Source: Bacteroidota bacterium
GTDB lineage: Bacteria > Bacteroidota > Bacteroidia > Bacteroidales > JACABE01
Length of the DNA stretch: 64,000 bases
Direction of reading: 5' to 3'
Assembly: GCA_013377005.1 (NCBI GenBank)
Contig: JACABE010000005.1
Span: 1 to 64,000, forward strand
Of the stretch, positions 1 through 64,000 are shown in pieces (the first letter of the stretch is position 1; each line of letters starts with the position of its first letter). The position numbers were made by a program, and so were the translations under genes. The notes under the pieces are model-generated. The model was not told where the DNA came from, made no database searches, and saw only the letters and a list, made by a program, of their open reading frames with translations.

Positions 1-50
1 AAGTAGTTAAGTGTCTTTTGTGCCTTTTTGTTAAAAGGAAGAATCGCCCT

Positions 51-1676
51 TTATAATCGAGGCCCGGCAGCAACCAAACGTTTACCTTCTTCGTTATCAG
101 TAAAACTTTCAAAGTTTTTAATAAATTTTTCAGCAAGATTGCGAGCTGAAGCATCCCATTCTGTTGGGTTAGCCCATAAATTGCGAGGATTTAATAATGT
201 AGGCTTAACATTATTAACTTCTTTAGGAATAGCAAGCCCGAATATAGGTATATTTTCATACGCAGCATTGTCTAAAGAACCATCTAAAATAGCATCAATT
301 ATAGCTCTGGTTGAAGGTATGTCAATACGCTTCCCAACTCCGTAAGGACCACCAATCCATCCTGTATTTACTAAATAAGCTGTAGAACCATGTGCCTCTA
401 TTTTACGAATTAATTCGCGAGCATAAACAGTAGGATGCAGCAACAAAAAAGCAGCTCCAAAACATGAAGAAAAAGTAGGAGTCGGTTCTTTTATACCTCT
501 TTCTGTTCCTGCTACTTTAGCAGTATAACCGCTTAAAAATTGGTACATAGTTTGATCTCTCGTTAATTTTGAAACAGGAGGTAAAACACCAAATGCATCA
601 GCAGTTAGGAATATAACTTTTTTTGCATGACCACCTTTTGAAACAGGTTTTACGATATTATTAATATGATAGATTGGATATGAAACGCGTGTGTTTTCAG
701 TTTTTGACCCATCATCAAATAAAATCGCACCAGTTTTTTCATTATATGCCAGATTTTCAAGCAATGCATCACGTTTGATGGAATTATAAATATCAGGTTC
801 GTTTTCTTTACTCAAGTTAATGCACTTTGCATAACAGCCACCTTCAAAGTTAAAAACTCCATTATCGTCCCAACCATGTTCATCATCTCCAATCAACATG
901 CGTTTCGGGTCAGCCGAAAGCGTGGTTTTTCCAGTTCCTGATAAACCAAAAAACACTGCAGTATCGCCATCTTTACCCATATTAGCTGAACAGTGCATAG
1001 ATGCTATCCCTTTCAATGGAAGAAAATAATTCATAATTGAGAAAAATCCTTTTTTGATTTCACCACCATACCAAGTTCCGCCAACTACAGCTCTACGTTC
1101 TTTGATATTGAAGACAGTATATACATCGCTATGTAGATTATGTTCTTGCCATTTTTTATTAGTAGTTTTACACGCATTGAGCATTACAAAATCAGGTTCA
1201 AAGTTTTTTAACTCCACTTCTGTAGGTCGAATAAACATATTTTTTACAAAATGAGCCATCCAAGCAACTTCAGTAACGACTCTTATTTTTAAACGTGTAT
1301 CATCATTGGTACCGGCAAAGCCATCCATTACATATATTTTCTTACCATTAAGTTGATTTACCGAATTGCTGTACAAATCTTTCCAAATAGCTTCTGAAAT
1401 AGGCTTATTGTCAGATGATTTACGCAAAGGATTTGCCCACCATACGTTAGCCTTCGATTCGCTTTCTTCTACAATATATTTATCTTTAGGTGAACGGCCG
1501 GTAAATATACCTGTGTCTACTGTAACAGCACCTGTGTTGGTTACAAATCCTCGTTCAAATCCCTCTAATGCAGGATTTGTTTCATGTTCAAACAATTCAT
1601 TATATGAAAGATTATAGTATATTTCTTCGGCATGATCAATGCCATAACTTTTTAATGCAGTTTTGATATTTTCCAT
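51..1676 (-). CDS. pckA: Phosphoenolpyruvate carboxykinase (ATP)
   Basis: 541 aa; [17 protein letters not shown]-loop, [24 protein letters not shown] motifs of ATP-PEPCK. Confidence 0.97.
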
Positions 1677-1934
1677 AATAATTAATTAAATAGATTATCT
1701 ATTGATAAGTTATAAATCTTTTTGAAAGAAAACACAAAAAGTTTGAGTAATTATATTAAAAACAATCATAAATAGAACTTATTATAAACTATTGATTAAT
1801 TGATTTTTTATAAAACCCCCCTTAGTATTGTCAGTTTTCTCTAAAATTTTAGACAAAAATACATACTTTTTTCATTAAAAAGGGGGTAATGTAATTTTTT
1901 TTCAAAAAAGATTTATAATATCTAATTGAATATT

Positions 1935-1942
1935 TATCTTTG
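1935..1942 (+). promoter_or_regulatory. Bacteroidota -7 element (TATCTTTG) for malic enzyme gene
   Basis: Perfect TAnnTTTG 18 bp upstream of the ATG. Confidence 0.6.
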
Positions 1943-1959
1943 TAAATTAAATTTGAAAT

Positions 1960-3432
1960 ATGGAAAAATTAAAAATTAATCTTGAAAATCTGGATAAAGT
2001 ATTTCCTGAAAATTTTTGTCCTGAACAAATTGCAAAAGCTAAAACATTGTTTTTAAAACGATTGTCACAGAAAGCTCATCAGTTTTATGGAGGAAAGATC
2101 CAAACTGTTCCTAAAGCTCCTGTGTTGGGATTCAATTGGTTTAATGTTTGGTATACGCCTGGTGTATCAAAAGTATCTACTGATATCAGGGATAATAATG
2201 TTACTTCTTACGATTTGTCAAATCGAGGTAATTTGGTGGCTGTTGTCAGTGATTCAACACGTGTATTGGGTGATGGCGACTGCTCACCTTCTGGTGGTTT
2301 AGGCGTAATGGAAGGGAAAGCTTTTCTTATGAAATATTTGGGAGGTGTTGATGGAGTTGCCTTATGCATTGATTCGAAAGATGAAACTGGCAAAAATAAT
2401 CCGGATAAAATCATTGATTTTGTGAAAATGGTTCAGCATAGTTTTGGCGCAATTAATCTTGAAGATATCTCTCAACCCAATTGTTTTAAAGTATTGGATG
2501 TTCTGAGAGAAGAATGCGATATTCCTGTTTGGCATGATGATGCACAGGGTACAGCATGTGTAACGCTTGCTGGTTTACTAAATGCTCTTAAACTTACAAA
2601 TCGAAAAATAAAAGATACCAAAATAGTTTTATTAGGTGCTGGTGCTTCTAATACAACTATAGCCCGTTTAATTATTGCTGATGGAGCTAATCCTGCCAAT
2701 GTTATAATGTTTGACTCAAAAGGTTCTTTAAATATTGAAAGAAAAGATATAGAAGATGATAAGCGTTTTTACCGTAAGTGGGAATTGTGTTTAACAACCA
2801 ATCCTTCTAATGTTAAAACTATGGAGGAAGCTATGAAAGGTGCTGATGTATTGATTTCTCTTTCAACTCCTGGTCCTGATACTGTGAAAAAGGAATGGAT
2901 TAGCGTTATGGCTGAAAAATCTATTGTTTTTACTTGTGCAAATCCTGTACCTGAAATATATCCTTATGCTGCTAAAGAAGCTGGTGCATATATTGTAGCC
3001 ACAGGAAGAGGGGACTTTCCGAATCAAGTAAATAATTCTATTGGATTTCCTGGTATTTTAAAGGGAGCTTTAATGGTGAGAGCTAAAAAAATTACCGATA
3101 ATATGGCAATTGCAGCTGCACATTCTTTGGCTGATTATGCAGAAAGACGTGGCATTGATATTGATAATATTGTTCCTACAATGAATGAAGCTGAGGTTTT
3201 TCCTCAGGAAGCTGCTGATGTTGCTATGCAGGCTATAAAGGATGGTGTTGCCAGAGTAATCATTACAAGAGAAGAGGCTTTTGCTAAAGCCAAGGATGAT
3301 ATTGAATATTCAAGAACAATGGTTGATAAACTTACAAATGAAGGCTTTATTAAAGAGCCACCCTTGCAAATGCTGGACGATGCTTTGGCTTGGTCTATTG
3401 AGCAAGTAGAATCTTTGAAGATATGTAAATAA
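1960..3432 (+). CDS. NAD(P)-dependent malic enzyme
   Basis: 490 aa; YTPGVSKVSTDI, WHDDAQGTACVTLAGLLNA, LGAGASNTTIARL, ANPVPEIYP motifs. Confidence 0.93.
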   Translation: MEKLKINLENLDKVFPENFCPEQIAKAKTLFLKRLSQKAHQFYGGKIQTVPKAPVLGFNWFNVWYTPGVSKVSTDIRDNNVTSYDLSNRGNLVAVVSDSTRVLGDGDCSPSGGLGVMEGKAFLMKYLGGVDGVALCIDSKDETGKNNPDKIIDFVKMVQHSFGAINLEDISQPNCFKVLDVLREECDIPVWHDDAQGTACVTLAGLLNALKLTNRKIKDTKIVLLGAGASNTTIARLIIADGANPANVIMFDSKGSLNIERKDIEDDKRFYRKWELCLTTNPSNVKTMEEAMKGADVLISLSTPGPDTVKKEWISVMAEKSIVFTCANPVPEIYPYAAKEAGAYIVATGRGDFPNQVNNSIGFPGILKGALMVRAKKITDNMAIAAAHSLADYAERRGIDIDNIVPTMNEAEVFPQEAADVAMQAIKDGVARVIITREEAFAKAKDDIEYSRTMVDKLTNEGFIKEPPLQMLDDALAWSIEQVESLKICK

Positions 3433-3503
3433 AACACTAAAAATCAATTGAATAAATTGACTTTTTTTAGCTTCGTTCATGTCTAAACAATGATTATTTT
3501 ATT

Positions 3504-3704
3504 CTAATCGCTATCTTCCAGATAGAAAATATCTTCTACTTTTTTATTGAAAATTCTTGCAATTTTTAATGATAAAACTGTAGAAGGTACGTATTTTTTT
3601 AGCTCCATTGCATTAATTGTCTGTCTGCTTACTTTTACTAATCGGGCAAGTTCTTCCTGAGTTATGTTTTTTATAGCCCGCTCTACTTTCAGATTGTTTT
3701 TCAT
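3504..3704 (-). CDS. Small XRE/HTH_3 transcriptional regulator
   Basis: 66 aa; ITQEELARLVKVSRQTINAMELKKYVPSTVLSLKIA helix-turn-helix. Confidence 0.85.
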   Translation of the reverse strand: MKNNLKVERAIKNITQEELARLVKVSRQTINAMELKKYVPSTVLSLKIARIFNKKVEDIFYLEDSD

Positions 3705-4171
3705 TTTGATTCTTTTTTTAATCGATAAAGCATAAAATAAAAGCGAATTAAAAAGAAAAGCAAAAATGTAAATGAATTGAACATAAAAAACACTAAAACA
3801 CCAGCTCCATATAAAAATATAATACTTAAAATAAATAGTGAAATATTAAAATACGTAGCCAACAGCAAAGATTCCAGCCTAATTTTCGCAATAAACTCAT
3901 CTTCATTTTTTGCTTTTGAAAAAGCGATAAACATTGCTCCAACTATAATAAAAATACTTAATATTTCATCAGTTATATTATTTTGAATGATACTAAACCA
4001 TTGATAATTTTGTGAAGGTAATGAATTAAAAACTGAAAAAACTTTTACATCTAAAAAAGGAAGCTCATAATCTTTAATTATAAAGAAATAAATTATCATT
4101 ACAATCGATGGAACAAATAAAAACCAACCAATGGTTTTAAAAATCTGTGGAAATAAAAATCTTGTTTTCAT
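3701..4171 (-). CDS. Small multi-pass membrane protein coupled to XRE regulator
   Basis: Hydrophobic segments; 3' end overlaps the regulator start by 4 bp; ORF track starts at 4237 but MKTRFLF at 4171 is the more plausible start. Confidence 0.65.
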   Translation of the reverse strand: MKTRFLFPQIFKTIGWFLFVPSIVMIIYFFIIKDYELPFLDVKVFSVFNSLPSQNYQWFSIIQNNITDEILSIFIIVGAMFIAFSKAKNEDEFIAKIRLESLLLATYFNISLFILSIIFLYGAGVLVFFMFNSFTFLLFFLIRFYFMLYRLKKESK

Positions 4172-4270
4172 ACACTTTCGTTTTAAATGGTTTTTAAATA
4201 ATGACACAAATGTAAGATATATTTTACAAAAAAGCAAACTTATTTTACATTTGTTTTGATATGATTTTTA

Positions 4271-4278
4271 TATCTTTG
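4271..4278 (+). promoter_or_regulatory. Bacteroidota -7 element TATCTTTG
   Basis: Perfect TAnnTTTG 9 bp before the ATG at 4288. Confidence 0.55.
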
Positions 4279-4287
4279 CAAAACATT

Positions 4288-5001
4288 ATGATTACAGATT
4301 CGCTTCAATTACTCTATAATATTAATAAGCCTGATATTTCAATTATTAGTAAAATATGTTTTGGTGAAAGACAACTTGCTGTAATGTTGATAAATAGTAA
4401 TCTTGGAACGTGTACGACACTAGGGAATCATCTGTTTGCTAAAAAAAAGGATTTACTTCAGCCTGATTTTTCTAATATTTCTCACAGAGCATTATTAATT
4501 GCTTATTATAGTGCTTTTTACAACTATTCTATTGTTGGTGAAAATCAAGGTGATATATTAGATGTTGTTAATTTTAATTTATACCAAAATATAGTAATGA
4601 TTGGTTATTTCAGAACGTTGGCTGAAAAAATTGATAGTATGCAAATTCCACTTATTATATTTGATTTAGCTTCTAATGAAGAAAGACTGACCAAAATAAA
4701 TAAACAGGATGAACACCTAGGCAAAGCAGATGCTATTATTCTTACAGCTACTACTCTATATAATAATACATTTGATAAAATTATGAGCAAAGTAAATTCT
4801 GATTCTGATGTTTTTTTGTTAGGACCTACGTCAGTTCTTTGTCAGGATTTGTTTTATCATAAAAACGTGAAGTATATCTTTGGTGCTGTTTTTAATGAAA
4901 CAGAGAAAGTGTTGAAAACCATTGAAGAAGGTGGGGGGATTAAAGATATTCGTTCTCTAATGAAAAAAATATATTTAAAAAGACCTGAAAATTGGACATA
5001 A
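4288..5001 (+). CDS. DUF364-like / Rossmann-like putative heavy-metal chelatase protein
   Basis: Protein resembles DUF364 family (ILTATTLYNNTFDKIM, LLGPTSVLCQDLFYH); start moved from 4261 because a TATCTTTG promoter element lies at 4271-4278. Confidence 0.55.
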   Translation: MITDSLQLLYNINKPDISIISKICFGERQLAVMLINSNLGTCTTLGNHLFAKKKDLLQPDFSNISHRALLIAYYSAFYNYSIVGENQGDILDVVNFNLYQNIVMIGYFRTLAEKIDSMQIPLIIFDLASNEERLTKINKQDEHLGKADAIILTATTLYNNTFDKIMSKVNSDSDVFLLGPTSVLCQDLFYHKNVKYIFGAVFNETEKVLKTIEEGGGIKDIRSLMKKIYLKRPENWT

Positions 5002-5038
5002 AATTATAATTTTGAAAAAAAATAAATCTCACTTAATT

Positions 5039-5320
5039 ATGTTTAAAACGAATGAATACTTCGATGGAAAAGTAAAATCCATTGCTTATCAAACACCAGA
5101 AGGCCCAGCTACTATTGGAGTTATGGCTGCTGGAGAATATGAGTTTGGCACTTCAAATATTGAATACATGACTGTTACTTCAGGAAAAATGATTATTCAA
5201 TTAGCTGGAGAAACAGATTGGAAACAATACAAAGAATTTGATACTTTTATTGTTCCTAAAGACAGTAAATTTAAGCTTAAAATAGCTGAAGATACTACTT
5301 ATCGCTGTTTATACAGATAA
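5039..5320 (+). CDS. ppnP: Pyrimidine/purine nucleoside phosphorylase (DUF1255/PpnP cupin)
   Basis: YFDGKVKSIAYQTPEGPATIGVMAAGEYEFGTS.. TSGKMIIQLAGETDWKQYK.. typical PpnP; ATG at 5039 preferred over TTG at 5012. Confidence 0.88.
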   Translation: MFKTNEYFDGKVKSIAYQTPEGPATIGVMAAGEYEFGTSNIEYMTVTSGKMIIQLAGETDWKQYKEFDTFIVPKDSKFKLKIAEDTTYRCLYR

Positions 5321-5482
5321 AAAATAAATATTATAACTTACTGATAGTTTGATTAAACTTAAATTATTTTCAGTATTTTATATGCTAAAAGTCATAGCAT
5401 TATATTGATTTGTCTAGTTTTTTATAAAAATATTATGTAGTACGAATAATTTATTTACTCAGAAATCTAATAAATAAACAAA

Positions 5483-6265
5483 TTGCAGTCAATAGAAAAA
5501 ATAGTAATAATAGGTGCAGGAAGTTTAGCAACAAACTTAGCAATAGCTTTGAAAAATAGTAAGTTAAAAATCGTTCAAATTGTAAACAGAACACTTTCAA
5601 ATGCTGCTTTGTTGGCATCAAAAGTGGAGGCATCTTATACTAATGATTTTAATGCAATAGACTTACAAGCAGACTTATACATTATCTCTGTTTCTGACAC
5701 AAGTATTTCTGGAGTGTTGGAAAAATTGCATTTGAATGAGAAATTAGTGGTTCATACTGCAGGCACTATTGATTTGCAAATTCTTAAATCTATTTCTCAA
5801 AATTATGGTGTTTTTTATCCCCTGCAAACTTTTTCAAAAGAGGAAATAGTTACTTTCAATAATATTCCTATTTGTATTGAAGCTAATTCTGTGGAAAATG
5901 AATCTCTACTTATTCAGCTGGGAATGAGGATGTCAAATAATATTCAGAAAATAAATTCAGAACAAAGAAAGATTCTTCACATCTCTGCAGTATTTGCTAG
6001 TAATTTTAGTAGTTATATGTATTTACTTGCTAATGAAATTTTGTCAGACAATCAAATATCTTTTGATATTTTAAAACCTCTTATACATAGAACTGCCGAA
6101 AAAATTCAAACACATCAACCAAAAGATGCATTAACTGGTCCTGCACGTCGTAATGATACCTCAGTTTTGGAAGCTCATTTAAATATATTGAAAGAACATC
6201 CTGATTATCAAGAAATATATAAACTTATAAGCAAAAATATTGTTAAGCATTTTTATCAATCTTAA
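5483..6265 (+). CDS. DUF2520 / Rossmann-fold NADP-binding protein
   Basis: N-terminal KIVIIGAGSLATNLAIAL and C-terminal DALTGPARRNDTSVLEAHL typical of DUF2520; uses TTG start. Confidence 0.85.
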   Translation: MQSIEKIVIIGAGSLATNLAIALKNSKLKIVQIVNRTLSNAALLASKVEASYTNDFNAIDLQADLYIISVSDTSISGVLEKLHLNEKLVVHTAGTIDLQILKSISQNYGVFYPLQTFSKEEIVTFNNIPICIEANSVENESLLIQLGMRMSNNIQKINSEQRKILHISAVFASNFSSYMYLLANEILSDNQISFDILKPLIHRTAEKIQTHQPKDALTGPARRNDTSVLEAHLNILKEHPDYQEIYKLISKNIVKHFYQS

Positions 6266-6271
6266 AAGAGA

Positions 6272-6793
6272 ATGTCAAATTATAAAGAAAAACTACATGA
6301 AATAACCACATTTATTTTTGATTATGATGGTGTTTTAACCGATGGAAAAGTATTGGTAATTAATGAAAATGAACAACTTCGTTCTTCAAATGTGAAAGAT
6401 GGTTATGCTTTGCAATATGCTATAAAAAAAGGTTATAGAATTTGTATAATCTCTGGAGGTATTTCATCTTCAATGACTCAAAGGATGGAAAGTTTAGGTA
6501 TTACTGATGTTTTTCTAGGTGTTCAAAATAAATTAGAGACCTATAACAATTATCTGATAAATAATGATTTAATAAACACACAAGTGTTGTATATGGGTGA
6601 TGATATTCCTGATTATGAAGTAATGTTAAATGTTGGAGTTGCCACTTGCCCTTCAGATGCAGCTACGGAAATAAAGTCAATAGCTGATTATATTTCTGAT
6701 GCTAAGGGAGGCGAAGGTTGCGTTAGAGATATTATTGAACAAGTTCTTCGCTTGCACAATCAATGGTTTCACAAAGAGGCTTTTCATTGGTAA
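6272..6793 (+). CDS. KdsC-like HAD phosphatase (3-deoxy-D-manno-octulosonate 8-phosphate phosphatase family)
   Basis: FIFDYDGVLTDGKVLV, YMGDDIPDYEVM, ADYISDAKGGEGCVRDIIEQVL. Confidence 0.9.
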   Translation: MSNYKEKLHEITTFIFDYDGVLTDGKVLVINENEQLRSSNVKDGYALQYAIKKGYRICIISGGISSSMTQRMESLGITDVFLGVQNKLETYNNYLINNDLINTQVLYMGDDIPDYEVMLNVGVATCPSDAATEIKSIADYISDAKGGEGCVRDIIEQVLRLHNQWFHKEAFHW

Positions 6794-6825
6794 ATTATAA
6801 GCAAACAGAACTCATTTATAAATTG

Positions 6826-7326
6826 CTAAGCTTTTGAAGCTGTATTTCTCATTAAAACGATATCCTTATCAAATAGATACAAACTGTGTAATCCTATTAG
6901 TTTGAGCTTATCAAGAATAAGCTTTACTGATTTTTCTTCTTCAATTTGTTCGTTAACAAACCATTGAATCCAATTACTGGTAGAATAATCTTTTTCTTCC
7001 ATACAAACACCAACAATTTCATTAATTGATTTAGAAATTAATCTTTCATGTTTATAGACCTGATCGAATAAGTCGTGAATATCAATGTAATCAATAGGTG
7101 GTTGTTTAAGCGCAGGAATAACTGCTTTTCCTCCTCTTTCGTTGATATAAGTGATAAACTTTAACATGTGAATATGTTCTTCTTCAGCCTGAAGGTATAA
7201 CCATTGTGCAGTACCTTCAAATCCATTGTTTTCTGCCCAGGAAGCCATTGCAAGATATAAATTTGACGAATATGCTTCTTTCTCAATTTGAGCTACTAAA
7301 ATATTTTCTAACATTTGCGTTAACAT
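6826..7326 (-). CDS. ftnA: Ferritin
   Basis: MLENILVAQIEKEAYSSNLYLAMASWAENNGFEGTAQWLYLQAEEEHIHMLKFITYINERGG; start trimmed from 7383 to MLTQ at 7326. Confidence 0.92.
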   Translation of the reverse strand: MLTQMLENILVAQIEKEAYSSNLYLAMASWAENNGFEGTAQWLYLQAEEEHIHMLKFITYINERGGKAVIPALKQPPIDYIDIHDLFDQVYKHERLISKSINEIVGVCMEEKDYSTSNWIQWFVNEQIEEEKSVKLILDKLKLIGLHSLYLFDKDIVLMRNTASKA

Positions 7327-7572
7327 GAAAATAAACTTTATATATAATTTTAGAGTAACAAAAAATGCATCTGTCTTGTTCATTATATAATTTTAAATAA
7401 AAAAAGAAAAATTCATCTGACAATTATTATCTTTGTAAGAAATATTTATACAAGTTTTTTTATTTTAAGTAAATTCAAAAAAATAATATGGAAAAAATTA
7501 AAATTTTTATTTAGAATGATTCTTTTTTAACAAAACTTGATTAAATTTAAGTTATTTTAATATAATTTTCCC

Positions 7573-7580
7573 TATTTTTG
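7573..7580 (+). promoter_or_regulatory. Bacteroidota -7 element TATTTTTG for porP-gldKLMN operon
   Basis: Perfect TAnnTTTG about 207 bp upstream of porP ATG, implying a long 5' leader. Confidence 0.55.
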
Positions 7581-7595
7581 CGTTACTAAATAATA

Positions 7596-7657
7596 TAAAT
7601 AATTATCAAATGATTAATTACAATTGGCTTTCGATGTAACTTTTTGATAATTATTTA
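7596..7657 (+). promoter_or_regulatory. Leader stem-loop upstream of T9SS operon
   Basis: Perfect 15-bp inverted repeat taaataattatcaaa / tttgataattattta with 32-nt loop. Confidence 0.5.
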
Positions 7658-7786
7658 ATTATAAACGTACGGGCTTAATAAAAAGTAGCAATAAACAGTT
7701 TTTTAACAATAAATATTTTGTTGTTTTAAATTATATTTTGTTATTTTACAGTCTCGTTTGGGAGCTTTTACATAAATTTATTTACT

Positions 7787-8797
7787 ATGAGAAGTAAAAT
7801 TTTTACGTTTATACTAATTTTATTTGCTGCAAATACTATTGTTTTTGCACAACAGGAAGCTCAATTTAGCCAATATATGTTCAATACTATGGCTATAAAT
7901 CCTGGCTATGCAGGAAGTAATGGTGCTATATGCCTCAATACTTTTGCAAGGCAGCAATGGGCGGGATTTAAGGATCCCGATGGTAGTAGTACAGCTCCCC
8001 AAACCTTTTTATTTTCTATTGATGCACCTATCAAATTCTTACATGGAGGCTTAGGGGCTGTGGTTAGTAAAGATAAAGCCGGTTTTGAAGACAATACTAA
8101 TTTTCGTTTGGCTTATACATATCGTGTAAATCTTGGACGTGGGTTTCTTGGAATTGGTGCAGAAGTTTCTTTTTTGGATAAAAAAATAGATTTTTCAAAG
8201 TTCAGAACAGGTAATGAGAGTGATATGTCAGGAAATAACGATCCTGTTATAGCAGCTGGTAAAGCTAAAGGAAGTGATTTTTTTACTGATTTTGCATTTG
8301 GAATTTATTATAATGTACCTGGTAAGTATTATGTTGGAATTTCTGCTTTAAACCTTAGCGAACCTACCGGTTTTGCCTGGAAATCTACTTCTTCCACTGC
8401 TACTGTCTCTGGAGGTAATGCTGTACAGTTAAAAAGAACCTATTTTGCTACTGCCGGTTATGAATATATTTTTCCAAGTAATCCATCTTTTGAATTAGAT
8501 CCATCTTTGTTAATTAAAACAGACTTTGTATCAGCACAATACGATGTTTCAGCAATATTAAAGTATGATAATAAGTTTTGGGGTGGTTTAAGTTATAGAG
8601 TGCAGGATGCTGTTACTGTTTTAGTTGGTATGAACATGGGATCATTTAAATTTGGTTACTCTTATGATATTACAACTTCAAAACTGGGTGGGGCAGGAAA
8701 AAGCAATGGTAGTCACGAACTATTCTTAAGATATTGCTTTAAAATATCAATTCCTACGTATCCAAAAAGTTATAAAAACACACGGTATTTTAACTAA
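7787..8797 (+). CDS. porP: Type IX secretion system membrane protein PorP/SprF family
   Basis: AQQEAQFSQYMFNTMAINPGYAGSNGAIC... PorP/SprF signature; directly upstream of gldKLMN. Confidence 0.93.
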   Translation: MRSKIFTFILILFAANTIVFAQQEAQFSQYMFNTMAINPGYAGSNGAICLNTFARQQWAGFKDPDGSSTAPQTFLFSIDAPIKFLHGGLGAVVSKDKAGFEDNTNFRLAYTYRVNLGRGFLGIGAEVSFLDKKIDFSKFRTGNESDMSGNNDPVIAAGKAKGSDFFTDFAFGIYYNVPGKYYVGISALNLSEPTGFAWKSTSSTATVSGGNAVQLKRTYFATAGYEYIFPSNPSFELDPSLLIKTDFVSAQYDVSAILKYDNKFWGGLSYRVQDAVTVLVGMNMGSFKFGYSYDITTSKLGGAGKSNGSHELFLRYCFKISIPTYPKSYKNTRYFN

Positions 8798-8871
8798 TAT
8801 TGTAACATTAAGTAAAAATTTTCGTTCAATTAAATTACGAAAAAAAATACTAAACGAATAAAAAAATCGTT

Positions 8872-10251
8872 ATGAATATCAAATCAAAATCTAATATGAG
8901 AAACGTCTTTTTTTATCTTATCATTGTTTTGCTACTTGCAAGTTGCGGAAATTCTGGTAATGGAGAATTAATCGGTGTTCAAGACAGACCGAGATTTTAT
9001 CAACCCGATCCTTATGGAACTATTTTTATTCCATTGGGCTCTTATACAATGGGTGCTGGTGATCAAGATATTTTTTATGCTAATGTCTATCAATCGAAAA
9101 CAGTTAGTGTTGAATCTTTTTATATGGATGAAACCGAGATTACCAATAATGAATATCGCCAGTTTGTAGATTGGGTTAGAGATTCTCTTGCTCACACTAA
9201 GTTAGGCGAAGGTGGTATAGAGGGGCATTTAATTACAGAAGATGACAATGGCGAACCTATTGATCCTCCTGTTATTAATTGGGATACAGAAATTGAATGG
9301 GATGCTCCTGAAAATAAAGAAGCATTAGAAGATATGTATCTTCCTGAAAACGAAAGATTTTATAGAAGAAAAGAAATTGATACGCGTAAGTTAAACTACA
9401 TTTATTACTGGATAGATGTACAAGCAGCTGCGCAAAAAGATTATTCTCAACCTGCTAACTCACAAAATGCTTCGTTAATGAACCGTCCACAAGGTTTAAA
9501 AGATCGCTCTGTTTATATCAGAAAAGAAATTATTAATGTATATCCAGATACTCTTTGTTGGATTCACGATTTCACTTATTCGTTTAACGAACCAATGACT
9601 AAGTCTTATTTTTGGCATCCAGTTTACGATAATTACCCTGTAGTTGGTGTAAATTGGAAGCAAGCAAGAGCATTCTGTAATTGGAGAACAATGCAAATGA
9701 ATGGCTTTCTTGAAAGTATTGGAGAGGTTGGCGTAAACGATTTTAGATTACCAAACGAAACTGAATGGGAATGGGCTGCACGTGGTGGTGCTGCATTAAG
9801 TCCATATCCATGGGGTGGTCCTTATATTAGAAATAGTAATGGCTGCTTTTTAGGAAATTACAAGCCGCTACGTGGAAATTATGTTGATGACGGTGGTATT
9901 CGTACTTTAATTGTTGCACATTATGCTCCAAATGATTTTGGGTTGTATGATATGGCTGGCAATGTAAGTGAATGGTGCGCAGATGCTTTTGATGAATCTG
10001 CTTACAACTTTGCACATGATATGAATATGTATTATAACTATGATGCAAAAGATAATGAAAATGCTGTTCAAAAAAGAAAAGTTATTAGAGGTGGTTCATG
10101 GAAAGATGTTGGTTATTACATGCAAGTTAATGCTCGTCAATATGAATACCAAGATACTTGTAAATCTTATGTTGGATTTAGGTGTGTGCAATCTTATTTA
10201 GGACGCAAAAAAGGTGATAGTCCAAAAACAGAATCGAATGTTTACAATTAA
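8872..10251 (+). CDS. gldK: T9SS outer-membrane lipoprotein GldK/PorK
   Basis: Lipobox LLASC; FGE-sulfatase domain; synteny with gldLMN. Confidence 0.94.
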   Translation: MNIKSKSNMRNVFFYLIIVLLLASCGNSGNGELIGVQDRPRFYQPDPYGTIFIPLGSYTMGAGDQDIFYANVYQSKTVSVESFYMDETEITNNEYRQFVDWVRDSLAHTKLGEGGIEGHLITEDDNGEPIDPPVINWDTEIEWDAPENKEALEDMYLPENERFYRRKEIDTRKLNYIYYWIDVQAAAQKDYSQPANSQNASLMNRPQGLKDRSVYIRKEIINVYPDTLCWIHDFTYSFNEPMTKSYFWHPVYDNYPVVGVNWKQARAFCNWRTMQMNGFLESIGEVGVNDFRLPNETEWEWAARGGAALSPYPWGGPYIRNSNGCFLGNYKPLRGNYVDDGGIRTLIVAHYAPNDFGLYDMAGNVSEWCADAFDESAYNFAHDMNMYYNYDAKDNENAVQKRKVIRGGSWKDVGYYMQVNARQYEYQDTCKSYVGFRCVQSYLGRKKGDSPKTESNVYN

Positions 10252-10315
10252 AAATCAATAAATTTAATCAAATAATAAATCAAATTAATCACTTTAATCA
10301 AATTATTTAATAATC

Positions 10316-11014
10316 ATGGGTATAAATAACATTGTAAGAGGAAAAGGCTATAAACAATTCATGGCTAAACTTTACGGTATCGGAGCTTCTGTTGTAATTT
10401 TAGGAGCTTTATTTAAAATTAATCACTATACTGGAGCTAACGAAATGCTGATTTTGGGGCTTGGAACAGAAGCACTTATTTTCTTCTTTTCTGCATTTGA
10501 ACCATTGCACGTAGAGTATGATTGGAGTTTAGTATATCCTGAATTAGGTGGTATGTTAGAAGAAGATTACAAAAAAGGAAAGCAAAAGAAAACAGGTAGT
10601 GTAACCCAAGAATTAGACAAAATGTTAGCAGATGCTAAAATTGGACCTGAATTAATTGATAGTTTAGGAAAAGGTTTAAGAAATTTGTCAGAAACTGCTT
10701 CAGCATTAGTTACAGTTACTGATGCAGCTAAAGTATCTGAATCTTATGCAAGTACATTAAAAACATCAGCTGAGAAATTGGCTTCTTTAAATGCAATCTA
10801 TGAATTACAGTTGCAATCAGCAAATGCTCATATGGAAACAACTTCTAAAGTTCAGGTAAACATGGAGCAATTTGTAGCCCAGTTACAGGAATCTTACAAT
10901 AATACAGTTAAATATAAAGAAGAAGTTGACTCTATTAATAAGAAAGTTACTCAATTAAATAATGTTTACGGCAATATGCTATCAGCAATGAGCATGGGAA
11001 ACAAAAATAGTTAA
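10316..11014 (+). CDS. gldL: T9SS inner-membrane motor protein GldL/PorL
   Basis: N-terminal TM pair, FFFSAFEPLHVEYDWSLVYPEL, coiled-coil C-terminus; synteny. Confidence 0.95.
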   Translation: MGINNIVRGKGYKQFMAKLYGIGASVVILGALFKINHYTGANEMLILGLGTEALIFFFSAFEPLHVEYDWSLVYPELGGMLEEDYKKGKQKKTGSVTQELDKMLADAKIGPELIDSLGKGLRNLSETASALVTVTDAAKVSESYASTLKTSAEKLASLNAIYELQLQSANAHMETTSKVQVNMEQFVAQLQESYNNTVKYKEEVDSINKKVTQLNNVYGNMLSAMSMGNKNS

Positions 11015-11056
11015 TATATCAAATACATTTAATAACTAATTTATAAACATTAAGAT

Positions 11057-12637
11057 ATGGGAGCAACAAATTGTCCGGAAACGCCGCGACAACGAATGAT
11101 TAGTATGATGTATCTTGTATTGACTGCTCTATTGGCGTTAAACGTTTCTGTAGAAATTATCAATGCATTTATCATTGTAAATGAAAGTGTAGAAACTACA
11201 AATACCAATTTTGAAAAGAAAATAGATGGTACTTATGCAAATTTTGAGAAAGCTTACATTGGAAATCCCGGTAAAGTAAAAGAATTTTATGATAAAGCTC
11301 AAAAAGCCAAAACATATTCCAATGAGTTGGTTGGCTATATTAAAGGTTTAAAATATGAATTAATTTCGAAAACCGAAGAAATTTCAATTAAAGAAGCTCA
11401 AAACCTTAATATTAAGGAAATAAAAAGAAAAGATAACTACGATACTCCAACCAATTACTTTATTGGTAAAGAAGGATCAAAAAATGGTAAAGCTTACGAA
11501 TTAAGAAAAAAATTAGATCAATACCGTAAGAATATGCTTGATTTGATTGATGAAAAATATAAACCAATTTTGGATAAGAGTTTAGGCTTAAAAACAAATG
11601 AAGGATATAAGGATAAAGATGGTGCGAAACAAGATTGGGAAGATCATAATTTTTATCGTACCATTACTGTAGCTGCTATTACTATTCTTAATAAAACCGT
11701 GGCGGATGTATTAAATACTGAGTTTGATATTGTAAATCAATTATATTCTTCAGTTAGTGCTGATGATTTTACTTTTGATCAAATTGGTGCAAAAGTAGTA
11801 GCTACATCTAATTATGTATTGTTAGGCGATCAATATCAGGCAGAAATATTTGTTGCTGCTTTCGATACAAAGTCTAAAATAAGCGCCGAAATTAATGGTG
11901 CTACTGTTCAAGGTGAAAAAGGTATGGTCCTGTATAAAGCTGGTGCATCTTCTGAAGGATTAAAGAAATATAAAGGACAAATAAATGTAAGTACTCCCTT
12001 TGGCGTTAAATCATATCCTTTCGAAAATGAATATATTGTAGCAAAACCAAGTGCAACTGTATCTGCTGATAAGATGAATGTGTTTTACATTGGGGTTGAT
12101 AATCCTGTAACAGTATCTGTTCCTGGTGTTGCTAATGAAAAAGTTAAGCCAAGAATGACTGGTGGAACAATAACTCCAAAAGGTGCTGGAAAATATAATG
12201 TAAAGGTAGATAAGTTGGTTTCTGGTGCAGTAGCAAAAGCATATATTGAAATTTTTGCTGATTTTGATGGTAAACAGAAATCAATGGGTAAATCTGAGTT
12301 TAGAATTAAACGTGTACCCGATCCAGTTCCAACTATTGGTGGAGTTTCTGAAGGTTTTATTGAAAAGAACAAGTTAACTTCAGCTGGTGGTATTATCGCT
12401 CAATTAAAAGATTTTGATTTTGAGTTGCAAATGTTTGTTACTTCTTTCACTATGCAAACAATTGTAAAAGGTGATTTATCTCCAAAATTAATGTCTAGAG
12501 ATAATAAATTTACCAAAGAAATGTTAGCATTAATGGGGCAGGCAAATAGAGGGCAAAAATTCTGGTTTGAAAATATTACTGTAAAGGCTCCAGAAGGTAG
12601 TAGAAGAGTATCTGGTATTAACTTAACAATTAGGTAG
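11057..12637 (+). CDS. gldM: T9SS motor/periplasmic protein GldM/PorM
   Basis: NCPETPRQRMISMMYLVLTALLALNVSVEIINAF; synteny. Confidence 0.96.
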   Translation: MGATNCPETPRQRMISMMYLVLTALLALNVSVEIINAFIIVNESVETTNTNFEKKIDGTYANFEKAYIGNPGKVKEFYDKAQKAKTYSNELVGYIKGLKYELISKTEEISIKEAQNLNIKEIKRKDNYDTPTNYFIGKEGSKNGKAYELRKKLDQYRKNMLDLIDEKYKPILDKSLGLKTNEGYKDKDGAKQDWEDHNFYRTITVAAITILNKTVADVLNTEFDIVNQLYSSVSADDFTFDQIGAKVVATSNYVLLGDQYQAEIFVAAFDTKSKISAEINGATVQGEKGMVLYKAGASSEGLKKYKGQINVSTPFGVKSYPFENEYIVAKPSATVSADKMNVFYIGVDNPVTVSVPGVANEKVKPRMTGGTITPKGAGKYNVKVDKLVSGAVAKAYIEIFADFDGKQKSMGKSEFRIKRVPDPVPTIGGVSEGFIEKNKLTSAGGIIAQLKDFDFELQMFVTSFTMQTIVKGDLSPKLMSRDNKFTKEMLALMGQANRGQKFWFENITVKAPEGSRRVSGINLTIR

Positions 12638-12691
12638 GCGAATACTCTTTTAAAAGGAAAAAGAATTCATTAATTTAAATTATATTTTCAG

Positions 12692-13537
12692 ATGAAAAAA
12701 ATAATTTTAATAGTATTGTTAGTCTTCAATGTTGGAATAACAATCGAAGCATTCTCACAAGTATTTGATAGCCCTCCACGAGACGGAGCTTGGGATAAAA
12801 CTCATTCTAAAGATCGAAAGGTAGTTCCTTACGCACCAGTCAGAGAAGCTGATGTAAGTTGGTACACAAAAATATGGAGAGAAATTAGTTTCAAAGAAAA
12901 AATGAATCAAGTGTTTTATTATCCTGATAGGTCTATAAGAGACAGGGTTAGTTTTATGCAAATGCTAATGGATGCTATTAAAGAGGGGTCGATTACCGTT
13001 TATGATAATGATGAATTTACGAAACCTCTTTCATTTGAAGATATGAATGCTCAATTTGAAAGGACAGATACAATTCAGGTTGAAGATGTTGATAATCCTG
13101 GTGTTTTTAATGCAAAAGAAGTAAAAAGGAAAATTGATATTACTGACATTAAGACGATTAGGCTTAAAGAAGTTCAATTTTTTGATAAACAACGCTCTGT
13201 AATGGATGTAAGAATTCTTGGTATATGTCCACTTTTACAGGATAGAGATGAAAAAGGTGAACTCAAACCAGCATATATGCCTATGTTTTGGATTTATTTC
13301 CCTGATGCACGTCCTGTATTTGCTAAAACAGAATTATATAATCCTAAAAATGGTGCTGAAAGAAGAACGTTTGATGATATCTTCCAAAAAAGATATTTCT
13401 CAAGTTTTATTATCAAAGAGGATAACACTTATGACAGAAAAATTTCTGAATTCAAAACGGGTTTAGATGCTTTATTAGAAGCAGAAAGAATTAAAGAATA
13501 TATTTTTGATTTAGAACATAATCTGTGGGAATTTTAA
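12692..13537 (+). CDS. gldN: T9SS protein GldN/PorN
   Basis: WYTKIWREISFKEKMNQVFYYPD; MFWIYFPDARPVFAKTELYNPKNGAERRTFDDIFQKRYFSSFI; synteny. Confidence 0.95.
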   Translation: MKKIILIVLLVFNVGITIEAFSQVFDSPPRDGAWDKTHSKDRKVVPYAPVREADVSWYTKIWREISFKEKMNQVFYYPDRSIRDRVSFMQMLMDAIKEGSITVYDNDEFTKPLSFEDMNAQFERTDTIQVEDVDNPGVFNAKEVKRKIDITDIKTIRLKEVQFFDKQRSVMDVRILGICPLLQDRDEKGELKPAYMPMFWIYFPDARPVFAKTELYNPKNGAERRTFDDIFQKRYFSSFIIKEDNTYDRKISEFKTGLDALLEAERIKEYIFDLEHNLWEF

Positions 13538-13548
13538 TCTTATTTCAC

Positions 13549-13585
13549 AAAAAAAAGTCCGATTTTTTAAATCGGACTTTTTTTT
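13549..13585. terminator. Bidirectional intrinsic terminator between gldN and hldD
   Basis: A8-GTCCGATTT-TTT-AAATCGGAC-T8, perfect stem between convergent genes. Confidence 0.9.
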
Positions 13586-13607
13586 GATTTATACCTCCTG
13601 ATAATTA

Positions 13608-14573
13608 TTAAAGGTATTTATTTGGAATTAAGTAATTCTTTACATAGTCTGCAATGCCTTCTTCTAAGCTATAAAAAGCTTTGTCGTAACCCACTTTACG
13701 TAGTTTTTCCATATTTGCTTCGGTAAAATACTGGTATTTATCACGAATATCTATTGGCGTATCAATAAATTCAATATTTTCCGGTTTGCTCATGGCATTA
13801 AATGTGGCTTTTGCCAAATCAAGAAAAGCCCGTGCTTTCCCTGTACCTAGATTATAGATACCTGATGTTGGTTTATTTACCATTAAAAAGCGAATAACGT
13901 TTACTAAATCTTTTACATAAACAAAATCACGCAATTGCATTCCATCCTTAAAGTCTGGACGATGTGAGCGGAATAATTTTACTCTGCCTCTTTCATTTAC
14001 CTGATTAAAAGTGTGGAAAATAACCGAAGCCATACGGGATTTGTGAAATTCATTGGGACCGTAAACATTAAAAAACTTTAAACCTGCCCAAAAAGGTGGA
14101 TGGGTTTCCTGTTGCAAAGCCCATTTATCAAAATTGTTCTTAGATTCTCCGTATGGATTTAAGGGTTTTAATTGGGGGACAATGCTATGATTATCATTAT
14201 AACCAAACTCACCCATGCCATAAGTAGCAGCCGAAGAAGCATATATCAAAGGAATATGATAGGTTGAACACTCCTGCCACATTTTCTTTGTGTAATTTAA
14301 ATTGAGTTCGTCAAAAATAGCTGTATTAAATTCGGCTGTATCAGTTCTGGCACCAATATGTATTACAAAATCTATATTTGTGTGATGTTTGTCGAGCCAA
14401 CTAAAGAAATCATTGCGGTGAACCTTTTCGCTGAATATTTTACTTTCAAGATTTTTGTTCTTATTAATATTCGAGAAGTCATCCACAATAACAATATCAT
14501 TGATTCCATTCTCGTTTAACTTGCTAATCATACAGCTACCAATAAAACCAGCTGCACCTGTAACTACTATCAT
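13608..14573 (-). CDS. hldD: ADP-L-glycero-D-manno-heptose 6-epimerase
   Basis: MIVVTGAAGFIGSCMISKLN, FFNVYGPNEFHKSRMASVIFH, YNLGTGKARAFLDL. Confidence 0.93.
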   Translation of the reverse strand: MIVVTGAAGFIGSCMISKLNENGINDIVIVDDFSNINKNKNLESKIFSEKVHRNDFFSWLDKHHTNIDFVIHIGARTDTAEFNTAIFDELNLNYTKKMWQECSTYHIPLIYASSAATYGMGEFGYNDNHSIVPQLKPLNPYGESKNNFDKWALQQETHPPFWAGLKFFNVYGPNEFHKSRMASVIFHTFNQVNERGRVKLFRSHRPDFKDGMQLRDFVYVKDLVNVIRFLMVNKPTSGIYNLGTGKARAFLDLAKATFNAMSKPENIEFIDTPIDIRDKYQYFTEANMEKLRKVGYDKAFYSLEEGIADYVKNYLIPNKYL

Positions 14574-14592
14574 TTTATTAAGTTTAATTAAT

Positions 14593-15426
14593 TTACAAAA
14601 ATAAGGATTTTTGAGGAAATTGAGGTATCATATTTTTCTCAACAGCCATTTCAAAAAGTGTTGACACAGCATTTTTCCCTTTAATACCTAAATCAAGTGT
14701 ATATTCATTTACATAAAGATCAATATGTTTATACATTACCCCTTCGCTCATTTCCTGTGCATTACAACGAATAAACTCTTTACCCGAATCAGGATTTGCA
14801 AAAGCATATTCCACACTTCTTTTCAAAACTCTATTGATACTTTGTTTCAGACTTTCAGGCAAATCACGTTTTACAACAATACCACCAAGTGGAATTGCTT
14901 GCTTAGTTAACTTATACCATTCTTTTCCCAAATCAGAAATAAGCTTCAAACCTCTTTCGTGATATGTAAAACGGTTTTCATGAATAATAACTCCAGCATC
15001 AAATTCTTTGCTTATAACTTTGTCTTCAATATCTGAAAAAAGAACTTCCGTTTTATTTACAATTTCAGGAAAAACAATAGATAACAACAAATGTGCGGTA
15101 GTATATTTCCCGGGTATGGCAACTTTAAGCCTATTGAAATCTTCTTTATTGACATTATTTTTAGATATAAAAAGCGGCCCAACATCCATGCCCAAGGCGC
15201 TTCCCGAATGCAGTAATACATATTTATCAATCAAATACAGATAAGCATGATAACTCACTTTGCATATATCGGGTTCGTTGTTAAATGCAGCTTGATTAAG
15301 CTCTTCCACATCTGCCATTGTATATTCAAATATAATACCTTCGGTATCTATTTTATGATGTACCATGGCATCAAAAACAAAAGTATCATTAGGACAAGGG
15401 GAAAAACTAAGTTTAACTTTATTCAT
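14593..15426 (-). CDS. mqnD: 1,4-dihydroxy-6-naphthoate synthase (futalosine pathway)
   Basis: SFSPCPNDTFVFDAMVHHKID, DICKVSYHAYLYL, GVIIHENRFTYHERGL. Confidence 0.93.
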   Translation of the reverse strand: MNKVKLSFSPCPNDTFVFDAMVHHKIDTEGIIFEYTMADVEELNQAAFNNEPDICKVSYHAYLYLIDKYVLLHSGSALGMDVGPLFISKNNVNKEDFNRLKVAIPGKYTTAHLLLSIVFPEIVNKTEVLFSDIEDKVISKEFDAGVIIHENRFTYHERGLKLISDLGKEWYKLTKQAIPLGGIVVKRDLPESLKQSINRVLKRSVEYAFANPDSGKEFIRCNAQEMSEGVMYKHIDLYVNEYTLDLGIKGKNAVSTLFEMAVEKNMIPQFPQKSLFL

Positions 15427-16096
15427 CCAATATTTTTATTAATATGTTATTCAAATTTTTAATTGCCAGTGCAATATTCCATGATTCCTTGTTTCGTTTT
15501 TCAACATAATTTGAAACAGAACGTATCTGAATATATTTCAGATATTGCAATTTACAAGCATACATAAAAGCAGCTCCTTCCATACTTTCGGTCACTGGAT
15601 TAAAACGACTTTTTATCTTCTCTATATTTTCTTCGTTACCATGTATTGTGTTAACAGTAATTCCTTTAACTTTAATCAAATGATTTACAATTTCACTTTT
15701 AATAATCGATTCATTTAATAATTCCAAATTACTAAAAGGAAAACTATCTTCCTCAATCAGTTTTAAATCAACTAATGAAAGAAAATACTCACCATTTTCA
15801 GCACCCAATTCCGAAAAACTATCGGAGATAATATTAAAAACCTCGCCTAAACCAATATTCTTATCAAAACAGCCTGCAATTCCTGCATTTATTGCAATAT
15901 CATATTGATAGGACTGTAATGTTTTTCCCAAATAATAAGCTGTGGCAACCATTCCGATACCAGTAATCAAAACATCAATATCAAAATCTCTGTATTTATA
16001 CGCATTTAGATTGCTTTCTTTTCTTTGTATAAACTCGAAATTATCTATTAATGGCTTAATTTCTAATGAAGTGGCAGTTACAATAAGAATATACAT
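15419..16096 (-). CDS. mqnB: Futalosine hydrolase
   Basis: Nucleosidase fold: INAGIAGCFDKNIGLGEVFNI, ESMEGAAFMYAC, IRSVSNYVEKRNKESW; overlaps mqnD. Confidence 0.9.
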   Translation of the reverse strand: MYILIVTATSLEIKPLIDNFEFIQRKESNLNAYKYRDFDIDVLITGIGMVATAYYLGKTLQSYQYDIAINAGIAGCFDKNIGLGEVFNIISDSFSELGAENGEYFLSLVDLKLIEEDSFPFSNLELLNESIIKSEIVNHLIKVKGITVNTIHGNEENIEKIKSRFNPVTESMEGAAFMYACKLQYLKYIQIRSVSNYVEKRNKESWNIALAIKNLNNILIKILDE

Positions 16097-16317
16097 TTTT
16101 TCCTTTTTTAATGGTATAAAAGTAATACAAATATATCAAATTTTAGAAAATTAGCTTATTAGTATTGATTAATGATTATTGAATATCGTATAATTATTAC
16201 TGAATTTCTCTTGTAATAACATCTTCTCAACGATTATAATTAAGCTTATATCGAAATAGTTTAGTAAAGTGCCAAAAAAAAATTAATTTTGTTTGCAATA
16301 ACTTAAAATCAAATAAA

Positions 16318-19230
16318 ATGCAAAAAAGAGTTCAATTAAAAGTTGTATTATTTATAAGTTTTATGCTGGTATTCAACTTTGTAATACAGGCACAAAAAAC
16401 TTACAAGTTCGAAACTATTGCTGGCGATCCGCTTAAAGCAAGAATTTACACCCTTGATAATGGGTTAAAAGTTTATATGACAGTTTACAAAGATGCACCT
16501 CGCATACAAGCCAACATTGCTGTGAAAGTCGGAAGTAAAAACGATCCAAAAGAAACTACAGGGCTGGCGCATTATTTTGAACACATGATGTTCAAAGGAA
16601 CACCTGAATATGGAACTTCTGATTGGACTAAGGAAGAGCCAATGATAACTGCCATTGAAAATCTTTTTGAGAAATACAGAGTAGAGAAAGATGTAAACAA
16701 GCGGAATGAGCTCTATCATTTAATTGACAGTATTTCTTACGAAGCATCAAAAATTGCTATTCCAAATGAGTACAATAAACTGATGAAGGCAATAGGTTCT
16801 CAGGGAACCAATGCTGGAACATCTAATGATTATACAGTTTATGTTGAAAATATACCATCCAACCAATTGGAAAACTGGGCAATCATTCAAGCAGATCGTT
16901 TTACACATCCAGTACTTCGTTTATTTCATACAGAATTAGAAACTGTATATGAAGAAAAAAACATGTCTTTAACTAACGATGGTCGGAAAGCAAACGAAGC
17001 TATGATGAGCGCTTTATACCCACATCATCCTTATGGAACCCAAACTACTTTGGGTGAAGCAGAACATTTAAAAAACCCTTCAATGAAAAACATCCGTGAA
17101 TTTTTTGCAAAATATTATGTTCCTAATAATATGGCTGTTGTAATGTCGGGTGATTTTAATCCAGATGAAGCTATACTTTACATTGATAAATATTTGGGTA
17201 AACTTAAACGTGGAAACCCTCAACCATTGGTTTTTACTCCAGAAACACCAATTGTTGCTCCAATCGTAAAAGAAGTTGTTGGGTTGGAAGCTGAAAATAT
17301 CAGAATAGCATGGCGTTTTGGAGGGGCTAATTCTCAAGATGCCATAATGATAGATATGATTACTAAAATGCTTTCAAATGGGAAAGCAGGTTTGATAGAT
17401 GTAAATATTCAGCAAAAACAGAAAACACTGGATGCTGGTGCTTTTCCTTATCAATTGTCGGACTATTCTTCAATAGTGATGTCGGGTAGCCCTAAAACAG
17501 GTCAGTCATTAGACGACGTGAAAAAATTACTCCTACAACAAATAGATTCGCTTAAGAAAGGATGTTTTTCTAATACCTTATTACAATCTACAATCAACAA
17601 TTTAAAATTAAGAGAATTAAAACGCTATGAATCTAATTCAAGCAGAGTGGAAGCCATGTCAAGCTCATTTTTAAATGGTAAACCATGGTCAAAAACAGTA
17701 AATTATATTAATGATTTAAGTAAAGTTACCAAAAAAGAACTGATTGATTTTGCAAACAAATACCTTAAAAATAACTATGTAATTGTTTATAAACATCAGG
17801 GTAAACCTGAAGAAGTTGCAAAAGTAAGTAAACCTGCCATTACACCTATTTTTATCAATAGAAATGGAGAATCCGATTTTTTGAAAAAGATAAAAAGCAA
17901 TCCAGTTCAGGAAATCAAGCCAGTCTTTTTAGATTATAAGAAAGATTTGACGATTCAAAAAATTGGGAATACTAATATCTATTACAAATCCAATATTGAA
18001 AACAATACGTTCAGTTTGTATTATTACTTTAAAATGGGCAGTAATAATGATTTAATGATGGATTTAGCTGTTTCTTATCTTGATTATTTAGGAACATCAA
18101 AACATACATTGGCAGAAATAAATCGTGAATTTTACAAATTAGCTTGTAACTTTAATGTTTCAACCAACGAAGATGAAATGTATGTATCCGTGAGCGGACT
18201 CAGCGAAAATATGGAAAAAGCTTTGATTTTAGTGGAAGAATTGCTATCAGATGCAAAACCCGATCAAAATGCATTGGATAATATGGTAACAGATATACTG
18301 AAATCCCGAAACGATGTAAAAGCTAACCAACAGCGTAATTTTAGTGCATTGGTTGATTATGCTACTTATGGTCCAAAATCTCCGGGCAAACACTTATTAA
18401 GCGAAACTGAATTGAAAGCAATAAAAGCAGAAGATTTGGTACAAAAGATTAAAGGATTAACTAAATATACTCATGAAATTTTATACTATGGCGATATGAC
18501 TATTGCAAATTTGAGTGCAATCCTCTCAAAATATCATAAATTGCCTGTAATGTTTATACCATATTCAAATCCTGTTAAATTTACACCACTTGAAACCAAT
18601 GAAGAAAAAGTGTTTTTTGCACAATATGACTCCAAACAATCTTATTTACAAACGATTTCAAAAGGAGGAATTTATAATGAAAAACTCATTCCTGATGTCA
18701 GCTTATATAACGCTTACTTTGGTGGAAGTATGAATGCAATTGTATTTCAGGAATTAAGAGAAAAACGTTCCCTGGCTTATACAGCTCGTTCAGCTTATAA
18801 TTCTCCATCAGATATCGACAAATATTATATAAATACTGGATTTATTGCTACTCAGAATGATAAAGTAATAGATGCATTAAAAGCATACAACGATTTATTC
18901 AACAATATGCCCGAATCTGAAAATGCTTTTACATTGGCTAAAGATGCTATTATCAGCAAAATAAATACTGAAAGAATTACTAAAATGAGTATTATCTGGA
19001 ATTATCTGAATGCACAAAAGTTTGGACAAACCTACGATATCCGTAAGGATATTTATAACAAAACTGCTACCATGACATTAAATGATGTGAAAGCTTTTAA
19101 TGCAAATTATATTAAAAACAAAACCAAAACTTATGTAGTGTTAGGAAGAGAATCTGAAATGAAATTCGACGAATTAGGTAAATTTGGAAATGTGAAAAAA
19201 TTATCTCAAGAAGATATATTTGGATATTAA
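16318..19230 (+). CDS. M16 family zinc metallopeptidase (insulinase-like), two M16 units
   Basis: GLAHYFEHMMFKGT (HxxEH), VYEEKNMSLTND, C-terminal M16C ELREKRSLAYTARSAYNS; signal peptide. Confidence 0.94.
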   Translation: MQKRVQLKVVLFISFMLVFNFVIQAQKTYKFETIAGDPLKARIYTLDNGLKVYMTVYKDAPRIQANIAVKVGSKNDPKETTGLAHYFEHMMFKGTPEYGTSDWTKEEPMITAIENLFEKYRVEKDVNKRNELYHLIDSISYEASKIAIPNEYNKLMKAIGSQGTNAGTSNDYTVYVENIPSNQLENWAIIQADRFTHPVLRLFHTELETVYEEKNMSLTNDGRKANEAMMSALYPHHPYGTQTTLGEAEHLKNPSMKNIREFFAKYYVPNNMAVVMSGDFNPDEAILYIDKYLGKLKRGNPQPLVFTPETPIVAPIVKEVVGLEAENIRIAWRFGGANSQDAIMIDMITKMLSNGKAGLIDVNIQQKQKTLDAGAFPYQLSDYSSIVMSGSPKTGQSLDDVKKLLLQQIDSLKKGCFSNTLLQSTINNLKLRELKRYESNSSRVEAMSSSFLNGKPWSKTVNYINDLSKVTKKELIDFANKYLKNNYVIVYKHQGKPEEVAKVSKPAITPIFINRNGESDFLKKIKSNPVQEIKPVFLDYKKDLTIQKIGNTNIYYKSNIENNTFSLYYYFKMGSNNDLMMDLAVSYLDYLGTSKHTLAEINREFYKLACNFNVSTNEDEMYVSVSGLSENMEKALILVEELLSDAKPDQNALDNMVTDILKSRNDVKANQQRNFSALVDYATYGPKSPGKHLLSETELKAIKAEDLVQKIKGLTKYTHEILYYGDMTIANLSAILSKYHKLPVMFIPYSNPVKFTPLETNEEKVFFAQYDSKQSYLQTISKGGIYNEKLIPDVSLYNAYFGGSMNAIVFQELREKRSLAYTARSAYNSPSDIDKYYINTGFIATQNDKVIDALKAYNDLFNNMPESENAFTLAKDAIISKINTERITKMSIIWNYLNAQKFGQTYDIRKDIYNKTATMTLNDVKAFNANYIKNKTKTYVVLGRESEMKFDELGKFGNVKKLSQEDIFGY

Positions 19231-19248
19231 CACATTACTCGAAATGTA

Positions 19249-19293
19249 AGAAAAGCCGAAAAATTTAGTATAAAATTTTTCGGCTTTTCTTTT
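19249..19293. terminator. Bidirectional terminator
   Basis: Perfect 18-bp stem agaaaagccgaaaaattt / aaatttttcggcttttct between convergent genes. Confidence 0.9.
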
Positions 19294-19300
19294 GCCAATA

Positions 19301-19816
19301 TCAGAGAATAATATCAGGAGTTCTGATTTTATTGCTTTTATGCAGTTGTCTATCGAAAATATAAGCTTCAAACTGCAAGGTATCTGAATGAAGATAAGGA
19401 AGCATTAATCCTACACCAATTGTAGTTGTTAACTCACCTTTCAATGATCCGTTAGCACTAACCGGTTCTATATAAGGAATTCTATATTTAAAAATGATTG
19501 TGTCGTTTTGTTGTGTTATTGTATTAAATAAAATAAAAGGTACATATTTCCCATTTATTCTTTCGTAAATATGTATATAAAAGTTATTGTAATAGTAACT
19601 TGAAGTATCAAAAGGTGGATAATTATCTGATTGCTTTAATCCAATATCTCCATCCCCATCGGTAAATTTAAAAACAAAATCACCATCTTGTGAACTTGAA
19701 TTATATAAAAATTCTTTGTACTCAATGGCAGGAATTACTGGATAATCCTTTTCTTTTTTACAAGAAAAAAGCAATGTAATAGCCATTAATACGACAAAAA
19801 AATATATCTTTGACAT
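19301..19816 (-). CDS. Putative lipoprotein
   Basis: Signal peptide with LLFSCKK lipobox; no clear family. Confidence 0.7.
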   Translation of the reverse strand: MSKIYFFVVLMAITLLFSCKKEKDYPVIPAIEYKEFLYNSSSQDGDFVFKFTDGDGDIGLKQSDNYPPFDTSSYYYNNFYIHIYERINGKYVPFILFNTITQQNDTIIFKYRIPYIEPVSANGSLKGELTTTIGVGLMLPYLHSDTLQFEAYIFDRQLHKSNKIRTPDIIL

Positions 19817-19913
19817 TAATTTGAAATTTTCTGTTTTTATTCTGAGGGATGAAACAATAGGTTTAATGCTGTAAAATTACAAATTAATCAATTCAAACAA
19901 ACATAATAGTTGA

Positions 19914-20903
19914 ATGTTTTTCGACCAAATAACGGAAGCAATTTTTTCACAGCAATCTGTTTCAGCATTTAACGAAACAGCTATTGAATTATTCCATTTT
20001 CAATACAAAAATAATACAATTTATAAGCAGTTTGTCGATCTCAACCATATTAATCCGATTCAAGTAAAGACGATAGCTCAAATTCCTTTTTTGCCCATAG
20101 AATTTTTTAAAAGTCACAATGTAGTTTGTGGTGAAATAATACCAACAGATTTTTTTGAAAGCAGTGGCACAAGTGGAATGCAAAGGAGCAGGCATTATTT
20201 CAGATCTTTGGCTATTTATGAAGAAAGTTTTTTGAAAGGTTTTGCTCATTTTTATGGAAATATTGAGGATTATTGTCTCTTGGCCGTCCTACCTAATTAT
20301 TTGGAACAAAAGCATTCATCATTAATTTATATGATTACAAAACTTATTGAGAAAACCAATCATCCTGATAGTGGCTTTTATTTGAATGATTTAAAGAGTT
20401 TATCTGATAAATTAATGATATTAAAAAATACTAAGCAAAAGACAATTTTGTTTGGTGTTACTTATGCATTACTTGATTTGGCTGAAAAATATCCTCTTAG
20501 CATCCCTGATACAATTATATTTGAAACAGGTGGGATGAAAGGAAAACGCAAGGAAATGCTTAAAGAAGAATTGCATTCTATTTTACAGAAGGCTTTTAAT
20601 GTTGCTTTTATTCATGGAGAATATGGGATGACTGAGTTGTTCTCTCAGGCTTATTCAAAAGGAAAAGGAATATTTATGACACCACCCTGGATGAAGATAT
20701 TTATCAGAGATATCAATGATCATAAAACAATGCTAGACTTTAATAAAACGGGTGGGATTAATGTAATAGATTTGGCAAACATTTATTCATGTAGCTTTAT
20801 TGCAACCCAAGATTTAGGGAAACTACATGAAGATGTTAGCTTCGAGATCTTAGGAAGATTTGATCATAGTGATATTAGAGGATGTAATTTGATGATAGAA
20901 TAA
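19914..20903 (+). CDS. LuxE/acyl-protein synthetase-like (ANL superfamily) protein
   Basis: IPFLPIEFFKSHNV, FFESSGTSGMQRSRHYF (SSGTSG), GEYGMTELFSQAY. Confidence 0.85.
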   Translation: MFFDQITEAIFSQQSVSAFNETAIELFHFQYKNNTIYKQFVDLNHINPIQVKTIAQIPFLPIEFFKSHNVVCGEIIPTDFFESSGTSGMQRSRHYFRSLAIYEESFLKGFAHFYGNIEDYCLLAVLPNYLEQKHSSLIYMITKLIEKTNHPDSGFYLNDLKSLSDKLMILKNTKQKTILFGVTYALLDLAEKYPLSIPDTIIFETGGMKGKRKEMLKEELHSILQKAFNVAFIHGEYGMTELFSQAYSKGKGIFMTPPWMKIFIRDINDHKTMLDFNKTGGINVIDLANIYSCSFIATQDLGKLHEDVSFEILGRFDHSDIRGCNLMIE

Positions 20904-22007
20904 CTATATTATCACCAATTTCTTAGAATATGTATTTTTGTCAAGTTTGAATTTTATAAAATAAATGCCTTTAATCAGTTTTTCATTTAATACATTATAT
21001 GTTTGCTGATAAGAACCTTTTTCAATAAAACCTTTTTCAATAATTTTGACTTCTTTACCTGTTAAATCATAAAGTCTGATGTCAACTTCTGAGGATTTAT
21101 TCAGCGTATAAGAAATAGTGAATTTATTTATTGCAGGGTTTGGAAATACTTTTATAGTTTCACTTTCTGATACTGTTGATATTTTCTCAATCCCAACAGG
21201 TGTTAGATCTCTTACAGAATCAATATAGTTGATTGTAGTGGTAAATGCAGGTAAAACCCCAAAAGAAGTTTCAACGATTTCGAGTAAAGGAATTCCGTTG
21301 TTTTTGCCAACCCATTTGTATTCTGTAATATTTCTGATAACTGCTGGCATAGGGAAAGGTATAGTATCTAAACTTAAGCTATCTCTTTGATAGATTACTG
21401 ATTTCAATCTCAATACAGGAAATGTTCCATAAGGTGTTGTTAATGTTCCCCAACCATCCACTGTATTTTTACGCTTTTTTGTTTCATTAAAATAGCCTAT
21501 AGATGCTACATCAATAGTAGCAACTGAGCTTGAAGAATCAATATTTCCATAATTTAAAGGAAATTTATACAACCTATCTGCTGTGTTGTATTTTAATGGA
21601 AGTGGGATTCCATTTATTTGTGCTGCATAACCAACTAAATTGTAGGCACTACTTGAGTTTTTGTAGAAATTATATACATTGCTCATTTGAGCTACGCCTA
21701 AGTTTATATTTGCTTGTTTTAAAGCTTGGTCAGCACTTAAAATAAATGTTGGATAATAAAAAATAGATGTAGAAGAAACTGTAACAAAAGTATCAATACT
21801 TTGGCTAATAGGTGTAAGCGAAGAAAAATCCCAACTATAATTTGCTCCAGTAAGAGTATAATCTATACTTCCTGCAGTAAGAGCTGTACTTTTATTTATC
21901 ATATTGCCAGTAGAAGGCATATCTGTGTTTGTTACCGTAATCTGTTGTGAAATAGAAGTTAGATGAACATTAATGATAACCACCAAGAGAATAAATATTT
22001 TTTTCAT
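20904..22007 (-). CDS. Secreted protein with T9SS type A C-terminal sorting domain
   Basis: Signal peptide; C-terminal IKVFPNPAINKFTISYTLNKSSEVDIRLYDLTGKEVKII...GIYFIKFKLDKNTYSKKLVII. Confidence 0.88.
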   Translation of the reverse strand: MKKIFILLVVIINVHLTSISQQITVTNTDMPSTGNMINKSTALTAGSIDYTLTGANYSWDFSSLTPISQSIDTFVTVSSTSIFYYPTFILSADQALKQANINLGVAQMSNVYNFYKNSSSAYNLVGYAAQINGIPLPLKYNTADRLYKFPLNYGNIDSSSSVATIDVASIGYFNETKKRKNTVDGWGTLTTPYGTFPVLRLKSVIYQRDSLSLDTIPFPMPAVIRNITEYKWVGKNNGIPLLEIVETSFGVLPAFTTTINYIDSVRDLTPVGIEKISTVSESETIKVFPNPAINKFTISYTLNKSSEVDIRLYDLTGKEVKIIEKGFIEKGSYQQTYNVLNEKLIKGIYFIKFKLDKNTYSKKLVII

Positions 22008-22258
22008 ATTCTTTCATATTAATTGTTAGACAAAAATAAGCTTATTTTGCTCAAGATTAGTATTATTAAGAAATTTTAACTCGAAAACTTAATTCATTGT
22101 ATATTTACATCAAATTTTGTGCCGAAGGATATTAATCTATTTTGCATCTATATAATATAAAAGATTGATAACTTCAAAAGGTATCTTTTCTTTTATCAAT
22201 AATTACTAAATTTACGCTTGATTTAAGTATTTTAATTAATTTATAGGATATCATCTAA

Positions 22259-22807
22259 ATGAATGAATCGGCAATATTTCGTGAACTGATGGAAGTATAC
22301 AAAGACAAGGTTGTAAATACTTGTTATGGTTTTCTTCATAGCCGAGAGGATGCTGAAGATGTTGCGCAGGAAGTCTTTTTAGAAGTTTATCTGTCATATC
22401 AACGTTTCAGAGGAGAATCAAGTATTGCTACCTGGATTTATCGCATTGCAGTGAATAAATCTCTGGATGTCTGCAGAAAACGGAATACCCAAAAAAGGAT
22501 TGCTTTCTTTAAAAAATTGATTCATATTGATCATATCAATACCAAAGAAATTGTACAGTACGAAGATGATGCATTGACAATGATGGAAAACAGGGAGCGA
22601 ACAAAAGTTTTGTATCAGGCATTGGATTTAATACCACAAAATCAACGCATCGCCATTACCCTTTCGAAGTTTGAAGATTTGTCGATGCGCGAAATTTCGA
22701 AGGTAATGGATACCAGCGAATCGGCAGTGGAATCTTTATTATCCCGAGCTAAAGTTTCTTTAAAAAAACAACTCGAAAATTATTATAGAAATAATGAAAA
22801 TGTTTGA
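22259..22807 (+). CDS. ECF RNA polymerase sigma factor
   Basis: GFLHSREDAEDVAQEVFLEVYLSYQRFRGESSIATWIYRIAVNKSLD; region 4 LSKFEDLSMREISKVMDTSESAVESLLSRAKVSLKK. Confidence 0.95.
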   Translation: MNESAIFRELMEVYKDKVVNTCYGFLHSREDAEDVAQEVFLEVYLSYQRFRGESSIATWIYRIAVNKSLDVCRKRNTQKRIAFFKKLIHIDHINTKEIVQYEDDALTMMENRERTKVLYQALDLIPQNQRIAITLSKFEDLSMREISKVMDTSESAVESLLSRAKVSLKKQLENYYRNNENV

Positions 22808-22847
22808 AGGATATTGTAACATTTCACGTCAATATAAACATAAAGAT

Positions 22848-23171
22848 ATGAAAACACAAAATTACATACAAGAAGCAGAAGAAAGCATGATGTTGTTCGA
22901 GAAACCGGATAAAGTAAAAGCAAATCCATTTTTTGAAACTCGTCAGATGGCTTATATTGAAAAAAAATTACAATCAAAATCTGTTGTTTTTAATTTTCAG
23001 GCGATGCTCAAACCGATATTGATTGTATTTCTGATTGGTTTCAATGTAACAATTGTTTATTCTTATCTGCACAACTTACGTTTGTATAATGATACAAGAA
23101 CTATTGCCCTGATACAGCTTTCGGATAGCTATATGAGAAGCAGTGATTATTATTTATGTATTAAAAAATAA
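22848..23171 (+). CDS. Small single-TM protein, possible anti-sigma-like partner
   Basis: Directly follows ECF sigma; MKTQNYIQEAEESMMLFEKPDKVKANPFFETRQMAYIEKKL + one TM; start assigned at 22848. Confidence 0.55.
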   Translation: MKTQNYIQEAEESMMLFEKPDKVKANPFFETRQMAYIEKKLQSKSVVFNFQAMLKPILIVFLIGFNVTIVYSYLHNLRLYNDTRTIALIQLSDSYMRSSDYYLCIKK

Positions 23172-23182
23172 AAGGAGGATTT

Positions 23183-23662
23183 ATGAATTATTTTAAAGAA
23201 AAGAAATTTGCATTCTGGGCCATTGTTATTTTGGTTGTTTTAAATGTAGCTACTCTTAGTATGATATGGCTGCACAAACCACCACGCCCCTTTCCACCAC
23301 CGCCCCGTTCGGAAAAACTAATCCCTGACTTTGTAATCGCAGAATTAAAATTAAATGCAACTCAACAAATGGCATTTAATGAAAGCGAACAGCAGCAAAT
23401 GCGTAAAATTACACCCTTACTCGATAGTTTGCATCAATATAAACAACAGCTTTTTCTGTCAGCTTTCGAAAATAGCACAGATACTGCCAATATGAAAATC
23501 ATGATTCATCAGATTGGCTTGTTGGCAGAGAAAATTGATTTATATACTTTTTATCATGTCATTGAATTGGGAAACATCTGCAATGTAGAACAAAAACAAA
23601 TGCTGAAAGATCTCTTTATGGACATGGGTAAACTCAGACGAGGAGAACGAAAAGGGGAATGA
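23183..23662 (+). CDS. Spy/CpxP-like periplasmic protein (membrane-anchored)
   Basis: N-terminal TM, PPRPFPPPPR linker, LKLNATQQMAFNESEQQQMRKITPLLDSLHQYKQQL helical region. Confidence 0.7.
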   Translation: MNYFKEKKFAFWAIVILVVLNVATLSMIWLHKPPRPFPPPPRSEKLIPDFVIAELKLNATQQMAFNESEQQQMRKITPLLDSLHQYKQQLFLSAFENSTDTANMKIMIHQIGLLAEKIDLYTFYHVIELGNICNVEQKQMLKDLFMDMGKLRRGERKGE

Positions 23663-23962
23663 ACGCATGCCTATAGAGGGTTTTTGAATTATTAATTGTT
23701 AATTTTAATTTTAAATGAGAAGTAAATGGAAGAACGAAGGCAATATAACAAATTCAATTTTAAATTGTCCGTAGAACATAAACATTTAAAATAAAGAATA
23801 AGAAGTTAATCCCCTAAGGAAAATATTGAAATATAATCCAATATTTCTATTGATATTGATCTTATACGAATAAAATTCCTTACCTAAAAGATATTGTCTA
23901 AAAGGACAAAATATATTTAACAGAACATAAAAATATTAATAAACATTTTAATTATAAAACAT

Positions 23963-24436
23963 ATGAAAACAAAACAAATCTTAGCAATCATCGTGCTTTT
24001 TGTAATGGGCTTGCAGCTCTCATTAAATGCCCAGGAAAATAAAACAAAACCTGAACAACCCTGGCTTCAAAATCAACCTCAGGGGGAATTTAAAAACCAT
24101 TTACCTAATCCTCCACCTCCAGTACTTCCCGGTATCCCGAACCTAAATAAAGAACAATCGGAAAGTATTCATAAGCTTCAGATAACTCTAGCCATTGCAA
24201 AATTACCACTTGAAAACAATATCAGGGAAAAAGAAGCCAAGTTGCTGACCCTTTCTACGTTAAAAACACCTGATATGAAAGAAATTGAAAAACAAATCGA
24301 TGAAATAGGGTTTGTTAAAATTCAACTGGCCAAAATGCAGGCTGCCCATGATCTGGACATTCGGAAAATACTGGACGATGAACAAAGAATGATTTTTGAT
24401 AAAAGACCTCCAATGCTTGAACCAAGACCCTTCTAA
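23963..24436 (+). CDS. Secreted Spy/CpxP-like protein
   Basis: Signal peptide; LNKEQSESIHKLQITLAIAKLPLENNIREKEAKLLTL. Confidence 0.65.
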   Translation: MKTKQILAIIVLFVMGLQLSLNAQENKTKPEQPWLQNQPQGEFKNHLPNPPPPVLPGIPNLNKEQSESIHKLQITLAIAKLPLENNIREKEAKLLTLSTLKTPDMKEIEKQIDEIGFVKIQLAKMQAAHDLDIRKILDDEQRMIFDKRPPMLEPRPF

Positions 24437-24492
24437 TTATAACAGATTAAAAACTTTACTAACGTTTAATAATTCACAAGTTTAACAAATAT

Positions 24493-24526
24493 AAAGCGGA
24501 GTTATTTTTTCGAATAGCTCCGCTTT
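24493..24526 (+). terminator. Intrinsic terminator
   Basis: aaagcggagtta / tagctccgcttt stem followed by T-rich DNA. Confidence 0.75.
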
Positions 24527-24579
24527 TGTATTTTATTTTTATTAATATTACTTTTAAAACTTGATTTAAATAGTTGATA

Positions 24580-25077
24580 TTAATTGTTTAAAGTAATTAT
24601 TAGAATAATAAAATATATAAGAAAATAAGTATTTGTATATTCTAAGTCTGCTTTAGTAATTTCACGATTTCTTGATTTTATAAAATCACCTATATCATTA
24701 TATTTTTGTTTAAAAATAGGCTCTTCCTTGTTAATTAAGTAAAAAAGCCCTCTTATAATATGAAAATATGAAAAAAGAATAAATAAATTTAAAGCTATTT
24801 TCTTTTCTGATAATAATCTTAATTTAGAATAATGATCAATGTAATAAATTAAAACAACAATTACGAGCCAAAAAAGAAAATTTATAATTTTAGAAAAATC
24901 GATATATAAATAATTTGGCCAAGTTGGAATTACAGGGAGTCCAAATCGAATAAAAACAATTATGCAAGACAAATAGTAAAGTTGCTTTGGTAGTATATCT
25001 GGTAAGAATAAGAAAAGTAATAAAATAATAATAAATGGGATAGTATTAAGCAATTCAATTTTTGTAGGTTTCCTCAT
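24580..25077 (-). CDS. Hypothetical membrane protein
   Basis: Several hydrophobic segments, no family recognised. Confidence 0.55.
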   Translation of the reverse strand: MRKPTKIELLNTIPFIIILLLFLFLPDILPKQLYYLSCIIVFIRFGLPVIPTWPNYLYIDFSKIINFLFWLVIVVLIYYIDHYSKLRLLSEKKIALNLFILFSYFHIIRGLFYLINKEEPIFKQKYNDIGDFIKSRNREITKADLEYTNTYFLIYFIILIITLNN

Positions 25078-25092
25078 AAAAAATTAAAATAA

Positions 25093-26148
25093 TTATAGTT
25101 CTTCCTTGTAAAATAATTTGTAAAAATGCATGCCAGTGTTTTCATCAAAGCCTTTTTCTATCATTTCACGTTTACCATGTATATAAATATGAAAATTTTT
25201 ATCTAGTTTAATAACACTTTTCATAACCCGGCTTTGCTTTTTTACAGCTGTTTCTGAAATATCGAAATCATCGGCAATCTTGATTTCGTTTTCGTTTTCA
25301 TAATTTTGCTTGTATTGTTTGAAAGTTTCGATAATCTGTGGATGTTTCATTACATTCTCAGCAAAATTGTCAAGGCTAAATGTTTCATTTTCTTTAAAAA
25401 ACTGTAAGCTTTGGTTGAGCATATCGGCTTGGTCTGCTTTGGTAACATCGTACTCTTTCGGTAAGCTTTCAACTACAAAATTTTTGCATAGATTTAATGC
25501 ATTTTGGGTGTGATGATATTCATCTTCGCGGGTTTTAACATGCAAAAAATTATCAATCCAGTATTGAGCTTCGCTTCCTTTGCTGAGGTTGTCAACTAAA
25601 GCAACTACATAGCCTTTTTCTGCTTCGGTATTAAATATCAGACAACCTTTTTCTAATTTATTAATATTAATACCTGTTTCGCTATCAATTTTAAAACCAT
25701 CGCTACTTGGATATACTTTTAAATAAGTATCTCGGGTTTCTGATTTAAAAATCCCTATAGCATCCATGTTTTCGCCATCCAACATACAATCTTTAAAATA
25801 AGTAACATAGATTTCGCCATTTTTTATTTTTGGATGTACCGATTGTTCGTACAAATGCTTGGCAATATTTACCGACTGATTGAATAATTCCTGATTATCA
25901 GTAAAAATAGCACTTACATAGCTGTAAATTTCATTCAGTTTAATATCAGTATCATGGTATAGATTGAAATATTCATTCTGTTTGAATGGTGAGAAAAAAT
26001 ACTTGAGCAATAAGTTGTTAATTTCATCATCAGTTATAATAGGCGATTTGGAAAAGCGAATACCTTCTTCATTTAATTTATTACCAATTTTATGTAAAAT
26101 GGTATTTTCCAGTTTTGCAAAATCAGAATTTATCATAAATATATACAT
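25093..26148 (-). CDS. 37-kDa nucleoid-associated protein (NdpA/YejK-like)
   Basis: MLDGENMDAIGIFKSE, LEKGCLIFNTEAEKGYVVALVDNLSKGSEAQYWIDNFL typical of the NA37/NdpA family. Confidence 0.85.
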   Translation of the reverse strand: MYIFMINSDFAKLENTILHKIGNKLNEEGIRFSKSPIITDDEINNLLLKYFFSPFKQNEYFNLYHDTDIKLNEIYSYVSAIFTDNQELFNQSVNIAKHLYEQSVHPKIKNGEIYVTYFKDCMLDGENMDAIGIFKSETRDTYLKVYPSSDGFKIDSETGININKLEKGCLIFNTEAEKGYVVALVDNLSKGSEAQYWIDNFLHVKTREDEYHHTQNALNLCKNFVVESLPKEYDVTKADQADMLNQSLQFFKENETFSLDNFAENVMKHPQIIETFKQYKQNYENENEIKIADDFDISETAVKKQSRVMKSVIKLDKNFHIYIHGKREMIEKGFDENTGMHFYKLFYKEEL

Positions 26149-26188
26149 TTTTTGAGGGATGTAAAATTACATTTTTTAGCTTTAAATA

Positions 26189-26219
26189 AAAAATCCTGTC
26201 AGGTTTTGACAGGATTTTT
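26189..26219. terminator. Terminator downstream of groEL
   Basis: aaaaatcctgtca-ggttt-tgacaggattttt, perfect 13-bp stem. Confidence 0.85.
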
Positions 26220-26283
26220 ATGTTGTGTTTTAAAGATTTTAGTTTACTTTATAAACTTTCAATGTTATAACTTTACAAATGGA

Positions 26284-27942
<1,659 letters not shown>

Positions 27943-27959
27943 TTAATAATTCTTGTTGA

Positions 27960-28238
27960 TTAAACGATAGCGTAAATATCAGCTTCTTTCATAATAAGAT
28001 ATTCTTTTCCCTCGTAGGTGATTTCTGTTCCTGCATATTTACCATATAAAACATTGTCGCCAACTTTAACGGTCATGGGTTCATCTTTTTTTCCGTTGCC
28101 AACAGCAACAATAATACCTTTTTGTGGTTTTTCTTTTGCTGTGTCAGGAATAATAATTCCACCTGATGTTTTCATTTCAGCAGCAGCAGGCTCTATAATA
28201 ACTCTGTCTGCTAATGGTTTAATGTTTAATTTTGACAT
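27960..28238 (-). CDS. groS: Co-chaperonin GroES
   Basis: [42 protein letters not shown]. Confidence 0.99.
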
Positions 28239-28300
28239 AATACTTAATGATTATTTGTTATACAATATGTTTTTATTTTTTTATTTGTCTGAATGCTATT

Positions 28301-28357
28301 ATCATTTTCTGTGCCATTCTGCTTTTAATCGAAAAACATGACAAAATGTCTGTTTTC
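28301..28357 (-). promoter_or_regulatory. groESL regulatory region: palindrome plus sigma-54-like TGGCAC-N6-TGAT
   Basis: AAAAACATGACAAAATGTCTGTTTT (28332-28356, + orientation); on - strand TGTCATGTTTTT then 15 nt then TGGCACAGAAAATGAT (28316 to 28301). Confidence 0.5.
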
Positions 28358-28379
28358 TGGAGTTTTTGTTCAAAAAAAA

Positions 28380-28407
28380 TGTCAGAAATGTAATACACTC
28401 TGACACT
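28380..28407 (-). terminator. Terminator downstream of secG
   Basis: On - strand TGTCAGAGTGTATTACATTTCTGACATTTTTTTT. Confidence 0.75.
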
Positions 28408-28429
28408 TTAATTGTATTTTTTGTATTTT

Positions 28430-28792
28430 TTATTTAACAGGAGCTTCGCCTGAAGGTTTTTCTTGAGCAGGTTTTTGCTGAGCCGGTGCCTGAGTTGCTG
28501 CATTGATAGGTGCTGTTGCATTTTCAGTAGACAATTCTGTTTTTAAAGTACCTTCCTGATTGTTGCGAGGAATAGCAAAAACAGAAACTAAACTTAAGAA
28601 AAGTAATACTACAGCTAATGTCCAAGTTGCTTTTTCCAAAAAATCGGCTGTTTTTCTAACACCCATAATTTGATTAGACGAGGCGAAACTAGATGCTAAA
28701 CCACCACCTTTTGAATTTTGAACCAAAACTATTAAGCCTATTAAGATACAAGTAATAAGTATCAATACTGAGATAAAAACATATAGTCCCAT
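28430..28792 (-). CDS. secG: Preprotein translocase subunit SecG
   Basis: VLVQNSKGGGLASSFASSNQIMGVRKTADFLEKATWTLA. Confidence 0.93.
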   Translation of the reverse strand: MGLYVFISVLILITCILIGLIVLVQNSKGGGLASSFASSNQIMGVRKTADFLEKATWTLAVVLLFLSLVSVFAIPRNNQEGTLKTELSTENATAPINAATQAPAQQKPAQEKPSGEAPVK

Positions 28793-28804
28793 TATATTTA
28801 TTTT

Positions 28805-29431
28805 TTATTGTTGATTACTAATATTTTTCAAAAATTTTATTCGGCTTGCAAAGAAACTACTTTTTTCGGGATTTTCCAAACTTAATTTTTCATAAATTTT
28901 TATTGCCTTTTTGTAATACCCCTGTTTTTCATATACAATAGCAAGCGTTTCACTTACAATATCATCATTTTCGACAAGACTATTTTTTTCAATATCAGAA
29001 GAAAATTCTTTATTGGGAAGTGGCGTATTGATTTTAGGTTTCTCTTTTAAAAATTTATCAATAATTATTTCTTTTTCAGAGTTATAAACTGTTGCGGAAA
29101 CTTCTTCGTTAGCTTCAATAATGTCATTAATAATTATTTCAGCAACAATTTCTTCTGAATTTGCTTGGGTTGTTATTTCTTTTTTTATACCGGAGGCTGA
29201 AAACGAGTTAATTGTTTTTTTTAGTATTTTACGACTAGGTATACATATTGCTGCAACTGACAGTTGTTTTTCGAAATCACTACTTTGAATTTGTTGCAAA
29301 TTTAAAGCTAAAAGTATTTGTAAACCTTGGCAAAAAGGGTATTTTGATGTTAGTTCAGTAATCTTTGGAATACTATTATTGCTTAATTTTCCCGGAAATT
29401 GCAAATATAGGATGTAATCATTTGGAGTCAT
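28805..29431 (-). CDS. Hypothetical protein with C-terminal TPR-like repeat
   Basis: [39 protein letters not shown]. Confidence 0.75.
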
Positions 29432-29452
29432 AATAAAACTTTTAAATATTAA

Positions 29453-29959
29453 TTACCAATTAACCACTGCTTTGTTAAAGATATCATCTACCAGTTCTTT
29501 ATTTATTTCTTCAATCAATTTGCTTTCTAAAGACGATAAATTTTGTTGACTATCATACTCTCTATATCTGGAAAACGAAGTTTCAAAATCCTGTTTATTA
29601 TCTTTATTATTGGTAAATTTTACTTTTACTGTAATTGTTAATCGGTTTAGTGCAGCTAGTTGATTGGCTTGAACTGCCACAGCTTGAATCGAATAATCAG
29701 ATATTTCACCTTCAATATTCAAATCGCCGTTGGTTTTTAGTAAATTTAAATTAGTTTGTGCTGCAAATTTATCACGCAAAGCAAGCGTAAATGTTTGACT
29801 TAATGTTGGCTGAACCAATGATGCATTATTTGGAAATTGTATTATTGAAATTGATTTTACATCAGGAGATATAGATGCTCCTGTGAACGAATAGAATCCA
29901 CATCCATTAAATAAGATTGTTATAAGGATAATTGATAATATTTTAAAAACTTTACGCAT
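29453..29959 (-). CDS. lptE: LptE-like LPS assembly lipoprotein
   Basis: Lipobox LFNGCGFYSFTGASISPDVKSISIIQFPNNA; conserved position between sigma-54 regulator and TPR/secG genes. Confidence 0.85.
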   Translation of the reverse strand: MRKVFKILSIILITILFNGCGFYSFTGASISPDVKSISIIQFPNNASLVQPTLSQTFTLALRDKFAAQTNLNLLKTNGDLNIEGEISDYSIQAVAVQANQLAALNRLTITVKVKFTNNKDNKQDFETSFSRYREYDSQQNLSSLESKLIEEINKELVDDIFNKAVVNW

Positions 29960-29993
29960 TATTCAGACAATTATTGATACAAAAACTATTCGT

Positions 29994-31229
29994 TTAAATA
30001 TTTATCTCAAATTCTTTTAATTTTCTGTAGAGTGTTCTTTCAGAGATACCTAGCTCTGCAGCTGCTTTTTTGCGTTTCCCTTTATATTTCTCTACAGCTT
30101 TTTTTATCAAATCCATTTCTTTTTTTTGTAAAGATAGTATTTCTTCAACTTCTATGAAGTTTTTTGTTGATTCCTGAGTAGATTTTTCTTCAAATGTATG
30201 TTGAATTTCAAATTCTTTATCTTCATCAATAAAAGCATCAAATTCGGGGCTATATTTTTCAATAAAAGTATTCTTTTTGTGATTAATATTTGCATTTATA
30301 CCAGTTGTTTGCAAGATATCGGCAATAATCTTTTTTAAATCATGAATATCTTGTTTCATGTCGAAAAGAACTTTGTATAATAATTCCCTTTCAGAAAACC
30401 CTTTGGTAGCATCCGATTTATCAAGAAGTACCGGAAGTTCTCGAAAACTGGTTTCCGGTAAATATTTTTCGAGTGTTTCAAGTGTAATATCTCTATCTCG
30501 TTCAATAATGGATATCTGTTCGGTAATATTTTTAAGTTGACGAACATTGCCTTGCCAATGATAATTCATAAGGTATTGGCGAGCTTTATCATCAAGCTGC
30601 AAAGAAGGCATACGATACTTTTCTGCAAAATCGTTGGCAAACCTTCTAAATAATAAATCAATATCTTGCTTTCTGTCTTTTAGTGAAGGAATAGTAATAG
30701 GAACCGAATTAAGCCGATAATATAAATCTTCCCTGAATTTTCCTTTCTGTATGGCCTCAAGAATGTTTACATTAGTTGCTGCTACTACCCTAACATTTGT
30801 TTTTATGACCTTAGATGAACCAACTTTCATAAATTCTCCGGATTCAAGAACTCTAAGTAAACGAACCTGTGTAGAAAGTGGTAATTCTGCTACTTCGTCA
30901 AGAAAAATAGTGCCATTATTTGCTACTTCAAAATAGCCTTTACGCGCTTCATGTGCATCCGTAAAAGAACCTTTTTCGTGTCCAAATAATTCTGAATCTA
31001 TAGTTCCTTCTGGTATTGCACCACAGTTGATGGCAATATAGGGTCCATGTTTTCTGGCACTTAACTGATGAATAATCTTTGGGAAAACCTCTTTTCCAAC
31101 GCCACTTTCTCCTGTAATTAAAACTGTAATATCAGTAGGAGCTACTTGACAGGCTATCTCAATAGCTCTATCAAGTAATGGTGAGTTTCCTATAATTTCA
31201 AAACGTTGTTTGATTGCCTGAATATTCAT
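29994..31229 (-). CDS. Sigma-54-type AAA+ transcriptional activator, no N-terminal receiver domain
   Basis: GESGVGKEVFPKIIHQLSARKHGPYIAINCGAIPEGTIDSELFGHEKGSFTDA; NVRQLKN; C-terminal Fis-type HTH KRKKAAAELGISERTLYRKLKEF. Confidence 0.95.
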   Translation of the reverse strand: MNIQAIKQRFEIIGNSPLLDRAIEIACQVAPTDITVLITGESGVGKEVFPKIIHQLSARKHGPYIAINCGAIPEGTIDSELFGHEKGSFTDAHEARKGYFEVANNGTIFLDEVAELPLSTQVRLLRVLESGEFMKVGSSKVIKTNVRVVAATNVNILEAIQKGKFREDLYYRLNSVPITIPSLKDRKQDIDLLFRRFANDFAEKYRMPSLQLDDKARQYLMNYHWQGNVRQLKNITEQISIIERDRDITLETLEKYLPETSFRELPVLLDKSDATKGFSERELLYKVLFDMKQDIHDLKKIIADILQTTGINANINHKKNTFIEKYSPEFDAFIDEDKEFEIQHTFEEKSTQESTKNFIEVEEILSLQKKEMDLIKKAVEKYKGKRKKAAAELGISERTLYRKLKEFEINI

Positions 31230-31302
31230 TTTTATTGATTTTCAACGATATAATTCAAAAATTAAAGTAAAAAATTTGAATGTAAAATTAATATATTTTT
31301 TT

Positions 31303-31330
31303 GGATGTGTGACAAAATGTCATGTTTTTT
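31303..31330. promoter_or_regulatory. TGACAAAATGTCATGTTTTTT palindrome upstream of the AAA+ activator gene
   Basis: TGACA-AAA-TGTCA core identical to the core upstream of groES and equivalent to that upstream of htpG. Confidence 0.5.
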
Positions 31331-31352
31331 TAATTCAACCTATTTGTCTATA

Positions 31353-31397
31353 AAATAAGAAAGGAGATTTGTCTTAAACAAATCTCCTTTCTTATTT
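31353..31397 (-). terminator. Terminator downstream of sppA
   Basis: Perfect 20-bp stem aaataagaaaggagatttgt / acaaatctcctttcttattt with 5-nt loop. Confidence 0.9.
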
Positions 31398-31409
31398 CTT
31401 TTTTAATTA

Positions 31410-33185
31410 TTAATCCAAACTAATAACATAAGGTAATCTTGCTTGAATTCCTTTCATTGACGAAATAGATTTTAAAGTTTGATAATAAACATAATTTTCA
31501 CCTAATTCCTTTTGCAAAGCTTTGGTAGTTGCATTTTCACCTGAAAATTCTTCCATAATTTGTTGAAAAAATTCTTTTTGTTTAGGATACTCTATCACTT
31601 TATATTCTGTAAGTTTTGCAAGTTTTGCTGCTTCTTCAATAGCTTTATCTATACCTCCAAAATCATCAACTAAACCGATTCGTTTGGCATCAAAACCACT
31701 CCATACTCTTCCTTGTCCTATATTATCAACTTGTTCAATGGTCATTTTTCTACCTTCGGCAACATGTGCGATAAAAACACCATAGATGCGTTCGATTTGA
31801 TTAAGTATTACCTTTTCCTGAAAAGTGCTTAGTGGACGATTACCTGAAATAGCTGTTGCATTTTTATTGGTCAAAACAGTGTCGAAGGTAATGCCTAATT
31901 TATTATTAAACATTTTTTGCAAGTTAGGAATCATGCCGAAAACTCCAATTGATCCGGTTATAGTTGTAGGATTTGCAATAATTTTATCAGCAGCACAAGC
32001 AATATAATATCCGCCCGAAGCAGCATAATCGCCCATAGAAACTACTACAGGTTTTGCTTTTTTTGCCAGCATTACTTCTCTCCAAATAACATCAGACGCT
32101 AACGCATCACCACCAGGGGAATTTACTCTTAAAACAATTGCTTTTACATTATTATCAATTCTTGCATTACGTATTGCTTCCGAAATTTTTTCAGAGCCTA
32201 TTGTTTGGTCGTTTCCCTTGCCACCTTCAATAGCACCAACAGCGTAAATAATAGCTATTTTGTTTTTTGAAAACTTGGTTTTTGTGGCATTTGTTTTTAC
32301 ATCTTCGTATTTTGAAAGTGTAATGTAATCAATATCTTCTTTATCGCTAATACTTAATTTTTTTCTAAGGATATCAATAAGTTGATCTTTATATACCAAT
32401 TCGTCAACAAATTTATATTTCAACGCATCGTCGGCCGATTGAACGAGTAAACTATCAGCTATGTTTTGCAACTGAGCAATACTTATGTTCCTCGATTCGG
32501 ATATACCTTTCACAATATGATTCCATATACTTCCAATAAACTGACGTGTTTGTTCACGATTGGGATCACTCATTTTATCAAGTAAAAATGGTTCAACTGC
32601 ACTTTTGAATTTTCCATGACGGATTATTTGCATGTCAACATCTAATTTTTGCATCAAGCCTTTGAAAAACATAATTTCGGCAGCCAAGCCATGAAAATCA
32701 ATACTACCTTCTTTGTTTAGATAAATTTTATCAGAAACTGATGCCAGGTAATACGCTTTTTGAGAATACATTTCGCTATAGCTGATAATAAATTTCCCTG
32801 ATTTTTTGAAATCAATTAATCCATTGCGAATTTCTTCTAAAAGTGAAATACCCATAGGAATATTGCTTACATCAAGATAAATCCCTTTAATGTTAGGATC
32901 GGTTTTGGCTTTTTTAAGATTTGCAAGAATATCGTTCAATCCAAGTTCTTTATTGCTTTTCATGGTGTTAAAATTAAACGCCTGAAAAGGATTGTTCGAT
33001 GAACGATCGGAAACCATATTTTCGAGTTTGATATGAAGTACTGATTTATTAGAAATTTTAACTTCGTCCTTATTAGAAAACGAAATCATTGAAACCAATA
33101 TTCCGATAAATAAGAAAAAACATACAATCAAAATCAGAAAGGTGCCTAACATAGAGGCAAACATAAATTTAAAAAATTGTTTCAT
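31410..33185 (-). CDS. sppA: Signal peptide peptidase SppA, 67K type
   Basis: VLRVNSPGGDALASDVIWREV, MGDYAASGGYYIACAADKIIANPTTITGSIGVFG; start at MKQFFKFMF (33185). Confidence 0.96.
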   Translation of the reverse strand: MKQFFKFMFASMLGTFLILIVCFFLFIGILVSMISFSNKDEVKISNKSVLHIKLENMVSDRSSNNPFQAFNFNTMKSNKELGLNDILANLKKAKTDPNIKGIYLDVSNIPMGISLLEEIRNGLIDFKKSGKFIISYSEMYSQKAYYLASVSDKIYLNKEGSIDFHGLAAEIMFFKGLMQKLDVDMQIIRHGKFKSAVEPFLLDKMSDPNREQTRQFIGSIWNHIVKGISESRNISIAQLQNIADSLLVQSADDALKYKFVDELVYKDQLIDILRKKLSISDKEDIDYITLSKYEDVKTNATKTKFSKNKIAIIYAVGAIEGGKGNDQTIGSEKISEAIRNARIDNNVKAIVLRVNSPGGDALASDVIWREVMLAKKAKPVVVSMGDYAASGGYYIACAADKIIANPTTITGSIGVFGMIPNLQKMFNNKLGITFDTVLTNKNATAISGNRPLSTFQEKVILNQIERIYGVFIAHVAEGRKMTIEQVDNIGQGRVWSGFDAKRIGLVDDFGGIDKAIEEAAKLAKLTEYKVIEYPKQKEFFQQIMEEFSGENATTKALQKELGENYVYYQTLKSISSMKGIQARLPYVISLD

Positions 33186-33422
33186 TGCTATAAAATTAGA
33201 TTGTTTTGAAATTTTCAGCAAGTTTACAATATTTAATGCAATTTTTCAAAATATTTTCGATAAAAGTGCTCAAACAAAGGATAAGCTAGCATGTAAGAAG
33301 GCTAAGTTTTGTTCAAAAAGAAATTTACCATTACTCGAAATTGAGCAAATATATATTAGGAAGGTAACAGTGTCTTTTGAAAAACCAAAAATACTTGATT
33401 TAAGCTCAACAACAAAAATATC

Positions 33423-33458
33423 CTAAAGCCTAAGTTGCATCGAGGACTTAGACTTTAG
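33423..33458 (-). terminator. Terminator-like hairpin at 3' end of Fe-S/NifS cluster
   Basis: ctaaagcctaagt / acttagactttag, 12 of 13 paired. Confidence 0.55.
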
Positions 33459-33485
33459 AATAAATATAATTTTTTAATAATAGTC

Positions 33486-34166
33486 CTATCCTATAAATAA
33501 GCCTTCAATTCGTATTTTCAGGCTTCCATCTTTCATTTTTGTGATGGCATTTACTAAACCACTATGACGCCATTGTAACATGCATCGACGTGGCAAAAAC
33601 CAATATCGCATTCCAAGTTGAATAGGAACTTTGCTTTCTTTTATAATGCCTTCGTAACCTTGAGCAACATAATAACCTATATCAACAAATCCTTCGGTAC
33701 GTGGTTTTAATGGTCCTGTAACACACCAGTTAATGACTCCATTTCTGGCATCAACATCTGTTACAACGCCACAGTGCGTAATCGGACATCCACATGACAT
33801 TCCCATTGGACGACCTATCATAATATCACCTTTTTTCACACCAAGTTCTTTAACCAATGTAGGATTATATGGCAACATTGTTTCTCTGGGGCCGGGTTCA
33901 TTCTCGAAACAATCGAGGATAAAATCAAAATCACGTTGTAAATTGTCTTTCCACGCCATTTTTTCTGTTGCACACGATTTACATGCCATCATGTTCTGTA
34001 ACTTTTCCGTTTTACCATTCAGGTGAATGCAACGTTTCAACTCATTTGGGTTGTGTTCAACAAACTCGGCAAATAATCCACATGTTTTGTAACCACAAGC
34101 TCCACAATCTAATTGTGGCAGTTGTTCGGCTATTTCGTTTGTTTTAGTTGTTACTTCTGTATTCAT
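33486..34166 (-). CDS. (Fe-S)-binding protein with N-terminal 4Fe-4S (RnfB/CFeSP-type) motif
   Basis: LPQLDCGACGYKTCGLFAEFVEHNPNELKRC; further Cys-rich MSCGCPITHCGVV. Confidence 0.85.
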   Translation of the reverse strand: MNTEVTTKTNEIAEQLPQLDCGACGYKTCGLFAEFVEHNPNELKRCIHLNGKTEKLQNMMACKSCATEKMAWKDNLQRDFDFILDCFENEPGPRETMLPYNPTLVKELGVKKGDIMIGRPMGMSCGCPITHCGVVTDVDARNGVINWCVTGPLKPRTEGFVDIGYYVAQGYEGIIKESKVPIQLGMRYWFLPRRCMLQWRHSGLVNAITKMKDGSLKIRIEGLFIG

Positions 34167-34168
34167 AC

Positions 34169-34390
34169 TTAATTTTTGTTATAATTTTTTAGTCGATTTG
34201 AAAAAATATCATGCAATTTTTTAATTGTATCGCTGGTGTAAGTAGTAAATAGAAACGGAAAAATTGCATGTATTAATGATGCAAAAATTGCGAAAAACAT
34301 TTTTCGGGCTAACATTAATGCAAAACAAAAATGTTCAAAATAATTCATACCTACTTCTTTTGGATGTTTTGTAAAAATATTTTGTTTCAT
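34169..34390 (-). CDS. Small DUF6356-like membrane protein
   Basis: 73 aa KHPKEVGMNYFEHFCFALMLARKMFFAIFASLIHAIFPFLF. Confidence 0.65.
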   Translation of the reverse strand: MKQNIFTKHPKEVGMNYFEHFCFALMLARKMFFAIFASLIHAIFPFLFTTYTSDTIKKLHDIFSNRLKNYNKN

Positions 34391-34396
34391 TTTTTC

Positions 34397-35551
34397 TTAT
34401 GTAAAAATTGGTTTTAACTTGCAAATTACTTCTTGTAGTTTATCTAAGAAATAATTAATTTCGTTTTCAGTATTGTAGCGTCCAAGGCTGACTCTAATTG
34501 AACCACGTGCTTCAAAAGGATTTAAACCAATTGCTTGCAAAACATGAGATGCTGAATTTTCACTATTTGAGGAGCAAGCCGAACCGGAAGAAACAGCGAT
34601 TCCTTCTTCATCCAGCAATAATAGCAAACGCATGCTTTCGCCTTCCAGACTTCTTATACAGAAATTAATATTGTGTGGCAATCGATTTTTTATGCTTCCG
34701 TTAAAATAAACATCTTCAAGCGTATCATTCAGCAAAGAAAAAATCTTTTTTTGTAAATTGGAAATTCGGTCATTTTCAACATTCATTTCTGCAAAGCATA
34801 ATTCTACTGCTTTTGCAAAGCCTACAATTCCAGCAATGTTTTCGGTAGAAGATCGCAAACCAAATTCCTGACCGCCTCCATGTAACAATGGTGTAATGTT
34901 AGTTCCTTTTTTAATAACCAATGCGCCTATACCTTTTGGCCCATATATTTTATGTGCATTAATGGTTAACAAATCAATGTTTTGAATATCTACAGGGGTT
35001 TTTCCAAACGATTGACAAGCATCGGAATGAAAATAAACATTTCGTTCTTTGCAGATTTTACTTATTTCGGAAATGGGTTGGATGGTACCGATTTCATTGT
35101 TTACATGCATTACCGAAACAAGTATTGTTTTAAGATTTATGCAACGTTTTAAAAGATATAAATCAATAAATCCATCTTTATCAACGGGTAAATAAGTAAC
35201 AAAAAAACCTTGTGTTTCGAGCCATTTACAAGTATTCAAAACACAATCGTGCTCTATAGAAGAAACAATAATATGATTTCCTTTCGAGCGATTTGCAAAT
35301 GCTATTCCTTTTAAAGCAAAATTATTGGCTTCAGTACCACTCGAAGTAAAAATTATTTCCTCCGCTTCGCATTTAATGTATTGAGCAATTTTTTTCCTTG
35401 ATTCTTGTATTTGCTCTTTTATGCTCGTGCCAAAATGATGTAAACTCGATGCATTCCCATAATAATCATTTAAAAATGGCAGCATAGTTTCCCAAACTCG
35501 TTTATCAATACGAGTTGTTGCTGCATTATCTAAATAAATTTCATGTTTCAT
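34397..35551 (-). CDS. NifS/IscS-like cysteine desulfurase
   Basis: MKHEIYLDNAATTRID, INAHKIYGPKGIGALV, active-site loop AVSSGSACSSNSENSASHVLQAIG. Confidence 0.95.
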   Translation of the reverse strand: MKHEIYLDNAATTRIDKRVWETMLPFLNDYYGNASSLHHFGTSIKEQIQESRKKIAQYIKCEAEEIIFTSSGTEANNFALKGIAFANRSKGNHIIVSSIEHDCVLNTCKWLETQGFFVTYLPVDKDGFIDLYLLKRCINLKTILVSVMHVNNEIGTIQPISEISKICKERNVYFHSDACQSFGKTPVDIQNIDLLTINAHKIYGPKGIGALVIKKGTNITPLLHGGGQEFGLRSSTENIAGIVGFAKAVELCFAEMNVENDRISNLQKKIFSLLNDTLEDVYFNGSIKNRLPHNINFCIRSLEGESMRLLLLLDEEGIAVSSGSACSSNSENSASHVLQAIGLNPFEARGSIRVSLGRYNTENEINYFLDKLQEVICKLKPIFT

Positions 35552-36252
35552 TATTCTCCAACATAAAATAATTCCTGCTCCAATGTGCGTAAAACTCCAA
35601 AATGGTTTTTTGCACCAATTTCTTTTTTACCAACACATATTGTACAAGTTCCAACAGGAGGATTTCCACGTAAGAACATTGGGAATTCTATGGTATTTGT
35701 TTTCTCAATTTGTTTTACAATAGGATCGATACCAATACCATATAAAGCATTGCTTTCTACTATGCTAATGTCTTTTGCAGCTTCTAAAACTCTGTATCTA
35801 AAAACTTCGCGTTCTGCCTGAGAAATTAAATCTATTTTTGTGATAACTGCAATATCAGCTAATGTTAGCATTGGTCCAATTTTGCGAGGTAAATTCATTC
35901 CGCTGGTAGCTTCTAACACCACAATACCCAAAGAATTTTCAACATAAGGCGAGCAACGCAAGCAAAGACCTGCAGTTTCAACAAATAAATAATCGCTTCC
36001 TTCGCGTTCTGCCCATTCTACAGCTTCGTCGAGCACCACTACATTGCAATGGTCGGGACAAAGTTCCCCTGAATATATTTTTTTAGTAGGAATGCCAAAT
36101 TCTTTTTGAATACTTTCGTCTTCATCGGCATACAACACATCAATTTTAATAAAGGCCGGTTTGTAATCTTTTTTCAACATTCTACGGATTACCTGACGAA
36201 TTACTGTGGTTTTTCCGCATGTTGGCGGACCTGCAAATATTACTAATTTCAT
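35551..36252 (-). CDS. G3E/CobW-HypB-like P-loop GTPase with Cys pairs
   Basis: FAGPPTCGKTTVIRQVIRRML, FVETAGLCLRCSPYVEN, VITKIDL, GTCTICVGKKEIG. Confidence 0.8.
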   Translation of the reverse strand: MKLVIFAGPPTCGKTTVIRQVIRRMLKKDYKPAFIKIDVLYADEDESIQKEFGIPTKKIYSGELCPDHCNVVVLDEAVEWAEREGSDYLFVETAGLCLRCSPYVENSLGIVVLEATSGMNLPRKIGPMLTLADIAVITKIDLISQAEREVFRYRVLEAAKDISIVESNALYGIGIDPIVKQIEKTNTIEFPMFLRGNPPVGTCTICVGKKEIGAKNHFGVLRTLEQELFYVGE

Positions 36253-37055
36253 TTTTGTTCTGTTACTAATTTATTAATACTTTCTCTTAAAACAACTTCT
36301 GATATTTCTTCGCCTGCACGGATAAGTCCACGAAAATGCAGTATAATATCATCTATTTTCTTTAATTCGTTTGCAGCTAAACGTTCTTCGAAGTTGGTGC
36401 GAATTAATTTCTGCATAGAACCTGCTTTCATCACAATTCTGTAATCGGATAAAAGTGCAATACGTGGATCGTGGGTAACAAACACAAATATTTTTTTGTA
36501 GTTTTTCAATAATTTCAAAGCTTTGGTGCGGTCAATACCTGCATTTTCAATTTCGTCGAGCAAAATGATAGGTGAGTTTCCGATAATTACAGCATCAGCA
36601 ATGAGTAAAGAACGGGTTTGTCCACCGGAAAGCTCGGTCATTGCAGTTTCCAAAATAATAGCTTCGCCAGTCAATTGGTTAGCAAAGTCGAGTGTTTCTG
36701 CTATAATTTGTGTAATGTTTTCTGCACCACGAACGGTTGCATGAATTTTAAGAAATTCGCCAACCGGTAAATCGGAAAGAAAATTGGTGTGTTGCGAAAT
36801 TAACGCAATGGGATGTTTTTTAGGGTCGAAAGAGAAATCTTCAGGTATCGTTTCATCATTAATTAGTACTTTGCGCTTTGATGGTGTATTGCAATTTGCA
36901 AACAATTCAATATCATTGATAAGAGTGGTTTTTCCACATCCTGTAGGACCAACAATACTAATAATATCGCCCATTTCTAAATCAAAACGTTCTACATTTT
37001 CACTTTTCCCATCTTTGCCGCAACCACCAAAAACAGTTATTTTTTGAATATCCAT
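36249..37055 (-). CDS. Orphan ABC-type ATPase
   Basis: IVGPTGCGKTTLIND Walker A, LSGGQTRSLLIADAVI signature, PIILLDEIENAGID Walker B; no permease nearby. Confidence 0.88.
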   Translation of the reverse strand: MDIQKITVFGGCGKDGKSENVERFDLEMGDIISIVGPTGCGKTTLINDIELFANCNTPSKRKVLINDETIPEDFSFDPKKHPIALISQHTNFLSDLPVGEFLKIHATVRGAENITQIIAETLDFANQLTGEAIILETAMTELSGGQTRSLLIADAVIIGNSPIILLDEIENAGIDRTKALKLLKNYKKIFVFVTHDPRIALLSDYRIVMKAGSMQKLIRTNFEERLAANELKKIDDIILHFRGLIRAGEEISEVVLRESINKLVTEQK

Positions 37056-37233
37056 ATCTAAATTTTAATTATTTTTACGTTGCAAAATTAGACTAACCTA
37101 ATGTAAATTAGCTTGAAATGGAGTCCATATACTTCATCTTATTTAATGATAAATAATATTTTAAAAAGTGAAAAACTCCATCTTTTTGATTGCTTAAAAA
37201 CGTATATCTTTACAAATTAAAAAAATAGAGAAA

Positions 37234-37935
37234 ATGGATGCTAAAATGAGCGAGATTTCGGAAGATTGTTTTGATTGTTTTTTTAAAGCAACCTGTAATA
37301 AATCGATTAGCGAAGAAGATTTTGATTTTTTATTTCAAAGCACAATTCAGCAAAAGTTTAAAAAAGGAGAAATTATTTTTAAACAAGGAATGCGAACCAG
37401 TTATTTAATGTATTTACTCAAAGGTAAAGTTAAATTCAACTTTGAAGATGAAAATGGCAAAAATCTTATTTTATCTATTAATAAAGCACCCACTTTATTG
37501 GGTTTAGCCAACATACTTAATGAGGAAATAAATATCTTTTCGATTATTGCAATTGAAGATTGTCGTGGCTGTTTGATTGACTTAAATAATTTGAAAATGC
37601 TCGCCATAAATAACAAATTATTTATGATGAATGTATTAAAGATGTCAACAGATTTATTTAGAAGCTCTATCCTTAATTTTATAAGCTTAGCTCACAAACA
37701 GGTAAATGGAAGAATTGCCGATATATTACTTTATCTTTCGAAAAATGTATATGAAGACAAATTGTTTACCCTCACGCTGTCGCGACAGGAACTTGCCGAA
37801 TTTGCCGGATGTTCCAAAGAGAATGTAATTCACACCTTGCGCAATTTCGATACCGATGGAATTATTAAAGTAAGTGGCAAAAACATCGAAATTATTAACT
37901 TTGAAAGACTACAAAAAGTGAGTAAGTCAGGGTAA
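37234..37935 (+). CDS. Crp/Fnr-family regulator with FNR-like Cys motif
   Basis: cNMP-binding-like fold + HTH_Crp (LSRQELAEFAGCSKENVIHTLRNF); N-terminal C-X2-C-X5-C (CFDCFFKATC). Confidence 0.92.
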   Translation: MDAKMSEISEDCFDCFFKATCNKSISEEDFDFLFQSTIQQKFKKGEIIFKQGMRTSYLMYLLKGKVKFNFEDENGKNLILSINKAPTLLGLANILNEEINIFSIIAIEDCRGCLIDLNNLKMLAINNKLFMMNVLKMSTDLFRSSILNFISLAHKQVNGRIADILLYLSKNVYEDKLFTLTLSRQELAEFAGCSKENVIHTLRNFDTDGIIKVSGKNIEIINFERLQKVSKSG

Positions 37936-37975
37936 TTTGAATGAATCATACTACCCTGTTTTCTCCTATTGTTAG

Positions 37976-37994
37976 TCGTAGCGTCTCGCTACGA
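37976..37994. repeat. REP-like short hairpin
   Basis: TCGTAGCG-TCT-CGCTACGA perfect 8-bp stem. Confidence 0.5.
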
Positions 37995-38009
37995 TGAACA
38001 GTGGTTGTA

Positions 38010-38666
38010 TTATTTTTTCTTCAGCGCTGATACCCATTCAGCTTTTGCTTTGTCAGCGTTTAATTTTGAACTTATTTGTAATTCATCAATGATTTTATAG
38101 TTGAATTTCAACACAGATTGTAAAAAATTAGCAAAATCCGCAACAGCTTTTTTTGATGATTTCACATCAATATTTTGAATTAGATTATAATAAATAACAT
38201 AGTTTTTGTCATAATGACCGACTGCTTTGTTTCTTAAAACGGATATTTTATTATCATAATCATATTCCTTTTTTATTTTTTTAAGCACTATATTTAAACC
38301 ATTGTATTCATCATATAAATGGGAATAATTTGAAATAATTAATACGCGAAAGTTTTTTTGATAAACATCGTAAGTTTTGATTGCTTCATAAATTGCCAAT
38401 AAACCATTTCTTGAATAGTATATTTCATCCCAAGTTGTTTTAGTACTTATCAATCCTCTAAAAGAAGTTAATAAATCAAGGTAAGCAGCTGATAAAAAAC
38501 TAATATATTTTATTTGATTAACTGTTGTGTTAAAAAGCTCAATCACGCTTTCTTTTTCAGTAATCAAAATTTGTTGTTCAACAAATTCCATTATTTTGAA
38601 TAGCCCAATCATTTCATTATGGTGAAAGTCTATTCGTTCGTTAATTGGGTCGTTGTTGTTCTCCAT
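38010..38666 (-). CDS. Hypothetical helical protein, possible HEPN-like
   Basis: Contains LRNKAVGHYDKN (R-x5-H); otherwise unrecognised. Confidence 0.6.
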   Translation of the reverse strand: MENNNDPINERIDFHHNEMIGLFKIMEFVEQQILITEKESVIELFNTTVNQIKYISFLSAAYLDLLTSFRGLISTKTTWDEIYYSRNGLLAIYEAIKTYDVYQKNFRVLIISNYSHLYDEYNGLNIVLKKIKKEYDYDNKISVLRNKAVGHYDKNYVIYYNLIQNIDVKSSKKAVADFANFLQSVLKFNYKIIDELQISSKLNADKAKAEWVSALKKK

Positions 38667-38752
38667 ACAATTATTTCTAAGATTTAACTCTGTATTATAA
38701 ACTCATACAAAACTCCTAAATTGGGCAGCTTTCGGTAAACCTTTGGTCATTA

Positions 38753-38769
38753 AGCGTAGTCGAAATACC
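38753..38769. repeat. Direct repeat copy flanking SUMF1 gene (agcgtagtcgaaatacc)
   Basis: 15/17 identity with 39642-39658. Confidence 0.5.
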
Positions 38770-38774
38770 ACTGT

Positions 38775-39545
38775 TTACTCGTGTGACACAACACGAAAAC
38801 CGATGAAGAAGCCACGGTAGTCGGGAGCGTTGCTGCCGCGGAAAGCAACCTGGCAGTAAGCAGCGGGGGAGCCCCAGCCACCACCACGCAACACACGGTG
38901 AGACCCCGTTGCAGGTCCTTTAGGATTGGTTGAGGGAGAATTGGTATAGTATTCTTTTTCGTACCAATCTCTGCACCATTCCCATACATTACCGCTCATA
39001 TCGTACAAACCGAGTTCGTTTGGTTTTTTCTTCATTACTGAGTTGGCTTGTGCACCGGAATTATCCTGGTTCCAGCCTACTTCGTCCAAATCGTTGCTGC
39101 CTGCATAAATATAAGAAGTGTTTTTTTTACCACCACGGGCTGCATATTCCCATTCGGCTTCGGTGGGCAGGCGATAATCGCCGTTGAGTTCATCACTCAA
39201 CCAGTTGCAATACGCTACAACATCGTTCCAGTTTACATTTATCATAGGATGTTTGTTGTTCCATCCCCAGCTAGGTGCTTCGGGCATCGGGCGGGAGGTT
39301 GCCAAGCAAAATGCTTTGTACTCGGCTACGGTAACTTCGTGTGTGCACATATTAAAACTGCTTACCGTTACATAATGGCTGGGTTTTTCGTCTTTTTCGT
39401 CTTCTTCGCCACTATTGCTACCCATATAAAAACTGCCACCTTCTACTTTAACCATATTGGGCTTAATGGCTGTGGTGGTCTGAGCTTTAAGCCCTGTAAA
39501 AAATAATGCTGCTATGAGCACTGTAAGATTTAAGATTTGTTTCAT
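38775..39545 (-). CDS. Secreted FGE-sulfatase/SUMF1-domain protein with DGR-variable-region-like C-terminus
   Basis: Signal peptide; MVKVEGGSFYMGSNSGEEDEKDEKPSHYVTVSSF..YRLPTEAEWEYAARGG..ELGLYDMSGNVWEWC; C-terminus RVLRGGGWGSPAAYCQVAFRGSNAPDYRGFFIGFRVV. Confidence 0.92.
   Translation of the reverse strand: MKQILNLTVLIAALFFTGLKAQTTTAIKPNMVKVEGGSFYMGSNSGEEDEKDEKPSHYVTVSSFNMCTHEVTVAEYKAFCLATSRPMPEAPSWGWNNKHPMINVNWNDVVAYCNWLSDELNGDYRLPTEAEWEYAARGGKKNTSYIYAGSNDLDEVGWNQDNSGAQANSVMKKKPNELGLYDMSGNVWEWCRDWYEKEYYTNSPSTNPKGPATGSHRVLRGGGWGSPAAYCQVAFRGSNAPDYRGFFIGFRVVSHE
38796..38897 (-). other. Candidate DGR variable region (VR)
   Basis: 18 of 26 consecutive codons (38802-38879) end in C, about 65% GC in an AT-rich genome; fits CxVAxRxxxxPDxRxxxIGFRV pattern. 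Confidence 0.6.
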
Positions 39546-39641
39546 TTTTATTTAAATTTTATTTTCCCTTCTCTTTGCTTTTCAATCCGCCCAATTTTTC
39601 GGTTGGGTCTGAATACCACTTTTTATTTACATAAAAAAATC

Positions 39642-39658
39642 AGCGTAGTCAAATTACC
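39642..39658. repeat. Direct repeat copy flanking SUMF1 gene (agcgtagtcaaattacc)
   Basis: 15/17 identity with 38753-38769. Confidence 0.5.
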
Positions 39659-40081
39659 TAAGCATTTTTTTATAATGTTTTAATTTCTACATGATAATAG
39701 TATTGTTTTTTAAATATTAAGAACAAATGTACGACATAAAAAAAATAAAAAGCAAATAATATGTAAATATTTTATTTGTTTCAAAATTTTTCTTAAGAAA
39801 CCACACCTTAGAACATCTTAATTATAAAATCTTTCCGTCCATTTATCCAATTCTTCCGTACTTCCAAACATTTTTCTTATACCTATACAAATACACTCAG
39901 TACGTATGTAAAATTTAACAGTACCTACACAGCTTTTTTTATTTGCTAAACGTACCGTAATATTCTATAAACGTACTGCTGTTTTCTATAAATGTACTGC
40001 ATAAATATGCGTATGTACGATAAGAATCTATGTATGTACCGGCTGAATATGTGTGTTTTATGCGAATTTTTGTGCGATTAA

Positions 40082-40195
40082 ACCTTTGGGTTAATACATA
40101 AAGATTTCCAACAAAGCGGTGTAGAACTAACTTCCGACAATGAAGAACAGGAATTTGCCTATAGCTTAGCAAAAATTTTGATAGAAGGGGTGTAA
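40082..40195 (+). pseudogene. Possible 3' remnant of a protein-coding gene
   Basis: Short open frame TFGLIHKDFQQSGVELTSDNEEQEFAYSLAKILIEGV* with protein-like composition and no start. Confidence 0.35.
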
Positions 40196-40206
40196 GACAT
40201 TATTTT

Positions 40207-40239
40207 AAACCTGACAGGTTTTTAAAACCTGTCAGGTTT
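40207..40239. terminator. Terminator/repeat downstream of pgk
   Basis: aaacctgacaggtttt-t-aaaacctgtcaggttt; each half is itself near-palindromic. Confidence 0.75.
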
Positions 40240-40255
40240 CCAGCATTTTACAGGT

Positions 40256-41566
40256 TTATTTAGTTTTTCCCAAGATTTCGCCTGATGTTATCAATGCTTT
40301 AACCGGTGCAAGTCCGGTGGTAGTTCCGTTTTCAATGGCTTTTAATACGGCACCGCCGCCAGTAAATATATAATAGTTAGGGCTGTCGAGTGCAGAAATA
40401 TACAATCCGGGCAACAATCGTTTGAGTTCCTGCATGGTGTCGCCACCACCGTAAAGTTTAATAGCATTTACATTGCTATCAATTAACTCATCCAATGCAA
40501 TGGTGCCTTCATTAAAATAAGGTGTAAAGCCCATTACTGCATTCACAAAAATAGTTTTTGCCTGATGAAACACTTCAATAACTTTGGTTTCCAGAAAAGA
40601 TTCTTTGGCAATATCCAATACATAATTCAAACTAGATCCAGATTTAATCTCATGAATGTTTCGCATACGGTTTTTCCCGTCCAACTTGCCCTCCATCGTA
40701 TCAGACTCAATAATATAAGGCAATTCAATAATTTTGTCAGCATATTGTTTGGCAAACTTAACAAACTCAAGCGCATGCTGCATATCATCTTCTTCAATAC
40801 CTTTAATGGTAAAGCCATATTTAGCACACAAATAAGCATTGTAAATTACGCCACCCAACACCAAATAATCTGCTTTTTTCAACAATGCAAAAAGTGAATC
40901 AATTTTAGTGTCGAACTTAGAACCCGCTACAACTGCCAAAAATGGATTTTCAGGATGATAAATTCGCTCAAGATTGGCAATTTCCTTTTGCATCAAAAAT
41001 CCGGCATAAGAAGGCAAATATTTGCTTACTTGTACCGTAGAAGCATGTGCCTGCCACGAACCAAAAGCATCGTTAATAAAAATATCAGCCAAACCTGCCA
41101 ATTGGTTAGCAAACCTATCTGCTTCTTCGCCTTTGGCTTCTTCACCCGAAAACCATCGTGTATTCGGCATATAAATACCATCTATTAAGCCTTCTTTCAA
41201 CTCGCGTATCAAGTGGTTTACAGAAGTTTCTACACCTAAATAACCTTGTTTTTCGTGTGCGTAAAACTCAGGAACTTTTAATATAATATGTAGCTTTTGC
41301 TGAAGATAATCTACAATGGGTTGAATTGAGGTTTTATCGCTGATATTGATTTCTCCGGTTTTTTTATCTTTCGGACGCCCCACATGCGTCATCAAAATAA
41401 TTTTTCCACCTTTCGAAATAATATGAAATAAAGTTCCAATAGTAGCATCAATGCGATAAGGATCGTGGATAATTCCATTTTTTACTACATTGTGATCTAC
41501 TCTTACTAAAACAACTTTCCCTTTTAGGTCAGCTTGCTGAATGATAGGTATTGTTAGATTTTCCAT
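40256..41566 (-). CDS. pgk: Phosphoglycerate kinase
   Basis: KVVLVRVDHNVV, GKIILMTHVGRPKD, FINDAFGSWQAHASTVQVSKYLPSYAGFLMQKEI, GGGAVLKAIENGT. Confidence 0.95.
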   Translation of the reverse strand: MENLTIPIIQQADLKGKVVLVRVDHNVVKNGIIHDPYRIDATIGTLFHIISKGGKIILMTHVGRPKDKKTGEINISDKTSIQPIVDYLQQKLHIILKVPEFYAHEKQGYLGVETSVNHLIRELKEGLIDGIYMPNTRWFSGEEAKGEEADRFANQLAGLADIFINDAFGSWQAHASTVQVSKYLPSYAGFLMQKEIANLERIYHPENPFLAVVAGSKFDTKIDSLFALLKKADYLVLGGVIYNAYLCAKYGFTIKGIEEDDMQHALEFVKFAKQYADKIIELPYIIESDTMEGKLDGKNRMRNIHEIKSGSSLNYVLDIAKESFLETKVIEVFHQAKTIFVNAVMGFTPYFNEGTIALDELIDSNVNAIKLYGGGDTMQELKRLLPGLYISALDSPNYYIFTGGGAVLKAIENGTTTGLAPVKALITSGEILGKTK

Positions 41567-41640
41567 GATTTAAGATTTTAAAAGTATAAAGTTATTAAAG
41601 TCGTCTTTTAAATTTTAGAAATTATGTAATAAAAAATTTA

Positions 41641-41770
41641 GAACACGGATAAAACGGATACGTTCCGTAAACGCGGATATTTGCGGATTTTATATACCTA
41701 TCTGATTTTTTGTTGTTTAAAATCTGTTTAAATCCGTGTTTCCCTTTAGGGATTCGCGTTATCCGCGTTC
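41641..41770. repeat. MITE-like long imperfect inverted repeat
   Basis: gaacacggataaaacggatacgttccgtaaacgcggatatttgcggatttt versus reverse complement gaacgcggataacgcgaatccctaaagggaaacacggatttaaacagatttt. Confidence 0.6.
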
Positions 41771-41897
41771 AAAAAACAAATCAGAAGATTCAATACTTTA
41801 GCTTATATGTAACATTAATTTATTCTAATTCCTTAACTGATGTTTTCATAATAACTCCAAGCTCTGAGTACTCCTGATATTTCAATTACTTATCCCA

Positions 41898-41920
41898 ATA
41901 AAAAACGCCCCTTTCGGAGC
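41898..41920 (-). terminator. Terminator downstream of ilvE
   Basis: aaaacgcccc-tttc-ggagcgtt hairpin between pgk promoter region and ilvE stop. Confidence 0.6.
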
Positions 41921-41939
41921 GTTGGTATATTTTTCGAAT

Positions 41940-42962
41940 TTATTCTACAATAGTATTCCAGTTGTATTTATCTTCTACTTCACCTTCCTGAATAGCTCTT
42001 AGCATATTGTATAGTTTGGTGGAAACCGGACCTGCTTTACCATCTTTACAATATAAATATTCTTTTTGAGTGTCGCGGTCTAAAATTTTCTTGATCGGAG
42101 ATATAACAGCAGCAGTTCCGCATGCACCTACTTCTTCAAAATCTCCTAATTCTTCTACTGCGATATGACGTTGTTCAACAGTCAATCCCATATCTGTGGC
42201 TAATTGGCGAAGACTCATATTGGTAATGGATGGCAATATTGAGTTTGATGAAGGTGTAATATATTTATTGTCTTTGATAGCAAAGAAATTGGCTGGACCC
42301 GCTTCATCAATGTATTTCTTTTCGCGGGCATCTAAAAATAATACCGATGCAAAACCTTCGTCATGTGCTCTTTCGCCAGCTCTTAAACTTGCAGCATAGT
42401 TACCACCTACTTTGTAGCAACCGGTTCCAAGTGGAGCAGCACGGTCGAAATCGCGAACTATTTGAATACTTACCGGATTAAATCCTTCCTTAAAGTAAGG
42501 ACCAACAGGACCTACAAATACCATAAATAAATACTCATTTGCTGGTTTTACACCTACCTGAGCACCCGAACCAAATAATACAGGACGAATGTATAAAGAT
42601 GCACCTTCTCCGTAAGGCGGGATGTATTTTTCGTTCAGTTTAACAGCTTCTAACACGGCTTCTCTGAATAATTCGGTAGGAATATGCGCCATCATGATTC
42701 CATACGCAGAGTTTTGCATACGTTTGGCATTTTCTTCTAAACGGAAGATTCTGATTTTACCGTCTTTTCCTCTGAAAGCTTTTAAACCTTCAAAAGCTTC
42801 TTGTCCGTAATGTAAGGCTGTAGCAGCCATGTGGATGTTTACATATTCCGAAGAAGAAATTTCGAGCTTACCCCATTCGTTGTTACGATAGTAGCAGCGA
42901 ATATTATAATCGGTTTTAAAATAACCAAAAGGTAAATTTTTCCAATCAATATTATTATTCAT
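41940..42962 (-). CDS. ilvE: Branched-chain amino acid aminotransferase
   Basis: GQEAFEGLKAFRGKDGKIRIFR, LDAREKKYIDEAGPANFFAI, EVGACGTAAVISPI. Confidence 0.95.
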   Translation of the reverse strand: MNNNIDWKNLPFGYFKTDYNIRCYYRNNEWGKLEISSSEYVNIHMAATALHYGQEAFEGLKAFRGKDGKIRIFRLEENAKRMQNSAYGIMMAHIPTELFREAVLEAVKLNEKYIPPYGEGASLYIRPVLFGSGAQVGVKPANEYLFMVFVGPVGPYFKEGFNPVSIQIVRDFDRAAPLGTGCYKVGGNYAASLRAGERAHDEGFASVLFLDAREKKYIDEAGPANFFAIKDNKYITPSSNSILPSITNMSLRQLATDMGLTVEQRHIAVEELGDFEEVGACGTAAVISPIKKILDRDTQKEYLYCKDGKAGPVSTKLYNMLRAIQEGEVEDKYNWNTIVE

Positions 42963-43163
42963 GTCTCTGTGTATTTGTGTATTTCGTGTTTTTTAAATCT
43001 GTTTTAAAAACAGGGTAAAATTAAAAATTAATTTCTAATTAGTATATATTTTTAAAAAAATTATCATCTATAAACTTCGATTTATATTACGCTGTTGATT
43101 TTCTGAGATATAAATTCTTTTGTTTTAAATTTAAATGTATAAGATACGAATCCGTCTTAAAAT

Positions 43164-43190
43164 AAAAACATGACATTTTGTCATGTTTTT
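43164..43190. promoter_or_regulatory. Perfect 27-bp palindrome upstream of htpG
   Basis: AAAAACATGACA-TTT-TGTCATGTTTTT, 12-bp arms. Confidence 0.8.
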
Positions 43191-43195
43191 TATAT

Positions 43196-43211
43196 TGGCA
43201 TACGCTTTGAT
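43196..43211 (+). promoter_or_regulatory. Sigma-54-like -24/-12 element upstream of htpG
   Basis: TGGCATACGCTTTGAT, aligned with TGGCACGnnnnTTGCW except C to A at -12. Confidence 0.5.
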
Positions 43212-43241
43212 ACATTGTGTGAAAATTAAAAAATTTAAACT

Positions 43242-45140
43242 ATGCAAAAAGGTAAGATTAACGTACAAACGGAAAATATTTTCCCCATAATTAAAAAGTT
43301 TCTTTATTCAGATCATGAGATTTTTTTAAGAGAACTCATTTCCAATGCTGTTGATGCAAGTCAGAAATTAAAAACACTTTCAGCTTTAGGCAAATTCAAA
43401 GGAGAATTAGGCGATTTAACCATTCAAATTACATTTGATAAAGAAAACAAAACCATTACCATTAGCGACAAAGGAATTGGAATGACCGCTGAAGAGGTTG
43501 AAAAATACATTAATCAAATTGCTTTTTCTGGTGCCGAAGAGTTTGTTGAAAAATATAAAGGTAAAAGCGAAGCCGATGCTCATGCTTTAATCGGACATTT
43601 TGGCTTAGGTTTTTATTCATCTTTTATGGTTGCCAAAGAAGTTGAAATTCACACTAAATCTTATACCACAGGAAGTAAAGCTGTAAAATGGTTATGCGAT
43701 GGTAGCCCTGAATATACGCTTACCGAAATAACGAAAAAAGAAAGAGGAACTGATATTATTCTTCACATAGCCGAAGACTCTGAAGCATTTTTGGAAGAAC
43801 ACAAATTATTAGATTTACTCAAAAAATATTGCAAATTCTTGCCGATTCCTATTCAATTCGGAATGGAAAAAACCTGGGAAAAAGTAGAAGGCGAAAAAGA
43901 TGAAAAAGGTAACGATAAAAGTATTGAAGTTGAGAAACCTCGCATCATTAACAATACAAAACCGCTATGGACAATCAAACCTTCTGAATTAACCGATGAG
44001 GATTATTCAAAATTTTACCATGAATTGTATCCTTATACTTTTGACGAACCTTTGTTTAACATACATTTAAATGTAGATTATCCATTTAACCTTACAGGTA
44101 TTTTGTATTTTCCAAAAGTGAAGAAAAACCTGGAAGTTCAAAAAGACAAAATACAATTGTATTGCAATCAGGTTTTTGTAACAGATTCTGTTGAAGGAAT
44201 TGTACCTGATTTTTTGACCTTGCTTCATGGTGTACTCGATTCACCCGATATTCCTTTAAATGTGTCCCGAAGTTATTTGCAAAGCGATGCTAATGTGAAG
44301 AAAATTTCGAGCCATATTACAAAAAAAGTTGCGGATAAATTAGAAGATATTTTCAAAAACAAGCGTGAGGAATTTGAATCAAAATGGGACGACATTAAGG
44401 TTTTTATAGAATATGGCATGATTACTGAAGAAAAATTTGCCGAAAGAGCCGAAAAATTCTGTCTGCTAAAAAATACCGATGGAAAATTTTTCACACTGGA
44501 AGCTTATAAAGAAAGCGTCAAAGATATACAGACTGACAAAGACAAAAAAATAGTTTATCTTTATACCAATAACGTTGAAGACCAACATGGTTATATTCAA
44601 TTAGCAAAAGATAAAGGATACGATGTGTTGGTGATGGACGGTGTGTTGGACAGCCATTTTATCAATTTGATGGAACGAAAACTGGAAAACACGACTTTTG
44701 TCAGAGTAGATGCCGATACCATTGAAAAGCTCATTAAAAAAGATGAAGAAATTCCTTCTAAATTAAGTGATGCTGAAAAAGAAAAATTAAAACCAATCTT
44801 TGAGAAAAATGTTGAAAAAACAAAATTCACTATAGTATTGGAGAGCATGAGCGAAACCGATCAACCTGTGTTGATTACTCAACCTGAATTTATGCGAAGA
44901 ATGAAAGATATGTCAGCAATAGGTGGAGGTATGTCCTATATGGGTTCGATGCCTGATATGTACAATCTGGTAGTAAACATTAACCACCCCTTAATTGGGC
45001 AGATTTTAAACAACACCGACGAAAACAATCAAAACGAAACAGTAAAACAATTAACTGATTTGGCATTGTTATCGCAAAATCTTTTAAAAGGCGAAGCTTT
45101 AACCGAATTTATTAAAAGAAGTGTTCAAATAATCAAATAA
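43242..45140 (+). CDS. htpG: Molecular chaperone HtpG (Hsp90)
   Basis: KFLYSDHEIFLRELISNAVDASQKL, GHFGLGFYSSFMVA, LNVSRSYLQSD. Confidence 0.98.
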   Translation: MQKGKINVQTENIFPIIKKFLYSDHEIFLRELISNAVDASQKLKTLSALGKFKGELGDLTIQITFDKENKTITISDKGIGMTAEEVEKYINQIAFSGAEEFVEKYKGKSEADAHALIGHFGLGFYSSFMVAKEVEIHTKSYTTGSKAVKWLCDGSPEYTLTEITKKERGTDIILHIAEDSEAFLEEHKLLDLLKKYCKFLPIPIQFGMEKTWEKVEGEKDEKGNDKSIEVEKPRIINNTKPLWTIKPSELTDEDYSKFYHELYPYTFDEPLFNIHLNVDYPFNLTGILYFPKVKKNLEVQKDKIQLYCNQVFVTDSVEGIVPDFLTLLHGVLDSPDIPLNVSRSYLQSDANVKKISSHITKKVADKLEDIFKNKREEFESKWDDIKVFIEYGMITEEKFAERAEKFCLLKNTDGKFFTLEAYKESVKDIQTDKDKKIVYLYTNNVEDQHGYIQLAKDKGYDVLVMDGVLDSHFINLMERKLENTTFVRVDADTIEKLIKKDEEIPSKLSDAEKEKLKPIFEKNVEKTKFTIVLESMSETDQPVLITQPEFMRRMKDMSAIGGGMSYMGSMPDMYNLVVNINHPLIGQILNNTDENNQNETVKQLTDLALLSQNLLKGEALTEFIKRSVQIIK

Positions 45141-45199
45141 GATATACTATCTTTGTATGATTATAAAAATCAATTTATAAACAAATAAAAACAAAAATT

Positions 45200-45796
45200 A
45201 TGAAATTAAGTAAAGGTTGGATTATAGGTATTGTAGCTATCGCAGTAGTTTTCTTACTGATAGTTTCTATGATAAGTATGTATAATAAGATGCCTAATTT
45301 AGAAGAAGGCGTTAACAGTCAGTGGGCTAAAGTTGAAAGTGCATATCAACGTAGATCTGATTTAATTCCAAATTTAGTAAATACTGTTAAAGGTGTTGCT
45401 AATTTCGAACAACAAACCTTGATTGGTGTGGTTGAAGCACGTGCAAAAGCTACTTCTGTAAGTATTGATCCTACAAAAATGACGGCTGCCAATATGCAGC
45501 AATTTCAAAAAGCTCAAGATGGTTTAGGTTCTGCATTATCAAAATTAATGGTTGTTGTTGAAAAATATCCCGAACTAAAAGCTACTCAAAACTTTTTAGA
45601 ACTTCAGTCACAATTAGAAGGCACTGAAAACAGGATAAATGTTGAAAGAAATAAATTTAACGAAGAAGCTCAAAAATACAATTCTTTCATTCGCCGATTC
45701 CCCAATAATATGTTTGCAGGAATGTTTGGATTCCAGAAAAAGGCTTATTTTGAAGCTACAGCAGGTGCAGAAAAAGCGCCTGAAGTGAAATTTTAA
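45200..45796 (+). CDS. lemA: LemA family protein
   Basis: MYNKMPNLEEGVNSQWAKVESAYQRRSDLIPNLVNTVKGVANFEQQTL. Confidence 0.95.
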   Translation: MKLSKGWIIGIVAIAVVFLLIVSMISMYNKMPNLEEGVNSQWAKVESAYQRRSDLIPNLVNTVKGVANFEQQTLIGVVEARAKATSVSIDPTKMTAANMQQFQKAQDGLGSALSKLMVVVEKYPELKATQNFLELQSQLEGTENRINVERNKFNEEAQKYNSFIRRFPNNMFAGMFGFQKKAYFEATAGAEKAPEVKF

Positions 45797-45822
45797 GAAA
45801 AAAGTTAAATATAAATCATAGT

Positions 45823-45857
45823 TACTGATACTATCACTTTAGGTGATAGTATCAGTA
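45823..45857 (+). terminator. Terminator downstream of lemA
   Basis: Perfect 15-bp stem tactgatactatcac-tttag-gtgatagtatcagta then TTTTT. Confidence 0.9.
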
Positions 45858-45874
45858 TTTTTATAACTCATATA

Positions 45875-46321
45875 ATGGCAACAAGTGCAGCACAGTTCTT
45901 TACAGAAGAACAAAAAGAAGATATTAAACAAGCTATTTTAAATGCGGAATTAGATACTTCCGGAGAAATACGAATACATGTTGAAAATAATTGTCCCGGT
46001 GACGTACTCGATAGGTCTGCGTATATTTTTGAAAAAATTGGCATGAAAAAAACGCAATTACGTAATGGAGTGTTGATATATCTTGCATTAAGTCATCGTA
46101 AATTTTCAATTATCGGTGATTCAGGAATTAATGCAGTTGTTCCTGAAAATTTCTGGGATACGATTAAAGATGAAATGCTTATGCGTTTTAGAGAAGCTAA
46201 ATTTGCAGAAGGCTTGATAATAGCAATAACTAAGACCGGAGAGCAACTTAAAAAATATTTTCCACATCAAAAAGATGATGTAAATGAACTTTCGGATGAG
46301 ATTTCGTATGGGAAAGATTAA
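45875..46321 (+). CDS. TPM-domain protein
   Basis: FFTEEQKEDIKQAILNAELDTSGEIRIHVENNCPGDVLDRSAYIFEKIGMKKTQLRNGVLIYLAL. Confidence 0.9.
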   Translation: MATSAAQFFTEEQKEDIKQAILNAELDTSGEIRIHVENNCPGDVLDRSAYIFEKIGMKKTQLRNGVLIYLALSHRKFSIIGDSGINAVVPENFWDTIKDEMLMRFREAKFAEGLIIAITKTGEQLKKYFPHQKDDVNELSDEISYGKD

Positions 46322-46414
46322 GACTTCCTGAAAATACTCAATTAACCGTTAACTTGTTTAAAGATACCTTTAACTTGATTTAAAATAAAAATATTCCGAA
46401 AATTTATTACCTTT

Positions 46415-47251
46415 ATGCACTTAAATAAAATGGGAACAAATATTATTCATATTATCCGAAATTTTTCTAAACAATTTTTTATTGTTTTGTCTTTTCTTTT
46501 TCCAATCATTGCAACATCGCAGAACTTACCCGAAAAGCCAAATCCTCCCAAATTAGTAAACGATTATACCAACACATTATCTTCTGATGAACTAAATAGT
46601 CTTGAAACTAAATTAGTAAGTTATTTTGATTCTACTTCTACACAAATAGTTATCGTAATGACAGATGATTTATTGGGCTACGATAGAGCCGATTATGCTT
46701 TTAAACTTGGTGAAAAATGGGGTGTTGGGCAAAAAGATAAAAATAATGGTATCGTTATTTTGATAAAACCAAATGGCAAACAAGGCGAAAGAAAGGCTTT
46801 TATTGCCGTAGGGCGTGGTTTAGAACCAGTAATTACCGATGCTTTATCAAAAAGGATTACTGACAATGAAATGATTCCGAATTTTCGCGAAAATAAATTT
46901 TATAACGGTTTAGATCAAGCAACTACAATTCTTATGCAATTGGCATCTGGTGAGTTTCCTGCAGGCTACAATAAAAATGAAAAACCCAAAACAAAGGCTT
47001 TTACTTTCTTTATTCCAATTTTTATCATTATTATTGTTTTGATAATGATAAAAAAAGGCGGAAGTAACACAATGGGTGGAGGTAAGAGCACTTCATTCTG
47101 GACATCACTATTTTTGCTTTCAGCATTAAATAATAGTGGTAGCGGAAGTTGGGGCGGGTTTTCATCAGGTGGAGGAAGTGGAAGCGGAGGTGGATTTGGA
47201 GGTTTCGGTGGAGGAAGTTTTGGTGGCGGCGGTGCTGGTGGAAGTTGGTAA
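46415..47251 (+). CDS. TPM-domain (YgcG-like) membrane protein with Gly/Ser-rich tail
   Basis: VNDYTNTLSSDELNSLETKLVSYFDSTSTQIVIVMTDDL; GSGGGFGGFGGGSFGGGGAGGSW C-terminus. Confidence 0.92.
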   Translation: MHLNKMGTNIIHIIRNFSKQFFIVLSFLFPIIATSQNLPEKPNPPKLVNDYTNTLSSDELNSLETKLVSYFDSTSTQIVIVMTDDLLGYDRADYAFKLGEKWGVGQKDKNNGIVILIKPNGKQGERKAFIAVGRGLEPVITDALSKRITDNEMIPNFRENKFYNGLDQATTILMQLASGEFPAGYNKNEKPKTKAFTFFIPIFIIIIVLIMIKKGGSNTMGGGKSTSFWTSLFLLSALNNSGSGSWGGFSSGGGSGSGGGFGGFGGGSFGGGGAGGSW

Positions 47252-47323
47252 GTTTTAAATACTAAATATTAAAAGTAATATAGTTTATTGCTATTTTTGT
47301 AATAAATAATGTTTAACTAAAAT

Positions 47324-49243
47324 TTGAGAAAAATGAAAAAACTATTATCTTTTATCCTATTATTATCAATTAGTAATATGTTCGGCTTTGGACAAAATTT
47401 AGGTGTTTGTCCTTCGAAAATTAAAGCAGGTCAAGAAAAAGAATATCAAAATCTTGATAAGTATTTGAATAAAAATATCACATCAAATACAAAAGCTTCA
47501 ATTTGGAATTCTACAATGTCAAGTGCTTCCGGTTGGGTTGCATCTTATGGAACAGGTTCTACTATTAATATACCTTGGACATGGATTCATGATACATCTG
47601 CTGCTGCTCCATTATTTGATGATTATGTTCATTCAAGTTTATATATGAATTCCACTACATGTACAACCGGTCTTTTTTATATTGATGCTAATACTCCTAG
47701 TTTTGCAAACCCACCTTTATATGGCACTTATAACAGTATGCTTACAACTTCTGCTTCAATTAATACAACCGGATATAATGCTGTTGCGATTAAGTTTTAT
47801 CAGCTTTATTACTCTTATAATGCAGATACTACCATAGTTGAAGTTAGTAGTGATAGTTTAAACTGGCATAGTATTCTTGCAAATCCATCCATAACAGGAG
47901 GCAGTGCAAATACTCGTGCTTATGGTTGGAAAATTTTTAATATTTCTGCTTGGGCTGCGAATAAGCCACAAGTTTGGATTCGTTTTAGATTTGCAGCTCC
48001 GGAGTATTCTGGTGGTAGTCAGGTTTATGGTGGTGGTTATGGATGGATGATTGATGATGTTGAATTATTTGAGCCTGCTAATAATTTAATACAAGTTGAT
48101 AGAACCACTTTATATGATGCATATACTCAAATACCAGCCGGACTTGGAAGACCAATGTATTACGATGCTGATGTTTTAAATTTGGGTGCATTATCACAAA
48201 CGCATTTAAAACTTCATGGTATTGAATTAACTACTAACTCTCAAACTTCAAGTAGTGACACAACTTTACTTTCCGGATCAAATCTTGTAGACTGGTCAAT
48301 TGATAATTATTTTTTCACTCCTCCTTCTACATTAGGTACTTATAAAGTTGCTGCTTTTATTTCAAGCGATTCTATACCATATCTTCTTGCACAAGATACT
48401 TTTGATATAAAAGTAGTTTGTGATACTTGTAAATATTCAAGAGATAATAATACTTATACCAGCTCACGATGGGCTGGTGTAACAGGTAATCAATCAGATC
48501 CTTATACTGCAGCAAGCAGGTATCAGGTAAACCAAGACAGGATGGTCTATGGTGTTAATTTTGTTGTTGGTAATCTAACAAAGCCAGGGTCAAAAGTTAA
48601 AGCTGTTTTGTATAAATACTTTGCTGCAACTGCTACCAGAACTATTGTTGCTCAATCTGCAAATTATTATATCATTTCATCTGAGATTCCTACTACATCT
48701 CCTTTGGCTAATCCTCCTTCAATATCACTTCCTTTTGCAAGTGGAGGATATACTATGCAAAAAGATTCAATGTATTGGGTAGGTATTCAGGTTTTTGGTG
48801 GAACAGATACAGTGACTATTGCTACTGACAATACAGGAATTCCTCAGTATGAGCAAACATCTCTTTATTTTGATCCAACAGCCAATACATGGTATATTTG
48901 GGGAAGTGGTAATGTACCTGCAATGATGATACGTACAGTATTTGATCCTAAAATTGTTGGTATAAATGAAATCAATAATTCTATTAATTTATTCTCCTGT
49001 ATGCCAAATCCTGCAAACAATACTACGCAAATTTCTTACGAATTGAAAAATAATGAAAAAGTTAGTATTTTAATTACTGATATTACAGGAAGAACAGTTA
49101 AAACTTTAAACCAAGGCACACAAACAAAAGGTAATTATTCTGTAGAAGTAGATTTAGCTAACTTATCAAGTGGAACTTATTTTTATACTGTAAAAACTAC
49201 GACTGCAAAAGCTACAGAAAAATTAATAGTTGTAAAACAATAA
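47324..49243 (+). CDS. Secreted protein with T9SS type A sorting domain (paralog 1)
   Basis: Signal peptide; MAM/jelly-roll-like N-half; C-terminal FSCMPNPANNTTQISYELKNNEKVSILITDITGRTVKTL. Confidence 0.9.
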   Translation: MRKMKKLLSFILLLSISNMFGFGQNLGVCPSKIKAGQEKEYQNLDKYLNKNITSNTKASIWNSTMSSASGWVASYGTGSTINIPWTWIHDTSAAAPLFDDYVHSSLYMNSTTCTTGLFYIDANTPSFANPPLYGTYNSMLTTSASINTTGYNAVAIKFYQLYYSYNADTTIVEVSSDSLNWHSILANPSITGGSANTRAYGWKIFNISAWAANKPQVWIRFRFAAPEYSGGSQVYGGGYGWMIDDVELFEPANNLIQVDRTTLYDAYTQIPAGLGRPMYYDADVLNLGALSQTHLKLHGIELTTNSQTSSSDTTLLSGSNLVDWSIDNYFFTPPSTLGTYKVAAFISSDSIPYLLAQDTFDIKVVCDTCKYSRDNNTYTSSRWAGVTGNQSDPYTAASRYQVNQDRMVYGVNFVVGNLTKPGSKVKAVLYKYFAATATRTIVAQSANYYIISSEIPTTSPLANPPSISLPFASGGYTMQKDSMYWVGIQVFGGTDTVTIATDNTGIPQYEQTSLYFDPTANTWYIWGSGNVPAMMIRTVFDPKIVGINEINNSINLFSCMPNPANNTTQISYELKNNEKVSILITDITGRTVKTLNQGTQTKGNYSVEVDLANLSSGTYFYTVKTTTAKATEKLIVVKQ

Positions 49244-49428
49244 ATTTTTCAAACTATCCTGGTTTTAATATAACAGATTTTTGATAAATTATCTATCTTG
49301 TTTAATCGTAATAAAAAATATATTTTTCCGGATGTTTTTATTGAGGATTAATTATATAAAAATATTTTTTTTGAATAAATAAAGTATTACTTTTGTCAAA
49401 TAAAAAAAATAATGTTTAATTAAATTTA

Positions 49429-51348
49429 ATGCAAAAAAAAATGAAAAAATTTTTATCTTTTATCGTATTGCTTGCTATATGCAGTACGTTAAGTTTTGCC
49501 CAAAACTTAGGGGTTAAGCCTTCTAAAATTCAGTTAGTTAAAGCTAATGAAGCGAAAAACATTGAACAATACTTGAATACGAATGCTGTTTCAAATTCAA
49601 AAGCTACTGCTTTTTGGTCTGATAATTTTGCTACACCTGCAAATTGGAAAATTAGCACAACGGCTGGAACAATTGGTACTTGGGCTATAATTTCTGATAC
49701 TGGTGCTGCTTCTACTGCATGGAAAAACTTTTGGGGTGCTGATTACATGGGTTCACCAACTGTAAATCAAGGTGTAGCTTATTTTGATGGTATTTATCAA
49801 TTTGTAAATAATATTGCTGGAGCAGAAAATAGCATGATTACTACTGCCTCTGCAATTAATTGCTCTGGTAAAAGTGCTGTTAATATTAAGTTTTTTCAAA
49901 ATTACTATTCTTTTAATGCAGATTCTACTTTAATTGAAATTAGTACTGATAGTGTAAATTTCCATACAATTATGGCAAATCCAGATGTTACTGCAAATGG
50001 AAATGCTAATACTTGGATTAATGGCTGGAAAGAAATAAGCATTTCTCAATGGGCAGCAAATCAGGCAAAAGTGTGGATTCGTTTTAGATTCTCTGCTCCT
50101 GCTGCAACATCTGGTGGTGCTCAATATGGTCGTGGTTATGGATGGATGATAGATGATGTATCTCTAATTTTGCCAGATGATAATAAAATTCAAGTAGATA
50201 GAGTTACATTGTATGATGGTTATACTCAAATTCCTTCTGGTTTAGGAAGACCAATGTATTATGATGCTGATTTTATGAATATGGGAGCTCTAACTCAAAC
50301 TAGTGTGAAACTACATGGTGTTGAAATAACAACAGCTTCAGAATCTACAAGTACAGATACTACTTTATTACCAGGCGCTCAACTTATAGACTGGTCAACT
50401 GATAATTATATTTTTACACCACCTACTACATTAGGTACTTATAAAGTTATGGCTTATATTTCAACTGCTAATATTCCATTTCTACTTGCACAAGATACTT
50501 TTGATATAAAAGTAGTTTGTGATACTTGTAAATACTCAAGAGATAATAACACTTATACAAGTTCAAGATGGGCTGGTGCAACAGGAACTCAATCTGACCC
50601 TTATACTGCTGCTAACAGATTTCAGGTTAATCAAGACAGAATGGCCTATGGTATTAATTGTGTTGTAAACCTTGCCACAAAACCTGGTTCAAAAATAAAA
50701 GCAGTTTTATATAAATATTTTGGTGCTACAGCTACCAGAACTATTGTTGCTCAGTCTGCAAATTATTATATCACTTCAACAGATATTCCTACTACATCTC
50801 CTTTGGTTAATCCTCCTTCAATATCACTTCCTTTTTCAACTGGATATACTATGCAAAAAGACTCTATGTATTGGGTGGGTATTCAGGTTTTTGGTGGAAC
50901 AGATACTGTTAGAATAGCTACTGATAATACCGGTATTCCTCAATATAGTCAAACATCACTTTATTTTGATCCAACAGCCAATACATGGTATATTTGGGAA
51001 AGTGGAAATGTACCAGCAATGATGATACGTACAGTTTTTAATCAAAATGGACCTTGGAATACAGGTGTTAATGAACTAAGCAATACTATAAGTTTATTCT
51101 CTTGTATGCCAAATCCTGCTAATAATTCTACACAAATTTCTTATGAATTGAAAAATAATGAGAAAGTTAGTATTTTTATTACTGATATTACCGGTAGAAC
51201 TGTTAAAACTTTAGATCAAGGTACACAAACAAAGGGTAATTATACTGTTGATTTAGATTTATCTAATTTAACAAGTGGTACTTATTTCTATACTTTGAAA
51301 ACAGCTACTAGTCAAGCAACTGATAAATTAATTATTGTAAAACGATAG
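49429..51348 (+). CDS. Secreted protein with T9SS type A sorting domain (paralog 2)
   Basis: Same length (639 aa) and architecture as upstream gene; near-identical C-half. Confidence 0.9.
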   Translation: MQKKMKKFLSFIVLLAICSTLSFAQNLGVKPSKIQLVKANEAKNIEQYLNTNAVSNSKATAFWSDNFATPANWKISTTAGTIGTWAIISDTGAASTAWKNFWGADYMGSPTVNQGVAYFDGIYQFVNNIAGAENSMITTASAINCSGKSAVNIKFFQNYYSFNADSTLIEISTDSVNFHTIMANPDVTANGNANTWINGWKEISISQWAANQAKVWIRFRFSAPAATSGGAQYGRGYGWMIDDVSLILPDDNKIQVDRVTLYDGYTQIPSGLGRPMYYDADFMNMGALTQTSVKLHGVEITTASESTSTDTTLLPGAQLIDWSTDNYIFTPPTTLGTYKVMAYISTANIPFLLAQDTFDIKVVCDTCKYSRDNNTYTSSRWAGATGTQSDPYTAANRFQVNQDRMAYGINCVVNLATKPGSKIKAVLYKYFGATATRTIVAQSANYYITSTDIPTTSPLVNPPSISLPFSTGYTMQKDSMYWVGIQVFGGTDTVRIATDNTGIPQYSQTSLYFDPTANTWYIWESGNVPAMMIRTVFNQNGPWNTGVNELSNTISLFSCMPNPANNSTQISYELKNNEKVSIFITDITGRTVKTLDQGTQTKGNYTVDLDLSNLTSGTYFYTLKTATSQATDKLIIVKR

Positions 51349-51364
51349 TTTTTATAATTTTATT

Positions 51365-51396
51365 AAAAGGCTGGCAAATTAATTTGCCAGCCTTTT
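51365..51396 (+). terminator. Terminator
   Basis: aaaaggctggcaaatt/aatttgccagcctttt perfect 16-bp inverted repeat. Confidence 0.85.
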
Positions 51397-51640
51397 TTTG
51401 TATATTCAGGAATCGTTCTGATTGTTTTATTATAGGGGTTATTCGAGATATTGAATAAACAGATATACATTTTGTAATATTCGATAAAAAGTAAATTATG
51501 AACAATCTATTTGATTTCTTAACGTTTATTATTATAAATGAGTATTTTTATTTTTTTAAGATTTTTATTTCCTCTATTTTATTAAATTTTGCTTATTTTG
51601 CAAAGGAAGATTATACTAATATTTAAAGAACGGAGTAAGC

Positions 51641-53251
51641 ATGATGTTGGCAAAACAAGTTAGACATATTGTTATTTTAATTTTATTGTTTTTTCAAGCA
51701 AATTATTTGTTTTCATTAAACTACAAATTTTCTGATATCCCCATTGATACAGTTAAAATTAGCAGCAAGGATTTTCAAGCAAATTTGGATAGTTTATTGA
51801 ATAATTTTTTTGTTAGTCAATCACTAAAAGTAAATACAAACAATATTAATATGTCGCAGGATGCAGATTCGTTTAATGATGTTATTCCATATTTTTCTGA
51901 TTCTGTTTATATTAAGCGACTAAAGTCTCTTCCATCTGTAATTGATATGACTTATAATGATAAAGTAAGAGCTTTCATTGAGTTATATGTCAATAAAAAA
52001 CGGAAAAATGTAAAAGTAATGCTGGGTTTATCTCAGTATTATTTTCCTATTTTTGAAGAAATTTTAGATAAACAAGGCATTCCTCAGGAATTAAAGTATT
52101 TAACGATTATTGAATCTGCACTTAATCCCAGAGCTGTATCCAGCGTGGGAGCATCGGGTCTGTGGCAATTTATGTACACTACAGGTAAGATTTACGATTT
52201 GCAGGTAAATTCATTGGTTGATGAGCGTCGTGATCCCATAAAAGCAAGTTATGCCGCTGCTAAATATCTTAAGGATTTATATGGAATATATAAAGACTGG
52301 ACGTTAGCTCTTGCAGCATACAATTGTGGTCCTGGGAATGTAAACAAAGCAATTAAACGATCCAATGGGAAAACAAATTTTTGGGAAATTTATGATTACT
52401 TGCCCGCCGAAACAAGAAGTTATGTGCCTGCTTTTATTGCCGCAAATTACATGATGAATTATTATAAAGAACATAATCTTTTTCCTCAAAAAATTGATTT
52501 TCCAACTTTAACAGATACAGTTATGGTGGATGCTGATATGAATTTCAAAGATATTTCAGAAGCATTAAATGTTCCTATGCAACAGCTAAGGGATATGAAT
52601 CCACAATATAAAAATGATATTATTCCAGGTAATAGCGAGGCTTATTCTTTAAAACTACCCATAAATCTGGTAACAACTTTTATTGGAATGGAAGATACGA
52701 TAGCTGCTAAAACAAAAGAATCTCTGATGAAATATACTGAAGTAGCTCCTTCTCATAATTACTTACAAGTAAGCCCCACAGATGATATTATAAGAATTAA
52801 TTATAAAACAAAAAAAGATGATACTTTTTTTAAGCTTGCAAATAAATTTAATGTAGATGCAGATGCGTTAAAGGAGTGGAATCGAATGCGCAATAAAAAG
52901 CTAAAACCTGGACAAAAGCTTATTATTTATACAACAAAAAAAGAAAAAACAGAGAAGATAGAAGCAAAGCCTTTTGTTAACAATACCGCTGAAAGAAAAT
53001 CAGATTCTGGTGAAAAAAAATCTATTCTGACAGAGAAAACAAAAAAAATAAAAGATTCTCTTAAAAAAAGTGAAAAGCAAGAAAGAAAGTCAAAATATAC
53101 AAGCTATAAAGTAAAAAAAGGAGAAAGTTTATCAGCTATTTCCAAAAAATTTGAAGGTACTACTGTGAAAGATTTAATAGAATGGAACGACCTTAATAAA
53201 GACGGAAAAATTACTCCGGGTCAAATTATTAAAATTAAATCTATAAAATAG
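51641..53251 (+). CDS. MltD-like lytic transglycosylase with two LysM domains
   Basis: LTIIESALNPRAVSSVGASGLWQFMYTTGKIYDLQVNSLVDERRDPIKASYAAAKYLKDLY; C-terminal YKVKKGESLSAISKKFEG LysM. Confidence 0.93.
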   Translation: MMLAKQVRHIVILILLFFQANYLFSLNYKFSDIPIDTVKISSKDFQANLDSLLNNFFVSQSLKVNTNNINMSQDADSFNDVIPYFSDSVYIKRLKSLPSVIDMTYNDKVRAFIELYVNKKRKNVKVMLGLSQYYFPIFEEILDKQGIPQELKYLTIIESALNPRAVSSVGASGLWQFMYTTGKIYDLQVNSLVDERRDPIKASYAAAKYLKDLYGIYKDWTLALAAYNCGPGNVNKAIKRSNGKTNFWEIYDYLPAETRSYVPAFIAANYMMNYYKEHNLFPQKIDFPTLTDTVMVDADMNFKDISEALNVPMQQLRDMNPQYKNDIIPGNSEAYSLKLPINLVTTFIGMEDTIAAKTKESLMKYTEVAPSHNYLQVSPTDDIIRINYKTKKDDTFFKLANKFNVDADALKEWNRMRNKKLKPGQKLIIYTTKKEKTEKIEAKPFVNNTAERKSDSGEKKSILTEKTKKIKDSLKKSEKQERKSKYTSYKVKKGESLSAISKKFEGTTVKDLIEWNDLNKDGKITPGQIIKIKSIK

Positions 53252-53288
53252 TTCTATAATCTAATTCTTAACACCTTGTAATTTACGA

Positions 53289-54782
53289 ATGAAACCCGGT
53301 AAAATTCTGCTATTTCTACTTTTTGTGTTTTTGTTGTTTGCTTTTTTAATTGTTATTTTTCCTAAAGATGGCGTTAAAATCAGTAAGGATATTTGTCTAA
53401 ATTTTCCTGATTTTAAAGAAGTTTTTTTTGATAAAAAAACACCGTATGCTGATATTTCGAACATTATTTCAGATCCTTTGGATAGTATTAAAACAGAGTT
53501 AAATATTGATTCATTGCTAAATGATACATCCAAAGCATCAAGTAATACATTGCTCAAGAATATAAGAAAAATCGAATATCCAAACAATGATTTTTCAATC
53601 TTATATCCTATTTTTCAATCGCTTTATAAGCTTAAAGATGCCAATGAACTTATCAGAATTTTACATTATGGAGATTCTCAGATAGAAGGTGATAGGATTA
53701 CAGGATTTCTTAGGTTTAAATTACAAGCAAAATTTGGAGGAAATGGAATTGGGTTAATGCAATTAGTCAATGCAACACCTTCTGCTTCATTAATAGAATC
53801 GGTTTCCGATAATTGCGTAAAATATACACTTATTGGGAAATCAGGATTCAGAAATAGCCATAATCGATATGGCGCGATGCTTGGATATGCAAGGTTTTCT
53901 CCTATAATACAGGATTCATCTACCATTGATTCTTCTTATTTTCAAGGAAGTATTCATATCAATAAATCCAATCAAGGATATGCTAATACACGTGAATTTC
54001 AGAAATTACGGTTGTTTTATGGATTCAATAGGAAAGATGTTAAATTTAATCTTTTGGCAAACAAAGAATTATTAAGTAGCGAAACACTACTTTCCAATAA
54101 AGATTTGAATATTTTCGAATATGATTTTAAGAAGGTGCCATCATCTATCACAATGCAATTCAAAGGGAAAGATAGTCCTGATATTTATGGATTTGCCTTG
54201 GATGCAAACAAAGGGATTGCTGTGGATAATATTCCATTGCGTGGGAGTTCTGGTTATGGTTTTTCCCAAATGAATTTTGATTTTCTGAAAAAGTTTTATG
54301 AGTTACTAAATGTTAAATTGGTAATAATGCAGTTTGGCGTTAATGCAGTACCTGAAAATGAAAAAACAGTTATCCCTGATTATACATATTACGAAAAAGG
54401 ATTTTATAATCAATTGAAAGTCATTAAAAGCATCAATAAAGATATTTGTGTAATCGTTATTGGTGTTTCTGATAGGTCGAGAAAAAATGGAGATAATTAT
54501 GAAACCAATCCTAATATTGAAAAAATAAGAAAAGCACAGAAAAATGCTGCTTTCAAGGCAGGTTGTGCCTATTGGGATTTGTTTGAAGCCATGGGCGGAG
54601 AAAATTCGATGCCAAGCTGGGTTTTTGCTACTCCTGCTCTTGCCAATAAAGATTTTACACATTTCAATGAAAAAGGTGCTCGGATGGTAGCAGAAATGTT
54701 TTATAATGCTTTGATTTATGATTATTTACAATATCTAAAATTATCGCAAAGCGGAATTGGTAGATTAGCACTCAATAGATGA
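53289..54782 (+). CDS. SGNH/GDSL hydrolase-like protein
   Basis: ILHYGDSQIEGDRITGFLR (block I), VIMQFGVNAV (block III), DFTHFNEKGARMVAEMF (block V D-x-x-H). Confidence 0.87.
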   Translation: MKPGKILLFLLFVFLLFAFLIVIFPKDGVKISKDICLNFPDFKEVFFDKKTPYADISNIISDPLDSIKTELNIDSLLNDTSKASSNTLLKNIRKIEYPNNDFSILYPIFQSLYKLKDANELIRILHYGDSQIEGDRITGFLRFKLQAKFGGNGIGLMQLVNATPSASLIESVSDNCVKYTLIGKSGFRNSHNRYGAMLGYARFSPIIQDSSTIDSSYFQGSIHINKSNQGYANTREFQKLRLFYGFNRKDVKFNLLANKELLSSETLLSNKDLNIFEYDFKKVPSSITMQFKGKDSPDIYGFALDANKGIAVDNIPLRGSSGYGFSQMNFDFLKKFYELLNVKLVIMQFGVNAVPENEKTVIPDYTYYEKGFYNQLKVIKSINKDICVIVIGVSDRSRKNGDNYETNPNIEKIRKAQKNAAFKAGCAYWDLFEAMGGENSMPSWVFATPALANKDFTHFNEKGARMVAEMFYNALIYDYLQYLKLSQSGIGRLALNR

Positions 54783-56017
54783 AAAAAATCCTATTATTAA
54801 TAGTATTCATTATCCGATTTTCTGGATGTGTATTTCCTCAAGAAACGCCTTACAAAACCATTGCCTATTCGTTTATCAATTTAGATGCTGATACTCTACA
54901 CTTTTTTGTAAACTCGCAAATTGATTTTAACAATATTTGTAAAAAGTTTAATCAAATAATTGTGAAAGGAAATTCGCAGTTGCGAATATTGCATATTGGA
55001 GATTCTCATATTCAAGCTGATTTTTTTTCTGGCAGAATTCGTGAAAATTTACAGACTTTTGCACTAGGAATAAAGGGAAGTCGTGGATTTATTTTTCCGT
55101 ATAATGTGGCAGCTACTAATAATCCTGATAATTATAAAGTTAAATATACAGGAAAGTGGCATGCTTGCAGAAATGTTCAGAGTGTAAATGGCTGTAGTTT
55201 AGGAATAGCAGGAATTTCAGTAACAACAGCTGATTCAAACGCAAGTATTCAGATAATTTTGAACAATAGAAATTATCCTCATCAGGATTTTAATAGAATT
55301 AAAATATATCACAACAGTGGAGATTCCGTATATCTGGTTAAGCTAATGGAAAAAGAGATTATAAATGGTAATTATAATTCATTAGGATATACTTCTTTTG
55401 TAACTGATTCTCATTTTGATACTCTTAATTTGTTTTTTGAAAAAGCTGATTCACTGCAAACCAATTTTGCATTGTATGGTATTGAATTAGATAATGATGA
55501 TCCTGGTGTAATTTATTCAGCAGTTGGAGTTAATGGAGCAGAAGTAAGTTCTTTCCTAAAATGTAATTTATTAGAATCTCAGTTAAAAATTTTAAACCCT
55601 GAATGGATTATCGTTTCATTAGGCACCAATGATGCATATGGTAATAGCTTTGATGAAAATGTATTTGAAAGTAATTATAATCAATTGATTAAAAAAATAA
55701 AAAGTACATTGCCCAACAGTTTTGTTTTATTAACAACGCCTGCGGATAGTTATCGAAAAAAGCGTTTTCCAAACCCAAATATGATTGTTGCAAAGCGACT
55801 TATTTATGAAATTGCTAATCACAATAGTTGTGCAGTTTGGGATTTACATGAAGTAATGGGTGCATATAAATCTATAAAAAAGTGGCAGAATGCAGGTCTA
55901 GCCGCTAATGACAAAGTGCATTTTTCAAAATCAGGTTATTCGCTTCAAGGAGACTTGTTTTTTAATGCATTTTTAAAAGCCTATGATAATTTTATTGACA
56001 AAAACAATAAAAGATGA
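54779..56017 (+). CDS. SGNH/GDSL hydrolase-like protein
   Basis: ILHIGDSHIQADFFSGRIRE, IVSLGTNDAYGN, DKVHFSKSGYSLQGDLF; overlaps upstream stop by 4 bp. Confidence 0.9.
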   Translation: MKKILLLIVFIIRFSGCVFPQETPYKTIAYSFINLDADTLHFFVNSQIDFNNICKKFNQIIVKGNSQLRILHIGDSHIQADFFSGRIRENLQTFALGIKGSRGFIFPYNVAATNNPDNYKVKYTGKWHACRNVQSVNGCSLGIAGISVTTADSNASIQIILNNRNYPHQDFNRIKIYHNSGDSVYLVKLMEKEIINGNYNSLGYTSFVTDSHFDTLNLFFEKADSLQTNFALYGIELDNDDPGVIYSAVGVNGAEVSSFLKCNLLESQLKILNPEWIIVSLGTNDAYGNSFDENVFESNYNQLIKKIKSTLPNSFVLLTTPADSYRKKRFPNPNMIVAKRLIYEIANHNSCAVWDLHEVMGAYKSIKKWQNAGLAANDKVHFSKSGYSLQGDLFFNAFLKAYDNFIDKNNKR

Positions 56018-56092
56018 ATGAGAAATAAAACAATTTAATAAAAGAATAGTCTAATTAATCGCCAACTAAATACTAAAAACTAATATTCTGTA

Positions 56093-57607
56093 ATGAATTA
56101 TTTAAAGGAAATTTTTATTTACGATCCTAGTGCACCTATGATTTTTACCCGTTTCTTCTTTTGGGTGTTTTTTGCAGTTGTATTGACTTTTTATTCTGTT
56201 GTGTATAAAAAAAAACCTGCTAGAAATGCTTATCTTCTTTTAGTTAGTTCATTTTTTTATTACAAATCGGGTGGATATTTCTTTATTATTCTTGCATTTA
56301 CTACTTTATTTGATTTTGTTGTAGGATTATGGATTCATCATGCAAAAACACAAGGGCGGAAGAAACTATATCTTGCATTAAGTATTATAATGAATCTGGG
56401 TGTTTTAGCATATTTTAAGTATAGTTATTTTTTAATTGACACAATTAATAATTTATTTCACAGTAATTTAAAAGTAGTAAATTATTTGGCTTTTTGGACA
56501 AATGGCGTTGCAGGAACACATCTTGATATTACTTCTATTATTTTACCTGTTGGAATTTCTTTTTATACTTTTCAATCTATCAGTTACACTGTTTCTGTTT
56601 ATCGTAAAAAAGTAGAACCTTTACACAATATACTTGATTATGGGTGTTTTGTTACTTTTTTTCCGCAATTGGTTGCAGGACCTATTGTTAAAGCTTATGA
56701 TTTTATTCCTCAATTATACAAAGATTTTTCGCTTTCTAAAAAGGAATTTGGATTTGCATTATTCCTGATATTAAATGGATTAATCAAAAAAATGTTAATC
56801 TCCGATTATATATCTACCAATTTTGTGGATAGGGTTTTCGATAGCCCCATGTCGTATTCCGGTTTTGAAAATTTAATGTCAGTATATGGATATACCATTC
56901 AAATTTATTGTGATTTTTCAGGTTATACCGATATTGCAATTGGAGTGGCGTTGTTGTTAGGGTTTCGATTACCTGTAAATTTTAATTCGCCTTATAAAGC
57001 AACAAATATTACTGATTTTTGGCATCGTTGGCATATTTCATTATCCACATGGTTACGCGATTATTTATATATTCCTTTAGGCGGAAATAAAAAAGGTAAA
57101 ATCAGAACGTATATTAATTTATTTCTGGTGATGCTTATTGGCGGATTATGGCATGGTGCTGCCGTAAGATTTATAATCTGGGGTGGATTACATGGTTTGG
57201 GTTTGATGATTCATAAATTGTGGATGAAGTGGTTTCCTGCAAAAGAGAAAATAAGTATTTTGAGCAAATTTGGGGCAACATTTATTACCTTTCATTTTGT
57301 AATATTTGCTTGGATATTTTTTAGAGCAGATAGCATGAGAAGTGTTTCATCTATTTTATCCCAAGTATTTTATCATTTCAATTGGCAAATGATACCCGAA
57401 GTAATATCTTCTTACAAAAATGTATTTTCTTTAATTTTGCTGGCTTTTCTAATTCATTGGTTACCTGTTAATACCAAAGAATTTTACAAAAACTATTTTA
57501 TCCGTATTCCTTACTTTGCCAAAGCCATGGTTGTTGTATTGGTGGTTTTTATATTGTATCAGGTAAAATCTGCAGAAATACAACCATTTATTTATTTTCA
57601 GTTTTAA
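56093..57607 (+). CDS. MBOAT family O-acyltransferase (AlgI/PatA-like)
   Basis: LPVGISFYTFQSISYTVSVYR, FFPQLVAGPIVKA, DFWHRWHISLSTWLRDYLYIPLGGNKKG, GGLWHGAAVRFIIWGGLHG. Confidence 0.95.
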   Translation: MNYLKEIFIYDPSAPMIFTRFFFWVFFAVVLTFYSVVYKKKPARNAYLLLVSSFFYYKSGGYFFIILAFTTLFDFVVGLWIHHAKTQGRKKLYLALSIIMNLGVLAYFKYSYFLIDTINNLFHSNLKVVNYLAFWTNGVAGTHLDITSIILPVGISFYTFQSISYTVSVYRKKVEPLHNILDYGCFVTFFPQLVAGPIVKAYDFIPQLYKDFSLSKKEFGFALFLILNGLIKKMLISDYISTNFVDRVFDSPMSYSGFENLMSVYGYTIQIYCDFSGYTDIAIGVALLLGFRLPVNFNSPYKATNITDFWHRWHISLSTWLRDYLYIPLGGNKKGKIRTYINLFLVMLIGGLWHGAAVRFIIWGGLHGLGLMIHKLWMKWFPAKEKISILSKFGATFITFHFVIFAWIFFRADSMRSVSSILSQVFYHFNWQMIPEVISSYKNVFSLILLAFLIHWLPVNTKEFYKNYFIRIPYFAKAMVVVLVVFILYQVKSAEIQPFIYFQF

Positions 57608-57693
57608 AAGCTAAGTAAAGGCTATTTCTTGCTTGAGAATTGATAGAATAATGTAGAAATAATAAAAGTGAAATATTGTTTAAATAATCATAA

Positions 57694-58812
57694 TTAAATT
57701 CCAAGCAATTCTTTCATAGGATCATTGCCATTGAATAGCATTTTAACAGGATTTTCTATCATTTCCTTTACTTTTACAAGAAAACCAACGGATTCTTTAC
57801 CATCAATTATTCTATGGTCATAAGATAGCGCAATATACATCATGGATTGTATTTTAACTTCGCCATTGATTGCAACAGGACGTTCTATAATATTGTGCAT
57901 TCCCAATATGGCACTTTGAGGAGGATTGATAATAGGGGTTGAGAGCATAGAACCAAATACACCACCATTGGTAATCGTAAATGTACCTCCATTCATTTCT
58001 TCCAGTGTTATCTTATTTTCTCGGGCTTTTGCTGCCAGAGCTTTAATGTTGATTTCAATTTCTGCAAGACTCAGGCTCTCGGCATTGCGTATTACAGGTA
58101 CTATAAGGCCTTTGGGTCCGCTCACGGCTATACTGATATCGGCATAATCAGGAGTAATAATTTCATCTCCCTCTATCATTGAATTTACGTTAGGATATAA
58201 ATTCAATGCTTCAGTTATAGCTTTTGTAAAAAAAGACATCAAGCCAATTCCTACACCATATTTTTCTTTAAAAGCTTCATTGTATTGCTTTTTTATAGCA
58301 AGCAATGCACTCATATTAATTTCGTTGAATGTAGTAAGCATAGCTGTTTGATTCTTCACTGCCACCAATCTTTCAGAAAGCTTAGTGCGAAGCATAGTCA
58401 TCTTTTGATGTTTTGTTTCTCTGGAAAATGCTGCTTTTGTAACTTCTACTGCTTTTGGAGATGCAGTTTGTTCTGTTTTTATTTCTGGCTTAGGTGCCTC
58501 TTCAGAAGCTGGATTATCTGTAATCTCTGACTTTGAAGGTTTTTCAACTGGCTTCTCTGCAGGTTTTGTAGCAATAACAGAAGTATCTATGTTGCAAACA
58601 ATATCACCTACGTTTAGCGTATCGCCTTCATTGGCTATAAATTGAATTTTCCCGCTTTCGGTGGCATACAATGTTAAAATTGCTTTGTCTGAATCAACTT
58701 CTGCAATTTCTTCATCTTTGTCAACCATTTGACCATCTTCAATTAACCAGGCAGATAATACAACTTGAGTAATGGATTCGCCCTGATCAGGAACTTTAAC
58801 TTCTATAATCAT
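57694..58812 (-). CDS. sucB: 2-oxoglutarate dehydrogenase E2 (dihydrolipoyl succinyltransferase)
   Basis: Lipoyl domain [17 protein letters not shown]; catalytic [20 protein letters not shown]. Confidence 0.95.
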
Positions 58813-58842
58813 GATATCAGTATATTATAATATTTTATGAAA

Positions 58843-61608
58843 CTATTCTTTTTCTACACAATGCATATCGCAACCTTTCATGGCCCATTCGCAGATACAT
58901 TTTCCCAGTGACTTTTCGATTATTTTCAGCTGTCCTGATTTATGAACCTTGCTTGATCCTGTCGCTGGACTTCCGCTGGCACTTCTAGCAGCAAATAATA
59001 TGAGAGGAATATAATCAATGTGCTGATGAATAAATGACCATGCTCCCATATTTTCAGGTTCTTCCTGTACCCAAAGCCAATGTTGTGCATTTACATATTT
59101 CTTTTGAATTGCTTTCCATTGCGAATGAGCAATGGGATAAATTTGTTCAACTCTGACAATAGCAATATTTTCTTTGTTGTTTTTATTTTTTTCGTCTAGT
59201 AAATCGTAATATACTTTTCCACTACAGAACACAACCCTTTCTACTTTTGTAATATCTGCATTTGTATCATCAATGAGTTCTTTAAAACCTCCTTTTACAA
59301 AATCTGAAATGGGTGAAACACAAAGCGAATGCCGTAAAAGACTTTTAGGTGTGAAAACAATCAATGGTTTGCGGAAATTCCGGTGGAGTTGCCGTCTTAA
59401 TAAATGGAAAAAATTGGCAGGAGTCGAACAATTGGCTATTTGTATATTATTATCGGCACATAGAGATAAAAACCTTTCTATACGTGCACTTGAATGTTCA
59501 GGTCCCTGACCTTCGTAACCATGAGGAAGCAACATAACTAAATCGTTCATTACTTTCCATTTGCCTTCAGCACTGCTTATAAACTGATCTATAATTATCT
59601 GCGCCCCATTAAAAAAATCGCCAAACTGAGCTTCCCAGATAGTAAGTGTATTTGGAGAAGCTAAAGCATAACCATACTCAAAGCCCAATACTCCATATTC
59701 AGAAAGCAATGAATTATAAATTTCAAATTTTGCCTGTTGATTGCTGATATGATTCAGCGGAATATATTTTTCATCAGAATCATCAATTGTTAAAACTGCA
59801 TGACGGTGAGAGAATGTTCCCCTCCCAACATCCTGTCCGCTGAAACGAACCAGAAATCCTTCTTCCAGTAATGTTGCATAAGCCATTAATTCTCCCATTG
59901 CCCAATCTAAGTTGCCATTTCCTTTGAGCATTTGTTTGCGGTCTTCATACAATTTTTGCAGTTTATTGAAAAAAGGAATTTCTTCAGGTAAATCACATAT
60001 TTTAGAAGCAATCTTTAGAAAATTTTCTTTGTTAACTGCTGTAGATGGCGAAGATTCAAAATCCTTGTCCTCTGCTTTAATAATTGAAGACCATTCATCC
60101 TCAAGAAAAGAATTGATATGAGCTTTTTCAATAGCTTTTGACTGACTTAGTTCTTGTTCAAGTAAATCATTAAATTCTTTTTCAATTTCTTTAGCATTTG
60201 CTAGTTCAATAATATTTTGTTGCGTCAATTGCTCAATATAGATATCCCTTGGATTTGGGTGCTTCTCAATAATTTTATATAATATTGGTTGAGTAAACCG
60301 TGGTTCATCACCTTCATTATGGCCATATTTCCTGTAACATAATAAATCAATAAACACATCTTTGTGGAATTTTTGTCGGAATTCCATGGCAAACTGCATA
60401 GCAAAAACAACTTCTTCAACATCATCTCCGTTTACATGGAAAATCGGAGATTGAACTATTTTGGCAATGTCAGTACAATAAGTACTTGAACGGGCATCCA
60501 AATAATTAGTCGTGAATCCTATCTGATTATTCACTACAAGATGTATGGTTCCACCAGTTTTATAACCGGGAAGTTCCGACATTTGCAACACTTCATATAC
60601 AATACCCTGCCCTGCAACTGAAGCATCGCCATGAATAAGTATTGGTACTATCTGATTGTTATCTCCATGATAATTCAAATCGATACGGGCTCTTACGATG
60701 CCTTCAACCACAGGATTAACAGCTTCTAGATGTGATGGGTTAGGGGTAAGTGTTAATTTAATAGTGTTTCCGTCTTTTGAAAATGAATGAGAAGAATAAC
60801 CCAAATGGTATTTTACATCTCCCATAATGCTTTCATCATCATATTCTTTACCTTCAAATTCACTGAAAATAACTTTATAGGGTTTGTGCAAAATATTTGC
60901 CAATACATTAAGCCGACCCCGATGAGGCATTCCAATTACAAATTCTTTTACACCCAATTGGGATCCTCTTTCTATTAGAGCATCCAAAGCTGGAATAGAA
61001 GCTTCTGCTCCTTCAAGCGAAAAACGTTTTTGTCCGGGGAATTTCTTATGGATGAATTTTTCAAAAAGTACGGCTTCACTTAGCTTACGGAGAATATTTA
61101 TTTTCTCATCTTTGTTGAAAACAGGCTGGTTTTTACTGCTTTCCATTCTTGACCTTAACCAGTCAACTATTTCCGGAGTACGAATGTAGCGGTATTCCAC
61201 ACCAAGAGAATGGCAATAAGTAGTTTGTAGATGTTCTATAATGTCCTTTAGTTTTGCTATTCCAATCCCAATTTTATTGCCTGCCTTAAATTCTTTTTCA
61301 AGGTCTTCTGTTTTGAGTTCGAAATTTTCGATATCTAATGTAGGGCTGTATTTTCTTCGGATTCTCACCGGATTGGTTTTTGTAAAATAATGACCTCTTT
61401 CGCGGTAAGCGTTGATAAGGTTAATTACTTTAAATTCTGAAGGATATTCTTCTGATTGATTCTCACTGAAGTCAGCTTTTGAGAAATCAAAACCCTCAAA
61501 AAACTTCTGCCAGCCATAATCAATACTCTCAGGTTTTGTTTTGTAAATACGATAAAGTTCTTCTATTTGTTGTAAATCAATATTACTCAAATAAGAATTT
61601 GCATCCAT
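58843..61608 (-). CDS. sucA: 2-oxoglutarate dehydrogenase E1
   Basis: EFVIGMPHRGRLNVLANILHKP, HGDASVAGQGIVYEVLQMSELPGYKTGGTIHLVVNNQIGFTT; start at MDANSYLSN (61608) preferred over 61674. Confidence 0.96.
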   Translation of the reverse strand: MDANSYLSNIDLQQIEELYRIYKTKPESIDYGWQKFFEGFDFSKADFSENQSEEYPSEFKVINLINAYRERGHYFTKTNPVRIRRKYSPTLDIENFELKTEDLEKEFKAGNKIGIGIAKLKDIIEHLQTTYCHSLGVEYRYIRTPEIVDWLRSRMESSKNQPVFNKDEKINILRKLSEAVLFEKFIHKKFPGQKRFSLEGAEASIPALDALIERGSQLGVKEFVIGMPHRGRLNVLANILHKPYKVIFSEFEGKEYDDESIMGDVKYHLGYSSHSFSKDGNTIKLTLTPNPSHLEAVNPVVEGIVRARIDLNYHGDNNQIVPILIHGDASVAGQGIVYEVLQMSELPGYKTGGTIHLVVNNQIGFTTNYLDARSSTYCTDIAKIVQSPIFHVNGDDVEEVVFAMQFAMEFRQKFHKDVFIDLLCYRKYGHNEGDEPRFTQPILYKIIEKHPNPRDIYIEQLTQQNIIELANAKEIEKEFNDLLEQELSQSKAIEKAHINSFLEDEWSSIIKAEDKDFESSPSTAVNKENFLKIASKICDLPEEIPFFNKLQKLYEDRKQMLKGNGNLDWAMGELMAYATLLEEGFLVRFSGQDVGRGTFSHRHAVLTIDDSDEKYIPLNHISNQQAKFEIYNSLLSEYGVLGFEYGYALASPNTLTIWEAQFGDFFNGAQIIIDQFISSAEGKWKVMNDLVMLLPHGYEGQGPEHSSARIERFLSLCADNNIQIANCSTPANFFHLLRRQLHRNFRKPLIVFTPKSLLRHSLCVSPISDFVKGGFKELIDDTNADITKVERVVFCSGKVYYDLLDEKNKNNKENIAIVRVEQIYPIAHSQWKAIQKKYVNAQHWLWVQEEPENMGAWSFIHQHIDYIPLILFAARSASGSPATGSSKVHKSGQLKIIEKSLGKCICEWAMKGCDMHCVEKE

Positions 61609-61796
61609 AAGTTTGTTTTTGCTTAATCTTTTTAAAATAACAAATTTGAGTGTTAAAAGTTTATATTTTAGCATAGTTTAGTAGCTAAAGATTTGTAAGC
61701 AATTACTATTTAAGATTTATTGCACTTTTTGATGCTTTTAATCTTAAGAAATTATTAATTTTCAATGAAGTAAATCTGTATTGTATTTAATTTACC

Positions 61797-61804
61797 TATT
61801 TTTG
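61797..61804 (+). promoter_or_regulatory. Bacteroidota -7 element TATTTTTG for response regulator
   Basis: Perfect TAnnTTTG about 40 bp before ATG. Confidence 0.5.
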
Positions 61805-61844
61805 TAATGTAAATGTAAAGTTTGGCTTAAATCAAATTAAGAAA

Positions 61845-62528
61845 ATGAAAACAGAAGAATTTGTAATATTATTAGTGGATGATGAGCCTGATATACTCGA
61901 GTTTTTAGGATACAACCTCCGAAAAGAAGGCTATACTGTGCATACTGCCGAAAACGGAAAAGAGGCAATTGATAAATCAGCCCGCATTCTTCCTCATTTG
62001 ATTATTCTGGATGTGATGATGCCTAAAATGGATGGCATTGAAACCTGCATTGAAATTAAAAAAAATCCAAAACTAATCAATACACTGGTAGTTTTTTTAA
62101 CTGCAAGGGGTGAGGATTATTCTCAAATAGCTGGATTTGAAGCTGGAGCTGATGATTATATTACTAAACCCATTAAGCCAAAAATTATTATCAGTCGGGT
62201 AAAAGCATTACTACGTAGATATAAAGAAGATGAACAGCCTCATAAAGTTGTTGAGCTGAAAGATATTCTTATTGATAAAGAAAGATATCTTGTTATTAAA
62301 GATGAAAAAGAAATAATATTGCCTCGCAAAGAATTTGAACTGCTATCGATTTTATGCTCTAAGCCTAATAAAGTTTTTACTCGTAGCGAAATATTCTCTA
62401 AAGTTTGGGGTGATGATGTTATAGTGGGCGACAGAACCATTGATGTACATATCCGTAAAATCAGGGAAAAAATAGGCATTGAGAATCTGAAGACTATAAA
62501 AGGGGTTGGTTATAAATACGAAGAATAA
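61845..62528 (+). CDS. PhoB/OmpR-family response regulator
   Basis: Receiver LLVDDEPDILEFLGYNLRKEGY, ILDVMMPKMDGIET; winged helix VGDRTIDVHIRKIREKIG. Confidence 0.96.
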   Translation: MKTEEFVILLVDDEPDILEFLGYNLRKEGYTVHTAENGKEAIDKSARILPHLIILDVMMPKMDGIETCIEIKKNPKLINTLVVFLTARGEDYSQIAGFEAGADDYITKPIKPKIIISRVKALLRRYKEDEQPHKVVELKDILIDKERYLVIKDEKEIILPRKEFELLSILCSKPNKVFTRSEIFSKVWGDDVIVGDRTIDVHIRKIREKIGIENLKTIKGVGYKYEE

Positions 62529-62618
62529 GATTTCTGAACATAACAAAAATGTGGACTCAAAATCAAAAATATAACAATGTCATTTTTCTTTGCAAAAACA
62601 GTATAATTACCATCACCC

Positions 62619-63668
62619 ATGTTTAATTCAAATCCCCGAAATATTGCACTGAATAACGCAACATTAGTTACCTTATTTTTTATGGTAATTTATGTAATAA
62701 ATTCATTGTTACTTGCTGAATTTCAATTTGGTATTTTCCTCTTTTTTTCAATATTATTATTTAGTTTTTCCTTTTTCATTATCAGGTATTCTGTTGAGAA
62801 GTTTATTTACGAAAAGATAAGGATTATCTATAAAACGATACATAATTTAAAAGTATCAAAACAAAACTTTAGGGATCGACAAAGAGGATCGTCCGATTTA
62901 TTAGAAAGCGTAAATCAGGAGGTGCTGGATTGGGTGGAAAATAAAAGTCAGGAGATTGAAGATCTTAAAAAACTTGAAGTTTACCGTAGAGAATACATCG
63001 GAAATGTTTCTCATGAATTAAAAACTCCTATTTTTAATATACAAGGCTATATACTGACATTGCTTGATGGTGGATTGGAAGATACTTCTATCAATAAAGA
63101 GTATTTGCTTCGCACTGAAAAAAGTATCAACAGAATGATTGCTATTATTCAGGATTTGGAAGAAATTTCAAAACTAGAATCAGGTGAGTTAAAACTGGAG
63201 TTTTCTAAATTTGACTTGATTGCACTGGTAAAAGAAGTGATTGAATTTCTGGAAATTAAGGCTAAGAAAAGAAAAGTGAAATTGGTTCTTTCGCCTACTA
63301 ACGAAAAGCAAATCATTGTGCGAGCAGATAAAAAACGCATTCGGCAAGTATTGTCTAATTTAATTGAAAATTCGGTAAAGTATTCTGTGGACGATAAAGC
63401 AATTACCAAAATTAGTTTTTTTGATATGGACGAGCATATATTGGTGGAAGTGACAGATAATGGAATAGGAGTAAGTGAGACAGATATTCCTCGTTTATTT
63501 GAGCGTTTTTATCGCACTGATAAAGGAAGATCCCGGGGAGAAGGTGGTACCGGTTTAGGCTTATCTATCGTAAAGCATATTATCGAAGCCCATGAACAAA
63601 CTATCAATGTCAGAAGTGGGGTAGGCGTGGGAACCACTTTTGGATTTACATTACAGAAGGGGAGTTGA
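62619..63668 (+). CDS. PhoR-like sensor histidine kinase
   Basis: H-box YIGNVSHELKTPIFNIQGYI, N-box LIENSVKYS, G boxes DNGIGVSETDIPRLFERFYR, GGTGLGLSIVKHIIEAH. Confidence 0.96.
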   Translation: MFNSNPRNIALNNATLVTLFFMVIYVINSLLLAEFQFGIFLFFSILLFSFSFFIIRYSVEKFIYEKIRIIYKTIHNLKVSKQNFRDRQRGSSDLLESVNQEVLDWVENKSQEIEDLKKLEVYRREYIGNVSHELKTPIFNIQGYILTLLDGGLEDTSINKEYLLRTEKSINRMIAIIQDLEEISKLESGELKLEFSKFDLIALVKEVIEFLEIKAKKRKVKLVLSPTNEKQIIVRADKKRIRQVLSNLIENSVKYSVDDKAITKISFFDMDEHILVEVTDNGIGVSETDIPRLFERFYRTDKGRSRGEGGTGLGLSIVKHIIEAHEQTINVRSGVGVGTTFGFTLQKGS

Positions 63669-63771
63669 ATATAGGAGAATAATAAGTTTTAAAATATAAA
63701 TTTCAGGTAATTATTGCGATTCTTTATGTGTTTTTCTGCTATCTTCACTCATTCAAAACATTCAAATTAGC

Positions 63772-64000
63772 TTATCTGGAGTTTTTGACTTTTGTAAACA
63801 ATTCATAATAGGCGTCGATAACTTTTTTCCAATTATATATGGTATCAAGTCTTTCAATGTTTTTTTCAACACAGTATGTTTTTGTATTATCATCTACATT
63901 TCCTTGTATTATCTCTGCAATTTCTTTTTCATCACAAAAGAAAAACCCATTTCCGTTCAAAACAGCACGGTTAAATACATTATCATGCGCACATATCATT
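63772..64000 (-). CDS. Glycosyltransferase C-terminal part (truncated by window edge)
   Basis: ICAHDNVFNRAVLNGNGFFFCDEKEIAEII...YNWKKVIDAYYELF resembles DUF1972/GT4-type C-terminus; 5' end lies beyond 64000. Confidence 0.6.
   Translation of the reverse strand, partial: MICAHDNVFNRAVLNGNGFFFCDEKEIAEIIQGNVDDNTKTYCVEKNIERLDTIYNWKKVIDAYYELFTKVKNSR

Follow-up and report, generated by a model that had tools for sequence, protein, structure and literature searches.

A probable sigma-54-dependent heat-shock regulon of Bacteroidia, with an operator phased to its promoter and a candidate activator encoded upstream of groESL

The window, by which we mean the whole stretch of 64,000 nucleotides of Bacteroidota DNA that was analysed, carries on one strand and in this order the genes for a sigma-54 activator, an LptE-like protein, a TPR-like protein, SecG, GroES and GroEL, with the activator gene 1.7 kb upstream, and on the other strand it carries htpG (Table 1). 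The AAA+ domain of the activator (PF00158, 227 bits) has a Walker A motif and a GAFTGA-type loop, and the protein has neither a receiver domain nor any other known sensor domain. Sigma-54 itself is represented in the genome by a single copy of rpoN (PF04552, 167 bits).

Table 1. Genes and control elements of the groESL and htpG regions, in window coordinates.
Feature	Position	Strand	Basis or remark
groEL	26284..27921	(-)	TIGR02348
groES	27960..28238	(-)	NCBIfam NF001531
groES sigma-54 -24/-12 element, TGGCACAGAAAATGATA	28300..28316	(-)	-12 reads GA, not GC
groES operator palindrome, AGACATTTTGTCA	28339..28351	(-)	TGACA-N3-TGTCA with 1 mismatch (aGACA-TTT-TGTCA); TGGCA offset 35 bp
Hairpin TGTCAGA...TCTGACA + T8 after secG	28372..28405	(-)	putative terminator
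secG, in activator cluster	28430..28792	(-)	TIGR00810
Gene with weak TPR match, in activator cluster	28805..29431	(-)	PF13176, below cut-off
LptE-like gene, in activator cluster	29453..29959	(-)	PF04390
Probable cognate activator: AAA+ sigma-54, no receiver domain, C-terminal Fis-type HTH	29994..31229	(-)	PF00158, PF25601, PF02954
Operator palindrome before activator gene	31310..31322	(-)	perfect; no -24 element
htpG operator palindrome, TGACATTTTGTCA	43171..43183	(+)	perfect; TGGCA offset 25 bp
htpG sigma-54 -24/-12 element, TGGCATACGCTTTGATA	43196..43212	(+)	
htpG (Hsp90)	43242..45140	(+)	NF003555

The same two elements stand in front of groES and of htpG. A sequence-only reading of the window had reported TGTCATGTTTTT on the groES strand (28343-28332, minus), followed by a 15-nt gap and then by TGGCACAGAAAATGAT (28316-28301, minus), and had found at htpG the same TGTCATGTTTTT (43179-43190), a gap of 5 nt and TGGCAT... 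from 43196; the sequences and the coordinates are all correct. What it took for a half-site at groES needs revision, however: it is the right half of a near-complete palindrome, and the htpG copy, with longer arms (AAAAACATGACA-TTT-TGTCATGTTTTT), is perfect. Because each motif alone occurs in the window at chance level (9 occurrences of TGACAWWWTGTCA with up to two mismatches, against 12.4 expected from shuffled sequence, and 11 of TGGCAY-N6-TGAT with up to one, against 8.9), single motifs were not counted as evidence, and the pair of palindrome and sigma-54 element was used instead. Those same counts speak for the idea that two AT-rich promoters have a short string in common by chance, to which we return with the class-wide counts.

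Perfect palindromes number only four in the 3.69-Mb genome, at dnaK, at htpG, at the activator gene and at one unrelated place. With up to one mismatch, which is how we defined the regulon of this genome, the palindrome and TGGCA...TGAT pair lies upstream of groES, htpG, dnaK, hsp20 and grpE (NCBIfam models served to check GrpE, the Hsp20-type protein and DnaK), and at all five promoters the TGAT follows TGGCA at sigma-54 spacing. Measured from the start of the palindrome to TGGCA, the distances are 25 bp at htpG, 26 at grpE, 35 at groES, 47 and 98 at hsp20 and 67 at dnaK. The two values for hsp20 reflect two tandem operators 51 bp apart (C33:4604-4667), both on the same helical lattice, which is described below. 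Further intergenic sigma-54-like elements occur in this genome with no palindrome (C14:12624 and C9:70882), one of them ahead of a lipoprotein-like gene; these are probably the targets of other activators.

How general is the pair? The exact form, with a spacer of 5-35 nt, gave 7 matches in 396 class genomes and none in a reversed control, and six of the seven were at chaperone genes (htpG of our own genome, three at dnaK and two at hsp20-dnaK), the seventh lying inside dapF. A wider pattern, which allows any three central bases, GA or GC at -12 and offsets of 18-48, matched 29 times in 397 class genomes against once in the reversed control, and 24 of these 29 sites belong to chaperone genes (dnaK 12, htpG 5, hsp20 3, groES 2, clpC 2). 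The other five comprise three in the coding sequence of dapF, one inside another gene and one beside lon that faces away from it; the three in dapF, which sit in homologous coding sequence at offset 48, were discarded. Counts such as these, set against their reversed controls and falling so heavily on chaperone genes, refute the chance explanation, whose probability we regard as practically nil. The pair is a class-wide control switch, chaperone-specific and conserved. The pattern has low sensitivity (it is found in about 6-7% of genomes), so a missing match means little. Outside the class, 151 genomes gave one match, at hsp20-dnaK, and the control gave one as well, so that there the regulon is either rare or diverged.

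The same pattern was also run over named GTDB genomes, as a sample and not a census, and gave at least 80 loci. Among the matches listed, at least 46 in Bacteroidota precede genes for DnaK, GroES, HtpG, ClpC or Hsp20, as judged by blastp, and inspection of the sequences adds at least two dnaK genes, a grpE, an htrA-like gene and, in two MAGs, lon. These two MAGs, again among the matches listed, are labelled Euryarchaeota and Neomarinimicrobiota; the former is probably a mis-binned contig, and the latter may mean that the regulon extends outside Bacteroidota. The remaining non-Bacteroidota matches listed lie mostly within genes, and none is at a chaperone. The sequence-only reading had predicted hits at dnaK, clpB and lon-type genes, and dnaK is confirmed in our own genome and lon in the two MAGs; the pattern scan gave no clpB. 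The motif proved to be conserved in relatives and not frequent at non-chaperone loci, as that reading had required.

A second regularity is in the spacing. It had been noticed that the groES and htpG arrangements differ by 10 bp, and suggested that this would keep a bound protein on the same face of the helix, and the suggestion holds, the difference being one step of a lattice of about 10.5 bp (about 25/35/47/57/67). Offsets of 18-48 were permitted in the class scan, yet its 24 chaperone sites occupy only 23-26, 34-36 and 46. The 46 named Bacteroidota sites among the matches listed have a Rayleigh R of 0.93 at 10.5 bp (nominal p ~6e-18), which becomes, with one site per gene and genus, again among the matches listed, 0.92 (n=34, nominal p ~3e-13); these nominal p values ignore shared ancestry and so overstate the significance. 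The 22 non-Bacteroidota sites among the matches listed show far weaker phasing, though still some (R=0.49, nominal p 0.005), and two probably genuine lon promoters may be the reason; the contrast is slightly the weaker for it. An independent check comes from the groES promoters of relatives, which were gathered without regard to the palindrome: 12 of 29 have a palindrome with up to one mismatch 18-69 bp before TGGCA, where shuffles lead one to expect 0.06, and all twelve are on the lattice (24/25, 35/36, 47, 56/57 and 67; R=0.94). At many groES promoters of relatives, only weak palindromes are found. Because the independent set is on the lattice as well, we read the 10-bp difference as one step of a general rule.

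A duller explanation is that the palindromes are weak terminators, hairpins with a T run, whose match to chaperone genes is incidental. The htpG stem (CATGACA/TGTCATG) is indeed followed by T6, and hairpins built from TGTCAG do follow secG in relatives, but a terminator at htpG would be needless, the gene upstream being divergent, the palindrome stem is A+T-rich, and most relatives have no T run. Nor does termination explain the phase with respect to TGGCA or the chaperone-specific distribution. We rejected this explanation on gene layout and phasing and consider it very improbable. The hairpin after secG in the window is probably a terminator between secG and the groES promoter. In several relatives the secG hairpin reads TGTCAGnnTGTCA...CTGACA with a T run and so reuses the operator half-site; it may be a terminator, a distant operator or both.

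As for the promoter half of the pair, each of the 29 relatives for which there is upstream sequence has TGGCAY 57-108 bp ahead of groES, and the conserved G 11 bp after TGGCA (position 14) is G in 29 of 29. The -12 dinucleotide is GA in our own genome and varies among relatives, with 13 GA and 12 GC at groES and 22 GA and 5 GC at the DnaK sites, GA being dominant at htpG also. With TGGCA and the spaced G at groES, htpG, dnaK, hsp20 and grpE, and with one rpoN, the earlier description of the element as sigma-54-like is supported. Promoters of this type (SM4) have been mapped experimentally in Flavobacterium psychrophilum at groESL, dnaK, grpE-dnaJ, htpG and lon, which form one co-expression cluster (PMC9723704), and a predicted Bacteroidota sigma-54 regulon is enriched in GroEL/ES, DnaK, GrpE, DnaJ, IbpA and HSP90 (PMC12316311). 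The suggestion of an undescribed chaperone regulon is thus half right: the shared regulon stands, and its sigma-54 part is already in these two papers. In the accessible text of this open-licence literature (PMC9723704, PMC12316311), no operator is described and no activator named. What is new is the operator, its phasing and the assignment of an activator; the sigma-54 chaperone promoters were already known.

Which protein, then, would read the operator? The activator encoded upstream of groESL is the best candidate, because it is single-copy and near-universal, its HTH is near-invariant and it is linked to groES. One orthologue was found in 55 of 58 relatives and in 196 of 198 class genomes, and the two misses, in genera whose other members carry it, may be search or assembly gaps; with the protein so nearly universal, there is therefore no presence/absence correlation to be had within the class. 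The near-invariant HTH (ELGISERTLYRKIKEY) would fit a conserved operator, as expected of the protein that binds it. Also strongly conserved is a segment between the AAA+ domain and the HTH (SEREILYKVLFDMK..-DLKK), which is a candidate regulatory site. An AlphaFold model made with 10 sequences had a mean pLDDT of 57, too low to interpret.

The activator gene and groES could both be placed in about 37 relatives, and in 16 of these they are at most 5 kb apart; at the Prevotella/Bacteroidales groES loci examined, the activator gene is not adjacent. F. psychrophilum has the same cluster (THC0290_0733-0732, then groES at 0729), and there the activator-lptE operon just upstream of groES has a non-sigma-54 (SM5) promoter, according to PMC9723704. 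Ahead of the activator gene, the palindrome is kept in 8 of 29 relatives (our own included), mainly in its own family, and because it is present with no -24 element, the gene is probably autoregulated and transcribed from another promoter.

Residues 87-92 of the activator (window 30954-30971) read GSFTDA in all five members of its own family seen, and the loop is GAFTGA or GSFTGA in 24 other relatives; the G-to-D change in the own family affects the loop that contacts sigma-54. This altered loop, like the GA at -12 in this lineage and at most dnaK and htpG sites, counts against the reading that we favour. That GSFTDA might co-vary with GA at -12 was considered and is unsupported, relatives with GSFTGA or GAFTGA having GA as well.

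It might still be that the regulon is real and that the palindrome is bound by some other activator, or by a repressor sitting next to the promoter, while the cluster-linked activator controls something else. Genomes of this kind have several sigma-54 activators (F. psychrophilum has three PF00158 proteins, and a first look at our own genome gave 14-15 candidates, most of them weak), an operator that abuts its promoter suits a repressor, and the activator is unlinked to groES in many relatives. Against this stand the near-invariant HTH and the occurrence of one orthologue in almost all class genomes (the class-wide search being for this activator only), the palindrome at the activator's own promoter in its family, and the linkage to groESL both within this order and in F. 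psychrophilum; phasing over at least four helical turns, moreover, suits an activator that touches polymerase better than it suits a repressor. On balance we think this alternative unlikely. That the cluster-linked activator binds the palindrome, the two being connected by genomics, we consider probable.

The usual heat-shock regulators are scarcely to be found. As the sequence-only reading had remarked, the window shows no CIRCE element, even when 3 mismatches are allowed. We found no hrcA in our own genome and hrcA in only 2 of 80 class genomes, and RpoH gave no match above the cut-off in 20 genomes. Because HrcA is nearly absent and RpoH was not found, heat shock in the class may be controlled mainly by the sigma-54 system. 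The two hrcA-bearing genomes belong to one genus, and one of them and a genus mate have the sigma-54 motif at hsp20-dnaK too, so two heat-shock systems may coexist there.

We arrive at a sigma-54-dependent heat-shock (proteostasis) regulon with a TGACA-N3-TGTCA operator phased to the promoter and an activator encoded in the cluster, a reading to which we give a probability of about 0.8. Its architecture, gene specificity, conservation and phasing are matters of observation. In such a scheme, the activator, coming from an activator-lptE-(TPR)-secG cluster, would occupy palindromes placed 25, 35, 46, 57 or 67 bp (steps of about 10.5 bp) ahead of the -24/-12 promoter and, held on a fixed face of the helix, would touch the sigma-54 polymerase directly; the spacing would be quantised because the operator abuts the promoter, so that the activator needs a particular helix face. 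Under protein-folding stress the activator would remodel the closed complex into an open complex at chaperone genes, switching on groESL, dnaK, grpE-dnaJ, htpG and hsp20, to which relatives would add lon, clpC and htrA. The lack of a receiver domain and the linkage to groESL suggest that free chaperone might titrate the activator and so hold it down, an idea that we offer as a tentative one. A bolder version, to which we would give slightly better than even odds, makes this receiver-less activator the master heat-shock regulator of Bacteroidia, acting from a promoter-proximal, helix-face-specific operator in place of HrcA and RpoH, with a drift to GSFTDA/TTGA in this lineage and perhaps with inhibition by chaperone.

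Among known systems, the closest in parts are the enhancer-binding proteins of the NtrC/PspF type, which have the same AAA+ domain, Fis-type HTH and palindromic site, PspF likewise lacking a receiver domain. Their sites are usually 80-200 bp upstream, a typical and not a strictly defining distance. In our own genome the centre of the palindrome is 19-61 bp before TGGCA, outside that usual range; the distance from the start of the site to the -24 element is 25-67 bp, the site is helically phased, and the targets are core heat-shock genes. The classical sigma-54 activator works from afar, with the DNA looping between, and phased adjacent sites throughout a class would lend themselves naturally to testing whether contact can be made without a loop. 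The HrcA/CIRCE and RpoH systems govern the same target genes with a different operator and regulator. HsfA of Myxococcus xanthus, an NtrC-type response regulator of a two-component system, is linked to heat-shock genes, and it differs from the protein described here, which has no receiver domain. Among the Bacteroidia are bacteria that dominate the human gut as well as major groups of the sea and the soil, and how the class controls heat shock without the usual regulators, HrcA and RpoH, is probably explained by the sigma-54 switch.

A close precedent is that of F. psychrophilum, in which SM4 promoters with -24/-12 elements serve the same genes and the same activator-lptE operon lies upstream of groES; that study (PMC9723704) concerns one species, and its main text gives a name to neither activator nor operator. 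The predicted regulon of PMC12316311 places the same chaperones under sigma-54 and, in its accessible part, offers a promoter matrix without operator, phasing or activator. With a named candidate activator and an operator to go with it, the question becomes directly testable.
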